DNA of 64,000 nt from Lachnospiraceae bacterium. Its GTDB lineage: Bacteria > Bacillota > Clostridia > Lachnospirales > Lachnospiraceae. The position numbers and the translations under genes are program-made. The notes beneath the pieces are model-generated. The model worked only from the letters and a program-made list of their open reading frames with translations, had not been told where the DNA came from and did no database searches. Within the stretch, counting starts at the first letter, position 1, and the number at the start of each line of letters is the position of its first letter. Location: NCBI GenBank assembly GCA_016281555.1, contig JAEEIV010000067.1, positions 1 to 64,000 of the forward strand. Direction: 5' to 3'. Of this stretch, positions 1 through 64,000 are shown one piece after another.

Positions 1-1674
1 GCCGTGAAGGAACTGCTGGAAGATCCGATCCTCAGGGACGAGATCAGGGAATACTTAAATCCGATCTACGATCTCGAGCGGCTTCTTTGCAAGATCAGTT
101 ATAAAACAGCGAATCCGAAGGACCTCATCGCCTTCCGGAATTCCATCGAGATGATCCCGCACATCCGCACGCTCCTTAAGTCCGCGAAGTCGGAACTGCT
201 CCGGGAGATCACGGAAGAGATGGACGAAATGCGGGACCTGTACGGTTTGATCTTTGATGCGATCGAAGAGGACCCGCCGGTGCTCGTGCACGACGGAAAC
301 ATCATCAAAACCGGGTTCAATGAACTCGTCGACAATTACCGGAAGTCCAGAACGGAAGGGAAGAGCTGGCTGCTCGCACTGGAAACGGAAGAACGCGAAA
401 AAACCGGCATCAAGACGCTGAAGGTCAAGTTCAACAAGGTGTTCGGATATTCGATCGAAGTCACAAATTCCTTCCTGGACCAGGTGCCAGATTACTTCAT
501 CCGGAAGCAGACGCTGACCGGCGGCGAGCGGTTCATCACGCCGCGTTTAAAGGAACTGGAGGATCTGATCCTCGGTGCGGAAGACAAGCTGAACGCGCTG
601 GAGTTCGAACTCTTCAAGACCGTGCGCGACACCATTGACGCCGAAGCGGACCGGGCGGTGAAAACGGCCGCCGCGGTGGCGACGCTCGATGCGATCGCAA
701 GTCTCGCATACGTCGCGGAGAAAAACCGCTACGTCTGCCCGAAACTCAATGAAAAGGGACGGATCGTCATCAAAAACGGCCGTCATCCGGTCATTGAGCT
801 TCTGTCCGGTTCGGAAACGTTCGTGCCCAATGACACGCTGCTCGACAATGACGAGAACCGCGTGCTCATCATTACGGGACCGAACATGGCCGGCAAATCG
901 ACCTACATGCGCCAGGTGGCGCTCATCACGCTCATGGCGCAGATGGGATCCTTCGTTCCCGCAGACGAAGCGGACATCTCGATCTCGGACCGGATCTTCA
1001 CGAGAGTCGGCGCATCGGATGACCTTGCAAGCGGGCGCTCCACGTTCATGGTGGAAATGACGGAAGTCTCGAACATCTTAAGGAACGCGACGAAGAAGAG
1101 TCTCATCATCCTCGACGAGATCGGACGCGGCACCTCGACCTTCGACGGATTGTCGATCGCGTGGGCCGTGGTCGAACACATTGCCGATCCGAAGATCCTC
1201 GGCGCGAAGACCGTGTTCGCGACGCATTATCACGAACTGACGGAACTCGAGGGCGCGGTTCCGGGCGTACAGAACTACTGCATTTCCGTGAAGGAACAGG
1301 GCGACGGGATCGTGTTTCTTCGGAAGATCGTGAAGGGGAGCGCGGACAAGTCCTACGGCATTCAGGTCGCGCGGCTTGCGGGCGTTCCGCGGGAAGTCCT
1401 GGAACGCGCGAAGGAACTCATGCTGGAACTCGTGAATTCCGACATCGCGTCGAAGGCGAGGGAGATCGCGGAATTCGCTTCCGGGAAGACCGTTTCGAAG
1501 AAGCGTGTGGAACGGCAGGACAGCGTGGACGCGAACCAACTGACCTTCGGAGACGTCGTGAAGGACGACGACGTGATCCGGGAGATCCGGGAACTCGATC
1601 TTACGAGAATGACGCCGATGGATGCCCTGAACACTTTGTTCCGGCTGCAGTCGGAGATCACAAACAGATTTTAA
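1..1674 (+). CDS. mutS: DNA mismatch repair ATPase MutS, 5' truncated by window edge
   Basis: Carboxy-terminal 557 or so residues of MutS, which recognises mismatches and recruits MutL. The reading frame is open to base 1, so the GTG at base 4 is only the first start-like codon seen and the true start lies upstream. Visible are part of the lever/clamp region, then the ABC-type ATPase with Walker A (GPNMAGKST, about residue 292 of the visible part), Walker B (IILDEIGRGTST) and the ATHYHEL switch region, then the dimerisation tail. The mismatch-binding N-terminal domain is outside the window. MutL follows 11 bases later, a standard mutS-mutL operon. Confidence 0.97.
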   Translation, partial: AVKELLEDPILRDEIREYLNPIYDLERLLCKISYKTANPKDLIAFRNSIEMIPHIRTLLKSAKSELLREITEEMDEMRDLYGLIFDAIEEDPPVLVHDGNIIKTGFNELVDNYRKSRTEGKSWLLALETEEREKTGIKTLKVKFNKVFGYSIEVTNSFLDQVPDYFIRKQTLTGGERFITPRLKELEDLILGAEDKLNALEFELFKTVRDTIDAEADRAVKTAAAVATLDAIASLAYVAEKNRYVCPKLNEKGRIVIKNGRHPVIELLSGSETFVPNDTLLDNDENRVLIITGPNMAGKSTYMRQVALITLMAQMGSFVPADEADISISDRIFTRVGASDDLASGRSTFMVEMTEVSNILRNATKKSLIILDEIGRGTSTFDGLSIAWAVVEHIADPKILGAKTVFATHYHELTELEGAVPGVQNYCISVKEQGDGIVFLRKIVKGSADKSYGIQVARLAGVPREVLERAKELMLELVNSDIASKAREIAEFASGKTVSKKRVERQDSVDANQLTFGDVVKDDDVIREIRELDLTRMTPMDALNTLFRLQSEITNRF

Positions 1675-1685
1675 CGGAGAGACCG

Positions 1686-3620
1686 ATGCCGATACAGGTA
1701 CTATCTCAAAAAACCATAGATGAGATCGCGGCAGGCGAAGTGGTGGAGCGGCCGTCGAGCGTCGTGAAGGAGCTCGTCGAAAACGCCATCGACGCCGGCG
1801 CGACGGCGATCTCGGTCGAAACGAAGAACGGGGGCATTGACCTCATCCGCGTGACGGACAACGGGTCCGGCATTCCGGCGGATGAGATCGCGACCGCCTT
1901 CCTTCCGCATGCGACGAGCAAGATCCGGGAGATCACCGATCTCGAGAAACTCACGAGTCTTGGATTCCGGGGAGAAGCATTGCCGTCGATCGCTGCGGTT
2001 TCCGAAGTGGAAGTTCTGACGAAGACCGCGGAAGAAGCCGTCGGAACGCTGTTCAAGATCCGCGGCGGCACGCCCGGAGACACAGAAGAAGTCGGCATTC
2101 CGGACGGAACGACGTTTCTCGTCCGCAACCTGTTTTACAATACCCCGGCGCGCCGGCATTTCCTGAAAACGCCGGTGACGGAAGCAAGCTACGTCGGTGA
2201 TCTGTTGGAAAAAATCGCGTTTTCGCATCCTGAGATCGCGTTCAAATGGACGAGCGAGGGCCGCGTCCGCCTGGATACCCCGGGCAACGGGAACCTCAAA
2301 GCCCTGCTGTATTCCGTGTACGGCCGCGAGACCGCTGCTGAAGTGCTGGAGATCCGGAAGGACGAAGGGTATCTCAAAGTCGGCGGATACGTCGGAAAAC
2401 CGGTTCTCGCCAAGGGCAACCGGAATTTCGAACTGTATTTCGTGAACGGCCGGTTCGTCCGGAACAAAGTCGTCGAAAAGGCGATCGAGGACGCCTATCA
2501 GCCGTTCATGATGCAGCACCGGTATCCTTTCCTCGTGCTTTACCTTTCGCTGGATCCCGGCGAATTCGACGTGAACGTGCATCCCTCGAAACTGGAGATC
2601 CGCTTCCGCAGGGAGGGACAGATCTACGACGAACTGTTCCTCGCGATCAAGGAAGCGTTGACGCACAAGGAATTCATTCCGGAAGACGAGACCCCGGAAA
2701 AGAAAGCGGAGAAAGCGCCGGAGTTTCCTGCGCCGGAACCGTTTGAGACGCAGTACTCGGAAGCGGTGAAGGAACGGTCCGAAAACGTCGGACAGGTTCG
2801 GGAGACGCCGTCCCTTCGTCCGTTCAAGCCGAAGACCGGAGCAGAGCACGATCCTTCCGACGTATTCCGACAGCGGGAGGCGATCAATGAAGCCGCATCC
2901 CGTCCGATCAGTCCGGAAGAGATCCTGAAGGAAAAGCAGGAGACAAAGACGCCGCCTGCGCCGCCGGAAACACCGGAAGAGAAGGCGGAAGAGCCTGCCG
3001 ATCCCGGAACGGAGACGTTTCTGAAACAGCTCCGGGATCGGACGTACCGGATCGTCGGTCAGGTGTTCGACACCTACTGGATCATCGAGATGGACGACGC
3101 CATGTACATCATGGACCAGCACGCCGCACACGAGAAGGTGCTCTACGAGCGAAAAATGAGGGATTTACGGGCGAAGAAGCCGGTGTCCCAATACATTTCA
3201 CCTCCGGTCGTCGTGACGCTTTCTGAGCGCGAAATGGCGGTTCTCATGGACCACATGGAATGGCTCGAGAGTTTCGGCTACGAGATCCGGGCCTTCGGAG
3301 GCAGGGAAGTGGCGGTCTCCGCCGTTCCTTCCGACCTGTACGGGCTGGACGTCAGAAGCTTTTTCACCGAAGTGATCGGTTCATTGACCGATCATCCGGA
3401 ACGCCGGAAAGATCCGGAGATCCTGCTGCAGAAGATCGCGACGATGTCCTGCAAGGCGGCGGTGAAAGGGAACATGCGGATCTCGGAGACGGAGGCGGAG
3501 GCATTGCTGTCCGAGCTTCTGACCCTCGAGAATCCGTACAACTGCCCGCACGGGCGGCCTACGCTCATCCGGACTTCACGGACGGAACTGGAAAAGAAAT
3601 TCAAGCGGATCGTGAACTGA
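1686..3620 (+). CDS. mutL: DNA mismatch repair endonuclease MutL
   Basis: MutL couples mismatch recognition to strand incision. I chose the ATG at 1686 (protein begins MPIQVLSQKTIDEIAAGEV), preceded by ACGGAGAG; the 819-residue track ORF runs upstream through mutS and is not the gene. The 644-residue protein has the GHKL ATPase motifs ELVENAIDAGA, DNGSGI and GFRGEAL in the first 110 residues, a Glu/Pro-rich linker at about 330-440, and a C-terminal nuclease domain. The complete metal-binding motif DQHA-x2-E-x4-E (DQHAAHEKVLYE) and the CPHGRP motif mark it as a nicking MutL, as expected in an organism without MutH. Confidence 0.97.
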   Translation: MPIQVLSQKTIDEIAAGEVVERPSSVVKELVENAIDAGATAISVETKNGGIDLIRVTDNGSGIPADEIATAFLPHATSKIREITDLEKLTSLGFRGEALPSIAAVSEVEVLTKTAEEAVGTLFKIRGGTPGDTEEVGIPDGTTFLVRNLFYNTPARRHFLKTPVTEASYVGDLLEKIAFSHPEIAFKWTSEGRVRLDTPGNGNLKALLYSVYGRETAAEVLEIRKDEGYLKVGGYVGKPVLAKGNRNFELYFVNGRFVRNKVVEKAIEDAYQPFMMQHRYPFLVLYLSLDPGEFDVNVHPSKLEIRFRREGQIYDELFLAIKEALTHKEFIPEDETPEKKAEKAPEFPAPEPFETQYSEAVKERSENVGQVRETPSLRPFKPKTGAEHDPSDVFRQREAINEAASRPISPEEILKEKQETKTPPAPPETPEEKAEEPADPGTETFLKQLRDRTYRIVGQVFDTYWIIEMDDAMYIMDQHAAHEKVLYERKMRDLRAKKPVSQYISPPVVVTLSEREMAVLMDHMEWLESFGYEIRAFGGREVAVSAVPSDLYGLDVRSFFTEVIGSLTDHPERRKDPEILLQKIATMSCKAAVKGNMRISETEAEALLSELLTLENPYNCPHGRPTLIRTSRTELEKKFKRIVN

Positions 3621-3649
3621 TCCGCGAACGGATCAGGGCGATCGCGCCC
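3619..3649 (+). other. Tandem hairpins between mutL and glnS
   Basis: Two small perfect hairpins stand in a row: GATCCG-CGAA-CGGATC (3619-3634), which includes the last base of the mutL stop region, and GGGCG-ATCG-CGCCC (3636-3649). The second abuts the glnS ribosome site GGGAGA. Neither is followed by a T run, so they are not terminators. They could protect or pace translation between the two genes; no function is shown. Confidence 0.5.
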
Positions 3650-3662
3650 GGGAGAACATACC

Positions 3663-5336
3663 ATGGAAGAAGAGAAGACTTTATCGAGAAATTTTATTGA
3701 AACCGAGATCGACAATGATCTCGCGGAAGGCGTGTACGACACCGTTCACACCCGCTTTCCTCCGGAACCGAACGGCTATCTGCACATCGGCCACGCGAAG
3801 TCGATCCTGTTAAACTACGGGCTGGCCGAGAAATATCACGGGAAATTCAACCTCCGGTTCGACGACACGAACCCGACGAAGGAAAAGACGGAATTCGTGG
3901 ATTCGATCACGGCCGACGTCAGATGGCTCGGCGCGGATTTCGAGGACCGGCTCTTTTTCGCGTCGGACTATTTCGACACGATGTACGAATGCGCCGTGAA
4001 ACTCATCAAAAAGGGCAAGGCCTACGTCTGCGACCTTTCGGCGGACGAGATCCGGGAATACCGGGGAACGCTCACCGAGCCCGGGAAGGAAAGCCCGTAC
4101 CGGAACCGGAGCGTGGAGGAAAACCTGCAGCTCTTTGAGGACATGAAGAACGGAAAGTTCGCGGACGGAGAAAAGGTGCTTCGTGCGAAGATCGACATGG
4201 CGAGCGCGAACATCAACATGCGGGATCCCGTCATCTACCGGGTGGCCCGGATCACGCACCATAACACCGGCGACAAATGGTGCATCTATCCGATGTACGA
4301 TTTCGCGCATCCGATCGAGGACGCCGTCGAGCACATCACGCATTCGATCTGCACGCTGGAGTTCGAGGACCACAGACCGTTATACGACTGGGTCGTCAGG
4401 GAGTGCGAGTTCGATCATCCGCCCCGTCAGATCGAGTTTGCGAAGATGTATCTCACGAACGTCATTACCGGCAAGCGCTACATCAAGAAACTCGTCGAAG
4501 ACGGCATCGTCGACGGCTGGGACGATCCGAGGCTCGTCACGATCGCGGCACTCAGGCGCCGCGGCTACACGCCGGAATCCATCCGGACCTTCGTCGAGCT
4601 TTCCGGCGTTTCGAAGAGCAATTCCTCGATCGACTACGCCTTCCTGGAGTACTGCATCCGCGAGGACCTGAAACTGAAATGCAGCCGCGTGATGGCGGTC
4701 CTGCATCCTTTAAAGGTCATCATCGACAATTATCCGGAAGGAAAGACCGAAATGCTTCCGGTCCAGAACAATCTCGAGAACCCCGAACTCGGAAGCCGCG
4801 AGATCCCCTTCTCCAGAGAGATCTACATTGAGGAAGAGGACTTCATGGAGGAGCCGCCGAAGAAGTATTTCCGGCTGTTCCCCGGCAATGAAGTGCGTCT
4901 TATGAACGCGTATTTCGTGACCTGCACCGGCGTCGACAAGGACGAAAACGGAAAGATCACGGCCGTGCATTGCACCTATGATCCCGAAACGAAGGGCGGC
5001 GATTCTCCGGACGGCAGAAAGGTGAAGGGCACGATCCATTTCGTCAATGCGTCCACCGCGTTTCGCGCGGAAGTCCGCCTGTACGAGAACATCGTGAACG
5101 AGGAAGGCCGGTTCAATGAGGACGGAAGCCTGAACTTAAACCCGAATTCCAGGGTCGTCATTGAAGACGCGGTGCTGGAGCCTTCGCTGGCCGCGGTACA
5201 GCCACTCGACCGGTTCCAGTTCGTCCGGAACGGCTATTTCTCCGTGGATCCGAAGGGCTTTACCGACGGAAAGCCGGTCTTCAACCGGATCGTTTCGTTA
5301 AAGAGCAGCTTCAAGGTCCCGGCGAAGACGGAGTAA
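3663..5336 (+). CDS. glnS: Glutaminyl-tRNA synthetase
   Basis: Charges tRNA-Gln directly with glutamine. Class I synthetase, 557 residues (E. coli GlnRS is about 554). The HIGH-type signature is [14 protein letters not shown] near residue 35. GlnRS landmarks follow: DGWDDPRL and [12 protein letters not shown] in the catalytic core, with the KMSKS-equivalent lysine loop in the ITGKRYIKK stretch, then the two C-terminal beta-barrels that read the anticodon. The start is the ATG at 3663 behind GGGAGA. It lies 42 bases after mutL and probably shares its transcript. Confidence 0.95.
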
Positions 5337-5361
5337 AGCGAAAACCACTGAAGGAGAGTCT

Positions 5362-6084
5362 ATGGCGGAAAAACTCTATACGATCCCTGTAAACGACGCT
5401 TTTGACCTGCATTCCGAATGCCCGGTCTGTTCCATGGTGTCGAAACTCGAACGCGACGCGGTGGAGTATACGCTCGGCCCGTCCTACATGGAGGACGACA
5501 CGCGCATGGAGACCGACAAAAAGGGCTTCTGCACGCCGCACATGAGAATGCTGCTCGCGGAAAAGAACCGGCTCGGACTGTCGCTCATCTTAAAGACGCA
5601 CATTGACCGGCAGGTGAAGGCCATGGAGATCCTGAAGAAGGGCGCGGTCAAACCGAAGTCGTTCTTAAAGAAAAACGACGAGTCGGAGATCGGGCAGTAC
5701 CTCCGGGAAACCGACGAGACCTGTTTCATCTGCGACCGGATGGATCTGACGTTTCCGCATTACCTCGACACGACGGTGAGGCTGTTCGAAAAGGATCCGG
5801 AATTCCGGAAAAAGTTTGAGGAATGCAACGGATTCTGCGGCCGTCACGCCGGCATGCTCATCGAAAAAGGGCGGGAAAGACTCTCCGGGAAAGCGTTGAC
5901 GGAATTTGTCGAAGTCACGGTAAAGCTCTATCAGGAGAACCTGAAGCGCCTGTCCGAGGATCTCGACTGGTTCCAGAACAAGTTTGATTACCGGTACAAG
6001 GATGCGCCGTGGAAGAATTCCCGGGACGCGATCGAACGCGCGGCCGTGAAGACGAACAGCATCCTGCCGAAGGAAGAAAAGTAG
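5362..6084 (+). CDS. DUF6062 family protein, probable zinc-binding
   Basis: A 240-residue cytosolic protein that I recognise as the clostridial DUF6062 family; its function is unknown. Two internal modules have the same metal-ligand spacing: CPVC followed by CTPH (residues about 20-55), and CFIC followed by CGRH (about 123-160). This suggests two CxxC...CxxH zinc sites on a helical scaffold. No signal peptide or membrane segment is seen. The C-terminal stretch FDYRYKDAPWKNS is a family hallmark. The start ATG has AAGGAGAG just upstream, 25 bases after glnS. Confidence 0.8.
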   Translation: MAEKLYTIPVNDAFDLHSECPVCSMVSKLERDAVEYTLGPSYMEDDTRMETDKKGFCTPHMRMLLAEKNRLGLSLILKTHIDRQVKAMEILKKGAVKPKSFLKKNDESEIGQYLRETDETCFICDRMDLTFPHYLDTTVRLFEKDPEFRKKFEECNGFCGRHAGMLIEKGRERLSGKALTEFVEVTVKLYQENLKRLSEDLDWFQNKFDYRYKDAPWKNSRDAIERAAVKTNSILPKEEK

Positions 6085-6085
6085 G

Positions 6086-6115
6086 TTTTTCCGGAAACGC
6101 AGCGTTTCCGAAAAA
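6086..6115. other. Long inverted repeat without terminator polarity
   Basis: CGGAAACGC-A-GCGTTTCCG (6092-6110) is flanked by TTTTT on its left and AAAAA on its right, so the flanks extend the stem to about 14 bp with one bulge. Neither strand has a T run after the stem, so it is not a normal rho-independent terminator. It lies between the DUF6062 gene and mscL. Confidence 0.6.
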
Positions 6116-6148
6116 ATAAACGAAGAGTTTCAAGGAAAGGAGTATACC

Positions 6149-6628
6149 ATGAAGAAGTTCTTTAAGGAATTCAAGGAATTCGCGATCAAGGGCAACATGA
6201 TCGACATGGCGGTCGGCGTTATCATCGGCGGCGCGTTCACCGCGCTCGTTACGGCGTTCACGACGAACATCGTGAATCCGCTGCTTTCGCTGATCCCGGG
6301 CATGGACGGCCTGGACGAATCGCTGAAGATCGTGCTGAAGGAAGCGGTCGAGGCGGACGAAGCGGCCGGAATCGCAGCTTCCCCCGAAGTCGCGATCAAG
6401 TTCGGCGCGTTCATTTCCGCGATCATCACCTTCATCATCCTGGCGTTCATCATCTTCCTGTTCGTGAAGTCGTTGAACAAGGCACGGAAGAAGGCCGAGG
6501 AACTGAAGAAGAAGGAAGAAGAGGCACCGAAGGAGCCGACCACGAAGGTCTGCCCGTTCTGCCAGACCGAGATCCCGATCAAGGCGACGCGCTGCCCGCA
6601 CTGCACGAGCGAACTCAAGGAAGAGTAA
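6149..6628 (+). CDS. mscL: Large-conductance mechanosensitive channel MscL with C-terminal zinc ribbon
   Basis: Pentameric membrane channel that opens under high membrane tension and releases solutes in hypo-osmotic shock. The N-terminal amphipathic helix (MKKFFKEFKEFAIKGNMIDMA) and first membrane helix (AVGVIIGGAFTALV) are typical. The second membrane segment is around residues 85-108, followed by a charged cytoplasmic helix. At 159 residues it is longer than E. coli MscL (136) because of an added tail, CPFC-x9-CPHC, a small zinc ribbon in the cytosol. The ATG follows AAGGAAAGGAG. A strong terminator ends the transcript. Confidence 0.95.
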   Translation: MKKFFKEFKEFAIKGNMIDMAVGVIIGGAFTALVTAFTTNIVNPLLSLIPGMDGLDESLKIVLKEAVEADEAAGIAASPEVAIKFGAFISAIITFIILAFIIFLFVKSLNKARKKAEELKKKEEEAPKEPTTKVCPFCQTEIPIKATRCPHCTSELKEE

Positions 6629-6670
6629 CCGTTCTCTTCCGGAAAGCGCCGTTGGAATCTGCGGCGAAGA

Positions 6671-6699
6671 AGACCCGGTTTTTCCGGGTCTTTCTTTTT
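6671..6699 (+). terminator. Rho-independent terminator after mscL
   Basis: Stem AGACCCGG / CCGGGTCT around a short T loop, followed by TTCTTTTT. It closes the mutS-mutL-glnS-DUF6062-mscL run. Confidence 0.9.
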
Positions 6700-6723
6700 G
6701 CGGATTTCCGGGAGCGGTTTGTT

Positions 6724-6752
6724 TTGCGTTCGGTTCCGATTTATGCTATAAT
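6724..6752 (+). promoter_or_regulatory. Sigma-A promoter for the acetyltransferase gene
   Basis: TTGCGT (6724-6729), 17 bases, TATAAT (6747-6752), with an extended -10 TGC directly before the hexamer. Confidence 0.8.
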
Positions 6753-6821
6753 GACGAAAAAGGAGAAAACGCAGGCTGAGACCGGAGCATGCGAAGAAAT
6801 GATCCATCGGAGAGGAGACTC

Positions 6822-7460
6822 ATGAAGAACGAAGACCGTTTTGCAGAATATGAAAAGATCCTGAATTCGGGAGAACTCTATGATACCTTCGATCAGGGGA
6901 TGCTGGACTACCAGTGGGAGATGATGAAGCGGATCGACCTTTTCAATGCCCAGCCGAAGACGCCGGAAGGCGTGAAAGCACAGGACGAGATCCTCCGGGA
7001 AGCGCTCGGGACCTACAGCGAGGGCGTCATCGTGACCCCGCCCGTCTATGCGAACTGGGGACTCAGAAACGTGCACGTCGGGAAAAACACGTATTTCAAC
7101 TTCAATACGCTCTTCGTGGACGACGGGCGGATCGAGATCGGAGAACACTGCATGATCGGTCCGAACTGCACGTTCATCGGCGCGCAGCATCCGGTTTCTC
7201 CGGGGCTCCGCCGGAAGGGGCTCCAATACAATAAGCCCGTTCGCATCGGAAATAACGTCTGGTTCGGCGCGGGCGTCACCGTGCTTCCGGGCGTGACGAT
7301 CGGCGACAATACGGTCGTCGGCGCAGGCAGCGTCGTGACGCGGGATCTTCCGGCCAACGTCGTCGCGGTCGGGAATCCGGCAAGAGTGCTCCGGAAGATC
7401 ACCGACCGCGATGATGATTATTACGATCACGACAAACCGGTGCCGGATCGCTGGAAATAA
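6822..7460 (+). CDS. Maltose/galactoside-type sugar O-acetyltransferase
   Basis: Transfers acetyl from acetyl-CoA to a sugar hydroxyl; the natural substrate is not evident. It has an N-terminal maltose-acetyltransferase helical segment, then a left-handed beta helix built of hexapeptide repeats (VHVGKNTYFN, IEIGEHCMIG, VRIGNNVWFG, VTIGDNTVVG). The candidate catalytic His is in GAQHPVSP. The track start at 6789 has no ribosome site. The ATG at 6822 sits behind GGAGAGGAGA and gives 212 residues, near the family size. It is a single-gene transcript convergent with fbp. Confidence 0.9.
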   Translation: MKNEDRFAEYEKILNSGELYDTFDQGMLDYQWEMMKRIDLFNAQPKTPEGVKAQDEILREALGTYSEGVIVTPPVYANWGLRNVHVGKNTYFNFNTLFVDDGRIEIGEHCMIGPNCTFIGAQHPVSPGLRRKGLQYNKPVRIGNNVWFGAGVTVLPGVTIGDNTVVGAGSVVTRDLPANVVAVGNPARVLRKITDRDDDYYDHDKPVPDRWK

Positions 7461-7466
7461 GGAAAA

Positions 7467-9662
7467 TTACTGCTTCTCTTTGATGAGTCCCGACCGGTAG
7501 GCCGCGAGAAGATCGTAAAGGTCCGAAATCGAGGATTTTAACCGCGTGCCGATGTCGGTGTCGCCGACGGTGACGCGGTCCGTTAACCGCTCAATTAACG
7601 TCGTCTGGGAGTGGATGTCATTGCCGGTCCTGACGGCCTCCGCCTTCGAAGTGAACGGCTCGTGCGCGACAAGTTTTAAGCCGTGCGAGTTGTAAACGAG
7701 CGTGTAGCCTGCGATGCCGGTGGTATCCTGATAGGCCTTCGAAAAACCGCCGTCGATGACGAGCAGCTTGCCGCCGCATTTTAACGGCGATTCCCCGGAT
7801 TTCGATTTCACAGGCACGTGGCCGGAAACGATCCTCGCGTGTACGGGATCCAGCGAAAACTCCGCAAAGATCCGGTCGATCACGTCCTCACGGTCCCAAA
7901 GCTTGTAATACGGCGTCTTCCCTTCCTCGTGAACGGATTTGTCCTTGATGAACTGCCGTTCGAACGTGGCCATTTTCTGCTTGCCGAAGAGCGGAGAGGA
8001 GGGGCCGCACCAGAGATAGTAGTTCAGATCCAATGCATAAGCCTTCTCCGCGGGTTCGTCCGAGTAGTAGGATTTTCTTACGTTCTCATCCAGCGCGTCG
8101 AGCAGCGCCCTGCCTTTGTAACTCTTCCCGTCCACCGTGAATTCCTTGAAGGTACCGTCTTCGTTCAACGGGATCGAACCGTGATAGAGCAGATTTCCGT
8201 TGTAAATAAGATACATGCTGCCGCGGTTTAACAGGAAACGGACGTGGCGCTGCAGCTTTTCGCTCTGGCGGAAGGCCTCGACGAGTTTGTCCATGACCGC
8301 GGCTTCCTTTTCCGTCAGGCGGTACGGATCGGCCGGATCGACGGTCGGGAAGTCCGTATCCTCCATTTTGTAGCGCTTTCCGTCGACCAGGACCGTTCCG
8401 GTCTCATAATCCACCTTGTCAAGCAGAAGACGGTCGTCCATTCCGAATTCGGGGTGGCGTTTGATCCATTGTCCCTCCAGTTTGAACTGCAGCATCGTGA
8501 TGGCCTTGTGCATGCGGACGTCCTGCTCAAAATCGGCAATGTCATATTCGGGCAGATCCGCTTTCAGCCCGAACTGGCTCCGGTTCGAGTCGCTGTATTC
8601 CTCGACGGCCAGCTTCATGAGCGGGATCAGGTTGATGCCGTAGCCGTCCTCCAGAACTTCAAGGTTCGAATACCGGGCGCTGATCCGGACCGCGGTCGCG
8701 ATCGCGAGCGGACTTCCGGCGGCCGCCGACATCCAGACGATGTCGTGGTTTCCCCACTGAATGTCGAGAGAGTGGTGCTCCATCAGCGTATCGAGCACGA
8801 TGTGCGGACCGGGGCCACGGTCGAAGACGTCGCCGATGATGTGCAGATGGTCCACGATGAGCCGCTGGATCATGTGCGAAAATGCGGAAATGCATTCCTT
8901 GGCGCGGCTCGTTTTGATGATCGCCTCGATGATGCTGTCGTAATAGGCGGACTTGTTCGAAAGGTCATTGTCGCTCATCAGCTCCTCAATGACGTACCGG
9001 AAGTCCTCCGGAATCGCCTTCCGGACCTTGGAACGCGTGTATTTCAAGGAAACGCGCCGGGCAATGCGGATGAGGCGGAGCAGGATCACGCGGTACCATT
9101 CGATCATGTCGCGGCCGGATTCCTCCTCTAAGAGCATTTTTTCGACGGGATAGTAGATCAGCGTCGCGAGATCCTTCTTGTCTTCTTTTGAAATTTCAAA
9201 ACCGAATTCCTCGTTGATCTTCGATCGGACGTTTCCGGAAGCGTTTGCGAGGATGTGGATGAACTGCTCGTATTCGCCGTGAATGTCGCTTAAGAAGTGC
9301 TCGGTGCCCTTCGGAAGATTCAGGATCGAATAGAGGTTGATGATCTCGGTAGAGGCCTTCGCGATCGTGGGGAAGCGGAAGGAGAGTTCTTCGAGATAGC
9401 GGAGCTTCGCTGCGGGGATCCGGTCGCCTTTCATGGCGGAACCCGCGCCGCTTCCCGATTTCAATTCGCCGGAGAGCAGAGCGTCCGTCGACAGGTCCAA
9501 TGCCCGGCAGAGCTTCTGAACGTTGTTTGCGTTCGAATTCATCACGCCGCGGCGCAGGATCGCGTCCACTGTGGAATAAGGAATGTCGGTCGTGCTGACG
9601 AATTCCCGGATGCTTTTGTACCGGGACAGGATGAGAGCCTTCAGCCGTTCTTCGATCGTCAT
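7467..9662 (-). CDS. fbp: Class III fructose-1,6-bisphosphatase with N-terminal XRE-type HTH domain
   Basis: Hydrolyses fructose 1,6-bisphosphate in gluconeogenesis. The catalytic part (from about residue 85) is the Firmicutes class III enzyme: calcineurin-type metal motifs SDIHGEYEQF, GDVFDRGPGPH and GNHDIVWM, and the typical FPTIAKASTEIINL lead-in. Unusually, residues 1-70 (from MTIEERLKALILSRYKSIRE) form a Cro/C1-like helix-turn-helix joined by a Gly/Ser linker (SGSGAGSA). The protein is 731 residues against about 640-670 for the usual enzyme. I chose the ATG at 9662, which has AAGGGGGA 7 bases upstream; the TTG at 9683 lies upstream of that site. There is no ribosome site before the internal Met at the linker, so a separate FBPase start is unlikely. 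Confidence 0.93.
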   Translation of the reverse strand: MTIEERLKALILSRYKSIREFVSTTDIPYSTVDAILRRGVMNSNANNVQKLCRALDLSTDALLSGELKSGSGAGSAMKGDRIPAAKLRYLEELSFRFPTIAKASTEIINLYSILNLPKGTEHFLSDIHGEYEQFIHILANASGNVRSKINEEFGFEISKEDKKDLATLIYYPVEKMLLEEESGRDMIEWYRVILLRLIRIARRVSLKYTRSKVRKAIPEDFRYVIEELMSDNDLSNKSAYYDSIIEAIIKTSRAKECISAFSHMIQRLIVDHLHIIGDVFDRGPGPHIVLDTLMEHHSLDIQWGNHDIVWMSAAAGSPLAIATAVRISARYSNLEVLEDGYGINLIPLMKLAVEEYSDSNRSQFGLKADLPEYDIADFEQDVRMHKAITMLQFKLEGQWIKRHPEFGMDDRLLLDKVDYETGTVLVDGKRYKMEDTDFPTVDPADPYRLTEKEAAVMDKLVEAFRQSEKLQRHVRFLLNRGSMYLIYNGNLLYHGSIPLNEDGTFKEFTVDGKSYKGRALLDALDENVRKSYYSDEPAEKAYALDLNYYLWCGPSSPLFGKQKMATFERQFIKDKSVHEEGKTPYYKLWDREDVIDRIFAEFSLDPVHARIVSGHVPVKSKSGESPLKCGGKLLVIDGGFSKAYQDTTGIAGYTLVYNSHGLKLVAHEPFTSKAEAVRTGNDIHSQTTLIERLTDRVTVGDTDIGTRLKSSISDLYDLLAAYRSGLIKEKQ

Positions 9663-9723
9663 GGTCAATCCCCCTTGGATCAATGTGCCTCTGTTTCAAA
9701 AATGAAGGAACAGAGATGGTTTT

Positions 9724-9752
9724 ATTATAGCGGGAGTTTTCCGAAAATGCAA
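9724..9752 (-). promoter_or_regulatory. Promoter for the HTH-fbp gene
   Basis: On the minus strand TTGCAT (9747-9752), 17 bases, TATAAT (9724-9729). The leader to the ATG is about 55 bases and contains AAGGGGGA. Confidence 0.75.
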
Positions 9753-9780
9753 TAACGAATTTTGAAAAATCGTAAACAAG

Positions 9781-9818
9781 CCGCCGCGATATTTTTGAAT
9801 AATCAAAAACCTAGGCGG
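9781..9818. repeat. AT-rich hairpin in the fbp/YtxH divergent intergenic region
   Basis: Perfect inverted repeat TTTTTGA-ATAA-TCAAAAA (9792-9809) inside an outer pair CCGCC (9781-9785) / GGCGG (9814-9818). It lies upstream of both the fbp promoter and the YtxH-like gene promoter, in the 361-base gene-free stretch 9663-10023. It could be a regulator binding site, possibly for the fused HTH domain; this is inference. Confidence 0.5.
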
Positions 9819-9899
9819 AAAAAACGAAAAATGCGAAATCAGGAGCGGAACGGATCAGAGCGGGAATCTGTGAAATAACGGTGAATTCTCGGAAAAGTC

Positions 9900-9928
9900 T
9901 TTATTTTTCGCGCAAAATATGGTATACT
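9900..9928 (+). promoter_or_regulatory. Extended -10 promoter for the YtxH-like gene
   Basis: TGG-TATACT (-10 at 9923-9928) with an extended TGn; the -35 region TTTATT is weak. It is followed by a leader of roughly 90 bases. Confidence 0.6.
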
Positions 9929-10023
9929 CCCCTTGTCCGGAAGGGGAGACCGTATTCCGGACGGAACGATCGATGCATTACGGAGAGCGGGCGGAACGTT
10001 CTGCCCGGAGAAAGGAGAAGAAA

Positions 10024-10677
10024 ATGGGAAAATTCACTACGACTAAATTCTTACTCGGCACGGCTGTTTTGGGACTCGTTTCCGCAGCGGCATATACTTT
10101 TGTGAAGAAGTATCAGGAATACGCACCGAAGGAGCTTCCTGAAAAAGGACCGGACGGAGAAGAGATCCAGCCGGCGACCATTAAGATCGACATGGATGCC
10201 GCGAAGAAGGCAGCCGGCGAGACGGCGACCGTGCTTTCCGAGCAGGCGAAGAAGTTTGCCCATGCGGCTTCCGATTCCGCGAAGGCGGTCGGCGGCGTGA
10301 TCCGTGAGAATTACGGCCCCGAGATCGAATCCGCGAAAAGAAACGCGGCGGAAAAGTACGCGGAAGTGAAGGAGTACGCGGCGGGCAAGTTCGCGACGGC
10401 GAAGGAATACGCGGGCGAGAAATGGGAGCAGGCGAAGGAATACGCCGGCGAGAAATGGGAACAGGCGAAGGAGTTCGTCCAGAATAAGGTCCAGGAATTC
10501 AAGGATCGCGCGGAAGAAGAGGATCCGAACGAGACCGCGGAAACCGCCGGTGTGGATGAACTGTTCGACGAAGTGAAGGAGAAAGCGGAAGAGGCGCTGA
10601 ACGATGCGGAAGAAGCCGTTCAGGAAACCGCCGAGAACGCGGAAAAGAAGACGGAAGACTTCATCCAGAATCTTTGA
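10024..10677 (+). CDS. YtxH-like amphipathic repeat protein
   Basis: Function unknown. The start is the ATG at 10024 behind AAGGAGAAGAAA; the longer track ORF begins inside the leader. The 217-residue product has one N-terminal membrane segment (FLLGTAVLGLVSAAAYTFV), then an Ala/Glu/Lys-rich helical body with 11-residue repeats of the type EYAGEKWEQAK and a very acidic tail. The composition and repeat length resemble YtxH-domain and apolipoprotein/LEA-like stress proteins that lie along membranes. It stands alone between its own promoter and a strong terminator. Confidence 0.65.
   Translation: MGKFTTTKFLLGTAVLGLVSAAAYTFVKKYQEYAPKELPEKGPDGEEIQPATIKIDMDAAKKAAGETATVLSEQAKKFAHAASDSAKAVGGVIRENYGPEIESAKRNAAEKYAEVKEYAAGKFATAKEYAGEKWEQAKEYAGEKWEQAKEFVQNKVQEFKDRAEEEDPNETAETAGVDELFDEVKEKAEEALNDAEEAVQETAENAEKKTEDFIQNL
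10372..10470 (+). repeat. 33-base tandem repeats encoding 11-residue helical units
   Basis: Two nearly identical 33-base units (10405-10437 and 10438-10470, differing at two bases) encode EYAGEKWEQAK twice. A diverged unit (EYAAGKFATAK) precedes them. The 11-residue period fits a long amphipathic helix. Confidence 0.85.
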
Positions 10678-10700
10678 TCCTTCCTTGCCGGTCCGGCGAA

Positions 10701-10738
10701 AGAGGGCTGTTCACATGGCTGAACAGCCCTCTTTTTTT
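10701..10738 (+). terminator. Rho-independent terminator after the YtxH-like gene
   Basis: Perfect 13-bp stem AGAGGGCTGTTCA / TGAACAGCCCTCT with a six-base loop, followed by TTTTTT. Confidence 0.95.
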
Positions 10739-10775
10739 CAAACCGGAGGAAGAAAACGCCGGAAATTGCGGAATC

Positions 10776-10804
10776 TTGACGAATCTCTATAAAAGATATA
10801 TAAT
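10776..10804 (+). promoter_or_regulatory. Near-consensus promoter for the CxxC protein-clpC-radA run
   Basis: TTGACG (10776-10781), 17 bases, TATAAT (10799-10804). I see no CIRCE element or obvious CtsR direct repeat (GGTCAAA type) around it, so no heat-shock operator is visible for the downstream clpC. Confidence 0.9.
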
Positions 10805-10838
10805 GCATTATCCAGTCTTATGGAATAGGCGGTGATTT

Positions 10839-12770
10839 ATGAAGCGTTCGTTTCGAATCAGTTTGCGATATCTGCTGGCGGCAATGGCATTGCTGCTGGC
10901 TTTCGGCGTTGCTGATCCGGTCCATGCGGATCCGGATGATCCCGGGGAGGATCCCCCGGAGTCTTCTTCGGAGGAAGTGTGCGAGCATGAGTTCGGAGGC
11001 CCGTATCTTCAGAGCGAAGCGGGGCATTGGCAGCTCTGCACCAAGTGCAATGAAGCAGGTCCCGTAAATCAGCACACGTTCAGCGGCAGGCCGAGTTCCG
11101 TCGACGACGAGATCCACCGGGACGTCTGCACGGAGTGCGGTTATCCGAAGGAAGAAGCGCATACGTTTGAATGGCATTTCGACGAAGAAAGCCATTGGAA
11201 GATCTGTTCGAAGTGCGGGAACCGTTCGGAACCTTCGCCGCACCGTCCGGACCGCGAAGAAGCGACCGAAGAAGACCCGGTCCTCTGTCTGGATTGCGGT
11301 TACGAGATCGATAAAGCGAAAAAGCGTCATACGATCAAACTGGCACAGGATGACAACGACAAATATGCGGACTTCGCGAACGAAGACGATTATCTCCATA
11401 ACGTGAAAATGTATTCCGCGCTGGAAGGCGAGGAAGTGGAGATCATCATCCACGATCCGGAAGCGCCGTCCGTCTACGTGGTCGGAACGCTGTATTTCAC
11501 GAATTTCGAAGGAGAGGAACTCGACGAGATCGAAGTGGACGGAAATACCTCGATCTATTATATCATGCCGGATGACGACGTCATCGTCCGGCTGGAGATG
11601 GAGATCGACGAGGACAAGGTCGAAGCCTCGAAGGAGGAAGAATCCCGGTCGATCGAGGAGTCCATCGCGCTTGAAAGCTCGATCGAGGAATCCATTGCCG
11701 AGGCGAAGCGGTTCAAATTCGGAAGCTACCGCGTGGAAACGGACGTTTCAGGCGTGACGCCGCCGAAGAATTTCATCCGCGCCAATGACGTTTCAAACTT
11801 CGACCGGACCGTCGGCTGCTTCTACAGCACGGATTACCGGATCTTCGTGTATTACGCTTCCGAAGACGGCAAGGAATACGACTATTACGTACTGGACCGG
11901 ATCGGAAACGACCTCATTCCGTTCGTCACGTTCCCGGGCACCGGGAGCACGTCCTACGTCGTCAGCGCGCCCGCTTCCGAGAAGGACATCCCCGGGATCT
12001 TCCGGCAGGAAACGCAGATCACACTGACGTTTGCGTCCGGCATGGGCGCCGTCACCGTCCCCGCGTTTCTCGTGGTGGATCCCGACGGCGACACGCTGAC
12101 GCTCCTGTACTTAAACGACGATCTCGGAAACCAGCAGTTCTATACCTACGACCGTTCCCACGGGACCGCGGAACTCATCGAATACAACCGCTATGAAGAG
12201 CGGAAGAAGACGGGAGAAACCGAGAAGGAAGGGAACATCATCATTACGCCTTCCTCCGAAGAAGCAAAGGAAGAAAAGACCGGGAAGACCGAACTGTCCC
12301 GCGGCGTGATCTGGCTTATCATCGTCGGCGTGATCGTCGTGCTTCTCGCGGCTTCGCTCATCACCGTGTTCATCATGTCCAAGCAGCAGGAGGCAAAGGA
12401 ACGCGAGCTGGACGAAGAAGACGACGAGGACGAAATCGAACCGGAGCCGAAGGAAGAGACGGAGACGGTCTCGCCGCTCGAAGAAGACGAGGAAGTGCCC
12501 GAAACCTTTGACACGACGCTCTACAAGAATCCGGACCCGGACGACATGGATTCCGGGAAGGAAGCCGCGGATTTCGACTTCGAGAACGCGTTCCCCGTGG
12601 CCGGAGGCGTCATCGGAAAGGCGGCGGCTGAAACCGCCGAAGGGCAGGAAGAAGCGGAGAAGGTCGTGGATTTCGAATCCGGAAAGGAAAAGGAAACCTT
12701 GGCCGAAGCCGAGATGATCATTGACTTTGAAGAGATCGACGCCGGGGAAACGACCGGCAAGAAGGAATAA
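10839..12770 (+). CDS. Secreted/membrane-anchored CxxC-repeat protein of unknown function
   Basis: 643 residues. A signal peptide (residues 1-30, ending near VHADPDD) is followed by an extracytoplasmic region with four CxxC knuckles (LCTKC, VCTEC, ICSKC, LCLDC) interleaved with His-rich segments, resembling the H..W..C..C repeats of surface proteins in gut Clostridia. A globular middle part follows, then one membrane helix at about 488-515 (VIWLIIVGVIVVLLAA), and a cytoplasmic tail of about 125 very acidic residues. It is probably a metal-binding or redox surface protein; I recognise no enzyme. It ends two bases before the clpC start, so the two are cotranscribed and probably translationally coupled. 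Confidence 0.7.
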   Translation: MKRSFRISLRYLLAAMALLLAFGVADPVHADPDDPGEDPPESSSEEVCEHEFGGPYLQSEAGHWQLCTKCNEAGPVNQHTFSGRPSSVDDEIHRDVCTECGYPKEEAHTFEWHFDEESHWKICSKCGNRSEPSPHRPDREEATEEDPVLCLDCGYEIDKAKKRHTIKLAQDDNDKYADFANEDDYLHNVKMYSALEGEEVEIIIHDPEAPSVYVVGTLYFTNFEGEELDEIEVDGNTSIYYIMPDDDVIVRLEMEIDEDKVEASKEEESRSIEESIALESSIEESIAEAKRFKFGSYRVETDVSGVTPPKNFIRANDVSNFDRTVGCFYSTDYRIFVYYASEDGKEYDYYVLDRIGNDLIPFVTFPGTGSTSYVVSAPASEKDIPGIFRQETQITLTFASGMGAVTVPAFLVVDPDGDTLTLLYLNDDLGNQQFYTYDRSHGTAELIEYNRYEERKKTGETEKEGNIIITPSSEEAKEEKTGKTELSRGVIWLIIVGVIVVLLAASLITVFIMSKQQEAKERELDEEDDEDEIEPEPKEETETVSPLEEDEEVPETFDTTLYKNPDPDDMDSGKEAADFDFENAFPVAGGVIGKAAAETAEGQEEAEKVVDFESGKEKETLAEAEMIIDFEEIDAGETTGKKE

Positions 12771-12772
12771 AT

Positions 12773-15442
<2,670 letters not shown>

Positions 15443-15443
15443 A

Positions 15444-16832
15444 ATGCCGAAGAAGAGTACCGTTTTTTTCTGTAAAGAATGCGGCTATGAAAGTCCGAAG
15501 TGGATGGGGCAATGCCCGTCCTGCAAGGCGTGGAATACGTTCACGGAAGAGCCCGTCGTCAAAAACGAGAAGAAACCGGGCGTGGCCGGAAGATCGCCGT
15601 TTCCCGCGGAAAAGAAGGCCGTCCGGCTGGAAGACGTCTCGATGGAACGTCACGAGCGCCTGCATACCGGATTTTCGGAACTGGACCGGGTGCTCGGCGG
15701 CGGCATCGTGCCGGGATCGTTGCTCCTCGTCGGAGGCGATCCGGGCATCGGAAAATCCACGATCCTTCTCCAGGTCTGCCGGAATCTCTCCGAAAGGGAC
15801 GTGAAGATTCTCTATATTTCGGGCGAGGAAAGTCTTCAGCAGATCAAGATGAGGGCGGAACGCCTCGGCAAGTTCGGGGATTCATTGAAACTTGCGGCGG
15901 AGACGAATCTCGAGACGGTTGAGGGACTCATCGGCGAAGAAAAGCCGGAAGTCGTCATCATTGACTCGATCCAGACCATGTTCCGGGACGACGTGGATTC
16001 GGCGCCCGGCAGCATTTCGCAGGTCCGGGAATCCACGAATACGCTGCTGCAGATCGCGAAACGCGACCGGATATCGATCTTCATCATCGGTCACGTGACG
16101 AAGGAAGGCACGGTCGCAGGACCGAGGATGCTCGAGCATATGGTCGACACCGTGCTGTATTTCGAGGGCGACCGGTTCAGAAGTTACCGGATCATCCGCG
16201 CCGTCAAGAACCGGTTCGGCGCGACGAATGAGGTCGGCGTCTTTGAGATGACCGAACAGGGCCTCAGGGAAGTGAAGAATCCTTCCGATTTCCTGCTGGA
16301 AGGGCGGCCCGTGGACGCCTCCGGTTCCGCCGTCACCTGCGTGCTCGAAGGCACCCGTCCGGTGCTGCTTGAGATCCAGGCCCTTGTCGCGAAGACGAAT
16401 TTCGGTCTGCCGCGGCGAACGGCCGTCGGCTTCGATCAGAACCGTCTGAATCTGCTCATTGCCGTGATGGAACGGAGGGCGTCGGTCCCGATGGGTGAGT
16501 TCGACGCTTACGTGAACATCACCGGCGGTATGAAGGTGACGGAACCGGCCATGGACCTCGCGGTCGTCATGGCATTGGCCTCCGGCTATTATGACATTCC
16601 GATCGACCCGAAAACGATCGTGCTCGGGGAAGTAGGCCTGACGGGAGAACTCCGCGGCTGTTCGAACGTGAATCTTCGCGTGAAGGAAGCGGTGAAACTC
16701 GGTTACGAGCGGATCGTGTTCCCGAAAGCCAATGCCCGTTCGATCGACCGGGACTTAAGGAAATACTGCATGCCGGTCAATTCCATCCGGGAAGGGATTC
16801 GGCTCCTGTCCGTGGACAGGGAAGGACAATGA
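15444..16832 (+). CDS. radA: DNA repair/recombination ATPase RadA (Sms)
   Basis: RecA-like helicase that drives branch migration during recombinational repair. It has an N-terminal C4 zinc finger (CKECGYESPKWMGQCPSC), a RecA core with Walker A GGDPGIGKST (about residue 97), the diagnostic RadA motif KNRFG (about 254), and a C-terminal Lon-like domain. At 462 residues the length is typical. The ATG lies one base after the clpC stop, the conserved clpC-radA arrangement of Firmicutes. Confidence 0.97.
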   Translation: MPKKSTVFFCKECGYESPKWMGQCPSCKAWNTFTEEPVVKNEKKPGVAGRSPFPAEKKAVRLEDVSMERHERLHTGFSELDRVLGGGIVPGSLLLVGGDPGIGKSTILLQVCRNLSERDVKILYISGEESLQQIKMRAERLGKFGDSLKLAAETNLETVEGLIGEEKPEVVIIDSIQTMFRDDVDSAPGSISQVRESTNTLLQIAKRDRISIFIIGHVTKEGTVAGPRMLEHMVDTVLYFEGDRFRSYRIIRAVKNRFGATNEVGVFEMTEQGLREVKNPSDFLLEGRPVDASGSAVTCVLEGTRPVLLEIQALVAKTNFGLPRRTAVGFDQNRLNLLIAVMERRASVPMGEFDAYVNITGGMKVTEPAMDLAVVMALASGYYDIPIDPKTIVLGEVGLTGELRGCSNVNLRVKEAVKLGYERIVFPKANARSIDRDLRKYCMPVNSIREGIRLLSVDREGQ

Positions 16833-18130
16833 CCATGTGTTCTTTTACCGTGGAAACCCGGTCTTTGGGAAAATATGACGTGATCATAGCCGGCGGTGGG
16901 ATCGCCGGCGTTTTTGCTGCTGCTTCCGCGGCGGAAGAAGGCGCAAAAGTATTGCTTGCGGAGAGCGGCGGCTGTCTCGGCGGAACGCTGACTTCAGGCG
17001 CGGTCCCAAGCATCATGGACGGGAGCGGAAAAGGCGGATATTTAAAAAAACTCTTTGATTTCTTAAACGAGCGCGGCATGAGCGTGGCCCGGTTTGGGAA
17101 AAAGGTCGATGAAAGCGGCCGGAAGATCCCCGGCAGGATCGTGGACATCGAAGGATGCAAGGTCTTCTTTGACCGCCTGATGAGAGACAGCGGCGTCCGC
17201 GTGCTGTTTTATACCCGCGTCGCCGCGGCTAAACTCGGGGAATCCGGCGGAAAGAGGTATTTGAAGCGCGTGCTCCTGTCGACGGAAGCCGGGAATTATG
17301 AGGCCTCTGCGGAAGTGTTCATTGACGCGACCGGAAACGGTGCGCTCTCCGCACTTTCGGGCTGCCGGTTCGAATCGGGCGAGCCCGGAACCGGGAGAAT
17401 GAGTCCCGCCTCGACGGAGTATTCGGTGACGGGCCTTCCGGAAGATTATGACGGCACGGATTCCGGCGCCGAAAAGCGCGCCTATAGCGACATGCTGAAG
17501 GCAAACGGCATTGAGATCAGTGCGGAAGAGGCGGGCATCGTCCGGCTTCCGGCCCTGAAAGAATGGGACGTGAGCAGTGATTATCAGTACGACGTATGTC
17601 CTTCCGACATTCTGTCTTTGACGGACGCCGTCATGAACAGCCGGGAAGAAGTGTTCGAAACGGTGGAACGGCATAAGAAGATCCCGGGATACGAAGGGAT
17701 CTGGCTTATGCATACGGCGGATCATCTCGGGATCCGGGAGGGCCGGAGAGTCTTCGGCGAGTACCGGATCACGGAAGGAGATATGATTCAGGGCCGGCAT
17801 TTTCCGGACGGGATCTGCCTCGTCCGGTCAAAGGTGGACCTCCACAAGATCCACCCCGGCGATACGCTGAATGCTTCCCGCGGGATCAGGACGCAGCCGT
17901 ACGAGATCCCGTACCGGGCATTGATCGCTTCGGACGTGTCGAATCTGCTCCTTGCCGGGCGCTGTCTTTCCGGCGATTTTTATCCGCATGCTTCTTACCG
18001 GATGATGGGCAACATGGCCGCGACCGGAGAGGCCGCCGGCTTTGCCGCCGCATATGCGGTCAAAATGAAAACGGCGTTGACCCTTGTGCCGTATGCGCTC
18101 CTTCGGGAACGGATGAAGGAGTATCTGTAG
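16829..18130 (+). CDS. FAD-dependent oxidoreductase (FAD_oxidored family)
   Basis: 433 residues. The N-terminal dinucleotide fold has GGGIAGVFAA followed by an acidic residue (LLAESGG), the FAD ribose contact, and the conserved SGGCLGG loop near the flavin. The C-terminus closes the FAD site with LLLAGRCLSGD and the GEAAGFAAA helix. The family is often found with carbohydrate or sugar-acid genes, but its substrates are mostly unknown. The start ATG overlaps the radA stop by four bases (ATGA); a second ATG at 16835 is possible. It is the last gene of the run and is closed by a bidirectional terminator. Confidence 0.8.
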   Translation: MTMCSFTVETRSLGKYDVIIAGGGIAGVFAAASAAEEGAKVLLAESGGCLGGTLTSGAVPSIMDGSGKGGYLKKLFDFLNERGMSVARFGKKVDESGRKIPGRIVDIEGCKVFFDRLMRDSGVRVLFYTRVAAAKLGESGGKRYLKRVLLSTEAGNYEASAEVFIDATGNGALSALSGCRFESGEPGTGRMSPASTEYSVTGLPEDYDGTDSGAEKRAYSDMLKANGIEISAEEAGIVRLPALKEWDVSSDYQYDVCPSDILSLTDAVMNSREEVFETVERHKKIPGYEGIWLMHTADHLGIREGRRVFGEYRITEGDMIQGRHFPDGICLVRSKVDLHKIHPGDTLNASRGIRTQPYEIPYRALIASDVSNLLLAGRCLSGDFYPHASYRMMGNMAATGEAAGFAAAYAVKMKTALTLVPYALLRERMKEYL

Positions 18131-18137
18131 AGAGATG

Positions 18138-18167
18138 AAAAAACCTCCCTGATACGGGAGGTTTCTT
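18138..18167. terminator. Bidirectional terminator between the FAD oxidoreductase and tRNA-Glu
   Basis: Stem AAACCTCCC / GGGAGGTTT with loop TGATAC. The minus strand continues in TTTTTT and ends tRNA-Glu. The plus strand continues in CTTACTTT and can end the oxidoreductase transcript. Confidence 0.9.
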
Positions 18168-18175
18168 ACTTTCAG

Positions 18176-18247
18176 TAGCTCGTACGAGAATCGAACTCGT
18201 GTTTCCGCCTTGAGAGGGCGGCGTCTTAGCCGCTTGACCAACGAGCC
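18176..18247 (-). tRNA. tRNA-Glu (anticodon CTC)
   Basis: 72 bases on the minus strand with a full cloverleaf: acceptor GGCTCGT paired with ACGAGCT, anticodon stem CCGCC/GGCGG around loop CTCTCAA (anticodon CTC, reads GAG), T arm with GTTCGATTC, and discriminator A. The CCA end is not encoded. It has its own consensus promoter and a terminator. Confidence 0.96.
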
Positions 18248-18271
18248 GCGGCGTTTCAAAACGCAAGGGGT

Positions 18272-18300
18272 ATAATATCACGGATTTTTGCTTCTGTCAA
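18272..18300 (-). promoter_or_regulatory. Promoter of tRNA-Glu
   Basis: On the minus strand TTGACA (18295-18300), 17 bases, TATTAT (18272-18277). A hairpin GCGTTT-tg-AAACGC (18251-18264) lies between the start point and the mature tRNA 5' end, so it would be in the RNase P leader. Confidence 0.9.
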
Positions 18301-18355
18301 GCGAAATCCTTTGATTGTTTGTTTCGCGACTTCAAAAATGAACGGGAGATCGGAA

Positions 18356-19012
18356 ATGAGTATGAAATTCTACATCATTCGTCACGGCGAAACCGAAATG
18401 AATACGAGAGGCGCATTGCAGGGATGGACGGACGGCGCATTGAATCAAAGCGGACGGGATCTCGCCGTGCTGACGGGCCGCGCCATGAAAGGGATCCGGT
18501 TCGACGCCTGTATTTCAAGTCCGCTGATCCGAGCGAAGGAAACCGTCGAGATCGTGCTCCGGGAAAGCGGCAATGACGTCCCCGTGCTTTTAGACGACCG
18601 CATCAAAGAGATCAGTTTCGGCGATCATGAAAACGCGAGAGCTTCAGAACTCGGAGAAAACGGGCTTCGCTTCATGAAGGATCCGTTTCACATGGAGCGG
18701 TTTCCGAACGGCGAATCGGTCCGGGACGTATGCGAAAGAACGCAGGCGTTTCTTCAGGAACTGGCTTCCCGGGACGACGGAAAGACTTACCTCATCGGGA
18801 CGCACGGGTGCGCGGTCCGGGCCATGCTGAACTTCCTGTACGAGGATCCGACCGATTACTGGCAGGGGGTCGTGCCCTACAATTGCTCCGTGAACATTCT
18901 GGAGGCGAACGGCGGGATCCTCCGGTTCATTGAACGCGACAAAATCTATTACGATCCGGAACTGATCGTGGATCGGTATAAGATAGAGAAAAATCCGCTT
19001 GACAATCCATAA
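18356..19012 (+). CDS. Histidine phosphatase family protein (phosphoglycerate mutase-like)
   Basis: 218 residues from the ATG at 18356, which has GGGAGA 7 bases upstream. The phosphohistidine signature is RHGETEMN at residues 9-16, the second conserved Arg/Glu region is SPLIRAKET, and the second catalytic His is in GTHGCAVR. This is a cytosolic broad phosphatase of the GpmB/CobC type; the substrate cannot be told from sequence. It has no clear promoter of its own in the 108 bases after tRNA-Glu. The rpsT promoter overlaps its 3' end. Confidence 0.85.
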   Translation: MSMKFYIIRHGETEMNTRGALQGWTDGALNQSGRDLAVLTGRAMKGIRFDACISSPLIRAKETVEIVLRESGNDVPVLLDDRIKEISFGDHENARASELGENGLRFMKDPFHMERFPNGESVRDVCERTQAFLQELASRDDGKTYLIGTHGCAVRAMLNFLYEDPTDYWQGVVPYNCSVNILEANGGILRFIERDKIYYDPELIVDRYKIEKNPLDNP

Positions 19013-19026
19013 AACTATGCTATTAT
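18999..19026 (+). promoter_or_regulatory. Promoter of rpsT
   Basis: TTGACA (18999-19004), 16 bases, TATTAT (19021-19026) with extended TGC. It starts inside the 3' end of the upstream phosphatase gene. The leader to the rpsT start is about 97 bases, long enough for autoregulation by S20, but I cannot define a binding fold. Confidence 0.85.
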
Positions 19027-19129
19027 AACAGAGTATGTTTGCGCGAAGGCCAACGTGTCTCGGCCGGGCGTGACGAATTCCGGCGAACCCTCTACCGGCG
19101 GGATTCAAAAAAATATACGGAGGTGCCAG

Positions 19130-19393
19130 ATGGCAAATATCAAATCTGCGAAAAAGCGCGTTCTGGTCGCGAAGACGAGAACGGAAAGAAACAAGGCGAT
19201 CAAGTCTGAAGTGAAGACTTATGTGAAGAAAGTGGACGCTGCGATCGCCGCAGGAGACAAGGAAGCCGCGAAGCAGGCGCTTGTTGATGCGGAAGTCAAG
19301 TTGACGAAGGCAGCGACCAAGGGCGTATATCATAAGAACACTGTTTCCAGAAAGGTCGGCCGGTTGTCGAAAGCAGTTGACAAGATGGCATAA
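19130..19393 (+). CDS. rpsT: 30S ribosomal protein S20
   Basis: Binds 16S rRNA early in small-subunit assembly. The 87-residue product starts at the ATG at 19130 (MANIKSAKKRVLVAKTRTER) behind GGAGGT, and the length matches the family. It is Ala/Lys-rich and all-helical. The track ORF extends upstream into the leader and should be trimmed. It has its own promoter and a strong terminator. Confidence 0.97.
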   Translation: MANIKSAKKRVLVAKTRTERNKAIKSEVKTYVKKVDAAIAAGDKEAAKQALVDAEVKLTKAATKGVYHKNTVSRKVGRLSKAVDKMA

Positions 19394-19407
19394 GGCTTCT
19401 GAAGACG

Positions 19408-19442
19408 AAAGAGACCCAGGCGCGGCTGCAGGGGTCTCTTTT
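19408..19442 (+). terminator. Rho-independent terminator after rpsT
   Basis: Stem AAAGAGACCC / GGGTCTCTTT closed by a GC-rich loop and followed by further T. Confidence 0.93.
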
Positions 19443-19456
19443 CATATATTCAGAAC

Positions 19457-20845
19457 ATGAAAGCGCATATGGAACACAGGATCGTGGCGGTGGACCCGGG
19501 GTCCATTGCCGAGGAAATGGGAATAGAAGCGGGTGACGTGCTGGTCGCGGCGGACGGAATGGACGTCGAGGACGTTTTCGACTGGCGAGCCGTTCAGCTC
19601 GACGAGACCGTGACGCTTCTCATCCGGAAGCCGGACGGCGAGGAATGGGAGCTCGAGATCGAGAAAGACGAGGACGAGGAATTAGGACTCGTCTTTGAGA
19701 ACGACCTCATGAGCGACTACAGAAGCTGTTCGAACCAATGCATTTTCTGCTTCATTGACCAGATGCCTCCGGGCATGCGCCCGACGCTGTATTTCAAGGA
19801 CGACGATTCCCGGCTTTCGTTCCTTCAGGGAAATTACATCACCCTGACGAACATGAAGCAGCACGACGTGGACCGGATCATTCATCACCGTCTGGAGCCG
19901 ATGAACATCTCCGTGCACACGACGAATCCGGAACTCCGATGCGAAATGCTGCACAACCGGTTCGCCGGCAAGGTGTTGAAGTACCTGGACGATTTCTATG
20001 CGGCGGGCCTTACGATGAACGCCCAGATCGTGCTTTGCAAGGGCTACAACGACGGCGCGGAACTGGAAAGAACGCTTTCCGATCTTTACCGGTACGTACC
20101 GGTGCTGGAGTCTTTAAGCGTCGTCCCGGTCGGACTCACGAAATACCGGGAAAAACTGACGCCTCTTTCCCCGTTCACGAAGGAAGACGCCAAAGAAGTC
20201 ATTTCGACCGTGGAGCGCTGGCAGAAGAAAGCGTTCCGGGAAAAAGGCCTGCATTACGTGCATGCGAGCGACGAGCTTTATATCACGGCCGGATTGCCGT
20301 TCCCCGAAGAGTCGCGGTACGACGGCTATCTGCAGATCGAGAACGGTGTCGGGATGGCAAGGTCGCTTCTTACGGATGCATTGAAGGCCGTGCACCGGCA
20401 GAAAAAGGACGGGGAGAAGAAACGTTATCTGTTCGTGACCGGTGTGCTTGCGAAACCGCTTCTGGAAGCAGTGAGTGAAACGGTCTCGGAGAAATTCCCC
20501 GGGCATGAAAACCGGATCATTGCCATCCGGAACGACTTTTTCGGAGAAACCGTGACGGTCTCGGGACTCGTGACCGGACAGGACGTCATAAAACAGCTTC
20601 GCGGCATGGACTTGGGGGACGGACTCCTCCTTCCGAACTGCATGTTCCGGAGCGGAGAGGAAGTCTTCCTCGACGACGTGACGAGAACGGACGTGGAACG
20701 GGAACTCGGCACGAAGGTTTACATTTTGAAGAATACGGCGGAAGCTACGGTGCATGCCATGACCGGGCGGCTCACGACAGCCGATCTCGATCTGACGCAT
20801 GGGAAGTATGAGCTTGCAGAACCGCCGAAGGAAGGGAAATTATGA
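19457..20845 (+). CDS. DUF512 radical SAM protein with N-terminal PDZ-like domain
   Basis: 462 residues. A PDZ-like segment (residues 1-65, [19 protein letters not shown]) precedes a radical SAM core with CSNQCIFC (CxxxCxxC, about residue 92), then a C-terminal DUF512 region. The family is conserved in Clostridia directly before der, as here, but its reaction is unknown. The start is uncertain: ATG 19457 and ATG 19469 both lack a clear ribosome site. The gene overlaps der by four bases, so translation is coupled. Confidence 0.85.
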
Positions 20846-22158
20846 TCGTAGCCATCGTCGGACGCCCGAACGTGGGCAAATCGACTTTGTTCAATGCATT
20901 GGCGGGTGAGACCGTCTCGATCGTTCAGGATACGCCCGGGGTGACCCGGGACCGGATCTACGCGACGGGCTCCTGGCTGGACAAAACCTACACGCTGATC
21001 GACACGGGCGGCATCGAGCCGGATTCGGGGGACGTGATCCTGTCGAAAATGCGGGAGCAGGCGGAGATCGCCATTGAGACCGCGGACGTGATCATCTTTC
21101 TCGTCGATGTTAAACAGGGGCTGCAGGATGCGGATTCGAAGGTGGCGGACATGCTCCGGAAGTCCGGAAAACCCGTCGTACTTGCAGTAAATAAGGTGGA
21201 TTCCTTCACGAAACAGATGGTCGACGTGTACGAGTTCTACAATCTCGGCATCGGCGATCCCGTCGCGATCTCCGCAGTCTCGAAAAAGGGGCTCGGCGAT
21301 CTTCTGGAGCGCGTGTTCGAATATGAGAAAGAATCGGATGCGTCGGACGAAGAAGACGACCGGCCGAGGATCGCGGTCATCGGCAAACCCAATACCGGAA
21401 AATCCTCGCTGGTGAACCGCCTCCTGAAGGAAGACCGGATGATCGTGTCGGACATTGCCGGTACGACGAGGGACGCGATCGATTCCGTGGTCCGCTTCCG
21501 GGACCGCGAATACGTTTTCACGGATACGGCGGGCTTACGGAGAAAGAGCCGGATCAAGGAGGAGATCGAGCAATTTTCGATCATCCGCGCCGTGACGGCG
21601 GTAGAGAAGAGCGACGTGGTGATCCTGATGCTCGACGCCTCGGAGGGCGTGACGGAGCAGGATGCGAAGATCGCCGGCATTGCGCACGACCGCGGCAAGG
21701 GCGTACTTATTCTCGTGAATAAATGGGATCTCGTCGAGAAGGACGACAAGACGATCTACCGGTTTACCGAAAACATTAAGAAAACCCTGTCGTTCATGCC
21801 CTATGCGCAGCTTCTCTTCATCTCGGTGAAGACCGGGCAGCGGGTGGACAAACTCTTCGACATGCTGGATACGGTGATCCAGAACCAGAATCTCCGGATC
21901 CCGACCGGCGTCCTGAACGAGATCATTTCGGAAGCGGTCGTCATGCAGCAGCCGCCGTCCGACAAGGGCAAGCGTTTGAAGATCTTTTACGCGACCGAAG
22001 TCAGCGTCAAACCGCCGACCTTCGTCATCTTCGTGAATTCAAAGGAACTCATGCATTTTTCCTATACGCGGTATCTCGAGAACAAGATCCGCGAGGCGTT
22101 CGGTTTCATGGGCACGCCGCTCCGGTTCGTCATCCGGGAGCGCGGCGAGAAAGAATGA
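20842..22158 (+). CDS. der: Ribosome biogenesis GTPase Der (EngA)
   Basis: Double GTPase required for 50S assembly. It has two complete G domains: GRPNVGKST at residue 7 with DTPG and NKVD, and GKPNTGKSS at about residue 179 with DTAG and NKWD. A C-terminal KH-like domain follows. 438 residues, normal for the family. The ATGA overlap with the DUF512 gene and PlsY following 18 bases later suggest one operon. Confidence 0.97.
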
Positions 22159-22176
22159 GAGGAAAGGAGCGGGATC

Positions 22177-22842
22177 ATGTGGTGGATCAGGATCGTCCTT
22201 ATTGCGGCCGGTTACGTTTTCGGCCTCTTCCAGACGGGATACTTTTACGGTAAGATCACGGGCACGGACCTTAGGAAAAGCGGTTCGGGCAATACCGGCG
22301 CCACGAATGCGCTTCGCGTCGCGGGCATCAAGGGCGCGCTCATCGTCTTTTTCTTCGATGCATTGAAGGCGTTCATTCCCTGCTTCGCGGTCCGTCTTAT
22401 TTTCCGCAGCGACCCGTACATGTACGTTTATCTCGTATATACGGCCTTCGGCGTGATCCTCGGCAATGACTTTCCGTTCTACTTGAAATTCAAGGGCGGC
22501 AAGGGCGTGGCCGCCACCTGCGGCTGGTGCTTCGCCTGGCAATGGCAGATCACCCTTCTCGGACTTGCACTCTTTTTCTCGATTGCCTTTGCTACGGGGT
22601 ACGTGTCACTCGCGTCGATCATCGTCGCCCTGTTCATCATCGGAATGGCGGCGGCGTTCGGTTTCATGAGCATTTCCGGCTTCGCACCGGCACCGTTTTC
22701 CAACCCGATCTTCATCGAGTTTTTCGTGATCGTCATTCTGATGTCCGCCTTACTCATCTGGCGGCATAAGGGCAACGTGAAACGGCTGCTCACCGGTACG
22801 GAAAACCGGTTCGGGAAGCATCGGAAGAAAAAAGAAGAATAA
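22177..22842 (+). CDS. plsY: Acyl-phosphate glycerol-3-phosphate acyltransferase PlsY
   Basis: Integral membrane enzyme that transfers acyl from acyl-phosphate to glycerol 3-phosphate, the first step of phospholipid synthesis. The conserved motifs are present: SGNTGATNALR near residue 32, and KFKGGKGVAA near residue 110. Several hydrophobic helices follow. 221 residues. The ATG has AAGGAGCGG upstream. It ends only eight bases before the stop of the convergent CYTH gene. Confidence 0.95.
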   Translation: MWWIRIVLIAAGYVFGLFQTGYFYGKITGTDLRKSGSGNTGATNALRVAGIKGALIVFFFDALKAFIPCFAVRLIFRSDPYMYVYLVYTAFGVILGNDFPFYLKFKGGKGVAATCGWCFAWQWQITLLGLALFFSIAFATGYVSLASIIVALFIIGMAAAFGFMSISGFAPAPFSNPIFIEFFVIVILMSALLIWRHKGNVKRLLTGTENRFGKHRKKKEE

Positions 22843-22850
22843 AACTCCGG

Positions 22851-23312
22851 TCAGCGATCGGGGAACGGGTCAGGGCGGAGCGCCATGTTGGAATTGTGAT
22901 AATGCGGGTCGTTCGTGACGTCCCGTAAAAACCAGTCCGGCAGTTCGAACGCGAGGGCCTCCTCCACCGTGGGAAACTCGATTTCGAGAAGCGTGAGCCC
23001 CTCCAACTCGTCGTGGAACAGATCCAGCTCTGCCGTATAGGGCGGGAGAGGAATGCGGTAGCGCGTTTTCCGGATGACTCGGCCGTCTTTCTTTTCTTTC
23101 AGGTGAAGATACGCATCCTCGGTCAGCGGGAGATTGTACTCCTCCCGGGCCATCTTCCCCGGACCTTTGTAAGTCAAGTAATACTTGTCCCCGTCCTTCC
23201 GGACGCGGATCACGGGATGCACGGAAAGATACGCCTGTTCGATCTCCGAATGCGGATAAGAAGCCAGATCTTCCGGTAATTCTTTGATTAAAAATTTGCG
23301 CTCGATCTCCAT
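22851..23312 (-). CDS. CYTH domain protein (triphosphate tunnel enzyme family)
   Basis: 153 residues from the ATG at 23312, which follows AGGAGGG; the longer track start is not supported. The signature EIERKFL is at the N-terminus, followed by alternating charged strands (VIRVRKDGDKYYLTYKG) of the eight-stranded tunnel. Such proteins hydrolyse inorganic triphosphate or nucleoside triphosphates, or act as adenylate cyclases. The short single-domain form is most likely a triphosphatase. Confidence 0.88.
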   Translation of the reverse strand: MEIERKFLIKELPEDLASYPHSEIEQAYLSVHPVIRVRKDGDKYYLTYKGPGKMAREEYNLPLTEDAYLHLKEKKDGRVIRKTRYRIPLPPYTAELDLFHDELEGLTLLEIEFPTVEEALAFELPDWFLRDVTNDPHYHNSNMALRPDPFPDR

Positions 23313-23333
23313 GGGAGCCCTCCTGTAAAGCAT

Positions 23334-23362
23334 ATTATATCGCAGGGAGAGGTGTTCGTCAA
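23334..23362 (-). promoter_or_regulatory. Promoter of the CYTH gene
   Basis: On the minus strand TTGACG (23357-23362), 17 bases, TATAAT (23334-23339). Confidence 0.88.
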
Positions 23363-23384
23363 TGGAGGGACGGCGGATTCCGTC

Positions 23385-23413
23385 TTGCATTATTATGCAA
23401 TTCGTGATAGAGT
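23385..23413 (+). promoter_or_regulatory. Promoter of the DUF4364 gene with palindromic operator on the -35
   Basis: TTGCAT (23385-23390), 17 bases, TAGAGT (23408-23413) with extended TGA. The -35 is one arm of a perfect palindrome TTGCAT-TATT-ATGCAA (23385-23400), an apparent operator between divergent promoters. Confidence 0.65.
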
Positions 23414-23440
23414 GAGTTTTACGGAAACGGTACACAAATC

Positions 23441-23956
23441 ATGACTTTCGATCAGGAAACGCTCCACAAGTTAATGATCCTTTATTTATTGAAGCGGGTG
23501 AATCTCTCCCTCTCCAATGCGGATCTGTGGACTTTTTTTGAGGAAAAAGGATATACGAATTACTTCACGTTCCAGGAGCAGCTGCAGTCTCTCGTGGAAG
23601 CGAATCTGACCGTTTCGGAGATGATCCGGAACACCGAGTATTATGAACTCACGAAGCAGGGAGACGAGGCGCTTCATTACTTCATGAACGACATTCCGGA
23701 CGGCGTGAAGACGGACCTCGACGAATACATTACCGCGAAGAAATTCAAGATCAGAACGGAAGCGGGAATTACGGCGGATTACAATAGGACCGCGGATTTC
23801 GATTATCTCGCGCATCTTAAGATCCGCGAGGGGAAGACCACGCTGATGGACCTGAATCTTTCCGTTCCGACGGAAGAGCAGGCGAAGCAGCTGTCGAAGC
23901 ATCTCGAGGAGCACGCGGAAGAGATCTATCAGCACATCATGAAGCTGCTGATCTGA
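23441..23956 (+). CDS. DUF4364 family protein, probable winged-helix
   Basis: 171 residues, recognised as the clostridial DUF4364 family; the role is unknown. The first 90 residues have a winged-helix-like pattern (LHKLMILYLLKRVNLSLSNA, then a second helix pair and YELTKQGDEAL), suggesting a transcription regulator. The C-terminal half is mixed alpha/beta. The ATG at 23441 has only a poor ribosome site. A palindrome on its promoter -35 is consistent with autoregulation. Confidence 0.75.
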   Translation: MTFDQETLHKLMILYLLKRVNLSLSNADLWTFFEEKGYTNYFTFQEQLQSLVEANLTVSEMIRNTEYYELTKQGDEALHYFMNDIPDGVKTDLDEYITAKKFKIRTEAGITADYNRTADFDYLAHLKIREGKTTLMDLNLSVPTEEQAKQLSKHLEEHAEEIYQHIMKLLI

Positions 23957-23971
23957 CCGGAAAAATAGTGC

Positions 23972-24000
23972 TTGCTTTTTTTCTTTGAGTATGTTATTAT
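23972..24000 (+). promoter_or_regulatory. Promoter of rpmE
   Basis: TTGCTT (23972-23977), 17 bases, TATTAT (23995-24000) with extended TGT. Confidence 0.8.
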
Positions 24001-24018
24001 TCAAGTCTGTGTGAAAAA

Positions 24019-24037
24019 CCATGGTCGGAAACCATGG
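24019..24037 (+). ncRNA. Candidate L31 leader hairpin
   Basis: In the short rpmE leader, CCATGGT-CGGAA-ACCATGG forms a perfect 7-bp stem 20 bases before the start codon. Structured L31 leader RNAs bound by the protein are known in Firmicutes; whether this is one is inference. Confidence 0.5.
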
Positions 24038-24056
24038 AAAAAAGAGAGGTATTGAA

Positions 24057-24263
24057 ATGAAAGAAGGAATTCATCCGGCTTATTACGAGTGCGTCGTGAC
24101 CTGCAACTGCGGAAACACCTTCACGACCGGCTCCACGAAGAAAGAGATCCACGTGGAAACCTGCTCCAAGTGCCATCCGTTCTACACGGGTCAGCAGAGA
24201 GCGGCGTCCGCGAAGGGACGTATCGAGCGTTTTAATAAGAAATACGGCGTCGATCAGAAGTAG
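24057..24263 (+). CDS. rpmE: 50S ribosomal protein L31, zinc-binding form
   Basis: 68 residues from the ATG at 24057 ([19 protein letters not shown]) behind AAGAGAGG; the track start is too early. It retains the Cys ligands CNCG and [10 protein letters not shown], so it is the C+ zinc form. It heads the conserved rpmE-yqhQ-prmC-prfA order, but a terminator directly after it limits read-through. Confidence 0.96.
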
Positions 24264-24273
24264 GATCATTGTC

Positions 24274-24316
24274 AATGCCACGGCGTCTCCGGGAGGAGAA
24301 ACCGTGGCATTTTTAT
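24274..24316 (+). terminator. Rho-independent terminator after rpmE
   Basis: Stem AATGCCACGG / CCGTGGCATT with an inner TCTCC/GGAGA pair, followed by TTTTAT. Confidence 0.92.
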
Positions 24317-24345
24317 ACCCTTTTCACGGGAAAAAGGAGTGTTGA

Positions 24346-25329
24346 ATGAGCAAAAAGAAGTACAGCGGCATCGGCGGACAGGCCGTGATGGAAGGCATCA
24401 TGATGCGGAACGGGAACCGCTATGCGGTGGCGGTCAGAAAAAAGGACGGGGAGATCGTCGTCGACGTGCAGGATTCGGTGCCGTTTGGTGAAAAGCACAA
24501 ATGGGGAAAATGGCCGATCGTCCGCGGCGTCGTGGCCTTCGTCGAATCCCTCGTCATCGGGATGAAGACGCTCATGTGGTCGTCTTCCTTCTTCGAGGTC
24601 GAAGAGGACGAAAAGAAGAAGGAAAAGGAAGAAAAGAAAGAGAAGAAATCCGGCCTTTCCGGAGGCGAGACCGCACTGACGCTCGTCATTGCGATCCTGC
24701 TCGCCGTCGGCATTTTCATCGTGCTTCCGACGGTCGTTTCCAACTTTCTGAAACGCTGGATCGAAAACGCCGTGCTGATCTCCCTCATCGAGGGAGTTCT
24801 CCGGCTCGGCATTTTCATTGCCTATATTTCGCTGATCTCGCTCATGAAGGACGTCCGGAGAACATATATGTATCACGGCTCCGAGCACAAATGCATCAAC
24901 TGTCTCGAGAGCGGAATGCCGCTGACGGTCGAGAACGTGATGAAGAGTTCGAAGGAGCACAAGCGCTGTGGAACGAGCTTTCTTCTGTTCGTCATGCTGA
25001 TCTCCATCGTGGTGTTCATCATCGTCGGCATCGTGCTGCAGTCGCTCGGCATCGACGTGCTTTGGGTCAGACTGCTTACGAGGATCCTGCTCATCCCGCT
25101 CATTGCCGGTCTTTCGTATGAACTCATCCGCTTCAACGGGCGGTTCGACAATGCGTTCACCTACGTCCTTTCGCGACCCGGCATGTGGCTTCAGGCGCTG
25201 ACGACGAAGGAGCCGACTGATGACATGGCGGAAGTGGCGATTCAGGCGGTGGAAGCGGTGTTTGACTGGAGAACGTTTCTGAAGGAGAGTTTCGATCTTG
25301 ACGTACCGGACGTATCTGAAGAACAGTAA
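24346..25329 (+). CDS. yqhQ: DUF1385 family membrane protein (YqhQ-like)
   Basis: 327 residues. The family signature GGQAVMEGIMMRNG is at residues 7-20. A charged Lys/Glu stretch (about 86-104) separates it from membrane segments near 110-135, 150-170 and 205-250. The conserved YHGSEHKCINCLE motif lies between them. Function is unknown; the family is a fixed partner of prmC/prfA in Firmicutes. The ATG follows AAAAAGGAGTG. Its 3' end overlaps the prmC start by 32 bases. Confidence 0.9.
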   Translation: MSKKKYSGIGGQAVMEGIMMRNGNRYAVAVRKKDGEIVVDVQDSVPFGEKHKWGKWPIVRGVVAFVESLVIGMKTLMWSSSFFEVEEDEKKKEKEEKKEKKSGLSGGETALTLVIAILLAVGIFIVLPTVVSNFLKRWIENAVLISLIEGVLRLGIFIAYISLISLMKDVRRTYMYHGSEHKCINCLESGMPLTVENVMKSSKEHKRCGTSFLLFVMLISIVVFIIVGIVLQSLGIDVLWVRLLTRILLIPLIAGLSYELIRFNGRFDNAFTYVLSRPGMWLQALTTKEPTDDMAEVAIQAVEAVFDWRTFLKESFDLDVPDVSEEQ

Positions 25330-26113
25330 AGTCCCGGACCCGAAGGCACTCGTGCTTTATGCGGCGGACTTCGACCTTTCGGAACTCGTCCTGAAACTGG
25401 ACGAAGAGATTCCGGAAGAGATGTTCCGGAAACTTGAGGAGGTCTCGCAGAAAGTGCTGTCCGGTCTCCCTTTGCAGTATGCGCTTCGAAAAGCCCCTTT
25501 TTACGGCTTCTGGTTTCAGGTCGATGAACGAGTGCTGATTCCCCGTTTCGACTCGGAAATCCTTGTAAATGAAGTGCTGAAGGCCATTCCGGAAGAGGAG
25601 ACCGTGTCCGTGCTCGACCTTTGCACCGGAAGCGGCTGCATCGGTCTTTGCATCAAAGCGCTCCGTCCGGAGTCCTCCGCGGTGCTGACGGACGTTTCCG
25701 AGGACGCGCTGTCAGTCGCGAAAGAGAACGCGGCAAGGCTGTCCGTACAGGCGGAGTTTATAAAAAGCGACCTTTTTTCTGCGGTGGACGGTGTGTTCGA
25801 CGTCATCGTTTCAAACCCTCCCTACATCAGGACGGAGGAGATCGGGACGCTCGACGATGAAGTGAAGGACCACGAACCCCGGCTCGCATTGGACGGCGGA
25901 GCGGACGGCCTGAAGTTTTACCGGAGGATCGCCCGGGAGGCGGGAAAACACTTAAAAAACGGCGGAAAGATCTTCCTCGAGATCGGATACGACGAAGGCG
26001 CTTCCGTGAGTGAATTATTAGAAAACGCAGGCTTCGGCGGGTTCCGGACCGTGAAGGATCTCGCCGGAAAAGACAGAGTGGTGGCGGCATGCTGGAACAA
26101 TTGGAACAATTGA
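25298..26113 (+). CDS. prmC: Release factor glutamine methyltransferase PrmC
   Basis: Methylates the glutamine of the GGQ motif of release factors, using S-adenosylmethionine. The start is a TTG at 25298 with AAGGAGAG eight bases upstream, inside yqhQ. It has an N-terminal helical domain, then the SAM motif [11 protein letters not shown] (about residue 107) and the catalytic NPPYIR (about 172). 271 residues. Its 3' end overlaps prfA by 25 bases, coupling the enzyme to its substrate. Confidence 0.95.
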
Positions 26114-27150
26114 TGCGGCGTTATGAGGAGATCGTGCGGGATCTGCAGTCCGGCACGCTTTCTTCCGATGCGCTGAAATCCCGGTTAAAGGAGCAGGGAG
26201 AACTGGAACCGCTGGCCGAACTGTACCGGACGTACGAGAAGGCCGAAAAAACGCTTCGGGACGACAGCGAACTCCTCGAAACGGAAAAAGACGCGGAATT
26301 CAGGGAAGTCCTGAAGGAAGAGATCCGGGAAACGGAGGATCTTCTCGCTTCGACGGAGGAGAAGATCCGTATTTTCCTGCTGCCGAAAGACAAAAACGAC
26401 GACCGGAACGTGGTCCTCGAGATCCGGAGCGGTGCGGGCGGAGACGAAGCGGCGCTGTTTGCGGCGGAGGTCTACCGCATGTATCAGCATTATGCCGAGT
26501 CCCGGCACTGGAAGGTGGAGACCGTCGAGTACAATGAATCCGGCATCGGCGGAGCGCAGAAGATCACCGGCATCGTCACGGGAAAGGGCGCCTATTCGGT
26601 GCTGAAATTCGAATCCGGCGTGCACCGGGTGCAGCGCGTGCCGAAGACCGAGTCCCAGGGGCGGATCCATACGTCGACGATCACGGTCTCGGTCCTTCCG
26701 GAAGCGGAGGAGGTCGACGTGAAGATCGACATGAACGACTGCCGGTTCGACGTGTTCCGGGCGTCCGGAAACGGCGGCCAATGCGTGAACACCACCGATT
26801 CGGCGGTCCGGCTCACCCATTATCCGACCGGCATCGTGATCTCCTGTCAGGACGAGAAATCGCAGCTCCAGAACCGGGCCAAGGCATTGCAGGTCCTGCG
26901 GTCCCGGCTCTACGATCTCGAGTGCCGGAAACAGAAGGAAGCCGAGGACCGGGAGCGGAGAGCTCAGGTCGGGACGGGAGACCGGTCCGAAAAGATCCGC
27001 ACCTACAATTTCCCTCAGGGACGCGTGACCGATCACCGGCTGAACCAGAGTTTTTACAACATTGACGCCGTCATGAACGGCGATCTCGATCAGATCCTGA
27101 AGGCATTGATCTTAAAGGATCAGGCGGAAAAACTTGCCAAAGAAGCGTAA
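26089..27150 (+). CDS. prfA: Peptide chain release factor 1
   Basis: Ends translation at UAA and UAG. The GGQ loop is [15 protein letters not shown] near residue 230. The stop-reading tripeptide is PKT, fitting the RF1 PxT pattern rather than RF2 SPF. 353 residues with the N-terminal coiled domain. The ATG lies within the end of prmC. Confidence 0.96.
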
Positions 27151-27167
27151 AAAGAAACGGACAAACG

Positions 27168-28646
27168 ATGAAAAGGCACAGGAAGTTTGAAAAATACGGA
27201 GCACGGGCGGTCTTCACAGCCGCCTTGCTGTGTTTTTTGCTGACGTGGGCGGCCTGCAAGGGCCCGGAGAACTCCGGAACGGACGAGGAAAGCATTCCTT
27301 CGGAAACGGGATCCTCCGTGACGGAAGGAACGGAAGCTTATTCCGAAGAGACGGTCACGGAATCCGCATATTCCGGTCCGGTCCCGGTGATCAGGGCGGT
27401 GTCTCCGGAAGGGGAGATCGACGTCGTGCCTCAAAAAGCGCGGAAATACATCGATCTCGCGTCGGAGGCGTATGCTTCCTCGGACCTGTCGGCAACGGTC
27501 CGGATCAAGGGCGAGGCGTTTGATGAGATCTCGCCGGTCCGCTTTTACTGGACGGTCGAAAACCCCGGCGAAGTGAATGAGATCGAAGAGTACGAACTCA
27601 TGCTGTCTGAGTCGGAGGACTTTTCCGATCCCGTCGTGCGGCCGTGCACGCATTACGTTCCCGGAGCGGAAACGGAGACGGAGTCCTTATACAATCTGAA
27701 AACCGGAACGACCTATTACTGGAAGATCCGTGCATTGCTGCCGGACGGAACGTATCACGACGGAGAAACGAAATCGTTCACGACGAAAGCGGGTCCCCGG
27801 ATCTTATACATTCCGGGCGTGAAGAACGCGCGGGACGCCGGCGGCTGGTCGAATGCGGGAAAAGGAACGCTTCCGCAGGGACTGGTCTACCGCAGCGCGA
27901 AACTGGAGGAAGCTGACGCGTCCGGCGTCCGGATCATGACGGAAGAACTCGGCATCCGGACGGAGATCGACCTCAGGGATCCGAAAAGCGAGGAGGTCCT
28001 GACGAGTCTGGATCCGGAACGGGTGAACGTCCTGAATATTCCAGGGTACTCCTATACGTCGTTCCTTTCGAAGACGACGCAGGCGGGGGAGGCGATCCGC
28101 GTCTTCTCCGATCCGGATTCCTATCCGATCCTCGTGCATTGCGCAGGCGGCGCGGACCGGACCGGCGCGCTGATGTACGTTTTGAAGGCGTATGCCGGCT
28201 GTCCGGAGACGGAACTGCTCATGGACTATGAACTTACCACATACCGCTTCGTGACCGGATACGTGACGGAAGACCACAACTTCGATTTTCCTGCGTTTTA
28301 TGCGGCATTTCAGAAACTGACGGGCAAGACTCCCGCGGAAAAGGCGGAGACGTTCTTATTGATGACGGGGATCAGCGTGATGGAGGCATCGAACGTGAAG
28401 GCACTCCTTACCGGAACCGGAGCGGTCTTTCAGGATCCGCCGAAATCCAGAGTCCGCGCGATCGACGGCAAGATCACGTTCTCGATCGATCAAAGAAACG
28501 CAGGAACCGTGGCATCGGTACAAAAGGGCGAAGAAAAACTCCCCTTCACCTATGAAGAAGGGGAGCTTACGGTTTCCGTTTCCGGCAGCGGAGACGGTGT
28601 CATCGTCTTCGAAGACGGCAGCGAACTCAAGTTCAACTGGAGATGA
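27168..28646 (+). CDS. Lipoprotein with tyrosine-phosphatase-like domain
   Basis: 492 residues. A signal peptide ends in LLTWAACK, so Cys30 is a plausible lipid-modified residue, though W at -3 is not ideal. A Ser/Glu/Thr-rich spacer is followed by a fibronectin-like domain (about 80-200) and a phosphatase domain with VPGVKNARDAGG-type entry motif and the P-loop HCAGGADRTG (HCx5R, Cys about 325), typical of the Y_phosphatase3/IphP group. A short C-terminal beta domain ends the protein. It likely acts outside the membrane on phosphoproteins or phospholipid/inositol phosphates; the substrate is unknown. It begins 17 bases after prfA. Confidence 0.8.
   Translation: MKRHRKFEKYGARAVFTAALLCFLLTWAACKGPENSGTDEESIPSETGSSVTEGTEAYSEETVTESAYSGPVPVIRAVSPEGEIDVVPQKARKYIDLASEAYASSDLSATVRIKGEAFDEISPVRFYWTVENPGEVNEIEEYELMLSESEDFSDPVVRPCTHYVPGAETETESLYNLKTGTTYYWKIRALLPDGTYHDGETKSFTTKAGPRILYIPGVKNARDAGGWSNAGKGTLPQGLVYRSAKLEEADASGVRIMTEELGIRTEIDLRDPKSEEVLTSLDPERVNVLNIPGYSYTSFLSKTTQAGEAIRVFSDPDSYPILVHCAGGADRTGALMYVLKAYAGCPETELLMDYELTTYRFVTGYVTEDHNFDFPAFYAAFQKLTGKTPAEKAETFLLMTGISVMEASNVKALLTGTGAVFQDPPKSRVRAIDGKITFSIDQRNAGTVASVQKGEEKLPFTYEEGELTVSVSGSGDGVIVFEDGSELKFNWR
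28534..28565 (-). terminator. Terminator of the mgsA-like gene, embedded in the convergent lipoprotein gene
   Basis: On the minus strand CTCCCCTTC / GAAGGGGAG (9 bp) is followed by TTTTTC. It lies about 80 bases inside the 3' end of the plus-strand lipoprotein coding sequence, where it encodes part of KLPFTYEEGEL. Confidence 0.85.
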
Positions 28647-29066
28647 TCAGTTCGTTTTTCCGGCGGCCTTCATTTCCTCGCGCCAGTCGAGGTCGCCCCG
28701 CTGCAATGACATGATCAGGCATTCCGCGGTCGGAATGTTCGTGGCGACCGGGATCGAGCAAAGGTCCGAGAGACGGATGAGGAAATTGTGATCCGCGGCT
28801 TCCCGGAACGTTTCGAGGCTCACTTTTTCAAACGAAATGAGCAGGTCGACGTCATTGTTCAGAATGGCAGACTCAAGCTGCTTGTCACCGCCCAATCCCC
28901 CGGCGAGAAGATTCTTCACCGGAAGTCCCGTGGCGAGACGGATGTGCTCCGCCGTCGCTTCGGTCGCGATGAGACGGTAATTGGCCAGAATATGCTTGTA
29001 GGCGATGCAGAAGTTTTCGAGCAGCGACTTTTTTTCGTTATCCGCATGGAGTGCAATGGTCAGCAT
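28647..29066 (-). CDS. Methylglyoxal synthase-like protein with altered active site
   Basis: 139 residues with the whole MgsA fold pattern: IAL start, GGLGGDKQ loop, IPVATN motif and the LDWRE tail of clostridial MgsA. Aligned from memory to E. coli MgsA, Asp71 (GGD), Asp101 and Lys23 are kept. His19 is Asp, Asp20 is Asn, His98 is Glu, and the phosphate loop TGTTG is TEATA. Loss of both catalytic histidines argues against normal conversion of dihydroxyacetone phosphate to methylglyoxal. It may be a sensor or an enzyme with another role. GAGGT precedes the ATG; a TATAAT (29088-29093) lies just upstream. It shares no spacer with the convergent lipoprotein gene. Confidence 0.75.
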   Translation of the reverse strand: MLTIALHADNEKKSLLENFCIAYKHILANYRLIATEATAEHIRLATGLPVKNLLAGGLGGDKQLESAILNNDVDLLISFEKVSLETFREAADHNFLIRLSDLCSIPVATNIPTAECLIMSLQRGDLDWREEMKAAGKTN

Positions 29067-29106
29067 TTCATTTACCTCATTAAAGCCATTATATCACCTA
29101 ACGGGG

Positions 29107-29135
29107 AAAAACGGAAGAGTGAAATCCGTCTTTTT
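29107..29135. terminator. Short bidirectional terminator between the mgsA-like and ABC-F genes
   Basis: ACGGA (29111-29115) / TCCGT (29125-29129), flanked by AAAAA on the left and CTTTTT on the right. The minus-strand T run would end the ABC-F transcript. The stem is only 5 bp, so it is weaker than the others. Confidence 0.5.
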
Positions 29136-31054
29136 CAGGAGGGTTCGCCGCTTTCAATGAGTTCTTCCCAGGCCTGATAGCAGGCGTCCGATGCTTCTTC
29201 CTTCATTTTTCGCTCGGTGAGAAGTTCGTTCAGTCTCGAAGCGTCCGTCGCGATCAGAGGATCCGCCATCTGAAGATCGATTTCCCGGATCTCTTCCGAA
29301 AGCCGGTTCAGCGTTTCTTCACATTCCCGGATCTGCTTTTCGCGTCGTCTTATCTTCGTTTCCTGTTCTTTCCTAAGAAGCCGCGCTTCCTTTTCCTTCG
29401 AAACGGCCGCAGCGTCCGCCGGGCCGGCCTTCGGCGTCAGCTTTTCCCGGAAGCCGTCGCGTTTTTCCAGGTAATAGTCGTAATTCCCGTCGTAGTCGAT
29501 CAGCGTTTCGTGATACAGTTCCAGAATGCGGTCCGCGATCTTGTTGATGAAGTAGCGGTCGTGCGAAATGGCAATGACCGTCCCTTCGTACGCCTTCAGC
29601 GCGTCCTCCAGCACTTCCTTGCCCGCCATGTCGAGGTGGTTCGTCGGCTCGTCGAGGAGCAGCAGGTTCGCGTCGTTCAGCATGAGCTTCGCGAGCGAGA
29701 CGCGGCCGCGTTCTCCGCCGGAGAGTTCACTGATCCTTTTGAAAACGTCGTCGCCGGTAAAGAGAAAGAGCGCGAGGTGGGAGCGGATCGCGGTATTGTC
29801 CATCATGGGGTGCTCGTCGTGCAGTTCGTCGAACACCGTCTTTTCCGGGTGCAGAACGGCATGCGCCTGATCGAAATAGCCGACCTCGACGTTCGTTCCG
29901 AACCGGATCTCACCGGTGTCCGGCGCCGATTCGCCGACGAGAAGCTTGAACAGCGTGGTCTTGCCCGTGCCGTTGTCGCCGATGAGGCAGATCTTCTCGC
30001 CCCGCTTCACTTCGAAGGAGAGATCACTGAAAAGACAGCGTTCTCCGAAGGATTTCTTGAGATCCCGGACCGTGAGCACGTCATTGCCGGACCGTGAGGA
30101 CGGCGTAAAACAAAAATGCATGCTCCTGTTTTCCGTGAACGGTTTTTCCGCCGGCCCGAGTTTGTCGAGCAGCTTGACGCGGCTTTCCGCACGCTTGATG
30201 GATTTTTCGCGGTTGAAGGAGCGCAGTTTGTCAATGACTTCCTGTTGGTGTTCGATTTCCTTCAGTTTCCCTTCGTACGCGCTTTGTTCGGCGGCCTGCA
30301 GTTGTTTTTTCTTTTCGGCAAACGCCGTGTAATTCCCGGTGTAGGTGCGGGTATTGCCGTTTTCCAGGTCGATCACCTTCGTCACGGTCCGGTCGAGGAA
30401 ATACCGGTCGTGGGAAATCGTGAGCACCGCGCCCGGATAGGAGGCGAGCACGCTTTCCAAAAAGCGGATCCCGGAAATGTCGAGGTGGTTCGTCGGCTCG
30501 TCGAGGAGGAGAAACTCCGGCTGTTCCACGAGAAGTTTCGCCAGGGAAAGCCGCGTTTTCTCGCCGCCGGAAAGCTTAGAGACGGGTTTGTCGAAATCGT
30601 TCTCGGAGAAACCGAGTCCTTTTAAGATCCCGGTGATCTCGCTCCGGACGGCATAGCCGTTCAGTTTTTCGAATTCAAAAAGCAGCGCTTCGTGACGCTT
30701 CAAGAGAGGAGCCGGATCTTCGTGCGCCCCGGTCAGGGCGCCTTCGATCTTCCGCATTTCCTGTTCGAGCGCCATCACGTGATCTTTCGAACGCATCGCT
30801 TCGAGGTAGACCGTCAGGTCGGAATCGAGATCGATGACCTGCTTAAGGTAACCGAGGCGCGCGTCTTTCGCGAAGACGAATTCTCCGCCGTCCGGCGTTA
30901 ACTCCCCGGCAATGATCCGGAACAAAGTCGTCTTGCCCGCGCCGTTCACACCGACCAGCGCGGCCTTTTCCTTTTCTTCGATCCGAAACGAAGCGTCCTT
31001 GATCAGGTTTTCGTCCAGAAACGACTTCCGGACGTGACTCATCTGAAAGATCAT
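29135..31054 (-). CDS. ABC-F family ATPase
   Basis: Ribosome-associated ATPase with two ABC domains and no membrane part: Walker A GVNGAGKT and GDNGTGKT, signatures LSGGEKTRLSLA and LSGGERGRVSLA, and the LLLDEPTNHLD box in each half. A P-site-tRNA-interacting type linker lies between them, and a charged coiled coil (about 560-639) closes the protein. The layout matches the Uup/YdiF-like group; resistance members cannot be separated by eye. The ATG at 31054 follows GGAGGG, giving 639 residues; the longer track start is upstream of the promoter -10. Confidence 0.93.
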   Translation of the reverse strand: MIFQMSHVRKSFLDENLIKDASFRIEEKEKAALVGVNGAGKTTLFRIIAGELTPDGGEFVFAKDARLGYLKQVIDLDSDLTVYLEAMRSKDHVMALEQEMRKIEGALTGAHEDPAPLLKRHEALLFEFEKLNGYAVRSEITGILKGLGFSENDFDKPVSKLSGGEKTRLSLAKLLVEQPEFLLLDEPTNHLDISGIRFLESVLASYPGAVLTISHDRYFLDRTVTKVIDLENGNTRTYTGNYTAFAEKKKQLQAAEQSAYEGKLKEIEHQQEVIDKLRSFNREKSIKRAESRVKLLDKLGPAEKPFTENRSMHFCFTPSSRSGNDVLTVRDLKKSFGERCLFSDLSFEVKRGEKICLIGDNGTGKTTLFKLLVGESAPDTGEIRFGTNVEVGYFDQAHAVLHPEKTVFDELHDEHPMMDNTAIRSHLALFLFTGDDVFKRISELSGGERGRVSLAKLMLNDANLLLLDEPTNHLDMAGKEVLEDALKAYEGTVIAISHDRYFINKIADRILELYHETLIDYDGNYDYYLEKRDGFREKLTPKAGPADAAAVSKEKEARLLRKEQETKIRRREKQIRECEETLNRLSEEIREIDLQMADPLIATDASRLNELLTERKMKEEASDACYQAWEELIESGEPS

Positions 31055-31073
31055 GATGTCCCTCCGAAAAAGC

Positions 31074-31102
31074 ATTATAAACGATAAAGCGCTCTTTGAC
31101 AA
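31074..31102 (-). promoter_or_regulatory. Promoter of the ABC-F gene
   Basis: On the minus strand TTGTCA (31097-31102), 17 bases, TATAAT (31074-31079), leaving a leader of about 12 bases with GGAGGG. Confidence 0.8.
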
Positions 31103-31120
31103 CCGTGAAGGAGTGACGGT

Positions 31121-31138
31121 CTGTGAAACATTTGACAA
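31121..31138. promoter_or_regulatory. Rex operator
   Basis: CTGTGAA-ACAT-TTGACAA fits the Rex consensus TTGTGAAnnnnTTCACAA at all but two of the 14 defined positions. Its right arm coincides with the rex -35 box, so bound Rex would block its own promoter. Confidence 0.8.
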
Positions 31139-31160
31139 TATCCCTTTATTTGTGTAAAAT
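31132..31160 (+). promoter_or_regulatory. Promoter of the rex operon
   Basis: TTGACA (31132-31137), 17 bases, TAAAAT (31155-31160). A TATAAT at 31163-31168 is 25 bases from this -35 and is less likely to be used. Confidence 0.75.
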
Positions 31161-31212
31161 ACTATAATAACCGCGAAATGTTCGCGTCAGTTTTGAACGG
31201 AGTGAGAAGGCA

Positions 31213-31866
31213 TTGAACGATATTTCCGTATCCAAAGAGGTGATCCGCCGTCTTCCGCGGTATTACCGGTATCTCGAAGAGCTGAAAGGGGAGGGCGTGA
31301 CGCGCATCTCTTCCCGGGAGCTTTCCGACAGGATGCGTGTGACCGATTCGCAGATCCGGCAGGACCTGAACTGTTTCGGCGGGTTCGGCAGGACCGGGTA
31401 CGGATACAACGTCGAGGAACTCTACGAGGAGATCGGAAAGATCCTCGGCCTGGACCGGATCAAGCACATCATTCTCATCGGTGCGGGGCATCTCGGACAG
31501 GCGCTTGCGAATTACACGAATTACCGGAGAAGGGGCTTCTGCATCGAGGCGATCTTTGACCGCGATCCCGAGAAGATCGGGATGAAGGTCTACGGGATCG
31601 AAGTGCAGGATATTGCCGGACTCGAGGCGTATCTTTCGACGCATGAGGCGGACATTGCCACGATCACGATCCCAAAGGAAGAGGCCAGAATCGTCGCGAA
31701 GCGGCTGGTTTCCTGCGGGATCAAGGCCATCTGGAATTTCGCGCATACGGACTTGGAACTTCCGGAAGACGTCGTGGTGGAGAACGTGCACCTTTCGGAG
31801 AGCCTCATGAGTCTTTCGTACAAGGCGAAGGAACAGCGGAAAAAGCGGGAGGAGAGCGGGCAATGA
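31213..31866 (+). CDS. rex: Redox-sensing transcriptional repressor Rex
   Basis: Dimeric repressor that leaves DNA when NADH rises, controlling fermentation and respiration genes. The winged helix (residues 1-75, with SSRELSDRMRVTDSQIRQDL and the FGGFGRTGYGY stretch) is followed by a Rossmann domain with IGAGHLGQAL (about 90). A swap helix and a Lys/Arg tail end the protein. 217 residues. The start is TTG at 31213 with GGAGTGAGAAGG upstream; no ATG or GTG fits. nadK overlaps by four bases. Confidence 0.95.
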   Translation: MNDISVSKEVIRRLPRYYRYLEELKGEGVTRISSRELSDRMRVTDSQIRQDLNCFGGFGRTGYGYNVEELYEEIGKILGLDRIKHIILIGAGHLGQALANYTNYRRRGFCIEAIFDRDPEKIGMKVYGIEVQDIAGLEAYLSTHEADIATITIPKEEARIVAKRLVSCGIKAIWNFAHTDLELPEDVVVENVHLSESLMSLSYKAKEQRKKREESGQ

Positions 31867-32642
31867 ACGAGAGATCATTTACCGTAACGGTCCGGCCTGA
31901 CGGGGCGTCGGAAACGGTGGCCGCATCTGTTAGGGAGGCATTGCTTCGTTCCGGTTATATGGAGGATGAGGACCGTCCGGGCACCGTCGTCGTGGTCGGC
32001 GGAGACGGGACCTTTATCTATGCGGTGCACCGCTACATGCATTGCCTGAACGACGTCCGGTTCATCGGCATCCATACGGGAACGCTCGGCTTTTATACGG
32101 ATTATCTCGATTCCGAAGCGGACGAGTTCCTGACCGACCTCCTGAAAGGCGATCTTCCGGTGGAGACCTATCCGGTGATGGAAGCGGAGGCGGGAACGGA
32201 GAAAGTGTACGCGATCAATGAGATCCGGATCGAGAATCCGTACCGGACCCAGAATTTCAGCGTGCTGCTCAACGACATCCCGCTGGAGTTCTTCCGCGGC
32301 ACCGGAGTCAACGTATGCACGCAGCTCGGCAGCACGGCATACAACCGGTCGCTTGGCGGCGCGATTCTGGAAAAGGGGCTGCCGCTCTTTGAAATGACGG
32401 AGATCGCAGGCCTGCATCACATTCATTCGCGTTCCTTAAACGTTCCGTTCGTCATGTCGGACGATACGGTGATCAGGCTGCAGTCCGATTCCTACGACCG
32501 GGCGATCCTCGGCGCCGACGCGGACGTCTTTGATCTGAAGGACGTGAAGGAGGTCGTGATCCGGAAGTCTCCCGAGAAAAAACTGCACATCCTCCGGGGG
32601 CGGAAGATCTCGTATTTCGACCGGCTTGCGCGGCTGACGTAA
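31863..32642 (+). CDS. nadK: NAD kinase
   Basis: Phosphorylates NAD to NADP. It has the family motifs GGDGTF (about residue 47), NEIRIEN (about 120) and GSTAYNRSLGGA (about 158). 259 residues, typical of the short bacterial form. The ATGA overlap with rex places NADP supply under the NADH sensor. No clear ribosome site other than the end of rex (GGAGAGCGGGCA). Confidence 0.93.
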   Translation: MNERSFTVTVRPDGASETVAASVREALLRSGYMEDEDRPGTVVVVGGDGTFIYAVHRYMHCLNDVRFIGIHTGTLGFYTDYLDSEADEFLTDLLKGDLPVETYPVMEAEAGTEKVYAINEIRIENPYRTQNFSVLLNDIPLEFFRGTGVNVCTQLGSTAYNRSLGGAILEKGLPLFEMTEIAGLHHIHSRSLNVPFVMSDDTVIRLQSDSYDRAILGADADVFDLKDVKEVVIRKSPEKKLHILRGRKISYFDRLARLT

Positions 32643-32670
32643 AGAAAACGAATTTGGAGTAAAAAAGTTT

Positions 32671-33429
32671 ATGAACAGATATTTTTTGGTTGATTTTGAA
32701 AACGTATCGGACGACGGTCTGAACGGCTTTAAGGAACTGACGGGCACGGATACGGTCATCGTCATGTATACGGACAAGGCCTGCAAGATCCGGGTGGAGT
32801 TCGTCGAGGCGCTGAACGCCAGGAAGACGCGTGCGTCCTTCCGGTTCATGAAAGTGGCGTCCGGCAATCAGGCGCTCGACATGCAGCTTGCGACGTTCCT
32901 CGGCAGCATGATCCCCGGGGAGGGAAACGGCACGGAGTACGTCATCGTCAGCAAGGACAAGGGTTACAATCACATCATCCAGTTCTGGAACAACCGGGAA
33001 CCGGAGATCCGGATCCGCTTGAAGAAGTCGATCCGGGACGCGCTCCACGAGAACGCGGAAGAGACCGAGGAAGCCGCACCGGCGCCGGCACCGGAGAAAA
33101 AACCGGCGGAGAAAAAGCCGGCGGCGAGACGGAAAACGGAAAAGAAGGAACCCGTGAAGAAGGCGGAAGAGGTCCGGACCGTGCCTGAGACGGCTGCAAA
33201 ACCGCAGGAGAGCGGAAAAGGCCAGGAAAAGACCCGCCTGAACGCGGCGGTCCAGCGGATCTTAAGCGACGCGAAATACGACACGGCGATCATTTCCTTC
33301 GTGGCCTCTCTGGCGGTGAAACTTCACGAGTCGGAGAATGCAAAGCGCGCTACGTATACCGGCATCATCAAGCAGTACGGACAGAAGGAAGGTTTGACGA
33401 TCTATAATCTGATCAAGAAGGAACTGTAA
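32671..33429 (+). CDS. PIN-like (NYN-type) nuclease domain protein
   Basis: 252 residues. The N-terminal 125 residues resemble the PIN-like fold: LVDFENV carries the first acidic site, [11 protein letters not shown] the second, and [10 protein letters not shown] the third. A long Ala/Pro/Lys/Glu linker (about 130-185) follows, then a conserved C-terminal helical domain (about 190-252). It is likely a metal-dependent RNA-processing enzyme. It is a stable member of the rex-nadK-lepA segment here, 28 bases after nadK. A specific target is not evident. Confidence 0.7.
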
Positions 33430-33440
33430 GGCGGAAACAG

Positions 33441-35255
33441 ATGGGGAAAGACCTCAGCAAAATCAGAAATTTCTGCATCATTGCGCACATCGATCACGGC
33501 AAATCGACGCTGGCGGACCGGATCATTGAAAGGACCGGACTGCTGACGTCCCGTGAAATGCAGGCGCAGGTGCTCGACAATATGGATCTCGAGCGGGAAC
33601 GGGGCATCACGATCAAGGCGCAGACCGTCCGGACCGTGTATCACGCGAAGGACGGCAATGAATACGTCTTCAACCTCATCGATACCCCCGGTCACGTCGA
33701 TTTCAACTATGAGGTCAGCCGTTCGCTCGCTGCCTGCGACGGAGCGATCCTCGTCGTGGACGCTTCCCAGGGCATCGAGGCCCAGACGCTCGCGAACGTG
33801 TATCTGGCGCTGGACCACGACCTGGAGGTCTTTCCGGTCATCAATAAGATCGACCTGCCGTCCGCGGATCCCGAGGGCGTCGCGCACGAGATCGAGGACG
33901 TCATCGGCATCGAGGCAATGGACTGCCCGAAGATCTCCGCGAAGACCGGACTGAACATTGACGACGTTTTGGAAGCCGTCGTGGAAAAGATCCCCTGCCC
34001 GAAGGGCGACGACGAAGCGCCGCTGTCCGCACTGATTTTCGATTCCCTGTACGATTCTTATAAAGGCGTCATCGTATTCATCCGCGTCATGGACGGCACG
34101 ATCAAGCCCGGCATGCGGATCCGCATGATGGCGACCGGCGCGGCGTTTGACGTCGTGGAGACCGGCTATTTCGGCGCCGGGCAATTCATCCCCGACCCGG
34201 AAGGGCTTTCGGCCGGCATGGTCGGCTATTTTACCGCGTCGATCAAGAACGTGCAGAACACGAGAGTCGGCGACACGGTGACGGAAGACCGGCGGCCGGT
34301 TTCGAAACCGCTTCCCGGCTACAAGGCCGTGCAGCCGATGGTGTTTTCGGGGCTGTATCCCGCGGACGGCGCGCATTACGACGATTTGAAGGATGCATTG
34401 GAAAAACTGAAGCTGAACGACGCTTCGCTCTTTTACGAGCCGGAGACGTCGGTCGCACTGGGCTTCGGATTCCGCTGCGGATTTTTAGGGCTTCTGCACT
34501 TGGAGATCATCGAGGAACGGCTGGAACGGGAGTACAATCTCGACCTCGTGACGACGGCGCCCTCCGTCGTCTACCGGATCCATAAGACCGACGGCGCGAC
34601 GGTCGAACTCACGAATCCGACGAACATGCCGGATCCGTCGGAGATCGACTACATGGAAGAACCGGTCGTGGCCGCCGAGATCATCGTGACGAGCGAGTTC
34701 ATCGGAAACATCATGGATCTTTGCCAGGAGCGGCGCGGGAATTACAAGAGCATCGAATACATCGAGGCGAAGCGGGCCTTGCTCAAATATGAACTGCCGC
34801 TGAACGAGATCATATACGATTTCTACGACGCGCTGAAGAGCCGTTCCCGCGGCTACGCCTCGTTCGACTACGAACTGGCGGGCTATCAGAAATCCGAGCT
34901 CGTGAAGCTGGACATCCTCGTGAATCACGAGGAGATCGACGCCCTGTCGTTCATCGTGTTTGCGGGCAGCGCCTACGAGCGCGGCAGGAAAATGTGCGAG
35001 AAATTGAAGGCGGAGATCCCGAGGCACCTGTTTGAGATCCCGATCCAGGCCGCGATCGGGTCGAAGATCATTGCGAGAGAAACCGTGAAGGCAGTCCGGA
35101 AGGACGTGCTTGCGAAGTGCTACGGCGGCGACATCACGCGGAAAAAGAAGCTCCTTGAGAAGCAGAAGGAAGGCAAGAAGAGGATGCGGACCTTCGGTAA
35201 CGTGGAGATCCCGCAGAGCGCCTTCATGTCGGTGCTGAAACTCGACGACGAGTGA
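33441..35255 (+). CDS. lepA: Elongation factor 4 (LepA)
   Basis: Ribosomal GTPase that acts in initiation/back-translocation. G1 is AHIDHGKST (about residue 13), G3 DTPGHVD and G4 [13 protein letters not shown]-like domains II, III and V follow, ending in the LepA-specific C-terminal domain with [21 protein letters not shown]. 604 residues. It is followed by hemW seven bases later, a very common gene pair. Confidence 0.97.
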
Positions 35256-35261
35256 AGTGAG

Positions 35262-36392
35262 ATGGAAGAGCTCGAACTTTACGTGCACGTCCCGTTTTGC
35301 GTAAAAAAATGCCGGTACTGCGATTTCTATTCGGGACCGGCTTCCAAGGAAGTGCAGGAAGCCTATATCGAAACGCTGCTGGAAGAGATCCGGTCCTGTC
35401 CGTTCGGGCAAAACGAAAACGAGCGGGTGGTCAGCGTCTACTTCGGCGGAGGCACGCCCTCGATCCTGCCGGAAGAAGCATTGATCAAAGTGCTCTCCGG
35501 GCTCCGGGAACAGTTCCGGTTTGACGAAAACCCCGAGATCACGGTGGAGTGCAACCCCGGGACCGTTGCCCTGAAAAAACTGAAGGCGTACCGGGAAGCC
35601 GGCGTGAACCGGCTGTCGTTCGGCCTGCAGTCCGTCAGGAACGACGTCCTGAAAACGATCGGACGGATCCACACCTATGAGGAATTCCTGGAGAGCTTTC
35701 ATGCCGCGCGCGGGGCGGGGTTCACCAACCTCAGCGTTGACCTCATCCAGGGCCTCCCCGGAGATACCCCGGAAACCTTTCAAAACGGCCTGAAAACCGT
35801 TCTCGCCCTTCGCCCCGAACATCTTTCCGTCTATTCCCTGATCCTCGAGGAAAACACCGAATTTTACGCCTTGCACGAGGCCGGAAAACTGCTTCTTCCC
35901 ACGGAAGAGGAGGAGCGGGAGATGGCGCACGCTGCGGTACGGATTCTCGAAGACGCCGGATACGGGCAGTATGAGATCTCGAATTTCGCCCTCCCGGGAT
36001 TCCGCTCGGTCCACAATACGGGCTATTGGACGGGGGTGCCGTATCTCGGGTTCGGAAGCGCGGCCGCCTCGTTTTACGGCGGAAAACGGTTCCGGAACGC
36101 CCTGTCGCTGCAGTATCTGGACCTCCCGTATGAGGAAACGGAAGAACTGTCGGAAGAAGACCGGATGAACGAGTTCATGATGCTCGGACTCCGGATGAAC
36201 GACGGCGTTTCAGACCGTGCGTTCCGTGAAAAGTTCGGACGGTCCTTTTATGAATTCAAAGGCAGCAGTCTCAGGAAACTGACAGAAGAAGGGCTTCTGG
36301 AAAGCATAAAAAAACCGGACGGCAATGATACCGTCCGGCTGACTTCCTATGGCAGGGATCTCGCAAATTACGCGTTCCGGGAATTCGTCTGA
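35262..36392 (+). CDS. hemW: Radical SAM heme chaperone HemW
   Basis: Coproporphyrinogen oxidase-like protein now regarded as a heme-insertion chaperone. The radical SAM cluster motif is CVKKCRYCDFY (residues 13-23), followed by VYFGGGTPS and the GLQS motif. The HemN-specific N-terminal Cys pattern is absent and the C-terminal HemW domain is present. 376 residues. The final 30 codons contain the terminator of the convergent penicillin-binding protein gene. Confidence 0.93.
   Translation: MEELELYVHVPFCVKKCRYCDFYSGPASKEVQEAYIETLLEEIRSCPFGQNENERVVSVYFGGGTPSILPEEALIKVLSGLREQFRFDENPEITVECNPGTVALKKLKAYREAGVNRLSFGLQSVRNDVLKTIGRIHTYEEFLESFHAARGAGFTNLSVDLIQGLPGDTPETFQNGLKTVLALRPEHLSVYSLILEENTEFYALHEAGKLLLPTEEEEREMAHAAVRILEDAGYGQYEISNFALPGFRSVHNTGYWTGVPYLGFGSAAASFYGGKRFRNALSLQYLDLPYEETEELSEEDRMNEFMMLGLRMNDGVSDRAFREKFGRSFYEFKGSSLRKLTEEGLLESIKKPDGNDTVRLTSYGRDLANYAFREFV
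36308..36338 (-). terminator. Terminator of the penicillin-binding protein gene, embedded in hemW
   Basis: On the minus strand CCGGACGG / CCGTCCGG (8 bp, loop of 8) is followed by TTTTTTT. It lies 60-90 bases inside the hemW coding sequence, as codons for KKPDGNDTVR. Confidence 0.93.
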
Positions 36393-36398
36393 TACCGG

Positions 36399-39062
36399 TC
36401 AGTGCGATTCGGAAAGCGGCTCGTCCCGGTGTTCCCTCGTTTCTTCCTCATCATCGTCGTAGATCCGGTCGGTCGTGTGCACGTCGCAGGTGGTGCCGAT
36501 CAGGTCCTCCGGGATCGTGAACGGACTGTCGTCCGTCAGGATCTCGTCCTGATCCTCGTCGTCCACCGTGAAATAGATCCGGTCCTCGACTTTCTTTTCC
36601 GGACAGAACTCCCCGGCCAAAAGCCCTGAAGAAGAGCAGACGTGGCAGACCACGTGGCGGTTGCAGTATTCCGTCGGCACGGTGTTCGGGGTGAAGTATT
36701 CCTCGTAAATATGGCAGTTCTCGTCGCCGCAGGCGTCGCAGACGTCCTCCTTCGCAAGCAGTCCGGATTTGCTGCAGATCTTCGCCTTCACGAGGCCGCT
36801 CATGTCAAATTCCGCGGCTTCGCTTTCCATTCCCTTGTGTATGGCTTCCATGATCCTCGACCAGATCACGCGGTGGTAATTCGCGCCGCTTCCGATGACT
36901 CTGGTCTCGTCGAAGCCGCACCAGACGCCCATCGTATAAAGCGGAGAATAGCCGATGAGCCAAAGGTCGTTCGCATCGTTCGTCGTGCCGGATTTCGCAG
37001 CGAGTGCAATGCCGGGGATCCGGCAGTACGTGTTCGTGGACGTGACTTTTTCCCGCGGGAAGACCATGAATTCCGGCTCGATCGTGGATTTCATTGCCGA
37101 GGTCAGCAGTTTCGCCGTATTCTGTTTCAGCACGGTTTCGGTCGCCTGTTCATTGTAGAGGACCGTCTTGCCTTCGGAATCCGTGACCTTCGTCCAGAAG
37201 ATCGGCTCCTTATAGACGCCGTTGTTCGCGATCGTGGCGTACGCCGCGGTCATTTCGAGGTTCGTGCAGCCGTATTTCAGACCGCCGAGGGTCATGACCG
37301 GGGATTTGTCGGTCTCCGGCACCAGCGTCGTGATGCCGAACGATTTCACGTATTCGAGGGCGAGGTTTTCGGAAACCGTGTCTTCGAGCGCCTTGACGGC
37401 AATGATGTTCGAAGAGGTCATGATCGCCTGACGGATGTTCGCGTATCCGACGTAAACGCCGCCCCACCAGTCATGCAGGGGCTTTCCGTCAATGAGCAGC
37501 TCGCTGTCGTAATAGGTGGACCCCAAAGTGGCGCCCTTGATGTCCAGCGCCGGCGCGTACGTGGAGACGATCTTAAAGGTGGAACCGGGCTGTCTCGTGG
37601 ACTGCGTCGCACGGTTTAAAGTCAGGGAGCCGATCTTGCTCTTGTCGCCGCGGCCGCCGGAGATCGCGAGGACCTTGCCGCTCGACTGATCCATGAGCAC
37701 GACCGAAGTCTGCGGCTCCAGCGTGGAAACGACGTTTTCCGTGATGATCTTTCCGTTCGTCGCGTCGAGGATGTAATCGCGGAACTCCGTGGCGGCTTCC
37801 TGCAGCGCTTCCTCGGTATCGAAGATCAGATCGAAATCCGATCTGCCGACCACGTCCAGGAAATAGTTCCTCACGTTCGTCTCGTTGTAATAGAATTCAT
37901 GACCGCCCTCGTCACGGATGCCGAGCACGTAGGAGAGCGAATAGGACATCGCGGTCCGCGTTACGCCGTTTTCCGTGATCAGGTAATTGTTCATGTTATT
38001 GACTTCCTGATCGACGATCTTCTGGAATTCGGGCTCCATCGTCGTGTAGATCCTGAGGCCTCCGGAGTAAAGGAGATTATAGGCTTCGGATTCGGAATAG
38101 CCGAGCTCTTTCTCCAGGGCGGACAGGACGTCTTCAAATACGACGTCGGTGAAATAGGAGAAGGTCTGCACGCCGGTGTAATTCGCCGCGACGGCCTGCA
38201 CGCGCTTGTAGACGTCGGTGGAAGAGGCCACGTCCCGTTCCGCTTCGCTGATGCAGCCGTTGTTCGCCATGTAATTCAGAATGATCTGACGGCGGCGCTG
38301 ATTGTTGTCGGGGTGCTTGATGGGGTCGTAGCGCGACGGACTCGAGGTCGTCGCGACGAGCACCGTGCATTCGGCCAGGTCGAGTTCGGAGACGTGCTTG
38401 TTAAAGTACCTCCGGGCGGCGACTTCCGCGCCGAGGCAGTTGTTTCCGAAATTGATCGTGTTCAGGTAGTACTGCAGGATGGTCTTTTTGTCGAGCTGTT
38501 TCTCCAGCTGCAGTGCGAGATACTGCTCCTGGAATTTCCGCTCCAGCCGGTCGCCGTAGTTCTTCTCAAACCCGCCGTCAAAGAAGTTGTTCTTGATGAG
38601 CTGCTGGGTGATCGTGGACGCGCCTTCGGAGAGGTTGCCGCTTGTGAGTGCGACGCCGATGGCACGGATGATGCCCTTGACGTCGACGCCTTCGTGCTCG
38701 AAGAACCGGGAATCCTCGATCGTGATGACCGCATCGATGAGGTCATGCGGAAAGTCTTCATAATTGACCGAGATCCGGTTCGAGCCGGATTCCACAAGTT
38801 CCTGCATGATGGAACCGTCCGCGGCGTAGATGATGCTCTTGTTCTTCGAGGGCTGCACGTCCGCAATGTTTTCCATGGGCGGCGTGTTCCGGATGATCTC
38901 CGCGAACGATCCGACGGCCAGGAAGATGCCCGAAAAGACCGCCGTCACGAACAATGCGACCGCAAGCACGACGAGGAACATGAAGAAGCGGTTTTTCTGC
39001 CGCATTTCCTCCGATCCGATGGTCTCGATTCTTTTTTTGACGTCCTGCTTCCGAAATCGCAT
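36399..39062 (-). CDS. Class A penicillin-binding protein (glycosyltransferase/transpeptidase)
   Basis: Bifunctional peptidoglycan polymerase and crosslinker. A short cytoplasmic tail and one membrane helix (about 30-52) precede the GT51 domain with EDSRFFEHEGVD and GASTITQQL, then the transpeptidase with SxxK (STFK), SSN and KSGTT. The C-terminal 130 residues carry nine cysteines in a repeated SGLLA...C layout, probably disulfides or a metal site outside the cell. The ATG at 39062 follows AAAGGATC; 887 residues. It is convergent with hemW. Confidence 0.93.
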   Translation of the reverse strand: MRFRKQDVKKRIETIGSEEMRQKNRFFMFLVVLAVALFVTAVFSGIFLAVGSFAEIIRNTPPMENIADVQPSKNKSIIYAADGSIMQELVESGSNRISVNYEDFPHDLIDAVITIEDSRFFEHEGVDVKGIIRAIGVALTSGNLSEGASTITQQLIKNNFFDGGFEKNYGDRLERKFQEQYLALQLEKQLDKKTILQYYLNTINFGNNCLGAEVAARRYFNKHVSELDLAECTVLVATTSSPSRYDPIKHPDNNQRRRQIILNYMANNGCISEAERDVASSTDVYKRVQAVAANYTGVQTFSYFTDVVFEDVLSALEKELGYSESEAYNLLYSGGLRIYTTMEPEFQKIVDQEVNNMNNYLITENGVTRTAMSYSLSYVLGIRDEGGHEFYYNETNVRNYFLDVVGRSDFDLIFDTEEALQEAATEFRDYILDATNGKIITENVVSTLEPQTSVVLMDQSSGKVLAISGGRGDKSKIGSLTLNRATQSTRQPGSTFKIVSTYAPALDIKGATLGSTYYDSELLIDGKPLHDWWGGVYVGYANIRQAIMTSSNIIAVKALEDTVSENLALEYVKSFGITTLVPETDKSPVMTLGGLKYGCTNLEMTAAYATIANNGVYKEPIFWTKVTDSEGKTVLYNEQATETVLKQNTAKLLTSAMKSTIEPEFMVFPREKVTSTNTYCRIPGIALAAKSGTTNDANDLWLIGYSPLYTMGVWCGFDETRVIGSGANYHRVIWSRIMEAIHKGMESEAAEFDMSGLVKAKICSKSGLLAKEDVCDACGDENCHIYEEYFTPNTVPTEYCNRHVVCHVCSSSGLLAGEFCPEKKVEDRIYFTVDDEDQDEILTDDSPFTIPEDLIGTTCDVHTTDRIYDDDEEETREHRDEPLSESH

Positions 39063-39115
39063 GGTCAAGATCCTTTGACGGGGAACGGACGGTCCGTCCG
39101 CCCACAGATAGTTTA

Positions 39116-39144
39116 CTTATACCATAAAAAGTGATAAAAGTCCA
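39116..39144 (-). promoter_or_regulatory. Possible promoter of the penicillin-binding protein gene
   Basis: On the minus strand a weak -35 TGGACT (39139-39144), 17 bases, then TGG-TATAAG (-10 at 39116-39121, extended). Confidence 0.5.
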
Positions 39145-39156
39145 TCTTTCGATGAT

Positions 39157-39173
39157 AGAACTTGAGAAGTTCT
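39157..39173. promoter_or_regulatory. Perfect inverted repeat upstream of the PBP promoter
   Basis: AGAACTT-GAG-AAGTTCT. It stands just upstream of the presumed -35 of the penicillin-binding protein gene and is not followed by a T run, so it looks like a regulator site. Confidence 0.5.
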
Positions 39174-39194
39174 GATGCTTTCTTTAAATGAAAC

Positions 39195-39218
39195 GGCCGG
39201 GCATGAAGCCCGGCCTCT
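39195..39218 (-). terminator. Terminator of the orphan membrane protein gene
   Basis: Stem GGCCGGGC / GCCCGGCC with loop ATGAA. The minus strand continues GTTTCATTT, a modest T tract. Confidence 0.65.
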
Positions 39219-39248
39219 TTGAAAAAAACATGACAGAGGGATCAGTCG

Positions 39249-40190
39249 TCAGAAGGAAGTCAGTCCTGAGAATACTTTTCCGGAGAACGTCGAAGGATCC
39301 ACGTTGAATTGTGCCCGCCGCTTCTGGAACTCCTGACGTGCGGCGTTGCATTGAGCGGCATCCTCCTTGGCTTCTCGCCGGATCCGTGCTTTTTCTGAAA
39401 TGGCGGTTTCTTTCTCGTAAAGATCAATGGCTTCCGGAATTGATCCGGCTCGACCGGCCGCAGCATATTCTGAGAAAGCCTCCAGGTATCCACGGAATCT
39501 AAAGGATTCGGGCAGGCCGACGGAAGCGGAGAGAGTTTCATACTCTTCCTGATTCCGGAGCACTTCCTGAAGGACTTCCCGGTGCGATTCCTCGTAAGAT
39601 GAAAACGCTTCCCCGGCGACTTTGGATCGAATGGCCTCTGCCTGCAGGAAGGCCTCCTTTGTCGGCGGATATAGGGCTTTTTCCCGTTGCCATGATGCGA
39701 TCTGTACGATCAGATTGACAATGAAAGCAACGACAAAAACGAGCGCGGCGAGGAGCAGAATGCCGACAAGACAATGCGCGAAGATCTCATAACGTTCCGG
39801 GGCATAATCGATGCCGGAAAGCCAGCTGCGGACATGTTCCGGCGTTACGGTGTCCGGTAACGGCCATGGGTTGCCAAATACGGAAAACACGAGGGCTTTC
39901 AGCGTAAGCGGCAGCCACATGACATAGGAAAAAGCATAGTGTCCGAAAGCGAGGCCTGTGATACCGAAGAGGATCATCAGACCGGTGAAGAGGATGAGCG
40001 TCCAGAGAAAAGCCCGAAAGGGGGCTTTCCAAAGATTTTTCAGCTTCGGCGGATCGTAGGACCGCGCCTCAGCGTCCTTTTGAAGCCTGACCCATTCTTG
40101 TTGAGTCTCAAATGTATCCGTGAGTTTTCGATCAAGAGTGAGCAGCCTTTTTAACGTGTTTTGATAATCAGTTTTAAACGATTCAGTCAT
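39249..40190 (-). CDS. Orphan membrane protein of unknown function
   Basis: 313 residues; I do not recognise the family. It has a charged N-terminal helix (1-50), hydrophobic segments near 57-82, possibly 86-106, and 138-166, then a long Glu/Ala/Arg-rich cytoplasmic C-terminus with coiled-coil character. The segment SFRFRGYLEAFSEYAAAGRA and IPEAIDLYEKE resembles a motif found in other small Firmicutes membrane proteins. Its codon use looks less GC-biased than its neighbours, hinting at later acquisition. It has a perfect promoter, AGGAGGG eight bases before the ATG, and its own terminator. Confidence 0.6.
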   Translation of the reverse strand: MTESFKTDYQNTLKRLLTLDRKLTDTFETQQEWVRLQKDAEARSYDPPKLKNLWKAPFRAFLWTLILFTGLMILFGITGLAFGHYAFSYVMWLPLTLKALVFSVFGNPWPLPDTVTPEHVRSWLSGIDYAPERYEIFAHCLVGILLLAALVFVVAFIVNLIVQIASWQREKALYPPTKEAFLQAEAIRSKVAGEAFSSYEESHREVLQEVLRNQEEYETLSASVGLPESFRFRGYLEAFSEYAAAGRAGSIPEAIDLYEKETAISEKARIRREAKEDAAQCNAARQEFQKRRAQFNVDPSTFSGKVFSGLTSF

Positions 40191-40254
40191 AAAATAGCCC
40201 TCCTAATCTCTGTATTTTTTTTCTTTGGCAAGGATTGACACTTTCGTCGCTATC

Positions 40255-40283
40255 ATTATATCAAATATATGCCGATGTGTCAA
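40255..40283 (-). promoter_or_regulatory. Consensus promoter of the orphan membrane protein gene
   Basis: On the minus strand TTGACA (40278-40283), 17 bases, TATAAT (40255-40260). Confidence 0.92.
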
Positions 40284-40308
40284 CGAACCGAATCCTTGAA
40301 AAAACCGC

Positions 40309-40337
40309 TTGCAGAATACGTGTTTTTATGATATAAA
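40309..40337 (+). promoter_or_regulatory. Promoter of queT
   Basis: TTGCAG (40309-40314), 17 bases, TATAAA (40332-40337) with extended TGA. The transcript would start right at the riboswitch. Confidence 0.8.
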
Positions 40338-40343
40338 GGGCTT

Positions 40344-40389
40344 CCGGACAGTTCGCCAGCGCCATCCTGTCCTAAAACAAAACCAGGGC
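40344..40389 (+). ncRNA. Probable preQ1-I riboswitch
   Basis: P1 stem GGACAG (40346-40351) / CTGTCC (40367-40372) encloses a loop beginning TTCGCCAG. It is followed directly by the A-rich tail TAAAACAAAACCAGG. This matches the layout of the compact preQ1-I aptamer and closely resembles the tail of the Thermoanaerobacter tengcongensis example as I remember it. The downstream gene is a QueT transporter, the expected target. Confidence 0.75.
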
Positions 40390-40409
40390 TAACGCCCTCC
40401 GATCGGAGG
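40385..40409 (+). promoter_or_regulatory. Expression platform of the queT riboswitch
   Basis: Two hairpins share the bases 40396-40398: AGGGC-taac-GCCCT (40385-40398) and the palindrome CCTCCGATCGGAGG (40396-40409), which hides the ribosome site GGAGG. They cannot both form. If the bound aptamer takes the AGGG segment, CCTCC is freed to sequester the ribosome site, switching translation off. Confidence 0.7.
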
Positions 40410-40413
40410 ATTC

Positions 40414-40917
40414 ATGAACAAAACGACTAAATTCATCGTGGTCAACGCGATCTTAGCGGCCATGTACGCTGCGCTGACCGTGGCCACTTCGGCGATTTCC
40501 TACAACAACATTCAGTTTCGCGTTTCGGAGATCCTGATTTTCCTTGCTTTTTTCGATATCCGGTTTATTCCCGGGCTCATCCTCGGGTGCGTGATCGCCA
40601 ATTTCTTTTCCCCTCTCGGGTTCATTGACGTTGCGTTCGGAACGACCGCGACGGTCATTGCCGTTTTCGGGATATGGGCGGTCGGCCGGGCTGCGAAAAA
40701 AGCGGATCGGGCCTTGTTCACCGTGCCGTTCATCGGTGCGGCGGCGAACGGGTTCATCGTTGCGCTCGAACTGAAGATCGTGGAAAATCTGCCGTTCTGG
40801 CTGTCCGTCATCGAAGTGGCCGCAGGGGAATTTGCGGTGCTTATGGTTGGTGCCTTCATTTTCCTGGGCATCCGGAAGGTCAAGCCGATCAAAAGGATCC
40901 TATCGTGGGAGTGGTAA
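40414..40917 (+). CDS. queT: QueT family queuosine-precursor ECF transporter substrate subunit
   Basis: Membrane S component that binds a queuosine precursor (preQ0/preQ1 or queuine) and works with a shared ECF energising module encoded elsewhere. 167 residues, almost wholly hydrophobic with five to six helices. The family signature is IQFRVSEILIFLAFFDIRFIPGLILGC with NFFSPLGFIDVAFGT (quoted in parts), near residues 30-75. The start is the ATG at 40414 behind GGAGG, which is in the riboswitch platform. Single-gene transcript. Confidence 0.92.
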   Translation: MNKTTKFIVVNAILAAMYAALTVATSAISYNNIQFRVSEILIFLAFFDIRFIPGLILGCVIANFFSPLGFIDVAFGTTATVIAVFGIWAVGRAAKKADRALFTVPFIGAAANGFIVALELKIVENLPFWLSVIEVAAGEFAVLMVGAFIFLGIRKVKPIKRILSWEW

Positions 40918-40947
40918 GGCAGTTTTTTTATTCTGCTGAACGCGTCG

Positions 40948-40992
40948 GGACCGGAGTTCTTCACTGAAGTGGGGAAGTCCGGTCCTTTTCTT
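40948..40992 (+). terminator. Rho-independent terminator after queT
   Basis: Stem GGACCGGA / TCCGGTCC around a long structured loop, followed by TTTTCTTT. Confidence 0.85.
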
Positions 40993-41025
40993 TGCCTTTT
41001 TGATGCCGGAAGCCGAATTTCCATC

Positions 41026-41054
41026 TTGTTAAATGGCATAGATTACATTATAAT
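41026..41054 (+). promoter_or_regulatory. Promoter of yigZ, placed at the start codon
   Basis: TTGTTA (41026-41031), 17 bases, TATAAT (41049-41054). The expected start point near 41061 is 0-3 bases before the ATG at 41064, so the mRNA would have essentially no leader. Confidence 0.85.
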
Positions 41055-41063
41055 ATAGACGCT

Positions 41064-41720
41064 ATGGGTGAAAATTCGGCTTTGCTCGAACATATGACGC
41101 TTTTCCGGAACGGAACCGGCGTCTATGAAGAGAAAAAATCAAAATTCATCGGCGAGGCGTACAGGATCGGTTCGGAAGAGGAGGCGCTTTCGATTCTCGA
41201 AGAAACGAGAAAGCGATATTACGACGCCAGGCACCATTGCTATGCCTACGTCCTCGGACTGAAGGAAGATACGGTCAAGTGTTCGGACGACGGCGAGCCG
41301 CAGAAAACGGCGGGCGTGCCGATCCTGAACGTGATCCGGGGCGCAGGTCTCACGGACGTGCTCGTGGTGGTGACCCGGTATTTCGGCGGAACGCTGCTCG
41401 GGACCGGCGGACTGCAGCGGGCCTATACGAAGGCGGCGTCTGTGGCGGTCGCGGACGGCGGCGTTCTGAAGAGAAGTCCGGCGGCATTGTTCCGGATCAG
41501 CGCTTCCTACACGGATTTCGGAAAGATCCGCTATTATCTCAGCGAAAGCGGACTCGGCGTTTCCGATGAAACGTTCACCGACGAAGTGAGATGCAGCGTT
41601 TCCGTGCCGCTGGCCATGGAAAGCGGATTCGTGAAGAAACTGCAGGACCTGACCGCAGGAAAAGCAGGACAGGAGCGGCTGGGCGAGATTTATCTGGAAG
41701 AACAGGTCACGGGCGGCTGA
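41064..41720 (+). CDS. yigZ: YigZ/IMPACT family protein
   Basis: 218 residues, UPF0029 N-terminal domain with the signature ARHHCYAYVLG, DDGEPQKTAGVPIL and VVVTRYFGGTLLGTGGLQRAY, then the ferredoxin-like C-terminal domain. Eukaryotic IMPACT modulates translation control; the bacterial role is unclear. There is no ribosome site before ATG 41064 or before the alternative ATG 41094. The promoter position suggests leaderless translation from 41064. Confidence 0.9.
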   Translation: MGENSALLEHMTLFRNGTGVYEEKKSKFIGEAYRIGSEEEALSILEETRKRYYDARHHCYAYVLGLKEDTVKCSDDGEPQKTAGVPILNVIRGAGLTDVLVVVTRYFGGTLLGTGGLQRAYTKAASVAVADGGVLKRSPAALFRISASYTDFGKIRYYLSESGLGVSDETFTDEVRCSVSVPLAMESGFVKKLQDLTAGKAGQERLGEIYLEEQVTGG

Positions 41721-41755
41721 CGCCGCATGGCGGCGGCATAAGCGGGAGTTCCCGC
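41721..41755 (+). other. Tandem hairpins between yigZ and typA
   Basis: CGCCGC-ATG-GCGGCG (41721-41735) and GCGGGA-gt-TCCCGC (41742-41755) stand immediately after the yigZ stop. There is no T run after either, so full termination is unlikely. Confidence 0.5.
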
Positions 41756-41787
41756 AAAGAGACGACAGGAAAGAAGAACGGCAGAAA

Positions 41788-43611
41788 ATGAAGAGAGAAG
41801 ACGTCAGGAACGTGGCGATCATTGCCCACGTCGATCACGGAAAAACCACGCTGGTGGATGAACTTCTGAAACAGAGCGGCGTGTTCCGCGAGAATCAGGA
41901 AGTGGTGGAACGGGTCATGGACTCGAACGATCTCGAAAGAGAGCGCGGCATCACGATCCTTTCGAAGAACACGGCGGTGGAATATAAAGGCACGAAAATC
42001 AACATCATCGACACCCCGGGCCACGCGGACTTCGGCGGCGAGGTCGAGCGCGTTCTCAAAATGGTGAACGGCGTCGTTCTGGTCGTCGACGCGTTCGAGG
42101 GACCGATGCCGCAGACGAAATTCGTGCTGAAGAAAGCATTGGAACTGGACCTTTCGGTCGTCGTCTGCATTAACAAGATTGACCGCCCGGAAGCGCGCCC
42201 CGAGGAAGTCGTGGACGAAGTGCTCGAACTGCTCCTCGATCTGGAGGCCAATGAAAAACAGCTGAACGCCCCGTTCGTGTTTGCTTCCGCGAAGGGCGGC
42301 TTCGCGGTCCGCGACCTTTCCGACGAGCGGAAGAACATGGTCCCGCTTTTTGAGACGATCCTCGAATCGATCCCCGCGCCGGAAGGCGAAGAAGAGGAAC
42401 CGGTCAGGGTGCTCGTCTCCACGATCGATTACAATGAATACGTCGGCCGGATCGGGATCGGAAAGATCGACGACGGCGTATTGAAAGTCAATCAGGAATG
42501 CCTGCTTCTGAACGCGCACGATCTTTCAAAACGGGAGCGGATCAAAATCTCCAAACTGTATCTGTTCGACGGTCTGAAGCGCGTCGAGGTCCGGGAGGCA
42601 AAGTTCGGCGACATCGTGGCGATCTCCGGCATTTCGGACGTTGAGATCGGGGACACGATCGCGGACATCCAGAATCCGGAAGCCATTCCGTTCCAGAAGA
42701 TCTCCGAGCCGACCATTGCGATGAATTTCATGGTCAATGATTCCCCGCTCGCGGGGCAGGAAGGCAAGTACGTGACGAGCCGGCACCTGCGCGACAGGCT
42801 GTTCAGGGAACTGAATACCGACGTGTCGCTCCGGGTCGAGGAAACGGATTCCACGGATTCCTTCAAGGTCTCCGGCCGCGGCGAACTGCACCTTTCGGTG
42901 CTGATCGAAACGATGAGGAGAGAAGGCTACGAGTTCGCGGTCTCGAAACCGGAAGTCATCACGAAGAAAAACGAGCGCGGGCAGGTGCTCGAACCGATCG
43001 AGCAGGTCTACATCGACGTGCCGGAGGAATTCGCGGGCGCCGTGATCCAGAAACTGGCGCAGCGGAAGGGCGAACTGCTCGGCATGGGCAATGCGAACGG
43101 CGGTTATACGCGTCTCGAGTTTTCGATCCCGTCCCGCGGGCTCATCGGCTACCGGAGCGAGTTCATGACCGACACGAAGGGAAACGGCATCATGAACACG
43201 ATGTTCGACGGATACGATCTGTACCGAGGCGACATCGCCTACCGGAAGATGGGTTCCATCATTTCTTTCGAGACCGGCGAATCGATCACGTACGGACTCT
43301 TTAACGCCCAGGAGCGCGGCATCCTGTTCATCGGCGCGGGCGAGAAGGTCTACGCGGGCGAAGTCATCGGACAGACCGGTCACGCCGAGGACGTGGAAGT
43401 GAACGTCTGCAAGATGAAGAAATTAACGAATACGCGGGCTTCCGGCTCGGACGAGGCGCTCCGTCTCGTCGCGCCGAAGATCATGAGCCTCGAGCAATGC
43501 ATGGATTTCATTGATCGGGACGAGCTCCTGGAAGTGACGCCGTCGCATTTGCGGATCCGGAAGAAGATACTCGATCCGCTCCTTCGGAAGCGTGCGGCGA
43601 TCCGGAAATGA
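41788..43611 (+). CDS. typA: Translational GTPase TypA/BipA
   Basis: Ribosome-binding GTPase involved in 50S assembly and stress or cold adaptation. G1 is AHVDHGKTT (about residue 13), G3 DTPGHADFGGE and G4 NKIDRPEARP. EF-G-like domains follow, then the TypA C-terminal domain with TRASGSDEALRLVAP. 607 residues. The ATG follows AAAGAAGAA. It begins a long plus-strand run that reaches the GH42 gene. Confidence 0.97.
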   Translation: MKREDVRNVAIIAHVDHGKTTLVDELLKQSGVFRENQEVVERVMDSNDLERERGITILSKNTAVEYKGTKINIIDTPGHADFGGEVERVLKMVNGVVLVVDAFEGPMPQTKFVLKKALELDLSVVVCINKIDRPEARPEEVVDEVLELLLDLEANEKQLNAPFVFASAKGGFAVRDLSDERKNMVPLFETILESIPAPEGEEEEPVRVLVSTIDYNEYVGRIGIGKIDDGVLKVNQECLLLNAHDLSKRERIKISKLYLFDGLKRVEVREAKFGDIVAISGISDVEIGDTIADIQNPEAIPFQKISEPTIAMNFMVNDSPLAGQEGKYVTSRHLRDRLFRELNTDVSLRVEETDSTDSFKVSGRGELHLSVLIETMRREGYEFAVSKPEVITKKNERGQVLEPIEQVYIDVPEEFAGAVIQKLAQRKGELLGMGNANGGYTRLEFSIPSRGLIGYRSEFMTDTKGNGIMNTMFDGYDLYRGDIAYRKMGSIISFETGESITYGLFNAQERGILFIGAGEKVYAGEVIGQTGHAEDVEVNVCKMKKLTNTRASGSDEALRLVAPKIMSLEQCMDFIDRDELLEVTPSHLRIRKKILDPLLRKRAAIRK

Positions 43612-43625
43612 CAGGGAGGATGAAG

Positions 43626-44300
43626 ATGAACGAAATCAAGATACTGGTCGTGGACGACGAGGAAAGAATGCGGCGCCTCCTGCGCGACACCCTTTCGAGA
43701 AAAGGCTACGTCATCCGGGAAGCCGGCGACGGGGAAGAGGCGCTGAAAGTGTTCACGGAAGAAAAGGACATTGCCCTCGTGATCCTGGACGTGATGATGC
43801 CGAAACTCGACGGCTGGGGCGTGCTGAACGAGATCCGGAAGAATTCCGAGGTCCCGGTCATCATGCTGACGGCCCGGGGCGAGGAGCAGGACGAACTGCA
43901 GGGATTCAAACTCGGCGCGGACGATTACGTGCCGAAGCCGTTCTCCCTCCGGGTGCTGACCGCCAGAGTCGAAGCATTGCTGAAACGCTACAGCGTCGTG
44001 AGTTCCGACGTGATCGAAGCGGGCGGGATCGTCGTTGACAAGACCGCACACACCGTGAAGATCGACGGCGAGGACGTGGAGCTTTCCTTCAAGGAATTCG
44101 AACTCCTGACGTATTTCATTGAGAATCAGGGGATCGCGCTTTCGCGGGAAAAGATCCTGAACAACGTCTGGAATTACGACTATTACGGAGACGCGAGGAC
44201 CATTGACACGCACGTGAAAAAACTGCGGAGCAAGATGAAGGGCCGTCAGGACTACATCCACACGGTGTGGGGCATCGGCTACAAGTTTGAAGTGAACTGA
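43626..44300 (+). CDS. OmpR/PhoB-family response regulator
   Basis: 224 residues. The receiver domain (1-118) has the acidic pair DDEE, the phosphoacceptor Asp in LVILDVMMPKLDG (about residue 53), and the conserved Thr and Lys (TARGE, PKPFS). The winged helix (130-224) ends with the standard DTHVKKLRSKM and HTVWGIGYKFE. I prefer ATG 43626, seven bases after AGGGAGG; the earlier ATGs lie within or before that site. The histidine kinase follows directly. Confidence 0.93.
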   Translation: MNEIKILVVDDEERMRRLLRDTLSRKGYVIREAGDGEEALKVFTEEKDIALVILDVMMPKLDGWGVLNEIRKNSEVPVIMLTARGEEQDELQGFKLGADDYVPKPFSLRVLTARVEALLKRYSVVSSDVIEAGGIVVDKTAHTVKIDGEDVELSFKEFELLTYFIENQGIALSREKILNNVWNYDYYGDARTIDTHVKKLRSKMKGRQDYIHTVWGIGYKFEVN

Positions 44301-44328
44301 CGGAAACGGACAAGTGCGGAGGACCGGC

Positions 44329-45855
44329 TTGAAGAAACCCCTGTCGCTAAAAACGAAGATGATCCTTTTATTCCTCGGCGTGACGGGGATCATCGTGCTG
44401 TTCTTTTTCGTTTCCAACGGCCTGTTCTGGAACGTCTTTTACATCAACGAAAACCGATCCAAAGTGAAGGAAGCCTACGAAGTCCTTTCGGAGAAGGTGA
44501 AAACGGGCGAATCCACGTCGAAGGAACTGTCCGAGAGTCTGGACCGTTTGAATTCCGGCGCCGAGATCTTCTTCGGGCTGCAGGGCAGCGGCGACTGGGA
44601 GTTCACGATCCTGTCCCGGGAAATGCTTTCTCCGAACCAGCTGGATTTCATGATGGACCGGCTGAAGCGGAATTTCCTCATGGGGTCCGCAGAGGGCGTC
44701 AGCATCATTGAGGAGAAAGCGAATTACACTCTGCAGCGGGCGGATCTGGATCGCGGCAGCTTTTTCGAATGCTACGGATACATGGAAACTGCCGACGGAT
44801 CTCAGAAGAAATTCATCATTTCAATGCCGCTGTCCCGCGCGATCCAGACCGGACGGAATTCCGGCATTTTCTTCATCTATCTCAGCGTGTTCATCCTGAT
44901 CCTCGGGCTCCTGCTCGTTATCTTCATTTCGGGGCGCGTGACGAAACCGATCGAGCAATTGACCGATCTTTCAAACCGGATGAAGAATCTGGATTTTTCC
45001 GCCAGATACACCGGCAGCAAGACCGACGAGGTCGGCATCCTCGGGAACAACATGAACGAGATGGCGTCCCAGCTCGAACGCACCATCCTGAAACTGCAGA
45101 TGGCCAATGAGCAGCTTTCCGAGGATTTAAAGGAGCAGGAGCGGATCGACGAGATGCGGAAGGATTTCATTTCGAACGTCTCGCACGAACTGAAGACGCC
45201 GATCGCACTGATCCAGGGATATGCGGAAGGACTGAAGGATTCGAAGGATGATCCGGAGGCGTTTGAGGATTATTGCAGCGTCATCATGGACGAGTCGGAG
45301 AAAATGAACCGGATGGTAAAGAAACTGACGACGTTAAACCAGCTCGAGTTCGGGGCCGCCGACTTCCAACCGGTCACGTTCGACGTCATGGAACTGATCT
45401 CTTCCGTCGTTTCCCAGTACGCTAAGCAGATCAAAGAAGCGGGAGCGGAGGTCAGGATCGAAGGGCCGGGAGAGCTTTCCGTCATCGGAGACGAGTTCGA
45501 GATCGAGGAAGTCGTGAACAATTACCTTTCGAACGCGCTGAATCACCTGGAGGAGCCGTTTCAGATCACGATCTCCGTCGCGGACCTCGGTCCGACGGCC
45601 AGGATCAGCGTGTCGAACACGGGAAAACCGATCCCGGAGGAAGACCTCGACAAGGTGTGGATCAAGTTTTACAAGGTGGACCGTGCGCGGACCCGTTCCT
45701 ACGGCGGATCGGGCATCGGGCTTTCCATCGTGAAGGCCATCATGGATACGCACGGCAAGGAATACGGCGTGTACAATACGGAAACGGGCGTGACGTTCTG
45801 GTTTGAACTGGACCGGAGTTTCAGAGAGGAAGAAACTGAGGATGGGTGCGATTGA
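44329..45855 (+). CDS. Sensor histidine kinase
   Basis: Membrane kinase partner of the response regulator. The start is probably TTG 44329, six bases after GGAGG; GTG 44314 precedes that site. Membrane helices are at about 8-32 and 178-200, enclosing a sensor domain of about 140 residues outside the cell. Then come HAMP (about 200-255), HisKA with FISNVSHELKTPIAL (phospho-His), and HATPase with NNYLSNALNH and GGSGIGLSIVK. 508 residues. The following ung and uppP suggest, weakly, a cell-envelope signal. It overlaps ung by 14 bases. Confidence 0.92.
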   Translation: MKKPLSLKTKMILLFLGVTGIIVLFFFVSNGLFWNVFYINENRSKVKEAYEVLSEKVKTGESTSKELSESLDRLNSGAEIFFGLQGSGDWEFTILSREMLSPNQLDFMMDRLKRNFLMGSAEGVSIIEEKANYTLQRADLDRGSFFECYGYMETADGSQKKFIISMPLSRAIQTGRNSGIFFIYLSVFILILGLLLVIFISGRVTKPIEQLTDLSNRMKNLDFSARYTGSKTDEVGILGNNMNEMASQLERTILKLQMANEQLSEDLKEQERIDEMRKDFISNVSHELKTPIALIQGYAEGLKDSKDDPEAFEDYCSVIMDESEKMNRMVKKLTTLNQLEFGAADFQPVTFDVMELISSVVSQYAKQIKEAGAEVRIEGPGELSVIGDEFEIEEVVNNYLSNALNHLEEPFQITISVADLGPTARISVSNTGKPIPEEDLDKVWIKFYKVDRARTRSYGGSGIGLSIVKAIMDTHGKEYGVYNTETGVTFWFELDRSFREEETEDGCD

Positions 45856-46510
45856 AGGAAAATGGGCGGAAGCCCTGGCCCCGGAGTTTAAGAAACCCTA
45901 TTACCGGGAACTCTACGGAAAAGTGGTGAACGCCTATCGGACGAGCGTGGTGTATCCCCCGAAGGAAGAGATCTTCACGGCGTTTCATCTGACGCCGATC
46001 GAGAAGGTCAAGGTCGTGATCCTCGGACAGGATCCTTATCACGAACCCGGGGAAGCGCACGGGCTTTCGTTTTCGGTCAGGAACGGCGTGAAGATCCCGC
46101 CGTCGCTCGTGAACATCTTCACGGAACTGCACGACGATCTCGGCATTCCGGTCCCGAAGACCGGAGATCTGACGCCGTGGGCCGAACAGGGCGTCCTGCT
46201 CCTGAATTCCCTGCTGACCGTGCAGGCCCACCGGGCGTTTTCGCACCGGAACTTCGGCTGGGAAGAATTCACGGATGCGGCGATCCGGGCTCTGGACAGG
46301 GAGGACCGTCCGATCGTCTTCATTCTCTGGGGAAACAGCGCCGCGGAAAAGAAGCGGTTCATCACGCATCCGAAACGGCTCGTGATCTCCACGCCGCATC
46401 CATCGCCGCTCTCGGCATACCGCGGCTTTTTCGGTTCCCGTCCGTTCAGCAGGACGAATGCATTTCTTGAAGCAAATCACGAGACGCCGATCGACTGGCG
46501 CCTCGAATGA
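45842..46510 (+). CDS. ung: Uracil-DNA glycosylase
   Basis: Removes uracil from DNA to start base-excision repair. Family 1 motifs: the water-activating loop GQDPYHEPGEAHG (about residue 62) and the Leu loop HPSPLSAYRGFFGS (about 186). 222 residues from ATG 45842, which lies within the end of the kinase gene behind AGAGGAAG; the longer track start is in the kinase frame region and is not supported. Confidence 0.95.
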   Translation: MGAIEGKWAEALAPEFKKPYYRELYGKVVNAYRTSVVYPPKEEIFTAFHLTPIEKVKVVILGQDPYHEPGEAHGLSFSVRNGVKIPPSLVNIFTELHDDLGIPVPKTGDLTPWAEQGVLLLNSLLTVQAHRAFSHRNFGWEEFTDAAIRALDREDRPIVFILWGNSAAEKKRFITHPKRLVISTPHPSPLSAYRGFFGSRPFSRTNAFLEANHETPIDWRLE

Positions 46511-46523
46511 GTAGGAGAAAGTC

Positions 46524-47369
46524 ATGACATTTTTTGATTGGATCCGGGTGGTCATACTCGGAATCATCGAAGGCATTACGGAATGGATCCCGGTCTCCTC
46601 GACGGGACATCTGATGATCCTGGACAAGCTCTGGCCGGGCAATGCGTCCGTGTTCACGCCGGAATTCACGTCCATGTTCAACGTCGTGATCCAGCTCGGC
46701 GCCATCCTGGCGGTGATCATCGTCTTCCGGCACAAGCTGAATCCGATCTCGAGTTACAAGACGAAGGAGCAGAAGCAGGCGACGTGGACGCTGTGGGGAA
46801 AGATCCTCTTTGCGGTATTGCCTGCGGCCGTGATCGGTCTCTTGCTCGACGACTTCCTTGACGCTCATCTTTACAACGTCTGGGTCGTGGCGGCCATGCT
46901 GATCCTGTACGGCATTCTGTTTCTCATCGTCGAAACCAGGCAGAAGCAGAAACCCGCGACGGTGCTCCGTCATCAGGACATCACGTGGAAGACCGCGATC
47001 CTCATAGGCTGCTTCCAGGTGCTCGCGCTCATCCCGGGAACCTCGAGAAGCGGCGTGACGATTCTGGCCGCTCTGATGTTTGGGCTCAGCCGGTACATTG
47101 CCACGGAATTCACCTTCTTCATGGCGATCCCGGTCATGTTCGGCGCGAGCGTGGTCAAGTTCGGAAAGTACGTGTTCATCGACAAATACACGCCGAGCAC
47201 GGAACAGTGGATCGTGCTTCTCGTGGCGTCATCCGTCGCGTTCGCGGTTTCCATGTTCGTGATCAAGGGCGTATTGAAGTATGTGAAGAATCACGATTTC
47301 AAGGGATTCGGCGTTTACCGGATCCTGCTCGGCATTTTACTTATCTTCCTGTTCCTGCTGATGCTGTAA
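46524..47369 (+). CDS. uppP: Undecaprenyl-diphosphatase UppP (BacA)
   Basis: Polytopic membrane enzyme that recycles undecaprenyl diphosphate for cell-wall synthesis and gives bacitracin tolerance. Family motifs EGITEWIPVSSTGHL (residues 11-25) and PGTSRSGVTI (about 171-180) hold the catalytic Glu, Ser and Arg. 281 residues with about eight helices. It lies 13 bases after ung. Confidence 0.96.
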   Translation: MTFFDWIRVVILGIIEGITEWIPVSSTGHLMILDKLWPGNASVFTPEFTSMFNVVIQLGAILAVIIVFRHKLNPISSYKTKEQKQATWTLWGKILFAVLPAAVIGLLLDDFLDAHLYNVWVVAAMLILYGILFLIVETRQKQKPATVLRHQDITWKTAILIGCFQVLALIPGTSRSGVTILAALMFGLSRYIATEFTFFMAIPVMFGASVVKFGKYVFIDKYTPSTEQWIVLLVASSVAFAVSMFVIKGVLKYVKNHDFKGFGVYRILLGILLIFLFLLML

Positions 47370-47396
47370 GGCGGAACGGAAGGGAACGGAGGGCCA

Positions 47397-47567
47397 ATGA
47401 GCGCTTTATTTGCATGGCTTGAGGCCATGGACGTCCTCGGGTGGGAGCAGTTTCTTCTGATCGCGCTGCCCGCCTTGTTCGTGACGATCCTCGTCATTCT
47501 GTGGATCGTGCTGCTCGTCCGTCACATTCAGATGAGAAAGAAGGAAAAACGTGAAGACGATCTTTGA
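47397..47567 (+). CDS. Small membrane peptide upstream of the radical SAM gene
   Basis: Not in the ORF track because it is short. 56 residues: MSALFAWLEAMDVLGWEQF, then a membrane helix (about 20-43), then the basic end RHIQMRKKEKREDDL. GGAGG lies four bases before the ATG, which is strong support. Its last 17 bases overlap the GTG start of the radical SAM gene, so the two are translationally coupled. The topology is that of a small single-pass protein with a positively charged cytosolic tail. I recognise no family. It could be the substrate or partner of the radical SAM enzyme, or just an extra small protein. Confidence 0.75.
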   Translation: MSALFAWLEAMDVLGWEQFLLIALPALFVTILVILWIVLLVRHIQMRKKEKREDDL

Positions 47568-48900
47568 TGAGTCGTCCTCCGTCTTGAAGGTGCTGCCGAA
47601 ACAGACAGTGCAGTCCTTTCACGGAGGCCGGGTCGCCCGCTTTGTCATTCGTGAGGAGATCCCGGAAGGCGTGCTTTGTTATCACGCGCTTCTGAAGATC
47701 TTTCTGCTGCTTACGAAGGAAGAGGACGCGGCACTCACGAATGCGGACCAGACCGCGCCATCGTTCGAGTTTTTCGTGAGCAGATATTTCCTGGTCTCCG
47801 AAAACTTCGACGAACTGAAGACGATCGGGGAAGTGCGGAGCGTTCTTCAGCTTCTCGCGCCGAAGAAACCGCTGCACCGCTTTACGATCCTGCCGACGAC
47901 GGACTGCAATGCCCGCTGCTTTTACTGCTTTGAGGCGGGATGCAAGCGGGAAGACATGAGTCCGGAAACGGCCAAATGCACGGCGGACTTTTTACTCAAT
48001 GTCTCCGGGGATTCCGAGATCAAGATCCACTGGTTCGGAGGCGAGCCTCTTTACCGGAGCGAAGTCATTGACCTGATCTCAGAAAGGCTGACGGCGGCCG
48101 GGAAGAACTTTACGTCGGACCTCGTCACGAACGGCTACCTGCTTCGCGGGGCAATGATCGAAAAGGCCGTCAGGGACTGGCACGTTGCGTCGGCACAGAT
48201 CACACTCGACGGAACGGAAAAAGTGTACAACCGGCGGAAAGCCTATATTTACAAGACGGGAAACCCGTTCGAGACCGTGCTGCAGAACGTCACGGACGCC
48301 GCGAAAGCGGGGATCCGGATCGATCTTCGGCTGAACGTGGACGCGAAAAACAAGGACGACCTCGTCGACCTTGCCGGCATTCTGAAAGAACGTCTGAAAG
48401 GAGTGCCGGACGTCGGCGTCTACGCAAGGATGCTGTACGGAGATTATGAGGATCCGGCAGCGTACGAGGCGTATTACCGGGTGAAGGAAGCATTGGAAGA
48501 GGCCGGGATCCAACGGCCGTCCGGCATTCCGAGAAAACTCTATCTGAACCGGTGCATGGCGGACACGGAGGAAGCCGTCGTGATATTGCCGGACGGGTCT
48601 CTTTGTTCCTGCGAGCATTTCAGCGAGATCGGACCCGCATGGGGGTCGGTCGGCGACCGCTCGGCACACCGTGCGACCGTTTTGCAATGGAGCGAAACGT
48701 ATCCGAAAACGGAACAATGCCTGGAATGTGCCAGAATGGCGGACTGCATCCGGTTACGGAAGTGTCCGGTCGTGCATGAAACGTGTTCGTTACTCGAGCG
48801 GGAACAGCGGACGAAAGAGATGCGGGAAGGCATGCGCTCGGAGTACATGAGATTCAAAGCGCAGGAAGCCGCAGGTCGTGAGACGGCACAAAAAGCATAA
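47551..48900 (+). CDS. Radical SAM/SPASM domain protein
   Basis: 449 residues from a GTG start inside the small peptide gene, with AGAAAGAAGGAA upstream. The N-terminal 100 residues are a substrate-type domain seen in clostridial peptide-modifying radical SAM enzymes. The core has TTDCNARCFYC (CxxxCxxC, about residue 117), WFGGEPL and TNGYLL. The C-terminal SPASM region supplies Cys clusters: CMAD, LCSCEHF, CLEC, CIRLRKC and ETC. Such enzymes usually modify peptides or proteins (thioether, epimer or sulfatase-type). The substrate here is unknown. Confidence 0.85.
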   Translation: MKTIFDESSSVLKVLPKQTVQSFHGGRVARFVIREEIPEGVLCYHALLKIFLLLTKEEDAALTNADQTAPSFEFFVSRYFLVSENFDELKTIGEVRSVLQLLAPKKPLHRFTILPTTDCNARCFYCFEAGCKREDMSPETAKCTADFLLNVSGDSEIKIHWFGGEPLYRSEVIDLISERLTAAGKNFTSDLVTNGYLLRGAMIEKAVRDWHVASAQITLDGTEKVYNRRKAYIYKTGNPFETVLQNVTDAAKAGIRIDLRLNVDAKNKDDLVDLAGILKERLKGVPDVGVYARMLYGDYEDPAAYEAYYRVKEALEEAGIQRPSGIPRKLYLNRCMADTEEAVVILPDGSLCSCEHFSEIGPAWGSVGDRSAHRATVLQWSETYPKTEQCLECARMADCIRLRKCPVVHETCSLLEREQRTKEMREGMRSEYMRFKAQEAAGRETAQKA

Positions 48901-48913
48901 GAGAGGGCACAAG

Positions 48914-50905
48914 ATGAACATTCAGGAACTCACCAAGGGCATTTACGGATGCAGCTGCGGCAGGGATCATCGCTGTCCGATCGACGTGGTGGACATCAGC
49001 CAAACCGCATTGGATTCGCTCCCGGAATACGTGAAAGCGTACGAACGGATCCTGATCGTCGCGGACCGGAATACGTCGAAAGCCTGCGGCGACCGAGTCT
49101 TTTCCTTCCTGGAAAAGAAGGTGACTTCTTACGTCGTGCTCGAGAACAACGGCGACGGTCTCGTCGTCCCGAACGAAGAGAAAATCGCGGAGATCGAATC
49201 GTACTTTGACGGGAACGATCTCATTCTCGGCGTCGGCAGCGGCGTCATCAACGACCTTTGCAAGTACGTGAGTTTCGAAAAGGACGTCCCTTATTTCATC
49301 GTTGCGACTGCGCCTTCGATGGACGGCTACGCCTCTGCGGGCGCGGCAATGATCCTGCAGGGCATGAAGGTCACGACCGGTGCGCGTCCGCCGAAGGGGA
49401 TCCTCGCGGATCCCACGGTCCTGAAGGACGCGCCGTTTGAAATGATCAAGGCGGGGTACGGGGACATTGTCGGGAAATTCAGCTGCCTGAACGACTGGAC
49501 ACTGTCCCATGTGATCAACGGGGAATACCTCTGCGAGACGGTCTGGCAGCTGATGTACGATACCGCGGTCGCGGTGAAGGATCTCGCAGCCGGGATTATG
49601 GCAAAAGACGAGGCCTCCGTGCAGAAACTGATGGAAGCTTTGGTCGTCGCCGGGATCGCGATGGCATACGTCGGAAATTCGAGGCCGGCGTCCGGCTCCG
49701 AGCACCATCTCAGCCATTTCTTTGAAATCACCGGCATTCTGGACCGGAAACCCTATTTCTGCCACGGCATTGACGTCGCGTATGCCTCCGTCGTGACGGC
49801 GGAGATCCGGGAGAAGATCCTTAGGGCGAAACCGTCCTATCAGCCGTTCAGGAAAACGCGTTTTGAAACGGAGATCCGCAGGATCTACAAGTCCAGCGCG
49901 GACGGCGTGATCGCGCTGCAGGAAAAACTCGGCTGGCACGAACAGAACAATGAGACCGTCGTGAAGGAACGCTGGGATCAGATCATCGAGGTGCTGAAGG
50001 AAGCCCCGTCCCGCCGGGAGATGCTGGCCATGCTCGAGGCGGTGGGACTTGATTATGCCGAGTTCGAAGCCATGTACGGCGACCGGAAGATCCAGGACGC
50101 GAAACGGTATGCGAAGGACCTGAAGGATCGCTATTCCGTGCTGTGGCTCGCGGATCAGTACGTTCCGGAGGCGATCGATCTCGACCCCGGAAAGATCAAG
50201 GTCGTCGCTATGGATCTCGACGGTACGCTCTGCCAGCACAAATCCCATCTTCCGGAAGAGAACAAGGAAGCGCTCCTGGCTCTGAAAGAGCGCTACACGC
50301 TGCTGATGTCAGGCGCGGGAATGTGTGAACGGATCTTTCACCAGATGGAGGAGTTCCCGGTGAACGTGCTCGGCACGTACGGAATGCAGTACTGCGAATA
50401 CGACCCTGGGACCGGAACGCTGAAAAAGGTGTTCGACGAGGTGGCTTCCTGCGACAAAGAAAGCGTCCGGCAGCGGATCGACGCTCTCCGGGAGCGCTTC
50501 GGTTTTACCGAATACCGCGGGGAATCCGTCGAATATCACGCCTCCGGCTGCGTGACGTTCCCGATCCTCGGCATGAAGGCGATCCAGGAAGAGAAACTCG
50601 CCTTTGATCCGGACCGGAAAAAGCGGAGAGCGATCCTGGCCGAAGTGAAAACTGCTTTTCCCGAGTACAACGTGTTCGTCGGCGGTTCGTCGTCCTTTGA
50701 CATGGCTCCGAAGCCCTACGACAAGGCCTATGCATTGAAAAAGTATGCGGAGGCGCACGGACTGAAGCCGGAAGAGATCGTCTACATTGGCGACGATTAC
50801 GGCGAAGGCGGCAATGACGAATCCGTCTTCCTTTCAGAATTCCATTACCTGCCGATCGACGATTACCGGGAGTTCCCGGAAACGGTGAAGTGTCTGCTCC
50901 GCTGA
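48914..50905 (+). CDS. Fusion of sn-glycerol-1-phosphate dehydrogenase (AraM/EgsA-like) and phosphomannomutase-like HAD phosphatase
   Basis: 663 residues from ATG 48914 behind GAGAGGG. Residues 1-425 form a group III iron/zinc dehydrogenase: ILGVGSGVINDLCKY binds NAD(P), TAPSMDGYAS is the G1PDH substrate region, and SEHHLSHFFE with CHGIDVAYA supplies metal ligands. Residues about 430-663 form a HAD domain with DLDGTLCQHK (catalytic Asp pair), and SSFDMAPKPYDKAYAL plus GDDYGEGGND, which recall the eukaryotic-type phosphomannomutase family. Together they could reduce dihydroxyacetone phosphate to glycerol 1-phosphate and dephosphorylate it, or the HAD part may act on another sugar phosphate. 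Confidence 0.85.
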   Translation: MNIQELTKGIYGCSCGRDHRCPIDVVDISQTALDSLPEYVKAYERILIVADRNTSKACGDRVFSFLEKKVTSYVVLENNGDGLVVPNEEKIAEIESYFDGNDLILGVGSGVINDLCKYVSFEKDVPYFIVATAPSMDGYASAGAAMILQGMKVTTGARPPKGILADPTVLKDAPFEMIKAGYGDIVGKFSCLNDWTLSHVINGEYLCETVWQLMYDTAVAVKDLAAGIMAKDEASVQKLMEALVVAGIAMAYVGNSRPASGSEHHLSHFFEITGILDRKPYFCHGIDVAYASVVTAEIREKILRAKPSYQPFRKTRFETEIRRIYKSSADGVIALQEKLGWHEQNNETVVKERWDQIIEVLKEAPSRREMLAMLEAVGLDYAEFEAMYGDRKIQDAKRYAKDLKDRYSVLWLADQYVPEAIDLDPGKIKVVAMDLDGTLCQHKSHLPEENKEALLALKERYTLLMSGAGMCERIFHQMEEFPVNVLGTYGMQYCEYDPGTGTLKKVFDEVASCDKESVRQRIDALRERFGFTEYRGESVEYHASGCVTFPILGMKAIQEEKLAFDPDRKKRRAILAEVKTAFPEYNVFVGGSSSFDMAPKPYDKAYALKKYAEAHGLKPEEIVYIGDDYGEGGNDESVFLSEFHYLPIDDYREFPETVKCLLR

Positions 50906-50923
50906 CGGAGAAAGGAGGAAACC

Positions 50924-52615
50924 ATGAGGTCAGGAAACCTGTATTCTTTCTTTCGGCGCATAAGTCTGCTCATGCCGGTCCTGATGCTCTCGATCACACT
51001 GTTTTCTTGCATAGGAAAAACGGACGGGAGTTCCGCGCCTGCTCCTTCTCAAACGGCGAAAGAGCCCGCTGAAACCGGAACGGTTCCGGAAATCGGGGTC
51101 GACGAAACGCGCCCCTGCTTTTCGGAGGAGACGGCGTTTCGGACGGAGCGGACCGACATCACCGTGACGGTCCCGAAGCCGAAGACGGAAACGTATGAGA
51201 TCTATTATACGCTGGACTGCTCCTCTCCTAAGACGGGCGGGAAACTGCTGAAGGCCGGAGAGAAGATCAAACTCATGTCCGGCGTCGACGGGGTCATTGC
51301 CGCGCGTCCGGTCAGAGCCATTGCCAAATACTCCGACGGCTCCTGGTCGAGAGAGTCGGTGAAGACCTATTTCCTCGGCAAAAACGTGAACGCGCGCTTC
51401 GACACGAAGGTCATTTCGATCAGCGTCGAGCCCGAGGAGTTCTACGGAAAAGACGGCATTTACACGAACTACGAAGAAAAAGGAAAGGCGTGGGAACGGG
51501 CCTGCTATTTCGAGGTCCTGGACGCTGACGGAACGACGCTCCTTTCCCAGCATTCCGGCATCCGGATCCACGGCGGCTGGACGAGGGCGCGCTCCATGAA
51601 GTCCCTCCGGATCTATGCCCGGGCGGATTATGATCCGAATCACGGCTCCTTCGATTATGCGGTGTTCGACGGCGCAACGGATCAGAACGGAAAAGAGATC
51701 GTAAAGTACAAGCGGTTCGTGCTCCGAAACTCCGGCAACGATCAGAACAACACCTTCGTCCGGGACGCATTGGCCCAGACTCTGGCGAAAGAGGCCGGAT
51801 TCACGGCGTACGAGGAAGTCACGCCCGCCGCGGTGTACATCAACGGCAAGTATCAGGGACTGTACTGGCTCCAGGAATACGTGGACGAGCATTATTTCGC
51901 ATCGAAATTCGGCGCATACAAGGGCGAGTTCGAGAAGTCGGAACACAAGGAATACGCCGTGGATACGGAAGAGCGGAATCTGGAATTCCCGGAATTCTCG
52001 TCGTTAGACCTGACGGACGATAAGAACTTTGAAAAAGTGAAGAAGGCGATCGACATTGACGATTACCTGTTCTATTACGCGATCAACACGATCCTCGACA
52101 ATGAGGACTGGCCGCAGACGAATTCGATCTCGTACCGGTACATCCCCGCGGACGGGGAAAGCTACGGAGAGGGCGTGTTCGACGGCCGCTGGCGGTTTAT
52201 GATCCACGACGAGGATATGACCCTCGGGCTCGGGAGCAATCATCCGACGAGAGAGTGCCTGAAGTGCATCCTCGATCCGGAGGCCGTGGTGCATCACAGC
52301 GAAACGCTGGATCTCATCCCGTACAGCCCGCTCTTTGCGGCGCTCATGAAACGGGAAGACATGCGGATCGCATTTTCCGAAAAGGTGAAATCGTTGGTAA
52401 ACGGCGTGTTTTCCGCACAACACATCTCGGAAACGCTGGAAAAGCTTACGGAAAGCGAGCGGAACGAACTCGAGCATTACTATGTCGAGTCTCCGCATAA
52501 GGGCGACCAGACCTGGGACAAGTATCAGACCAAACTGCAGAAACTGAAGGACAATGCGGTGCGCTGCCAGGAGTCGATCCTGAAGCAAATGAAGGATCTC
52601 TGGGGGATCGATTGA
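50924..52615 (+). CDS. CotH-family kinase-like lipoprotein
   Basis: 563 residues. The signal peptide ends in the lipobox LFSC (Cys about 26). A Ser/Pro/Glu spacer leads to a beta-sandwich of the chitobiase/FN3 type (about 75-150), then a CotH domain (about 165-480). CotH homologues phosphorylate spore-coat or other secreted proteins; the motif WRFMIHDEDMTLG near residue 430 fits the catalytic Asp loop, and NTILDNEDWPQTNS is typical. AAGGAGGAAACC precedes the ATG. It is probably displayed on the outer face of the membrane. Its relation to the glycosidase next to it is unclear. Confidence 0.85.
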   Translation: MRSGNLYSFFRRISLLMPVLMLSITLFSCIGKTDGSSAPAPSQTAKEPAETGTVPEIGVDETRPCFSEETAFRTERTDITVTVPKPKTETYEIYYTLDCSSPKTGGKLLKAGEKIKLMSGVDGVIAARPVRAIAKYSDGSWSRESVKTYFLGKNVNARFDTKVISISVEPEEFYGKDGIYTNYEEKGKAWERACYFEVLDADGTTLLSQHSGIRIHGGWTRARSMKSLRIYARADYDPNHGSFDYAVFDGATDQNGKEIVKYKRFVLRNSGNDQNNTFVRDALAQTLAKEAGFTAYEEVTPAAVYINGKYQGLYWLQEYVDEHYFASKFGAYKGEFEKSEHKEYAVDTEERNLEFPEFSSLDLTDDKNFEKVKKAIDIDDYLFYYAINTILDNEDWPQTNSISYRYIPADGESYGEGVFDGRWRFMIHDEDMTLGLGSNHPTRECLKCILDPEAVVHHSETLDLIPYSPLFAALMKREDMRIAFSEKVKSLVNGVFSAQHISETLEKLTESERNELEHYYVESPHKGDQTWDKYQTKLQKLKDNAVRCQESILKQMKDLWGID

Positions 52616-52657
52616 CGGGACCGGCGCGGTTTACGAATAAAAAAACGGGAGGAAATC

Positions 52658-54700
52658 ATGGGAAAGAGTTTTTCAGACAGGATCAAAAGGATCTCTTACG
52701 GCGGAGACTATAATCCGGAACAGTGGCCGAAGGAGGTCTGGGCCGAAGACATGAAGCTCTTCAGGGAGGCCGGCATCGACACCGTGACGCTGAACGTCTT
52801 TTCCTGGGCGGCGCTGCAGAAGGCGGATTACGAATACGATTTTTCCAAACTGGATGAGATCATGGAGTACGTCCGGGAGAACGGGCTGAAGGTCATCCTT
52901 GCGACGTCCACGGCCGCGCATCCTGCGTGGATGGCGAGCGCTCATCCGGACATTCTCCGGGTGAATTACTACGGACAGAAGCGCAAATTCGGCGCGCGGC
53001 ACAATTCCTGCCCGAATTCCCCGACGTTTTTGAAATTCGCGCCGCGGCTCGCCGGAAAACTCGCTGAACGGTATGCGAAGTACGAGAATCTCATTGCCTG
53101 GCACATCTCGAACGAATACAACTCGGTCTGCTACTGCAAGAACTGCGAAGCGGCATTTCGGGACTGGCTGAAGGAAAAATACGGCACGATCGAGGAAGTG
53201 AACCGTGCCTGGTGCACGTCCTTCTGGAGCCATACGTTCTATGATTTCGACGAGATCGTGGTGCCGAACAAGCTGACGGAGGAGACTTCCCGGTTCGAGA
53301 CCTGTTTCCAGGGCATTTCGCTCGATTACCGGCGGTTTTTGAGTGATTCCATGCTGCACGAGTGCGCATTGGAAGCGGCGGAGATCAAGAAGTACACGCC
53401 AGACGTTCCGGTCACGACGAATTTCATGCATTTCTTCAAGGATCTGGATTACAGGAAATGGGCGGACGTTCTGGATTTCACGAGCTGGGACAGCTATCCC
53501 TTCTTCGACGAGGACAGGGCGGACGTGTCGATGTGGCACGACTACATGCGTTCCTTAAAGGGCGGTCAGCCGATGCTCCTCATGGAACAGACGCCGAACG
53601 TCACGAACTGGCAGAAGTACAATTTCATCCGGAGACCGGGCGTGGTCCGGCTCTGGTCCTGGCGGTCGGTCGCGCACGGCGCGGACGGCGTGCTCTTTTT
53701 CCAGCTCCGCAGATCGCAGGGCGCGATGGAAAAAATGCACGGCGCGGTCATTGACCACGTGGGCCTCGGAACGACGCGTTCCTTCAAGGAGCTGGCCGTG
53801 ACGGGACGCGAGTTCGAAGCGCTCGGCGACACTCTGCTCGGCGCCCGGACGGACGCTTCCGCGGCGATCATCTTTGACTACGACAACATGTGGGCTTCCG
53901 AGTACTGCTGCGGTCCGAGCCGCGATCCGGAGTACAAGAGCTACCGCAATGAAGTCATGCGGTTTTATAAGGCATTGAACGCATTGAACATTTCCACCGA
54001 AGTGATCGCGGAGGAAGATGATTTCGACAAGTACCGTCTCCTCATTGCCCCGATCATGTACATGGTGAAGCCGGGCGTACGGGAAAGGATCGAACGGTTC
54101 GTGGAAAACGGCGGCACGTTCGTGGCTTCGGCGTTCTCCGGCATCGTCAACGAGACTGATCTCGTTTATCTCGGCGGGTATCCGGGTCCGTTGAAGAAGG
54201 TGCTCGGCATCTGGGTGGAAGAGATCGATTGCCTGCCGCCGGAAGAGAAGAACAGTTTCGTGTACGGCGGAAAGCGGTACGAGGCGAAACAGTATTTCGA
54301 CATTATTTCTTCGCTCGATCCGACCTGCCGGCCGCTCGCGGCGTATGAACATGATTTTTACGCCGGCAAACCTGCGGTCACGAAGAACGACTTCGGCAAG
54401 GGATTTGCTTACTACGTGGCGACGCGCTCTTCGGACGACTTCTATTTCGACTTCCTTTCTTACATCGCGAAGGAAGCCGGCGTCCGTCCGGTGTATGAAG
54501 CCGTGCCCGGATTGGAGGTCACCGAACGTCACAACGAAAACGGCCGGTTTACGTTCTTCTTAAATCACAACGACGATTCTCTCGAGATCACGCTTCCGGC
54601 GGCGGGAAGGGCCCTTTTAAGCGGTGAGAACGCGGCAAAAGGCGACAAGGTCGTTCTGGAGCCGAAGGGCGTGTTCATCCTTCAGGAAAGCGCGAAGTGA
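52658..54700 (+). CDS. Beta-galactosidase, glycoside hydrolase family 42
   Basis: Intracellular beta-galactosidase with no signal peptide. The TIM barrel (1-390) carries the acid/base Glu in WHISNEYN (about 152) and the nucleophile Glu in LMEQTPN (about 309). A Cys cluster (CYCKNC with an upstream Cys) forms the GH42 zinc site. The trimerisation domain and small beta domain follow. 680 residues. GGGAGG precedes the ATG. It likely cuts short galacto-oligosaccharides from diet or host glycans. Confidence 0.93.
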   Translation: MGKSFSDRIKRISYGGDYNPEQWPKEVWAEDMKLFREAGIDTVTLNVFSWAALQKADYEYDFSKLDEIMEYVRENGLKVILATSTAAHPAWMASAHPDILRVNYYGQKRKFGARHNSCPNSPTFLKFAPRLAGKLAERYAKYENLIAWHISNEYNSVCYCKNCEAAFRDWLKEKYGTIEEVNRAWCTSFWSHTFYDFDEIVVPNKLTEETSRFETCFQGISLDYRRFLSDSMLHECALEAAEIKKYTPDVPVTTNFMHFFKDLDYRKWADVLDFTSWDSYPFFDEDRADVSMWHDYMRSLKGGQPMLLMEQTPNVTNWQKYNFIRRPGVVRLWSWRSVAHGADGVLFFQLRRSQGAMEKMHGAVIDHVGLGTTRSFKELAVTGREFEALGDTLLGARTDASAAIIFDYDNMWASEYCCGPSRDPEYKSYRNEVMRFYKALNALNISTEVIAEEDDFDKYRLLIAPIMYMVKPGVRERIERFVENGGTFVASAFSGIVNETDLVYLGGYPGPLKKVLGIWVEEIDCLPPEEKNSFVYGGKRYEAKQYFDIISSLDPTCRPLAAYEHDFYAGKPAVTKNDFGKGFAYYVATRSSDDFYFDFLSYIAKEAGVRPVYEAVPGLEVTERHNENGRFTFFLNHNDDSLEITLPAAGRALLSGENAAKGDKVVLEPKGVFILQESAK

Positions 54701-54718
54701 TTTTACTTCGGGCGGAAA

Positions 54719-54757
54719 GAAAAAAGGCTGTTGTCGCAGGACAGCAGCCTTTTTTTC
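54719..54757. terminator. Bidirectional terminator between GH42 and GH13 genes
   Basis: AAAAAAGGCTGTTGTC / GACAGCAGCCTTTTTTT with loop GCAG and one offset pair. Both strands have A and T tracts, so it can end the converging transcripts from either side. Confidence 0.92.
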
Positions 54758-54768
54758 GTGCTTTGACG

Positions 54769-56442
54769 TCAGAAGGAGAGCGTGAAGATCGTCGCTTCCC
54801 AGGGCTCCAGCGTTTCGGGAAGTTCCGTACGCGGTTCCTTTCCCTCCCGGTTCGTGACCGCCTCGGTAAAGACGTGAGCTTTTACTTCTTCCGGAAGAGT
54901 GATCGGAGCCGGTTCGTCAGAGCAGTTTGCAAGCACGAGAATCGTTTCCCTGGCGCATTTTCTGGAGAAAAGGACCGTCTGCTCGTCGTCTTCCATGTAG
55001 AAGTTTAAGTCGCCGTCGACAAACGCGGGATGCGCTTTCCGGAAAGCAATGAGCCTGGAATAGAAGCGGAAGACGGAATCCTCCGAACTGCGGTCGGCTT
55101 CGTAATTGATCTCCGGATAGCGGCGGTTGACTTTCAGCCAGGGGGTTCCGGTCGTAAATCCGGCGTTTTCCTTGCCGCTCCACTGGTAAGGAGTCCGGGC
55201 ATTGTCCCGGCTGACCCAGGCGACGTCCTTCAGCACTTTTTCCGGATCCTTCCCTTCGGAGACTTCCATCCGGTACCGGCCGAGCGTATAGGGATCGTTG
55301 TAATCGTCAATGCTGTCGTAATACACGTTCGTCATGCCGATCTCTTCGCCCTGGAACAGGAACGGCGTGCCGGGCATGGAGAGGTTCAGGACCGCGAGCA
55401 GTTTCGCGCTCTTTTTCCGGTAAACCGTGTCATTGCCGAAGCAGGAGACCTGCCGGGGACCGTCGTGATTCGTAAGATACTGCACGATCCAGCCGTTTTT
55501 CGAAAGCAGCGAAGACCAGCGCTTCTCGATCGCCTTGTATTGTCTCGGGGTCGTCGGGACCTCCTTCCGGCCGGCGATCTCGAAATGGATGTTCATGTCG
55601 AGCTCTCCGCGGTCGTGGTTCACGTAATCGATCGCGATCTCAGGCGTGGAGCCGGAGAGTTCGCCGACGGTCATGATGTCGTAGTACCGAAACGCGTTTT
55701 CGTAAAGCCCGTGGATGAGTTCGTGGACGCCGGGAATGTGGTTTCTCGCACTCCGGTCGACGGCGTATCCGTTCGGCATGATCCGGCGCGTCTCGTCCGG
55801 GAATCCTGCCGGCTTCTTGATCTGACCGATCACGTCGAGACGGAATCCGTCCACGCCCATGTCGAGCCAGTTCCGGACCATCCGGTAGATCTCTTCCCGG
55901 AGCGGCGCGTATTCCCAGTTCAGGTCCGGCATTTTCTTCGAGTAATAATGGAGATAGTACTCGCCGGTCGTTTCATCGAATTCCCAGGCGGATCCTTTTC
56001 CCTCGAAGAAATAATTGCCCATGTTGTTCGGCTCGGAGCCGTCCGCCTTCGGGGCGCGCCAGATATAATAGTCCCGGTAAGGACTGTCCTTCGATTTCCG
56101 GGACTCCTGAAACCAGCGGTGCTCGTCGGAACTGTGGTTTAAGACGAGGTCCATGAGGATGCGGATCCCGTGACCGTGCGCGGCTTCCAGAAGGCGCTTG
56201 AAGTCCTCCATCGTTCCGTAGCGTGGGTCAATGGCTTCGTAATCCGCGACGTCGTATCCGTTGTCCGTCTGCGGCGAGACGTAGATCGGCGTAAACCAGA
56301 TCGCGTCGATGCCGAGTTCGGCAAGCACCGGCAGTTTTTCAATGACGCCGGGAAGGTCGCCGATCCCGTCGCCGTTCGTATCGTAGAAGCTCTTGCAGTA
56401 CAGTTCATAAATGACTGCGCTTTGCCACCAGCGTTTTTCCAT
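54769..56442 (-). CDS. Alpha-glucosidase, GH13 (oligo-1,6-glucosidase type)
   Basis: Cytosolic alpha-glucosidase for isomaltose-type or related oligosaccharides. It has all GH13 regions: DLVLNHSSDEH, GFRLDVIGQI (nucleophile Asp near 200), VGELSG (acid/base Glu near 259) and LTNHDGPR. The short opening MEKRWWQSAVIYELYCKSF and QTDNGYDVADY match the GH13_31 group. 557 residues, normal length. It follows the GH3 gene by 22 bases on the same strand. Confidence 0.92.
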   Translation of the reverse strand: MEKRWWQSAVIYELYCKSFYDTNGDGIGDLPGVIEKLPVLAELGIDAIWFTPIYVSPQTDNGYDVADYEAIDPRYGTMEDFKRLLEAAHGHGIRILMDLVLNHSSDEHRWFQESRKSKDSPYRDYYIWRAPKADGSEPNNMGNYFFEGKGSAWEFDETTGEYYLHYYSKKMPDLNWEYAPLREEIYRMVRNWLDMGVDGFRLDVIGQIKKPAGFPDETRRIMPNGYAVDRSARNHIPGVHELIHGLYENAFRYYDIMTVGELSGSTPEIAIDYVNHDRGELDMNIHFEIAGRKEVPTTPRQYKAIEKRWSSLLSKNGWIVQYLTNHDGPRQVSCFGNDTVYRKKSAKLLAVLNLSMPGTPFLFQGEEIGMTNVYYDSIDDYNDPYTLGRYRMEVSEGKDPEKVLKDVAWVSRDNARTPYQWSGKENAGFTTGTPWLKVNRRYPEINYEADRSSEDSVFRFYSRLIAFRKAHPAFVDGDLNFYMEDDEQTVLFSRKCARETILVLANCSDEPAPITLPEEVKAHVFTEAVTNREGKEPRTELPETLEPWEATIFTLSF

Positions 56443-56464
56443 CAGATTCTCCGTTTTGTTTTGA

Positions 56465-58846
56465 TCAGGCCAGTTTCAGAAGCAGCCGCAGGACGTCCTT
56501 TGCTGCGCGGTCAATGACTTCTTCGGAAAGCAGCCCTTTCTGATACTGTTCGAGCACGAATTCCGGGCTTCCGCAGGGCATCTTGATCGTGTTCCCCGCG
56601 GCGATCTCCCGGTCGTGGCGGCCGTGAGTGATCCAGTCCGAGCAGACGACGCCGTCAAATCCCCATTCCTCCCGGAGGATCCCGGTCAGAAGCTCCTTGT
56701 TCTCCGAGGTGCGGACTCCGTTCACATAGTTGTAGGAACTCATGATCGCCCAGCACTTCCCCTCTTTCACGCAGATCTCGAAGGCCTTCAGGTAGATTTC
56801 ACGCAGCGCGCGCTCTGAGACTCTCGAATCGCTTTCCTTCCGGTTCGTTTCTTTGTTGTTGCAGGCAAAATGCTTGACGGTGACGGCGACGCCGTGCTTC
56901 TGGACGCCCTGAACGAGGGCGGAGGCGAGGCGGCCTGCCAGATACGGATCCTCGGAATAGTATTCGAAATTCCGTCCGCACAGCGGATTCCGGTGGATGT
57001 TGACCGCGGGAGCAAGCCAGATGCCGAAGCCGTTTTCCGCCATTTCTTCCGCGGCCGTTTCTCCGATTTCCATAAGAAGCGATTCATTGAACGTGCAGGC
57101 AAGGAGCGTGGCGCACGGGAAGGCGGTCGTGGTGACGCCCGCGCTCGGCGCAATGCGTACGCCCGCCGGTCCGTCGGCCGTCATCGCGTTCGGAACGTTG
57201 TAGAGAAGAATGTTTCCGAAACCGAAGGTGTTCGCGGCACCGCGGTTCGGCTGTCCGCCAAGAAGAGAGATTTTCTGTTCGATGGAGAGTTTTCCGAAGA
57301 ACTCTTCAAACGGCATGGCTCCGCCGGCCACGTCCGCGAAATTCGCGGGCCGTTCCTCCGGGCGGAGTTTGTAGAGTTTCGGCCGTTTCCAGTTGTTCTC
57401 ATCCGGCGTGTCGGCCTCCTGCGGACAGTGGTTAACGTCATATTCCGGTAACGGCGCTTCGAAATCGGTCGGCAATGCTTCCATGGTTCCGTCCGCGGTC
57501 AGCCGTTCTTTCAGCCGCTTCGGCACGCATTTCGGCGAAAGCTGATCAATGATCTCGGTTTCCTCGATCGTGAGGCTTTCCGGCAGTTCCTTCGCGTCCC
57601 GGACGTTCTCACCGAGATAGAAGCGGTATTCGCCGGCTTCCAGCACATAGGCGGATTTCCGGACCTTGCCGAGATCGTCGTAACTGGACAGCTGGTATTT
57701 CGTGAAGTTCAGCGTGCGCGTGTCTTCCTCGCCCGGCTTCAGTTCTTTCGTCTTTTTAAATCCGATCAGGACTCTGGACGGTTTTCCGAGTTTTCCCTGC
57801 GGGGCGGAGGCGTAGAGTTCGATGACTTCCTTGCCGGGACGGGTCCCGACGTTCTTCACGGACACGGTGACCGTGTAATGATCCGGATAGACGGAGAGCA
57901 TCGGAACGGAGGTTTCGAAGGTCGTGTAGGACAGGCCGTAGCCGAAAGGATAGCATACCTTGGATTTCGCCTCTTCGAAGGTCTCGAAATAGCGGTAGCC
58001 GACGTAAACGTCTTCGGCGTATTCAAGGTAGTCCGGAGAATCATTGAAATGATCGGCGTTCGGATACGAGGAAAAGCGGTCGGCAAAGGTGTCGGCCAGA
58101 TGACCGGAAGGAGTCGCGTCGCCGACGAGAAGATCTGCGGCCGCAAGTCCGCCTTCCATGCCGGCCTGCCAGAGCAGCAGCACGCCCTGCACCTTCGGAT
58201 CGTCCTTGAACCAGGTGACGTCCATCATGCCGCCCGTGTTCAAAAGCACCACGACGCGCGGAAAGGCGGCAAGCACTTTTCCGACCATCGTTTCCTCGGC
58301 GGGAGAGAGATAGAAGTCGCCGTCGCCCGGCACGCCCTGACGGTCGAAGCTTTCCCGAGAGAAGCGGGAAATCGTGACGACGGCCGTATCAGTGAACGCC
58401 CGCGCCTGTTCCATAAGACCGTCCGGAAGTTCCGGCTCGCCGATGAGGCCCGGATAAAGGGTCCCGCCGCTTTTCACTAACGCTTCATACAGCGGCTTCA
58501 CGGCTTCTCGGTAGTAGTCGGAAAGCGGCTGAAACAGACGTATCTTTCCTTCCCGCTCCTTGATCTCCAGTCCCTCAGTGACGTTCCGTGAATAAGCGGT
58601 GTAGGTGTTTCCGCTGCCGCCGCCTCCCTTGGAGTAGTCGATCTGCGCCTTTCCGAACACGGCGATCTTCTGTCCCGGAGCAAAGGGAAGACAGCCGTTT
58701 TCGTTTTTTAACAGCACCATGCCTTCCTGCGCCGCTTTTCTGGAAATCTCAATATGTGCCGCGGAACCGGTCAGGTAGCTTCCGTCGTCGCCGAGCGGAG
58801 ATGCGGGCATGTAATTGATCCGCTGCCATTTGGGATAGGATTTCAT
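56465..58846 (-). CDS. Circularly permuted beta-glucosidase, GH3
   Basis: 793 residues with the GH3 domains in swapped order. The alpha/beta sandwich comes first (LLKNENGCLPF near residue 45, acid/base region near 200-260, HLADTF), then the fibronectin-like domain with YPFGYGLSYTTFE and KNVGTRPGKEV (about 300-420). The TIM barrel is last (about 520-793), with GPAGVRI, KHFACNNKE and the nucleophile Asp in VVCSDWITHG (about 737). This order is known from rumen Ruminococcus and Butyrivibrio enzymes. No signal peptide. AGGAGA precedes the ATG. Likely cuts imported beta-glucosides. Confidence 0.93.
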   Translation of the reverse strand: MKSYPKWQRINYMPASPLGDDGSYLTGSAAHIEISRKAAQEGMVLLKNENGCLPFAPGQKIAVFGKAQIDYSKGGGGSGNTYTAYSRNVTEGLEIKEREGKIRLFQPLSDYYREAVKPLYEALVKSGGTLYPGLIGEPELPDGLMEQARAFTDTAVVTISRFSRESFDRQGVPGDGDFYLSPAEETMVGKVLAAFPRVVVLLNTGGMMDVTWFKDDPKVQGVLLLWQAGMEGGLAAADLLVGDATPSGHLADTFADRFSSYPNADHFNDSPDYLEYAEDVYVGYRYFETFEEAKSKVCYPFGYGLSYTTFETSVPMLSVYPDHYTVTVSVKNVGTRPGKEVIELYASAPQGKLGKPSRVLIGFKKTKELKPGEEDTRTLNFTKYQLSSYDDLGKVRKSAYVLEAGEYRFYLGENVRDAKELPESLTIEETEIIDQLSPKCVPKRLKERLTADGTMEALPTDFEAPLPEYDVNHCPQEADTPDENNWKRPKLYKLRPEERPANFADVAGGAMPFEEFFGKLSIEQKISLLGGQPNRGAANTFGFGNILLYNVPNAMTADGPAGVRIAPSAGVTTTAFPCATLLACTFNESLLMEIGETAAEEMAENGFGIWLAPAVNIHRNPLCGRNFEYYSEDPYLAGRLASALVQGVQKHGVAVTVKHFACNNKETNRKESDSRVSERALREIYLKAFEICVKEGKCWAIMSSYNYVNGVRTSENKELLTGILREEWGFDGVVCSDWITHGRHDREIAAGNTIKMPCGSPEFVLEQYQKGLLSEEVIDRAAKDVLRLLLKLA

Positions 58847-58878
58847 TTCAGAATTCTCCTCTGCATAAAATGATAAAG

Positions 58879-58912
58879 AAAAAAGGGGCCGTCGGCGTTT
58901 CGCAACAGCCCC
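58879..58912 (-). terminator. Terminator after the FGGY kinase gene
   Basis: On the minus strand GGGGC / GCCCC enclose an imperfect inner stem and are followed by TTTTTTC. It separates the sugar operon from the GH3-GH13 pair, though read-through is possible since the GH3 gene has no clear promoter. Confidence 0.75.
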
Positions 58913-58927
58913 GCCTGAAAAACGGTG

Positions 58928-60385
58928 TTACATGCGGGCAATGCGGATCATTGCCTCATAAAGTGCGTTGAACTTCCGGTATTTCAGGTCCGTAAATTCA
59001 GTGGGATGCGGCAGGAATTCGCTCTTCATCGAGACGCATTTCTTCGCTGCGCAATGGAGACAGCCGAACGTGCCTCCGGAGACCGCGGCGATCATGGCGG
59101 CGCCGAGGCAGGCCGCTTCCTTTTCCGAAGGAATGCGGACCGGAAGACCGGTGATGTCGGCCTGCAGCTGACACCAGATGCCGCTCTTCGAGCCGCCGCC
59201 GGTGGCAATGATCGACTCGGGCGTCGAGCCCTTCGCCGTCATTTCCTCGCAGTTCTTCTTGAGAACGAAGGCCACGCCTTCCATGACGGCATGAGCCATG
59301 TCGAAAGCGTCGTGCTCCTGCCTGAGGCCGTAGAAGCAGCCGACGGCGTCCATGTCAAATTCGGGCGCGCTCGTGCCGACGAGGTAGGGCAGGAAGAGAA
59401 GATCATTCCGTTTGTTCCGTTTTTCCAGTTCCTCGTCGATCTCTTTAAAACCGGTGTCCGGCATGCATTTCTGCTTGAACCATTCCAACGAGACGCCGCC
59501 GGATTCCGCGACCGGAAGCATGATCCAGGTGTCGGGCATGAAGCCGTAGTGCATGGCCACGCCGGAACACTTCGGCACCGGCGTTTTGCACATCGTCGCC
59601 ATGGCCATGACCGTGCCCGTGGAAAGCGTGATCCCGCCGGGCTCTAAGTTACCCGTGCCGATCATGCCCGCGAAATGGTCGAGCGTTCCGACGTTCACGA
59701 AGCATTCTTCGGTCTGTCCAAGGAAGGAAAGGTGTTCGGCCTTCAGGTTTCCGGCGACCGTGCAGGGCTCGATGAGCGCGGGCAGCTTCGTTTCGGGCAC
59801 GCCGATGGCTTCCAGCATTTCCTTCCAGTAGCACTTGTTGTAAATGTCAAAATAGAAGGAGAAGGTCGCAATGGACATGTCGGATCGCTTTTCGCCGGTC
59901 ATGTAGTAGACGACGTAGTCCTTGAGCAGCATGTAGGTCTCGGTGCTTCGGTAGGTCTCGGGCTCGTGTTTCTTCAGCCACAAGATCTTCGTCGCCGGCC
60001 AGGTCGGCAGCACCGCCATCTGTCCGGTCTTTTCCTCGCAGATCTTGTGCGGGAAGAGCGAAGAGAGGTATTCGCATTCCTCGACGGAACGCTCGTCCAT
60101 CCAGGAGATCGCGTTCCTGAGCGGACGCCCGTCTTTTCCGAGAACGACGAGGGTCTCCGCCTGTCCCGTGAATGCGAAGCCCTTCAGGGACTTCACGTTT
60201 CCTTCGGCCATGGTTTCCTTCACGAGCTGAAGCACGTCCTTCGCGTAGGCTTCCGCGTCGAACTCGACGAAGCCGTTCTCACGGAAATACTGCACGGCGT
60301 GAGAGCACCGCGCCTTTAAGTTCATTTCGCCGTCGTACACGGCGCATTTAATGTTCGTGGTTCCGAGATCGATACCTGCGTACAT
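58928..60385 (-). CDS. FGGY-family carbohydrate kinase
   Basis: Phosphorylates a sugar or ketose with ATP; the closest general type is xylulokinase or ribulokinase-like, but specificity is not evident. N-terminal ATPase motif GIDLGTTNIKCAVYD (residues 4-18), catalytic-Asp region SWMDER, GTLDHFAGMIGTG near 240, and the C-terminal ATGGGSKS. 485 residues. ATG 60385 has GGAGG five bases upstream; the GTG just before it is too close. It follows the isomerase gene by 48 bases. Confidence 0.88.
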   Translation of the reverse strand: MYAGIDLGTTNIKCAVYDGEMNLKARCSHAVQYFRENGFVEFDAEAYAKDVLQLVKETMAEGNVKSLKGFAFTGQAETLVVLGKDGRPLRNAISWMDERSVEECEYLSSLFPHKICEEKTGQMAVLPTWPATKILWLKKHEPETYRSTETYMLLKDYVVYYMTGEKRSDMSIATFSFYFDIYNKCYWKEMLEAIGVPETKLPALIEPCTVAGNLKAEHLSFLGQTEECFVNVGTLDHFAGMIGTGNLEPGGITLSTGTVMAMATMCKTPVPKCSGVAMHYGFMPDTWIMLPVAESGGVSLEWFKQKCMPDTGFKEIDEELEKRNKRNDLLFLPYLVGTSAPEFDMDAVGCFYGLRQEHDAFDMAHAVMEGVAFVLKKNCEEMTAKGSTPESIIATGGGSKSGIWCQLQADITGLPVRIPSEKEAACLGAAMIAAVSGGTFGCLHCAAKKCVSMKSEFLPHPTEFTDLKYRKFNALYEAMIRIARM

Positions 60386-60433
60386 CACTTCCTCCTTCGC
60401 ATCCGCTTTTGTCTGTGTTTACCCGCCGGGGGA

Positions 60434-61795
60434 TCAATAGATCATTTTAATGCCCGTCATCTTGCAGAAGGACTTCAGTTCTTCGACGAAGTTTCCGTAA
60501 GCGACGATGACGTGCTGACAGGAAACGTTCTCCGCAAATTCCTCGACCGTGCAGGAATCCGGGAAGACTTCGAGCGACGGAAGCTGCGGCGCGGGATCGT
60601 CCCAGCCGAACTCGTTCCACGCCGGCGGCTCCTTCGCCGTGCCGGTGTAGACGTGCATGAAATAGCGGCCGTCCTTGTAGTACAGACGCGCGCAGGTCAC
60701 GTAGCCGGTCTTCACTTTCGAGACGTTCAGAAGCGAAGAGTTCAAAAGACCGAACGCGGCCGGAAGGACCGTCACGTCGCCGGCCGTCGCGGCCTTCGGC
60801 ACGAAATCCGGAACGCCGATCAGCATGCTCTTCTCGAAGAATTCATAGTACTCGAGATAGGGCACGGTCTGGCCGGTCAGGTATTTCATGATGAGCTGCG
60901 TCACGGCGCCGAGCACGTCGTTTTCGGGGATCGTCAGGATGTTCGTATAGTGCTCCAGAAGCATGAAGACCATCGCCGGCGGGAAGCCTTCCAGCTTTTT
61001 CATGCCGTCGACGTCGATGAGCGTGATGGCCTCAAAGCCGCGCTCCCGGATCTTCTTCACGATCGCAAGCGCGTATTTCACGCCGCTCTCAATGACGCTG
61101 TCGTCACAGGCCTTCTTGAAGACCCAGTTTTCTTTCACGAAACGGATGCCTTCCGAAACGTCGGCGGGATCCAGCGTTTCGATGAGCTGCTTCATTTCCA
61201 GCATTTCGAACGGCTCGACTTCGACGCCGATCTGACCGCGCATGGAATTGCCCTCGAACTGCGTGCCGTAGAGCAGCATGTCGCGGTAGCCCATGGAACC
61301 GATCCTCGCATCGCGGAGGTTTGCCTTCGCGCGGGCGGCGGTGACGTAGGACGCGACCTTGTCGACCGGCAGTGGCTGATTCACGATGCTGTAGACGTAT
61401 TTAAAGGTGTAGTGCATGGCTTCCATCGCCGGACGGATGGCCGTCGTTCCGGCCTGGTCCGCGGTCGTGATGAGACGGCCGTTCTCGTACCAGCCCGCGA
61501 GTCCCCAGAGGACCATCGGAAGATGGCGGTAATGATCCAACACCTTGATGACCGCGTGCGTCGGCACCCAGCCGGCCACGGCCACGACGAGGCAGTAGAA
61601 ATCCTTGCCGGCCAGTTTCTCCAGCGCGCTGTCCGCGTACTTGTACTCCGGATCGTCAATGACGACGCCGGCGTCGATCAGGCCTTCCACCTTTTCGGAC
61701 AGGGCCTTCAGCGCTTCGTCGTGCTTCAGCTGCAGTCTCTCGAACGGCGTGTTGATCTCACCGAAACAAACAAAACCTACCTGATTCTTTTTCAT
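60434..61795 (-). CDS. L-fucose/L-arabinose isomerase-like protein
   Basis: 453 residues with the layout of the fucose/arabinose isomerase superfamily: an N-terminal Rossmann-like part (VGFVCFGEINTPFERL, VVAVAGWVPTHAV, VLWGLAGWYENG), a middle substrate domain (SMGYRDMLLYGTQFE), and a C-terminal beta domain (ARLYYKDGRYFMHVYTG). It is shorter than FucI and AraA and belongs to the less-studied homologues. It probably interconverts an aldose and ketose ahead of the kinase. AAAGGAGA precedes the ATG. Metal ligands cannot be assigned surely by eye. Confidence 0.75.
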   Translation of the reverse strand: MKKNQVGFVCFGEINTPFERLQLKHDEALKALSEKVEGLIDAGVVIDDPEYKYADSALEKLAGKDFYCLVVAVAGWVPTHAVIKVLDHYRHLPMVLWGLAGWYENGRLITTADQAGTTAIRPAMEAMHYTFKYVYSIVNQPLPVDKVASYVTAARAKANLRDARIGSMGYRDMLLYGTQFEGNSMRGQIGVEVEPFEMLEMKQLIETLDPADVSEGIRFVKENWVFKKACDDSVIESGVKYALAIVKKIRERGFEAITLIDVDGMKKLEGFPPAMVFMLLEHYTNILTIPENDVLGAVTQLIMKYLTGQTVPYLEYYEFFEKSMLIGVPDFVPKAATAGDVTVLPAAFGLLNSSLLNVSKVKTGYVTCARLYYKDGRYFMHVYTGTAKEPPAWNEFGWDDPAPQLPSLEVFPDSCTVEEFAENVSCQHVIVAYGNFVEELKSFCKMTGIKMIY

Positions 61796-61849
61796 GGGAC
61801 AATCTCCTTTATTTTTGGTTGATTATTGTACGAATTCCGTTTTTCCGTC

Positions 61850-62470
61850 TCACTTCGTGATCTCATCGGTGAGACCGTGGCCGTTCAGGCGTTCTCCGAC
61901 GGCACCGCCCGGGTGGACGACGGCGAACTGTTCCGCCTGATAGTCCGTTTCTTCAATGATGGCCGCCTGCAGTGCATGGAAGATCATGCAGAGAGCGGTG
62001 GTGCTGGTGGTGCCCTGCATATTGTATTTGTCGGTCTCGCGGTTCACGTGCTGTTTCAAGACGACGTCCGCGGCTTCGGCAAGCGGGGATTCCAGATTTT
62101 CCGTCACGGCAATGATTTTCACGCCCTTCGTCTTGCAGATATCGACGATCGGGAAGAGTTCTTTCGTCTTTCCGCCGCGGGAAGCGAAGATCATCACGTC
62201 GCCTTTCTGCAGGAAGCCCGTTGCGCCGTGTACGGCTTCGGCGGGAGAGATGAAGCGGGAAGGCCGCTCGATGCAGCAGAGCAGGTGTGCCATGTGCTGG
62301 CAGATGATGCCGGAATGACCGCAGCCCGAGGTGCCGATCCGCTCCGCGCCGATCAGGAGTTCCACGGCTTTCGAGAAAGCAGCTTCGTTAAAGTAGTCCT
62401 TCATTTCACGGATGCATTCGGCTTCGATGTCGTAGGCCTGTCTGGCGGCCTGGATCGCTTTTTCGTTCAT
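61850..62470 (-). CDS. SIS-domain sugar phosphate isomerase-like protein
   Basis: 206 residues, related to arabinose-5-phosphate isomerases (KdsD/KpsF) but without CBS domains. The overall pattern is kept: TSGCGHSGIICQHMA, SPAEAVHGATGFL, TTSTTAL and AVVHPGGAVGERL. The usual GxGKSG lysine is His here, and the SNSGET phosphate loop is SRGGKT, so activity or substrate probably differs. It is the first gene of the minus-strand sugar operon, behind a perfect promoter, with AGGTTTC ribosome-site context. Confidence 0.8.
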   Translation of the reverse strand: MNEKAIQAARQAYDIEAECIREMKDYFNEAAFSKAVELLIGAERIGTSGCGHSGIICQHMAHLLCCIERPSRFISPAEAVHGATGFLQKGDVMIFASRGGKTKELFPIVDICKTKGVKIIAVTENLESPLAEAADVVLKQHVNRETDKYNMQGTTSTTALCMIFHALQAAIIEETDYQAEQFAVVHPGGAVGERLNGHGLTDEITK

Positions 62471-62532
62471 AAATAAAGAAACCTCCGGGAATGGATTGGG
62501 GCGGTTAAGGAGGACGTCCGAAACCGACTATC

Positions 62533-62563
62533 ATTATAATTGACGAAGATAATAATGTCAATT
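62533..62563 (-). promoter_or_regulatory. Promoter of the SIS-isomerase-kinase operon with overlapping inverted repeat
   Basis: On the minus strand TTGACA (62556-62561), 17 bases, TATAAT (62533-62538). An inverted repeat AATTGAC (62538-62544) / GTCAATT (62557-62563) with a 12-base spacer fills the space between -10 and -35, a likely operator. Confidence 0.88.
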
Positions 62564-62626
62564 TTATTTACTTCGATTTCAGCCTTTTTACATTATAAAA
62601 CTGAGAATGGAACGGCGATTTTTCAA

Positions 62627-62655
62627 TTGACGAACGGGAGCGGGATTGGTATAAT
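62627..62655 (+). promoter_or_regulatory. Promoter of the TPI-like/yjbQ operon
   Basis: TTGACG (62627-62632), 17 bases, TATAAT (62650-62655). The -35 lies inside a second copy of AATTGACGAA (62625-62634; first copy 62538-62547), so both divergent promoters carry the same half-site. Confidence 0.88.
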
Positions 62656-62722
62656 GAAATACAAAGGTCAAAGGGGGGTATTCTGTCCTTTTGAACCCAT
62701 TATAACGATTTGGAGGCTGTTT

Positions 62723-63427
62723 ATGTCGAACTGCAAGATCAAGGCACCGTTTTTTGAAATCGGTCCGAAGTCTTATCTCTACGGAGACGAGATCCTGGAA
62801 CTCGCGAAAGCGGCGGACGAAGCCAGCGAAAAATACGATGTGGACATCATTTTCACCTGCCCCATCGTGGACATCCGGAGAGTGAAGGAGAATACGAAAC
62901 GGATCCACGTCTTCGCACCGCATATGGATCCTCTGTATCCGGGACGCGGACTGGCGGACATCCTTCCGGAGTCGCTCGTGGCGGCCGGTGCGGAAGGCGT
63001 GATGCTGAACCACTGCGAAAAACCCCTGGACAGAGAAACCCTGGAAAAGACCATGCGGAGGGCCGATGAAGTCGGCCTGACGACGATCGTCTGCGCGGAT
63101 TCCCTGAAAGACGCGAGAGAGATCGCTGCGCTCAATGCGGACATCATCGTTGCGGAACCTTCCGAACTGATCGGACTCGGCGTCAGCGTCGGACCGGAAT
63201 ACGTCGAGGCGGCGACGAAGGCCGTCAAGGACGTGGCGCCGAAGACCCTGGTGCTGACCGCGGCGGGCATTGCCGGCGGAAAGGACGTTTACAATACGAT
63301 CAAGGCCGGCGCCGATGCGACCGGTTCTTCTTCGGGCGTGGCGAAGGCGAAGGACCGTCCGGCCATGATCGACGAAATGATCTCGGCACTTCGGAAGGCC
63401 TGGGACGAAAGAAAGAAGAAAAAATAA
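62723..63427 (+). CDS. Triosephosphate isomerase-like protein
   Basis: 234 residues from ATG 62723 behind TTGGAGG; the track ORF starts inside the promoter and should be trimmed. It resembles the short archaeal/EryH-like branch of TPI: KSYLYG near the N-terminus carries the Lys, NHCEKPL the catalytic His region, and VAEPSELIGLG the catalytic Glu. GADATGSSSGVAKAKD forms the phosphate loop. Being divergent from a pentose-type operon, it may isomerise a triose or tetrulose phosphate made in that pathway rather than serve central glycolysis. Confidence 0.85.
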   Translation: MSNCKIKAPFFEIGPKSYLYGDEILELAKAADEASEKYDVDIIFTCPIVDIRRVKENTKRIHVFAPHMDPLYPGRGLADILPESLVAAGAEGVMLNHCEKPLDRETLEKTMRRADEVGLTTIVCADSLKDAREIAALNADIIVAEPSELIGLGVSVGPEYVEAATKAVKDVAPKTLVLTAAGIAGGKDVYNTIKAGADATGSSSGVAKAKDRPAMIDEMISALRKAWDERKKKK

Positions 63428-63459
63428 AACACAAACATATTTTGTTGGAGGAAAAGAGA

Positions 63460-64000
63460 ATGGAAGTCAAAGTTTACCAGAAAGAGCTTGAACTGCAGTC
63501 CAGAGGCTGGATCCCGACGTTTCATGACGTCTCGAAAGAGATCCGTGAGATCGTGAAGGCCTCCGGCGTGAAGAACGGCACCGTCTGCGTCGCTTCTCAT
63601 CACACCACCTGCTCGGTCATGGTTCAGGAATGCTCTCACGACATCGATTCGTTCGATCTGGAGTTTCTGCAGCACGACCTGCTCGACATCATGCGGAAAC
63701 TGGTCCCCGATTTCAGGGAAGAGCATCAGTACCGTCATCCCGGCCCGATCCATGCGCAGTTCGGCCGCTATGTGAACGAGCCCGGCGATTTCACGTCCAT
63801 GAATACCGACGGCCACCTGCGTTCCGTGTTCTTCGGCCGGAGCGAGACGATGACCATCAAGGACGGCGAACTGGACGGCGGCGAATTCGCTCACGTCTAC
63901 TTCATTGACTGGGATCAGGTCAGAGCCCGTCACCGTCAGCTGAACGTGACCGTCATCGGCACGCCGGAAGCATTGCCGGAAGACCGGAAGTGGAATAACG
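63460..64000 (+). CDS. yjbQ: YjbQ family protein (UPF0047), 3' truncated by window edge
   Basis: Not in the ORF track because no stop is reached. From ATG 63460 (GGAGGAAAAGAGA upstream) the frame stays open to the end, 180 residues. The family His motif is ASHHTTCSVMVQE (about 46-58) with HAQFGRYV and the FIDWDQ ending. YjbQ homologues have weak thiamine-phosphate-synthase activity, but their real role is uncertain. It lies 32 bases after the TPI-like gene, so it belongs to that operon. It is somewhat longer than the usual 130-140 residues. Confidence 0.88.
   Translation, partial: MEVKVYQKELELQSRGWIPTFHDVSKEIREIVKASGVKNGTVCVASHHTTCSVMVQECSHDIDSFDLEFLQHDLLDIMRKLVPDFREEHQYRHPGPIHAQFGRYVNEPGDFTSMNTDGHLRSVFFGRSETMTIKDGELDGGEFAHVYFIDWDQVRARHRQLNVTVIGTPEALPEDRKWNN

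Follow-up and report, generated by a model that had tools for sequence, protein, structure and literature searches.

Metabolic enzymes that carry their own DNA-binding domain and can control their own gene are known as trigger enzymes or enzyme-regulator fusions, with PutA, BirA, and NadR as examples. A gene in the window (the whole 64,000-nucleotide stretch of DNA analyzed here, from a metagenome-assembled genome, or MAG, of a Lachnospiraceae bacterium) resembles these systems in combining a catalytic and a DNA-binding domain within a single chain, as judged from one reading frame and both folds, with the frame at the junction coming from one MAG. It differs from them in that the DNA-binding domain is of the phage-repressor type, the enzyme is a fructose-1,6-bisphosphatase (FBPase), coupling to an effector is hypothetical, and the arrangement is found in one genome. 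For the enzyme, the closest described system is the class III (Firmicute) FBPase of the Bacillus subtilis Fbp type. The full-length domain, metal motifs, and fold are alike in the fusion, but the unfused relatives have neither the N-terminal helix-turn-helix (HTH) domain nor the linker. For the DNA-binding domain, the closest systems are the CI-like repressors of Streptococcus phage SMP and Clostridioides phage AR1074-1 and the standalone repressor L167, which resemble the fusion in their DNA-binding domain, in the type of operator, and in how the promoter is arranged.

Our preferred reading, which we hold to be moderately probable, is that an acquired FBPase gene was captured by the promoter and DNA-binding domain of a phage cI gene, giving rise to a bifunctional and probably autoregulated enzyme. 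Among enzyme-regulator fusions, this one is new in that its DNA-binding domain is of phage type and comes with an operator prediction open to testing; it has been observed in only one MAG. The features of the locus are listed in Table 1.

Table 1. Features of the fusion locus, in window coordinates
Feature	Position	Strand	Remarks
Hexapeptide-repeat acetyltransferase gene	6789-7460	+	Converges on the FBPase gene; stops 6 bp apart
Fusion gene	7467-9662	-	731 aa; HTH, linker, and class III FBPase; stop codon 7467-7469
FBPase_2 domain	7494-9401	-	Residues 88-723; catalytic motifs intact
Tentative intragenic operator	9186-9201 (profile 9187-9200)		Perfect 16-bp palindrome TTTTGAAATTTCAAAA; profile rank 3 of 64,000
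Flexible Gly/Ser/Ala linker	9426-9458	-	Residues 69-79; contains M77 (9434)
HTH domain	9462-9662	-	Residues 1-67; CI-like phage repressor type
Promoter TTGCAT-17-TATAAT of the fusion gene	9724-9752	-	Read from the sequence; similarity to the L167 cI promoter region
Weak operator-like site across the -35 box	9740-9753		6.2 bits; in register with the L167 site
Predicted operator O1	9761-9774		TACGATTTTTCAAA on the - strand; profile rank 1 of 64,000 window positions
Predicted operator O2	9792-9809 (core 9794-9807)		Hairpin TTTTTGATTATTCAAAAA; profile rank 4 of 64,000

Domain Organization and Integrity of the Fusion Gene

The original prediction described one uninterrupted frame that encodes a Cro/C1-like HTH, a Gly/Ser linker, and a complete class III FBPase with all metal motifs, and each of these elements was recovered by open reading frame analysis, Pfam, and AlphaFold2. 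All 731 codons lie in a single open frame. The Pfam match to FBPase_2 spans profile positions 1–638 of 639 (2.7e-288, 958 bits), which corresponds to a full-length class III domain, and the HTH has a weak match to HTH_26 (residues 7–58, E = 0.009) that lies under the family cut-off. The metal motifs SDIHGE, GDVFDRGP, and GNHD (calcineurin type; D-x-H, GDxxDR, and GNHD) are present in the fusion and conserved in 38 relatives, and the FBPase part retains 173 of 178 near-invariant columns. Judged by its sequence, the fusion product is most likely active as an FBPase.

The AlphaFold2 model, built from a 40-row alignment, has a mean pLDDT of 90.5. The HTH consists of five helices (residues 3–14, 18–24, 29–38, 45–54, and 59–64; pLDDT mostly 84–90), and the HTH by itself also folds in the best model of five built from its single sequence. 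The linker, which reads KSGSGAGSAM within the junction peptide SGELKSGSGAGSAMKGD, is disordered in the model (pLDDT < 50), and the FBPase part is confident. Sequence searches yielded no solved structure for the full protein; a fold search with the whole model (Foldseek) gave PDB 9a7j_A, annotated as an F16PC-GLPD integrative model, as the best match (E 1.6e-65). Foldseek also reported weak matches to the HTH domains of SinR, DdrO, P22 c2, and prophage Lp1.

Class III FBPases had been expected to start near the segment FPTIAKAST. Unfused relatives begin between a few and about 20 residues ahead of it, such that M77 in the linker is the likely ancestral FBPase start. This position also fits an arrangement of two genes, a small repressor gene and an FBPase gene starting at M77, that overlap by ATGA and were joined by a one-base error or a recent frameshift in the 28 bp between them. 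The +1 frame does terminate at a TGA that overlaps the ATG of M77, and the fusion frame at the linker rests on one MAG in 89 contigs. However, the assembled frame reads SGSGAGSA at this point, and seven-residue Gly/Ser/Ala runs occur in only 7 of 14,305 and 2 of 15,749 out-of-frame stretches. Codon statistics across the linker likewise favor the assembled frame, the Shine-Dalgarno sequence is strong at M1 and weak at M77, and standalone repressor relatives usually extend about 45 residues farther past the HTH. We consider such an artifact or frameshift quite unlikely, and the fusion would then be expressed as a single chain.

Phage-Repressor Kinship of the DNA-Binding Domain

The relatives of the HTH identify it as the DNA-binding head of phage CI-like repressors; this assignment, together with that of the promoter, is an addition to what had been predicted earlier. 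Among 299 genomes of the family, the closest relative is L167, a standalone repressor of 111 amino acids (59% identity) whose gene adjoins an ImmA/IrrE-like gene and a divergent cro-like gene. The best phage matches are from Clostridioides phage AR1074-1 (56%) and Streptococcus phage SMP (52%), the latter with a UmuD/S24-like C-terminus, and many further phage relatives are annotated as CI-like repressors. Matches in PHROGs are phrog_8 (2e-6) and phrog_4 (2.4e-5). Ten residues are invariant or nearly invariant in this HTH family, and the fusion retains all ten.

CI-like repressors keep their own C-terminal region (S24-type in SMP), whereas in the fusion this oligomerization/S24 peptidase region is absent and the FBPase stands in its place. 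Thus, the fusion is not a CI repressor and has only the DNA-binding head of one. CI of phage TP901-1 is reported to dimerize through its C-terminal part (PMC4941734). The fusion site has no divergent cro-like gene either; the gene that diverges there, at 10024, is native and common to the genus.

The codons of the HTH are host-like (GC3 of 0.78, compared with 0.16–0.47 in the repressor genes of its relatives), indicating that the HTH was retained while its codons adapted to the host. Unless the donor itself was GC-rich, this also speaks against the join being recent or the assembly being chimeric.

The phage repressors to which the HTH belongs have the operator TACGAWWWWTCGTA in common, and the genome contains no second HTH of the same kind (the sole other match has E = 0.18). 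Both observations are compatible with a domesticated immunity protein, in which the HTH would mainly act on incoming phages that use the same switch, by binding their operators, and the FBPase would serve as a dimerization domain. However, the analysis identified no phage that infects this host and carries such operators, and the FBPase catalytic residues, which a mere dimerization domain would not need, are conserved. We regard this explanation as very improbable.

Distribution and Evolutionary Origin

Searches for further proteins that combine an HTH with a class III FBPase, as called for by the original prediction, bore out the fusion at the sequence level and yielded no second example. None was found in 15 genomes of the genus, 299 of the family, 392 of the order, 391 of the class, or 399 of the phylum (these draws overlap and comprise about 1,390 different genomes in total), among the 80 best-ranked loci from a GTDB scan, or in the plasmids and viral contigs searched. 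Some FBPase relatives have long open frames, and inspection of these revealed no HTH. A literature search found no publications on an HTH-FBPase fusion.

In the FBPase phylogeny, the fusion protein is sister to L031, the closest FBPase, which is unfused (support 100/99). The 14 further genus genomes lack a class III FBPase, and searches for class I or II enzymes across all 15 were negative; the fusion may be the only FBPase of this organism, and the genus may use another route.

The flanking genes are common to the genus, which indicates that the contig belongs to it. Among the relatives inspected, eight of 10 have an MscL-like gene followed closely by a homolog of the gene at 10024, forming a short site that is free of FBPase. 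The block containing the acetyltransferase and HTH-FBPase genes is therefore extra in this genome, either by gain here or by loss in the others. Both genes fall within the block that the genus relatives lack, and an acetyltransferase gene adjoining FBPase was not found in relatives.

Promoter and Predicted Operators

A palindromic operator profile of 14 bp was learned by expectation maximization from the intergenic regions upstream of ten repressor genes of this CI-like type, with the window left out. Its consensus is TACGAWWWWTCGTA, and each switch typically has two or three good sites. This profile predicts operators of the family at the promoter of the fusion gene itself, namely O1, which is its top match, and O2. 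O1 lies 8 bp upstream of the -35 box and is centered near -50 from the expected start, a position that fits activation or repression; the center of O2 is 33 bp from that of O1. A hairpin had been noted at O2 before, and it is a real inverted repeat (TTTTTGA-TTAT-TCAAAAA) as well as the second predicted operator. The second-best profile match in the window (52835-52848) is located within an open reading frame (52658-54700) that resembles a glycoside hydrolase gene.

In dinucleotide shuffles of the upstream region (9663-10023), the top score was reached in 0.64% and the top two scores jointly in 0.12%; these values are modest because the promoter is AT-rich. The top score was reached in none of 104 regions upstream of unfused FBPase genes. 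A 60-bp ungapped alignment between the fusion promoter and the L167 cI promoter region has 41 identical positions, compared with a maximum of 37 in 1,000 shuffles. O1 scores 14.5 bits and the aligned L167 site 12.0 bits. In both promoters, a second site follows 21 bp downstream of the O1-type site, with 6.2 bits in the window versus 9.7 bits in L167. The promoter similarity and this shared spacing suggest that the promoter, operators, ribosome-binding site, and DNA-binding domain may have been captured together. A generic promoter scan did not list TTGCAT-17-TATAAT, because its thresholds call for 9 of 12 under other rules. The CI operators of TP901-1 and phi13 (AGTTCAYR; PMC8516035) are of another type than those of the fusion.

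The intragenic palindrome is suggestive only as an operator. Its half-sites are common to O2, and it lies within a run of seven A/T-ending codons, of a length that is not rare in the window. Shuffles of synonymous codons attained its score in 7.8% of cases, and L031 has no counterpart at the same place.

Proposed Regulatory Role of the Fusion Protein

Under the preferred reading, the class III FBPase gene sits in the extra block beside the acetyltransferase gene, and its 5' end would have been fused in frame with the front portion of a repressor gene of the phage cI type. The captured front would include the promoter with its operators, the ribosome-binding site, and the DNA-binding domain, with the C-terminal part of the repressor left behind. 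The N-terminal HTH, on its flexible Gly/Ser linker, would bind ACGA-N4-TCGT and TTGA-N4-TCAA palindromes at its own promoter (O1, O2, and perhaps the intragenic site), and the FBPase part, if oligomeric, would replace the dimerization lost with the repressor C-terminus. The outcome would be an autoregulated FBPase. If true, a component of a phage switch, with its promoter and operators, has been recruited naturally into central carbon metabolism, and the fusion represents a minimal path for turning a metabolic enzyme into its own transcriptional regulator. The operator prediction renders this claim experimentally testable. The occurrence in one genome only and the weakened site at the -35 box count against it.

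The original prediction proposed that the fusion protein regulates genes directly, in particular from its own promoter region. The part concerning its own promoter is favored by the independent profile, which ranks O1 first and the hairpin fourth in the window; the extension to a larger regulon is not. Exact matches to the looser pattern WYGAWWWWTCRW number 33 across the genome (2.26 Mb), and three fall within 620 bp at the fusion locus, although both this pattern and TTTTGANNNNTCAAAA were framed after the window had been seen and are descriptive, leaving the profile as the independent test. At nearly all of the 14 other genomic loci examined, the pattern site is inside an open reading frame. 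A wider regulon is thus not indicated, and the evidence favors autoregulation instead. The predicted sites give good reason to expect operator binding by the fusion enzyme at its own promoter, and on this sequence-based evidence the enzyme probably regulates its own gene.

Alternatively, the FBPase gene may have done no more than take over its promoter and start region from a phage, such that the product is an ordinary class III FBPase with the HTH as a passenger and the operators as functionless relics. The promoter, operators, and HTH do appear to have been taken together, the fusion is confined to a single lineage with no regulon seen, and the operators could be mere leftovers from the capture of the promoter. 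However, the conserved residues of the HTH family have been kept despite host-adapted codons, which suggests selection on the protein, and O1 still scores above the aligned L167 site. Such a neutral capture appears unlikely to us, and autoregulation remains our preferred reading.

A role as a flux sensor is a natural hypothesis from the domain architecture alone. The metabolite-bound state of the FBPase might alter operator binding. In that case, the enzyme would sense fructose 1,6-bisphosphate (or AMP/PEP) and directly control the transcription of its own gene, perhaps through a DNA loop that reaches the intragenic site. This extension is speculative and we rate it as doubtful. Elsewhere in the same genome, L228 (G000:C3:6396-6437) has two operator-like sites 30 bp apart within a lipoprotein-like open reading frame.

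Follow-up and report, generated by a model that had tools for sequence, protein, structure and literature searches.

A gene in a Lachnospiraceae bacterium raises the question of what purpose is served by joining a dehydrogenase of sn-glycerol-1-phosphate (G1P) to a HAD domain resembling phosphomannomutase (PMM) in one polypeptide. Archaeal membranes are set apart by their use of the G1P enantiomer, and a conserved module of G1P dehydrogenase (G1PDH) and HAD bears on the role of bacterial G1PDH outside the Bacillales. No description of a fused or paired G1PDH and HAD was found in the papers available for searching. Our best explanation, to which we give a probability of about 0.5, is a G1P module in which an AraM-type G1PDH would interconvert DHAP and G1P while the HAD domain would act on G1P, probably releasing glycerol and phosphate. 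Together, the fusion and the pairs of neighbouring genes described below point to an undescribed G1P pathway in bacteria.

A complete gene for a two-domain protein

The window, by which we mean the entire stretch of 64,000 nucleotides analysed, carries a single 663-residue frame, as expected from the sequence-only reading of this DNA, which had proposed a G1PDH fused to a HAD domain in one polypeptide. Its layout is as follows.

48914..50905, forward strand: complete fused G1PDH-HAD ORF, 663 aa (ATG at 48914, stop ending at 50905)
48914..50161, forward strand: G1PDH domain of AraM/EgsA type (PF13685), residues 1-416 (from PF13685, 9h4x and stand-alone G1PDHs)
50162..50197, forward strand: linker, where relatives have a stop, a ribosome-binding site and a start (from comparison with G589)
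50198..50902, forward strand: HAD-IIB domain of PMM/alpha-phosphoglucomutase (alpha-PGM) fold, residues 429-663 (from PF03332, PF08282, 4bnd and alignment A2)

The AlphaFold2 model of the whole protein has a mean pLDDT of 92, being low only at residues ~401-420, just before the linker, and the HAD domain modelled alone reaches 95. In Foldseek searches with these models the N-terminal half led to AraM and the C-terminal half to alpha-PGM and PMMs.

Since the intact fusion was seen only once, with no other among about 1,200 genomes searched (including 14 congeners and samples of the order, the class and the phylum), one may ask whether two tandem genes were joined by an error of assembly or sequencing. 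The junction in relatives speaks against this. In G589 both genes lie in one frame with a single TAA between them (YCRR*AVDMDKAKIKLIAF), and across the linker its YCRR*AVDMDKAKIK stands against YVPEAIDLDPGKIK of the window. In the window junction, YVPEAIDLDPGKIKVVAM, the stop is absent and the start ATG of the HAD gene reads CTC. The pair also shares a frame in G714, with one TGA between, and in G1186, with a TGA and a TAA. An artefact would thus require at least two differences (the lost stop and ATG to CTC), in a frame that is the same as that of the relatives and free of frameshift. The linker is in frame, with GC3 values of 0.78, 0.75 and 0.74 across domain, linker and domain, and the G1PDHs of G589 and G765 cluster with that of the window (support 100/98), both genomes having the order G1PDH, then HAD. 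On these three grounds, junction, even GC3 and tree, we read the fusion as genuine, having arisen by evolutionary loss of one stop codon and not by error. A frameshift or assembly artefact was rejected on the junction comparison and is extremely improbable.

An AraM-type dehydrogenase domain

The N-terminal part matches PF13685 (Fe-ADH_2) with 101.2 bits against a cut-off of 28 (E 7e-29). The best PDB match of residues 1-416 is the B. subtilis AraM G1PDH (9h4x, 1.6e-49), with archaeal G1PDHs also matched, and the same structure is the best fold match (TM 0.82 on target length). These results bear out the AraM/EgsA assignment that had been made from motifs. The domain is 46-60% identical to stand-alone G1PDHs of the paired group discussed below. 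The residues of most interest are these.

49463..49465, forward strand: Asp184, predicted metal ligand of G1PDH (GYGD, corresponding to GFGD of AraM; invariant in alignment A3)
49703..49705, forward strand: His264, predicted metal ligand (SEHH, corresponding to GEHH of AraM and SEH of archaeal G1PDH; invariant in A3)
49763..49765, forward strand: His284, predicted metal ligand (CHG, corresponding to LHG of AraM; invariant in A3)
48950..48976, forward strand: N-terminal motif C13-x-C15-G-x-x-H19-x-C21, common to the Clostridia G1PDH group (alignment A3)

The substrate-site motifs TAPSMDGYAS and SRPASGSEHHLSH are also present (from comparison with AraM and from A3). Because the predicted ligands D184, H264 and H284 and the EgsA/AraM motifs are retained, DHAP/G1P chemistry is likely for this domain, which would be a metal- and NAD(P)(H)-dependent G1PDH of the AraM type.

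With AraM and archaeal EgsA (9h4x, 4rgq) the protein shares its fold, PF13685, the predicted metal ligands and the TAPSxDGxxS and EHHxSH motifs, but it differs from them by the fused HAD and by the extra CxCGxxHxC motif. In this motif C13 is invariant and C15 and H19 are at least 90% conserved (A3, 11 sequences); it is possibly metal-binding. A further difference, which counts against the module proposed here, is the score of 173 bits with the NCBIfam equivalog for NAD(P)-dependent G1PDH (NF002022), under its cut-off of 413. Four genomes of the window's genus (G003, G004, G005 and G013) also carry a second set of G1PDH-like proteins, which share 32-36% identity with the window domain and are encoded beside FGGY-type sugar kinases.

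AraM partners PcrB, and one may ask whether the fusion could serve archaeal-type ether-lipid synthesis as AraM and PcrB do in B. subtilis, with the HAD dephosphorylating prenylglyceryl phosphate. The AraM-like N-terminal domain fits such a role, and Bacillales do dephosphorylate prenylglyceryl phosphate (PMC9179154). However, no match to PcrB rose above the cut-off in any of 24 genomes, whereas the control search was positive in B. subtilis and archaea, and this argues against ether-lipid synthesis of the AraM type. No prenyltransferase was seen beside the pair, in a search that covered PcrB, and the HAD is soluble and of PMM type. A role through PcrB was rejected on the PcrB scores, and ether-lipid synthesis in this manner is very improbable. 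The function of the G1P-derived lipid in B. subtilis has been described as unknown (PMC5059525), and PlsY and PlsC take both enantiomers (PMC13400652).

A HAD domain with a mutase-like fold

The C-terminal part had been likened to eukaryotic-type PMM, and a profile search against PF03332 and HAD-IIB had been suggested as a check. Both profiles scored above cut-off: PF03332 with 40.6-43.7 bits (cut-off 22.4) and the HAD-IIB superfamily TIGR01484 with 48-51 bits (cut-off 41.8). PF08282 (Hydrolase_3) was likewise above its cut-off, with 45-49 bits. A profile of 24 HAD homologues had as its top match L. lactis alpha-PGM (4bnd, 7e-18), followed by PMM1 and PMM2, and the closest fold is again 4bnd (TM 0.80), with PMMs at 0.62-0.74. 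The resemblance to PMM thus holds, and the motifs cited earlier are present as DLDGT (434-438), SFDMAPKPYDK (containing Lys604) and GDDYGEGGND (626-635).

50213..50227, forward strand: HAD motif I DLDGT, with nucleophile Asp434 and acid/base Asp436 (at least 90% conserved in A2, where one row is without the N-terminus)
50723..50725, forward strand: HAD motif III Lys604 (K181 of A2, invariant)
50789..50818, forward strand: HAD motif IV GDDYGEGGND, of PMM-type spacing (PMM2: GDKTMPGGND; from A2 and PMM comparison)

The family as a whole keeps DxDGT, the motif III Lys and GDDYGxGGND (A2). The Cof-type phosphatase model TIGR00099 gave 41.5 bits against a cut-off of 137; on this score, alignment A2 and the fold, which favour PMM/alpha-PGM, identity as an ordinary Cof-type phosphatase was dropped. 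With L. lactis alpha-PGM and PMM1/PMM2 (PF03332; 4bnd, 7o58) the domain shares the HAD core and cap, the GDxxxxGGND motif IV, the SFD motif of PMM and the motif III Lys, but it is only ~21% identical to them and has a G1PDH partner. In the motif II region (A2 44-46, window 467-469) the family has an invariant Gly-Ala-Gly; the corresponding residues are GGS in PMM and SGQ in alpha-PGM. Ser466, just before this triplet, is found in the window HAD alone.

To our knowledge, all PMM-fold enzymes of known function are mutases. The HAD could accordingly be a phosphomutase: G1P would be turned into G3P by transfer of its phosphate from position sn-1 to position sn-3, with the symmetric 1,3-bisphosphate as intermediate, so that the path would be DHAP to G1P to G3P. 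The nearest fold is in keeping with this, as are the cap segment GxKAxxExKxAxDPD, common to the HAD family and alpha-PGM, and the basic residues K443, H542 and K561 (window numbering), retained in A2. Arg123, Arg134 and Arg141 of PMM2, which bind the distal phosphate, are replaced by His or a gap, by Thr (Met in the window) and by Lys, so the domain lacks the signature of a hexose PMM. The loss is compatible with a mutase, since alpha-PGM itself, a mutase, has Gln and Lys at the positions of Arg134 and Arg141 in the alignment. We know of no precedent for a glycerol-phosphate mutase. Phosphatase and mutase chemistry are not separated by the sequence of the HAD domain, and the supply of G3P bears on the choice between them.

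GpsA and the supply of glycerol 3-phosphate

In the window genome, whose completeness is 93.6%, the one GpsA-like protein is divergent (G000:C46:34338-35390; L089:839-1891); it matches PF07479 above the family cut-off (69.5 bits) and falls well below the cut-offs of all NCBIfam GpsA models. This divergent protein, the only GpsA found there, favours the mutase. Thirteen of the 14 congeners, several of whose assemblies are fragmented or incomplete, likewise have only a divergent GpsA-like copy or no match. It is therefore conceivable that the fused protein would stand in for GpsA, making G3P from DHAP by way of G1P and glycerol-1,3-bisphosphate. Against a mutase, however, canonical GpsA is strong in most of the other genomes bearing the pair, and the congeners without canonical GpsA are also without this HAD and without the fusion. 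Canonical GpsA is also strong in most other sampled members and genera of the window's family. GlpK is present in the window genome and would let it use glycerol, in line with a module that releases glycerol. We consider a mutase unlikely and a replacement of GpsA in this genome quite unlikely; the pair as a general replacement was rejected, as GpsA is present in most pair-bearing genomes.

The stand-alone pair and its neighbours

Stand-alone HADs are 53-60% identical to the fused one. As to whether the two domains occur split and in different contexts in relatives, a finding that the sequence-only reading had set against itself, they are indeed split, yet in 20 of 27 loci the HAD has a G1PDH on its own strand, no more than two genes away. 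The HAD by itself was the query that led to 24 of the 27 loci, and the full-length fusion the query for the other three (L021, L120, L121), so that a slight bias towards pairing is possible. That the split genes are kept side by side supports a shared pathway. G1PDH comes first in 12 of the paired loci and HAD in 8, and the genes often touch or overlap. Of the seven loci without an adjacent G1PDH, two (L071, L072) are truncated, the contig ending close to the HAD, but five are not, which counts against the proposed module.

A divergent DeoR regulator lies within three genes in 13/27 HAD loci, and a glycerophosphodiesterase (GDPD) within two genes in 5/27. A HAD-IIA gene lies within three genes in 2/27. 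Both HAD types are present in L056 and L061; L061 has the order GDPD - HAD-IIB - HAD-IIA - G1PDH. HAD-IIA also accompanies G1PDH in L096 and in Clostridium (L025/L026); in the latter the G1PDH is more distant, and the HAD-IIA gene that comes after it adjoins GH127. Sister G1PDH genes occur in glp-like operons as well. One, in L096, is accompanied by the HAD-IIA, by a G3P-oxidase-like FAD protein (319 bits against a cut-off of 460) and by the GlpP antiterminator, and in L122 a G1PDH with a divergent DeoR adjoins apparently the same two FAD genes, annotated by resemblance only. AraB follows the pair in L063. The theme of these neighbourhoods is glycerol phosphate, with arabinose at some loci. 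From the conservation of this module, frequently accompanied by DeoR and occasionally by GDPD, G1P would seem to be an ordinary metabolite in various Clostridia.

That the two are paired and once fused speaks for a common substrate, and this, with the occurrence of a second HAD type beside G1PDH, leads us to favour a G1P phosphatase. G1P, the intermediate common to both domains, would be the substrate of the PMM-fold HAD, most likely a Mg-dependent phosphatase that works through an aspartyl-phosphate and yields glycerol and phosphate, and the fusion would hold both steps together. We infer from these comparisons the substrate, the direction of the reaction and the choice of a phosphatase over a mutase. 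Against a glycerol-making module, two glycerol-phosphate phosphatases would be redundant where HAD-IIB and HAD-IIA co-occur, and the GDPD and glp neighbours suggest use of G1P rather than synthesis of glycerol. Given the GDPD or glp genes at related loci, the module may work from G1P towards DHAP instead of from DHAP to glycerol, and net use of G1P is kept by them as a serious alternative.

One form of such use would be salvage, in which GDPD releases G1P from lipoteichoic acid, from the head groups of phosphatidylglycerol or from the lipids of archaea, G1PDH oxidises this G1P to DHAP, and the HAD is an AraL-like phosphatase with a house-cleaning role, acting on a by-product or on some other sugar phosphate. 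The GDPD genes and the GlpP and G3P-oxidase-like neighbours of sister G1PDHs agree with this. Yet a shared substrate is the better fit to fusion and pairing, NAD-linked oxidation of glycerol phosphate is unfavourable, and no GDPD adjoins the window gene. Lipoteichoic acid and the phosphatidylglycerol head group do carry Gro-1-P, but the characterised GlpQ enzymes are sn-3-specific (PMC7086022). AraL dephosphorylates sugar phosphates with low specificity and shows no activity on glycerol 3-phosphate (PMC3207120). We hold salvage of this kind to be possible but doubtful.

Returning to the G1P phosphatase, several known systems offer likenesses. In the B. subtilis ara operon, the AraL gene presumably adjoins that of AraM, and there, too, a G1PDH gene would lie beside a HAD phosphatase gene. 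AraL is of HAD-IIA type, whereas the fused HAD is of the IIB/PMM type. Algal G3P dehydrogenase/phosphatase fusions hold a dehydrogenase and a HAD phosphatase in one chain, but they concern the opposite enantiomer and unrelated domain families, and the likeness is one of analogy only. The G3P phosphatase Rv1692 of M. tuberculosis, which we take to be of a different HAD subclass (IIA), is not fused and acts on the other enantiomer. It resembles the proposed role in that it acts after a glycerophosphodiesterase and gives glycerol (PMC12722247). The fused gene provides a defined two-domain enzyme with which G1P metabolism can be tested.

Distribution of the HAD domain

The HAD domain was matched in 23 of 391 genomes of the class sample, the window genome included. 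Among the 392 genomes sampled from the window's order it was found only in the window genome and, as a fragment at a contig start, in one other; neither fusion nor HAD was present in any of the 14 congeners. Two HAD-bearing genomes have only distant G1PDHs (28-29%), and one has none at the threshold used, which also counts against the proposed module. The patchy distribution suggests that the HAD may have been acquired horizontally. For the transfer of EgsA/AraM, Yokobori 2016 reported no features of gene structure that show its direction (PMC5059525).

Other observations at these loci

In L023 (3484-5793) and L024 (8001-10310) a G1PDH is fused to a different C-terminal region of ~350 aa (769 aa in total) that had no Pfam match; both genes adjoin a PFK-like gene, and DeoR is present in L024. 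In L097 a distant G1PDH (5176-6486) is followed by xylose-isomerase-like and FAD oxidoreductase genes, with a ribulose-phosphate epimerase upstream. In the window, a radical SAM/SPASM protein resembling RiPP maturases (47551-48900; TIGR04463 116 bits, below cut-off) ends 13 bases before the fused gene, and a 56-aa ORF (47397-47567) overlaps its start. It was dropped as a candidate conserved neighbour, the radical-SAM protein of L065 being only 27% identical. Directly downstream of the fused gene lies a CotH-kinase family protein (50924-52615; PF08757, 5e-34).
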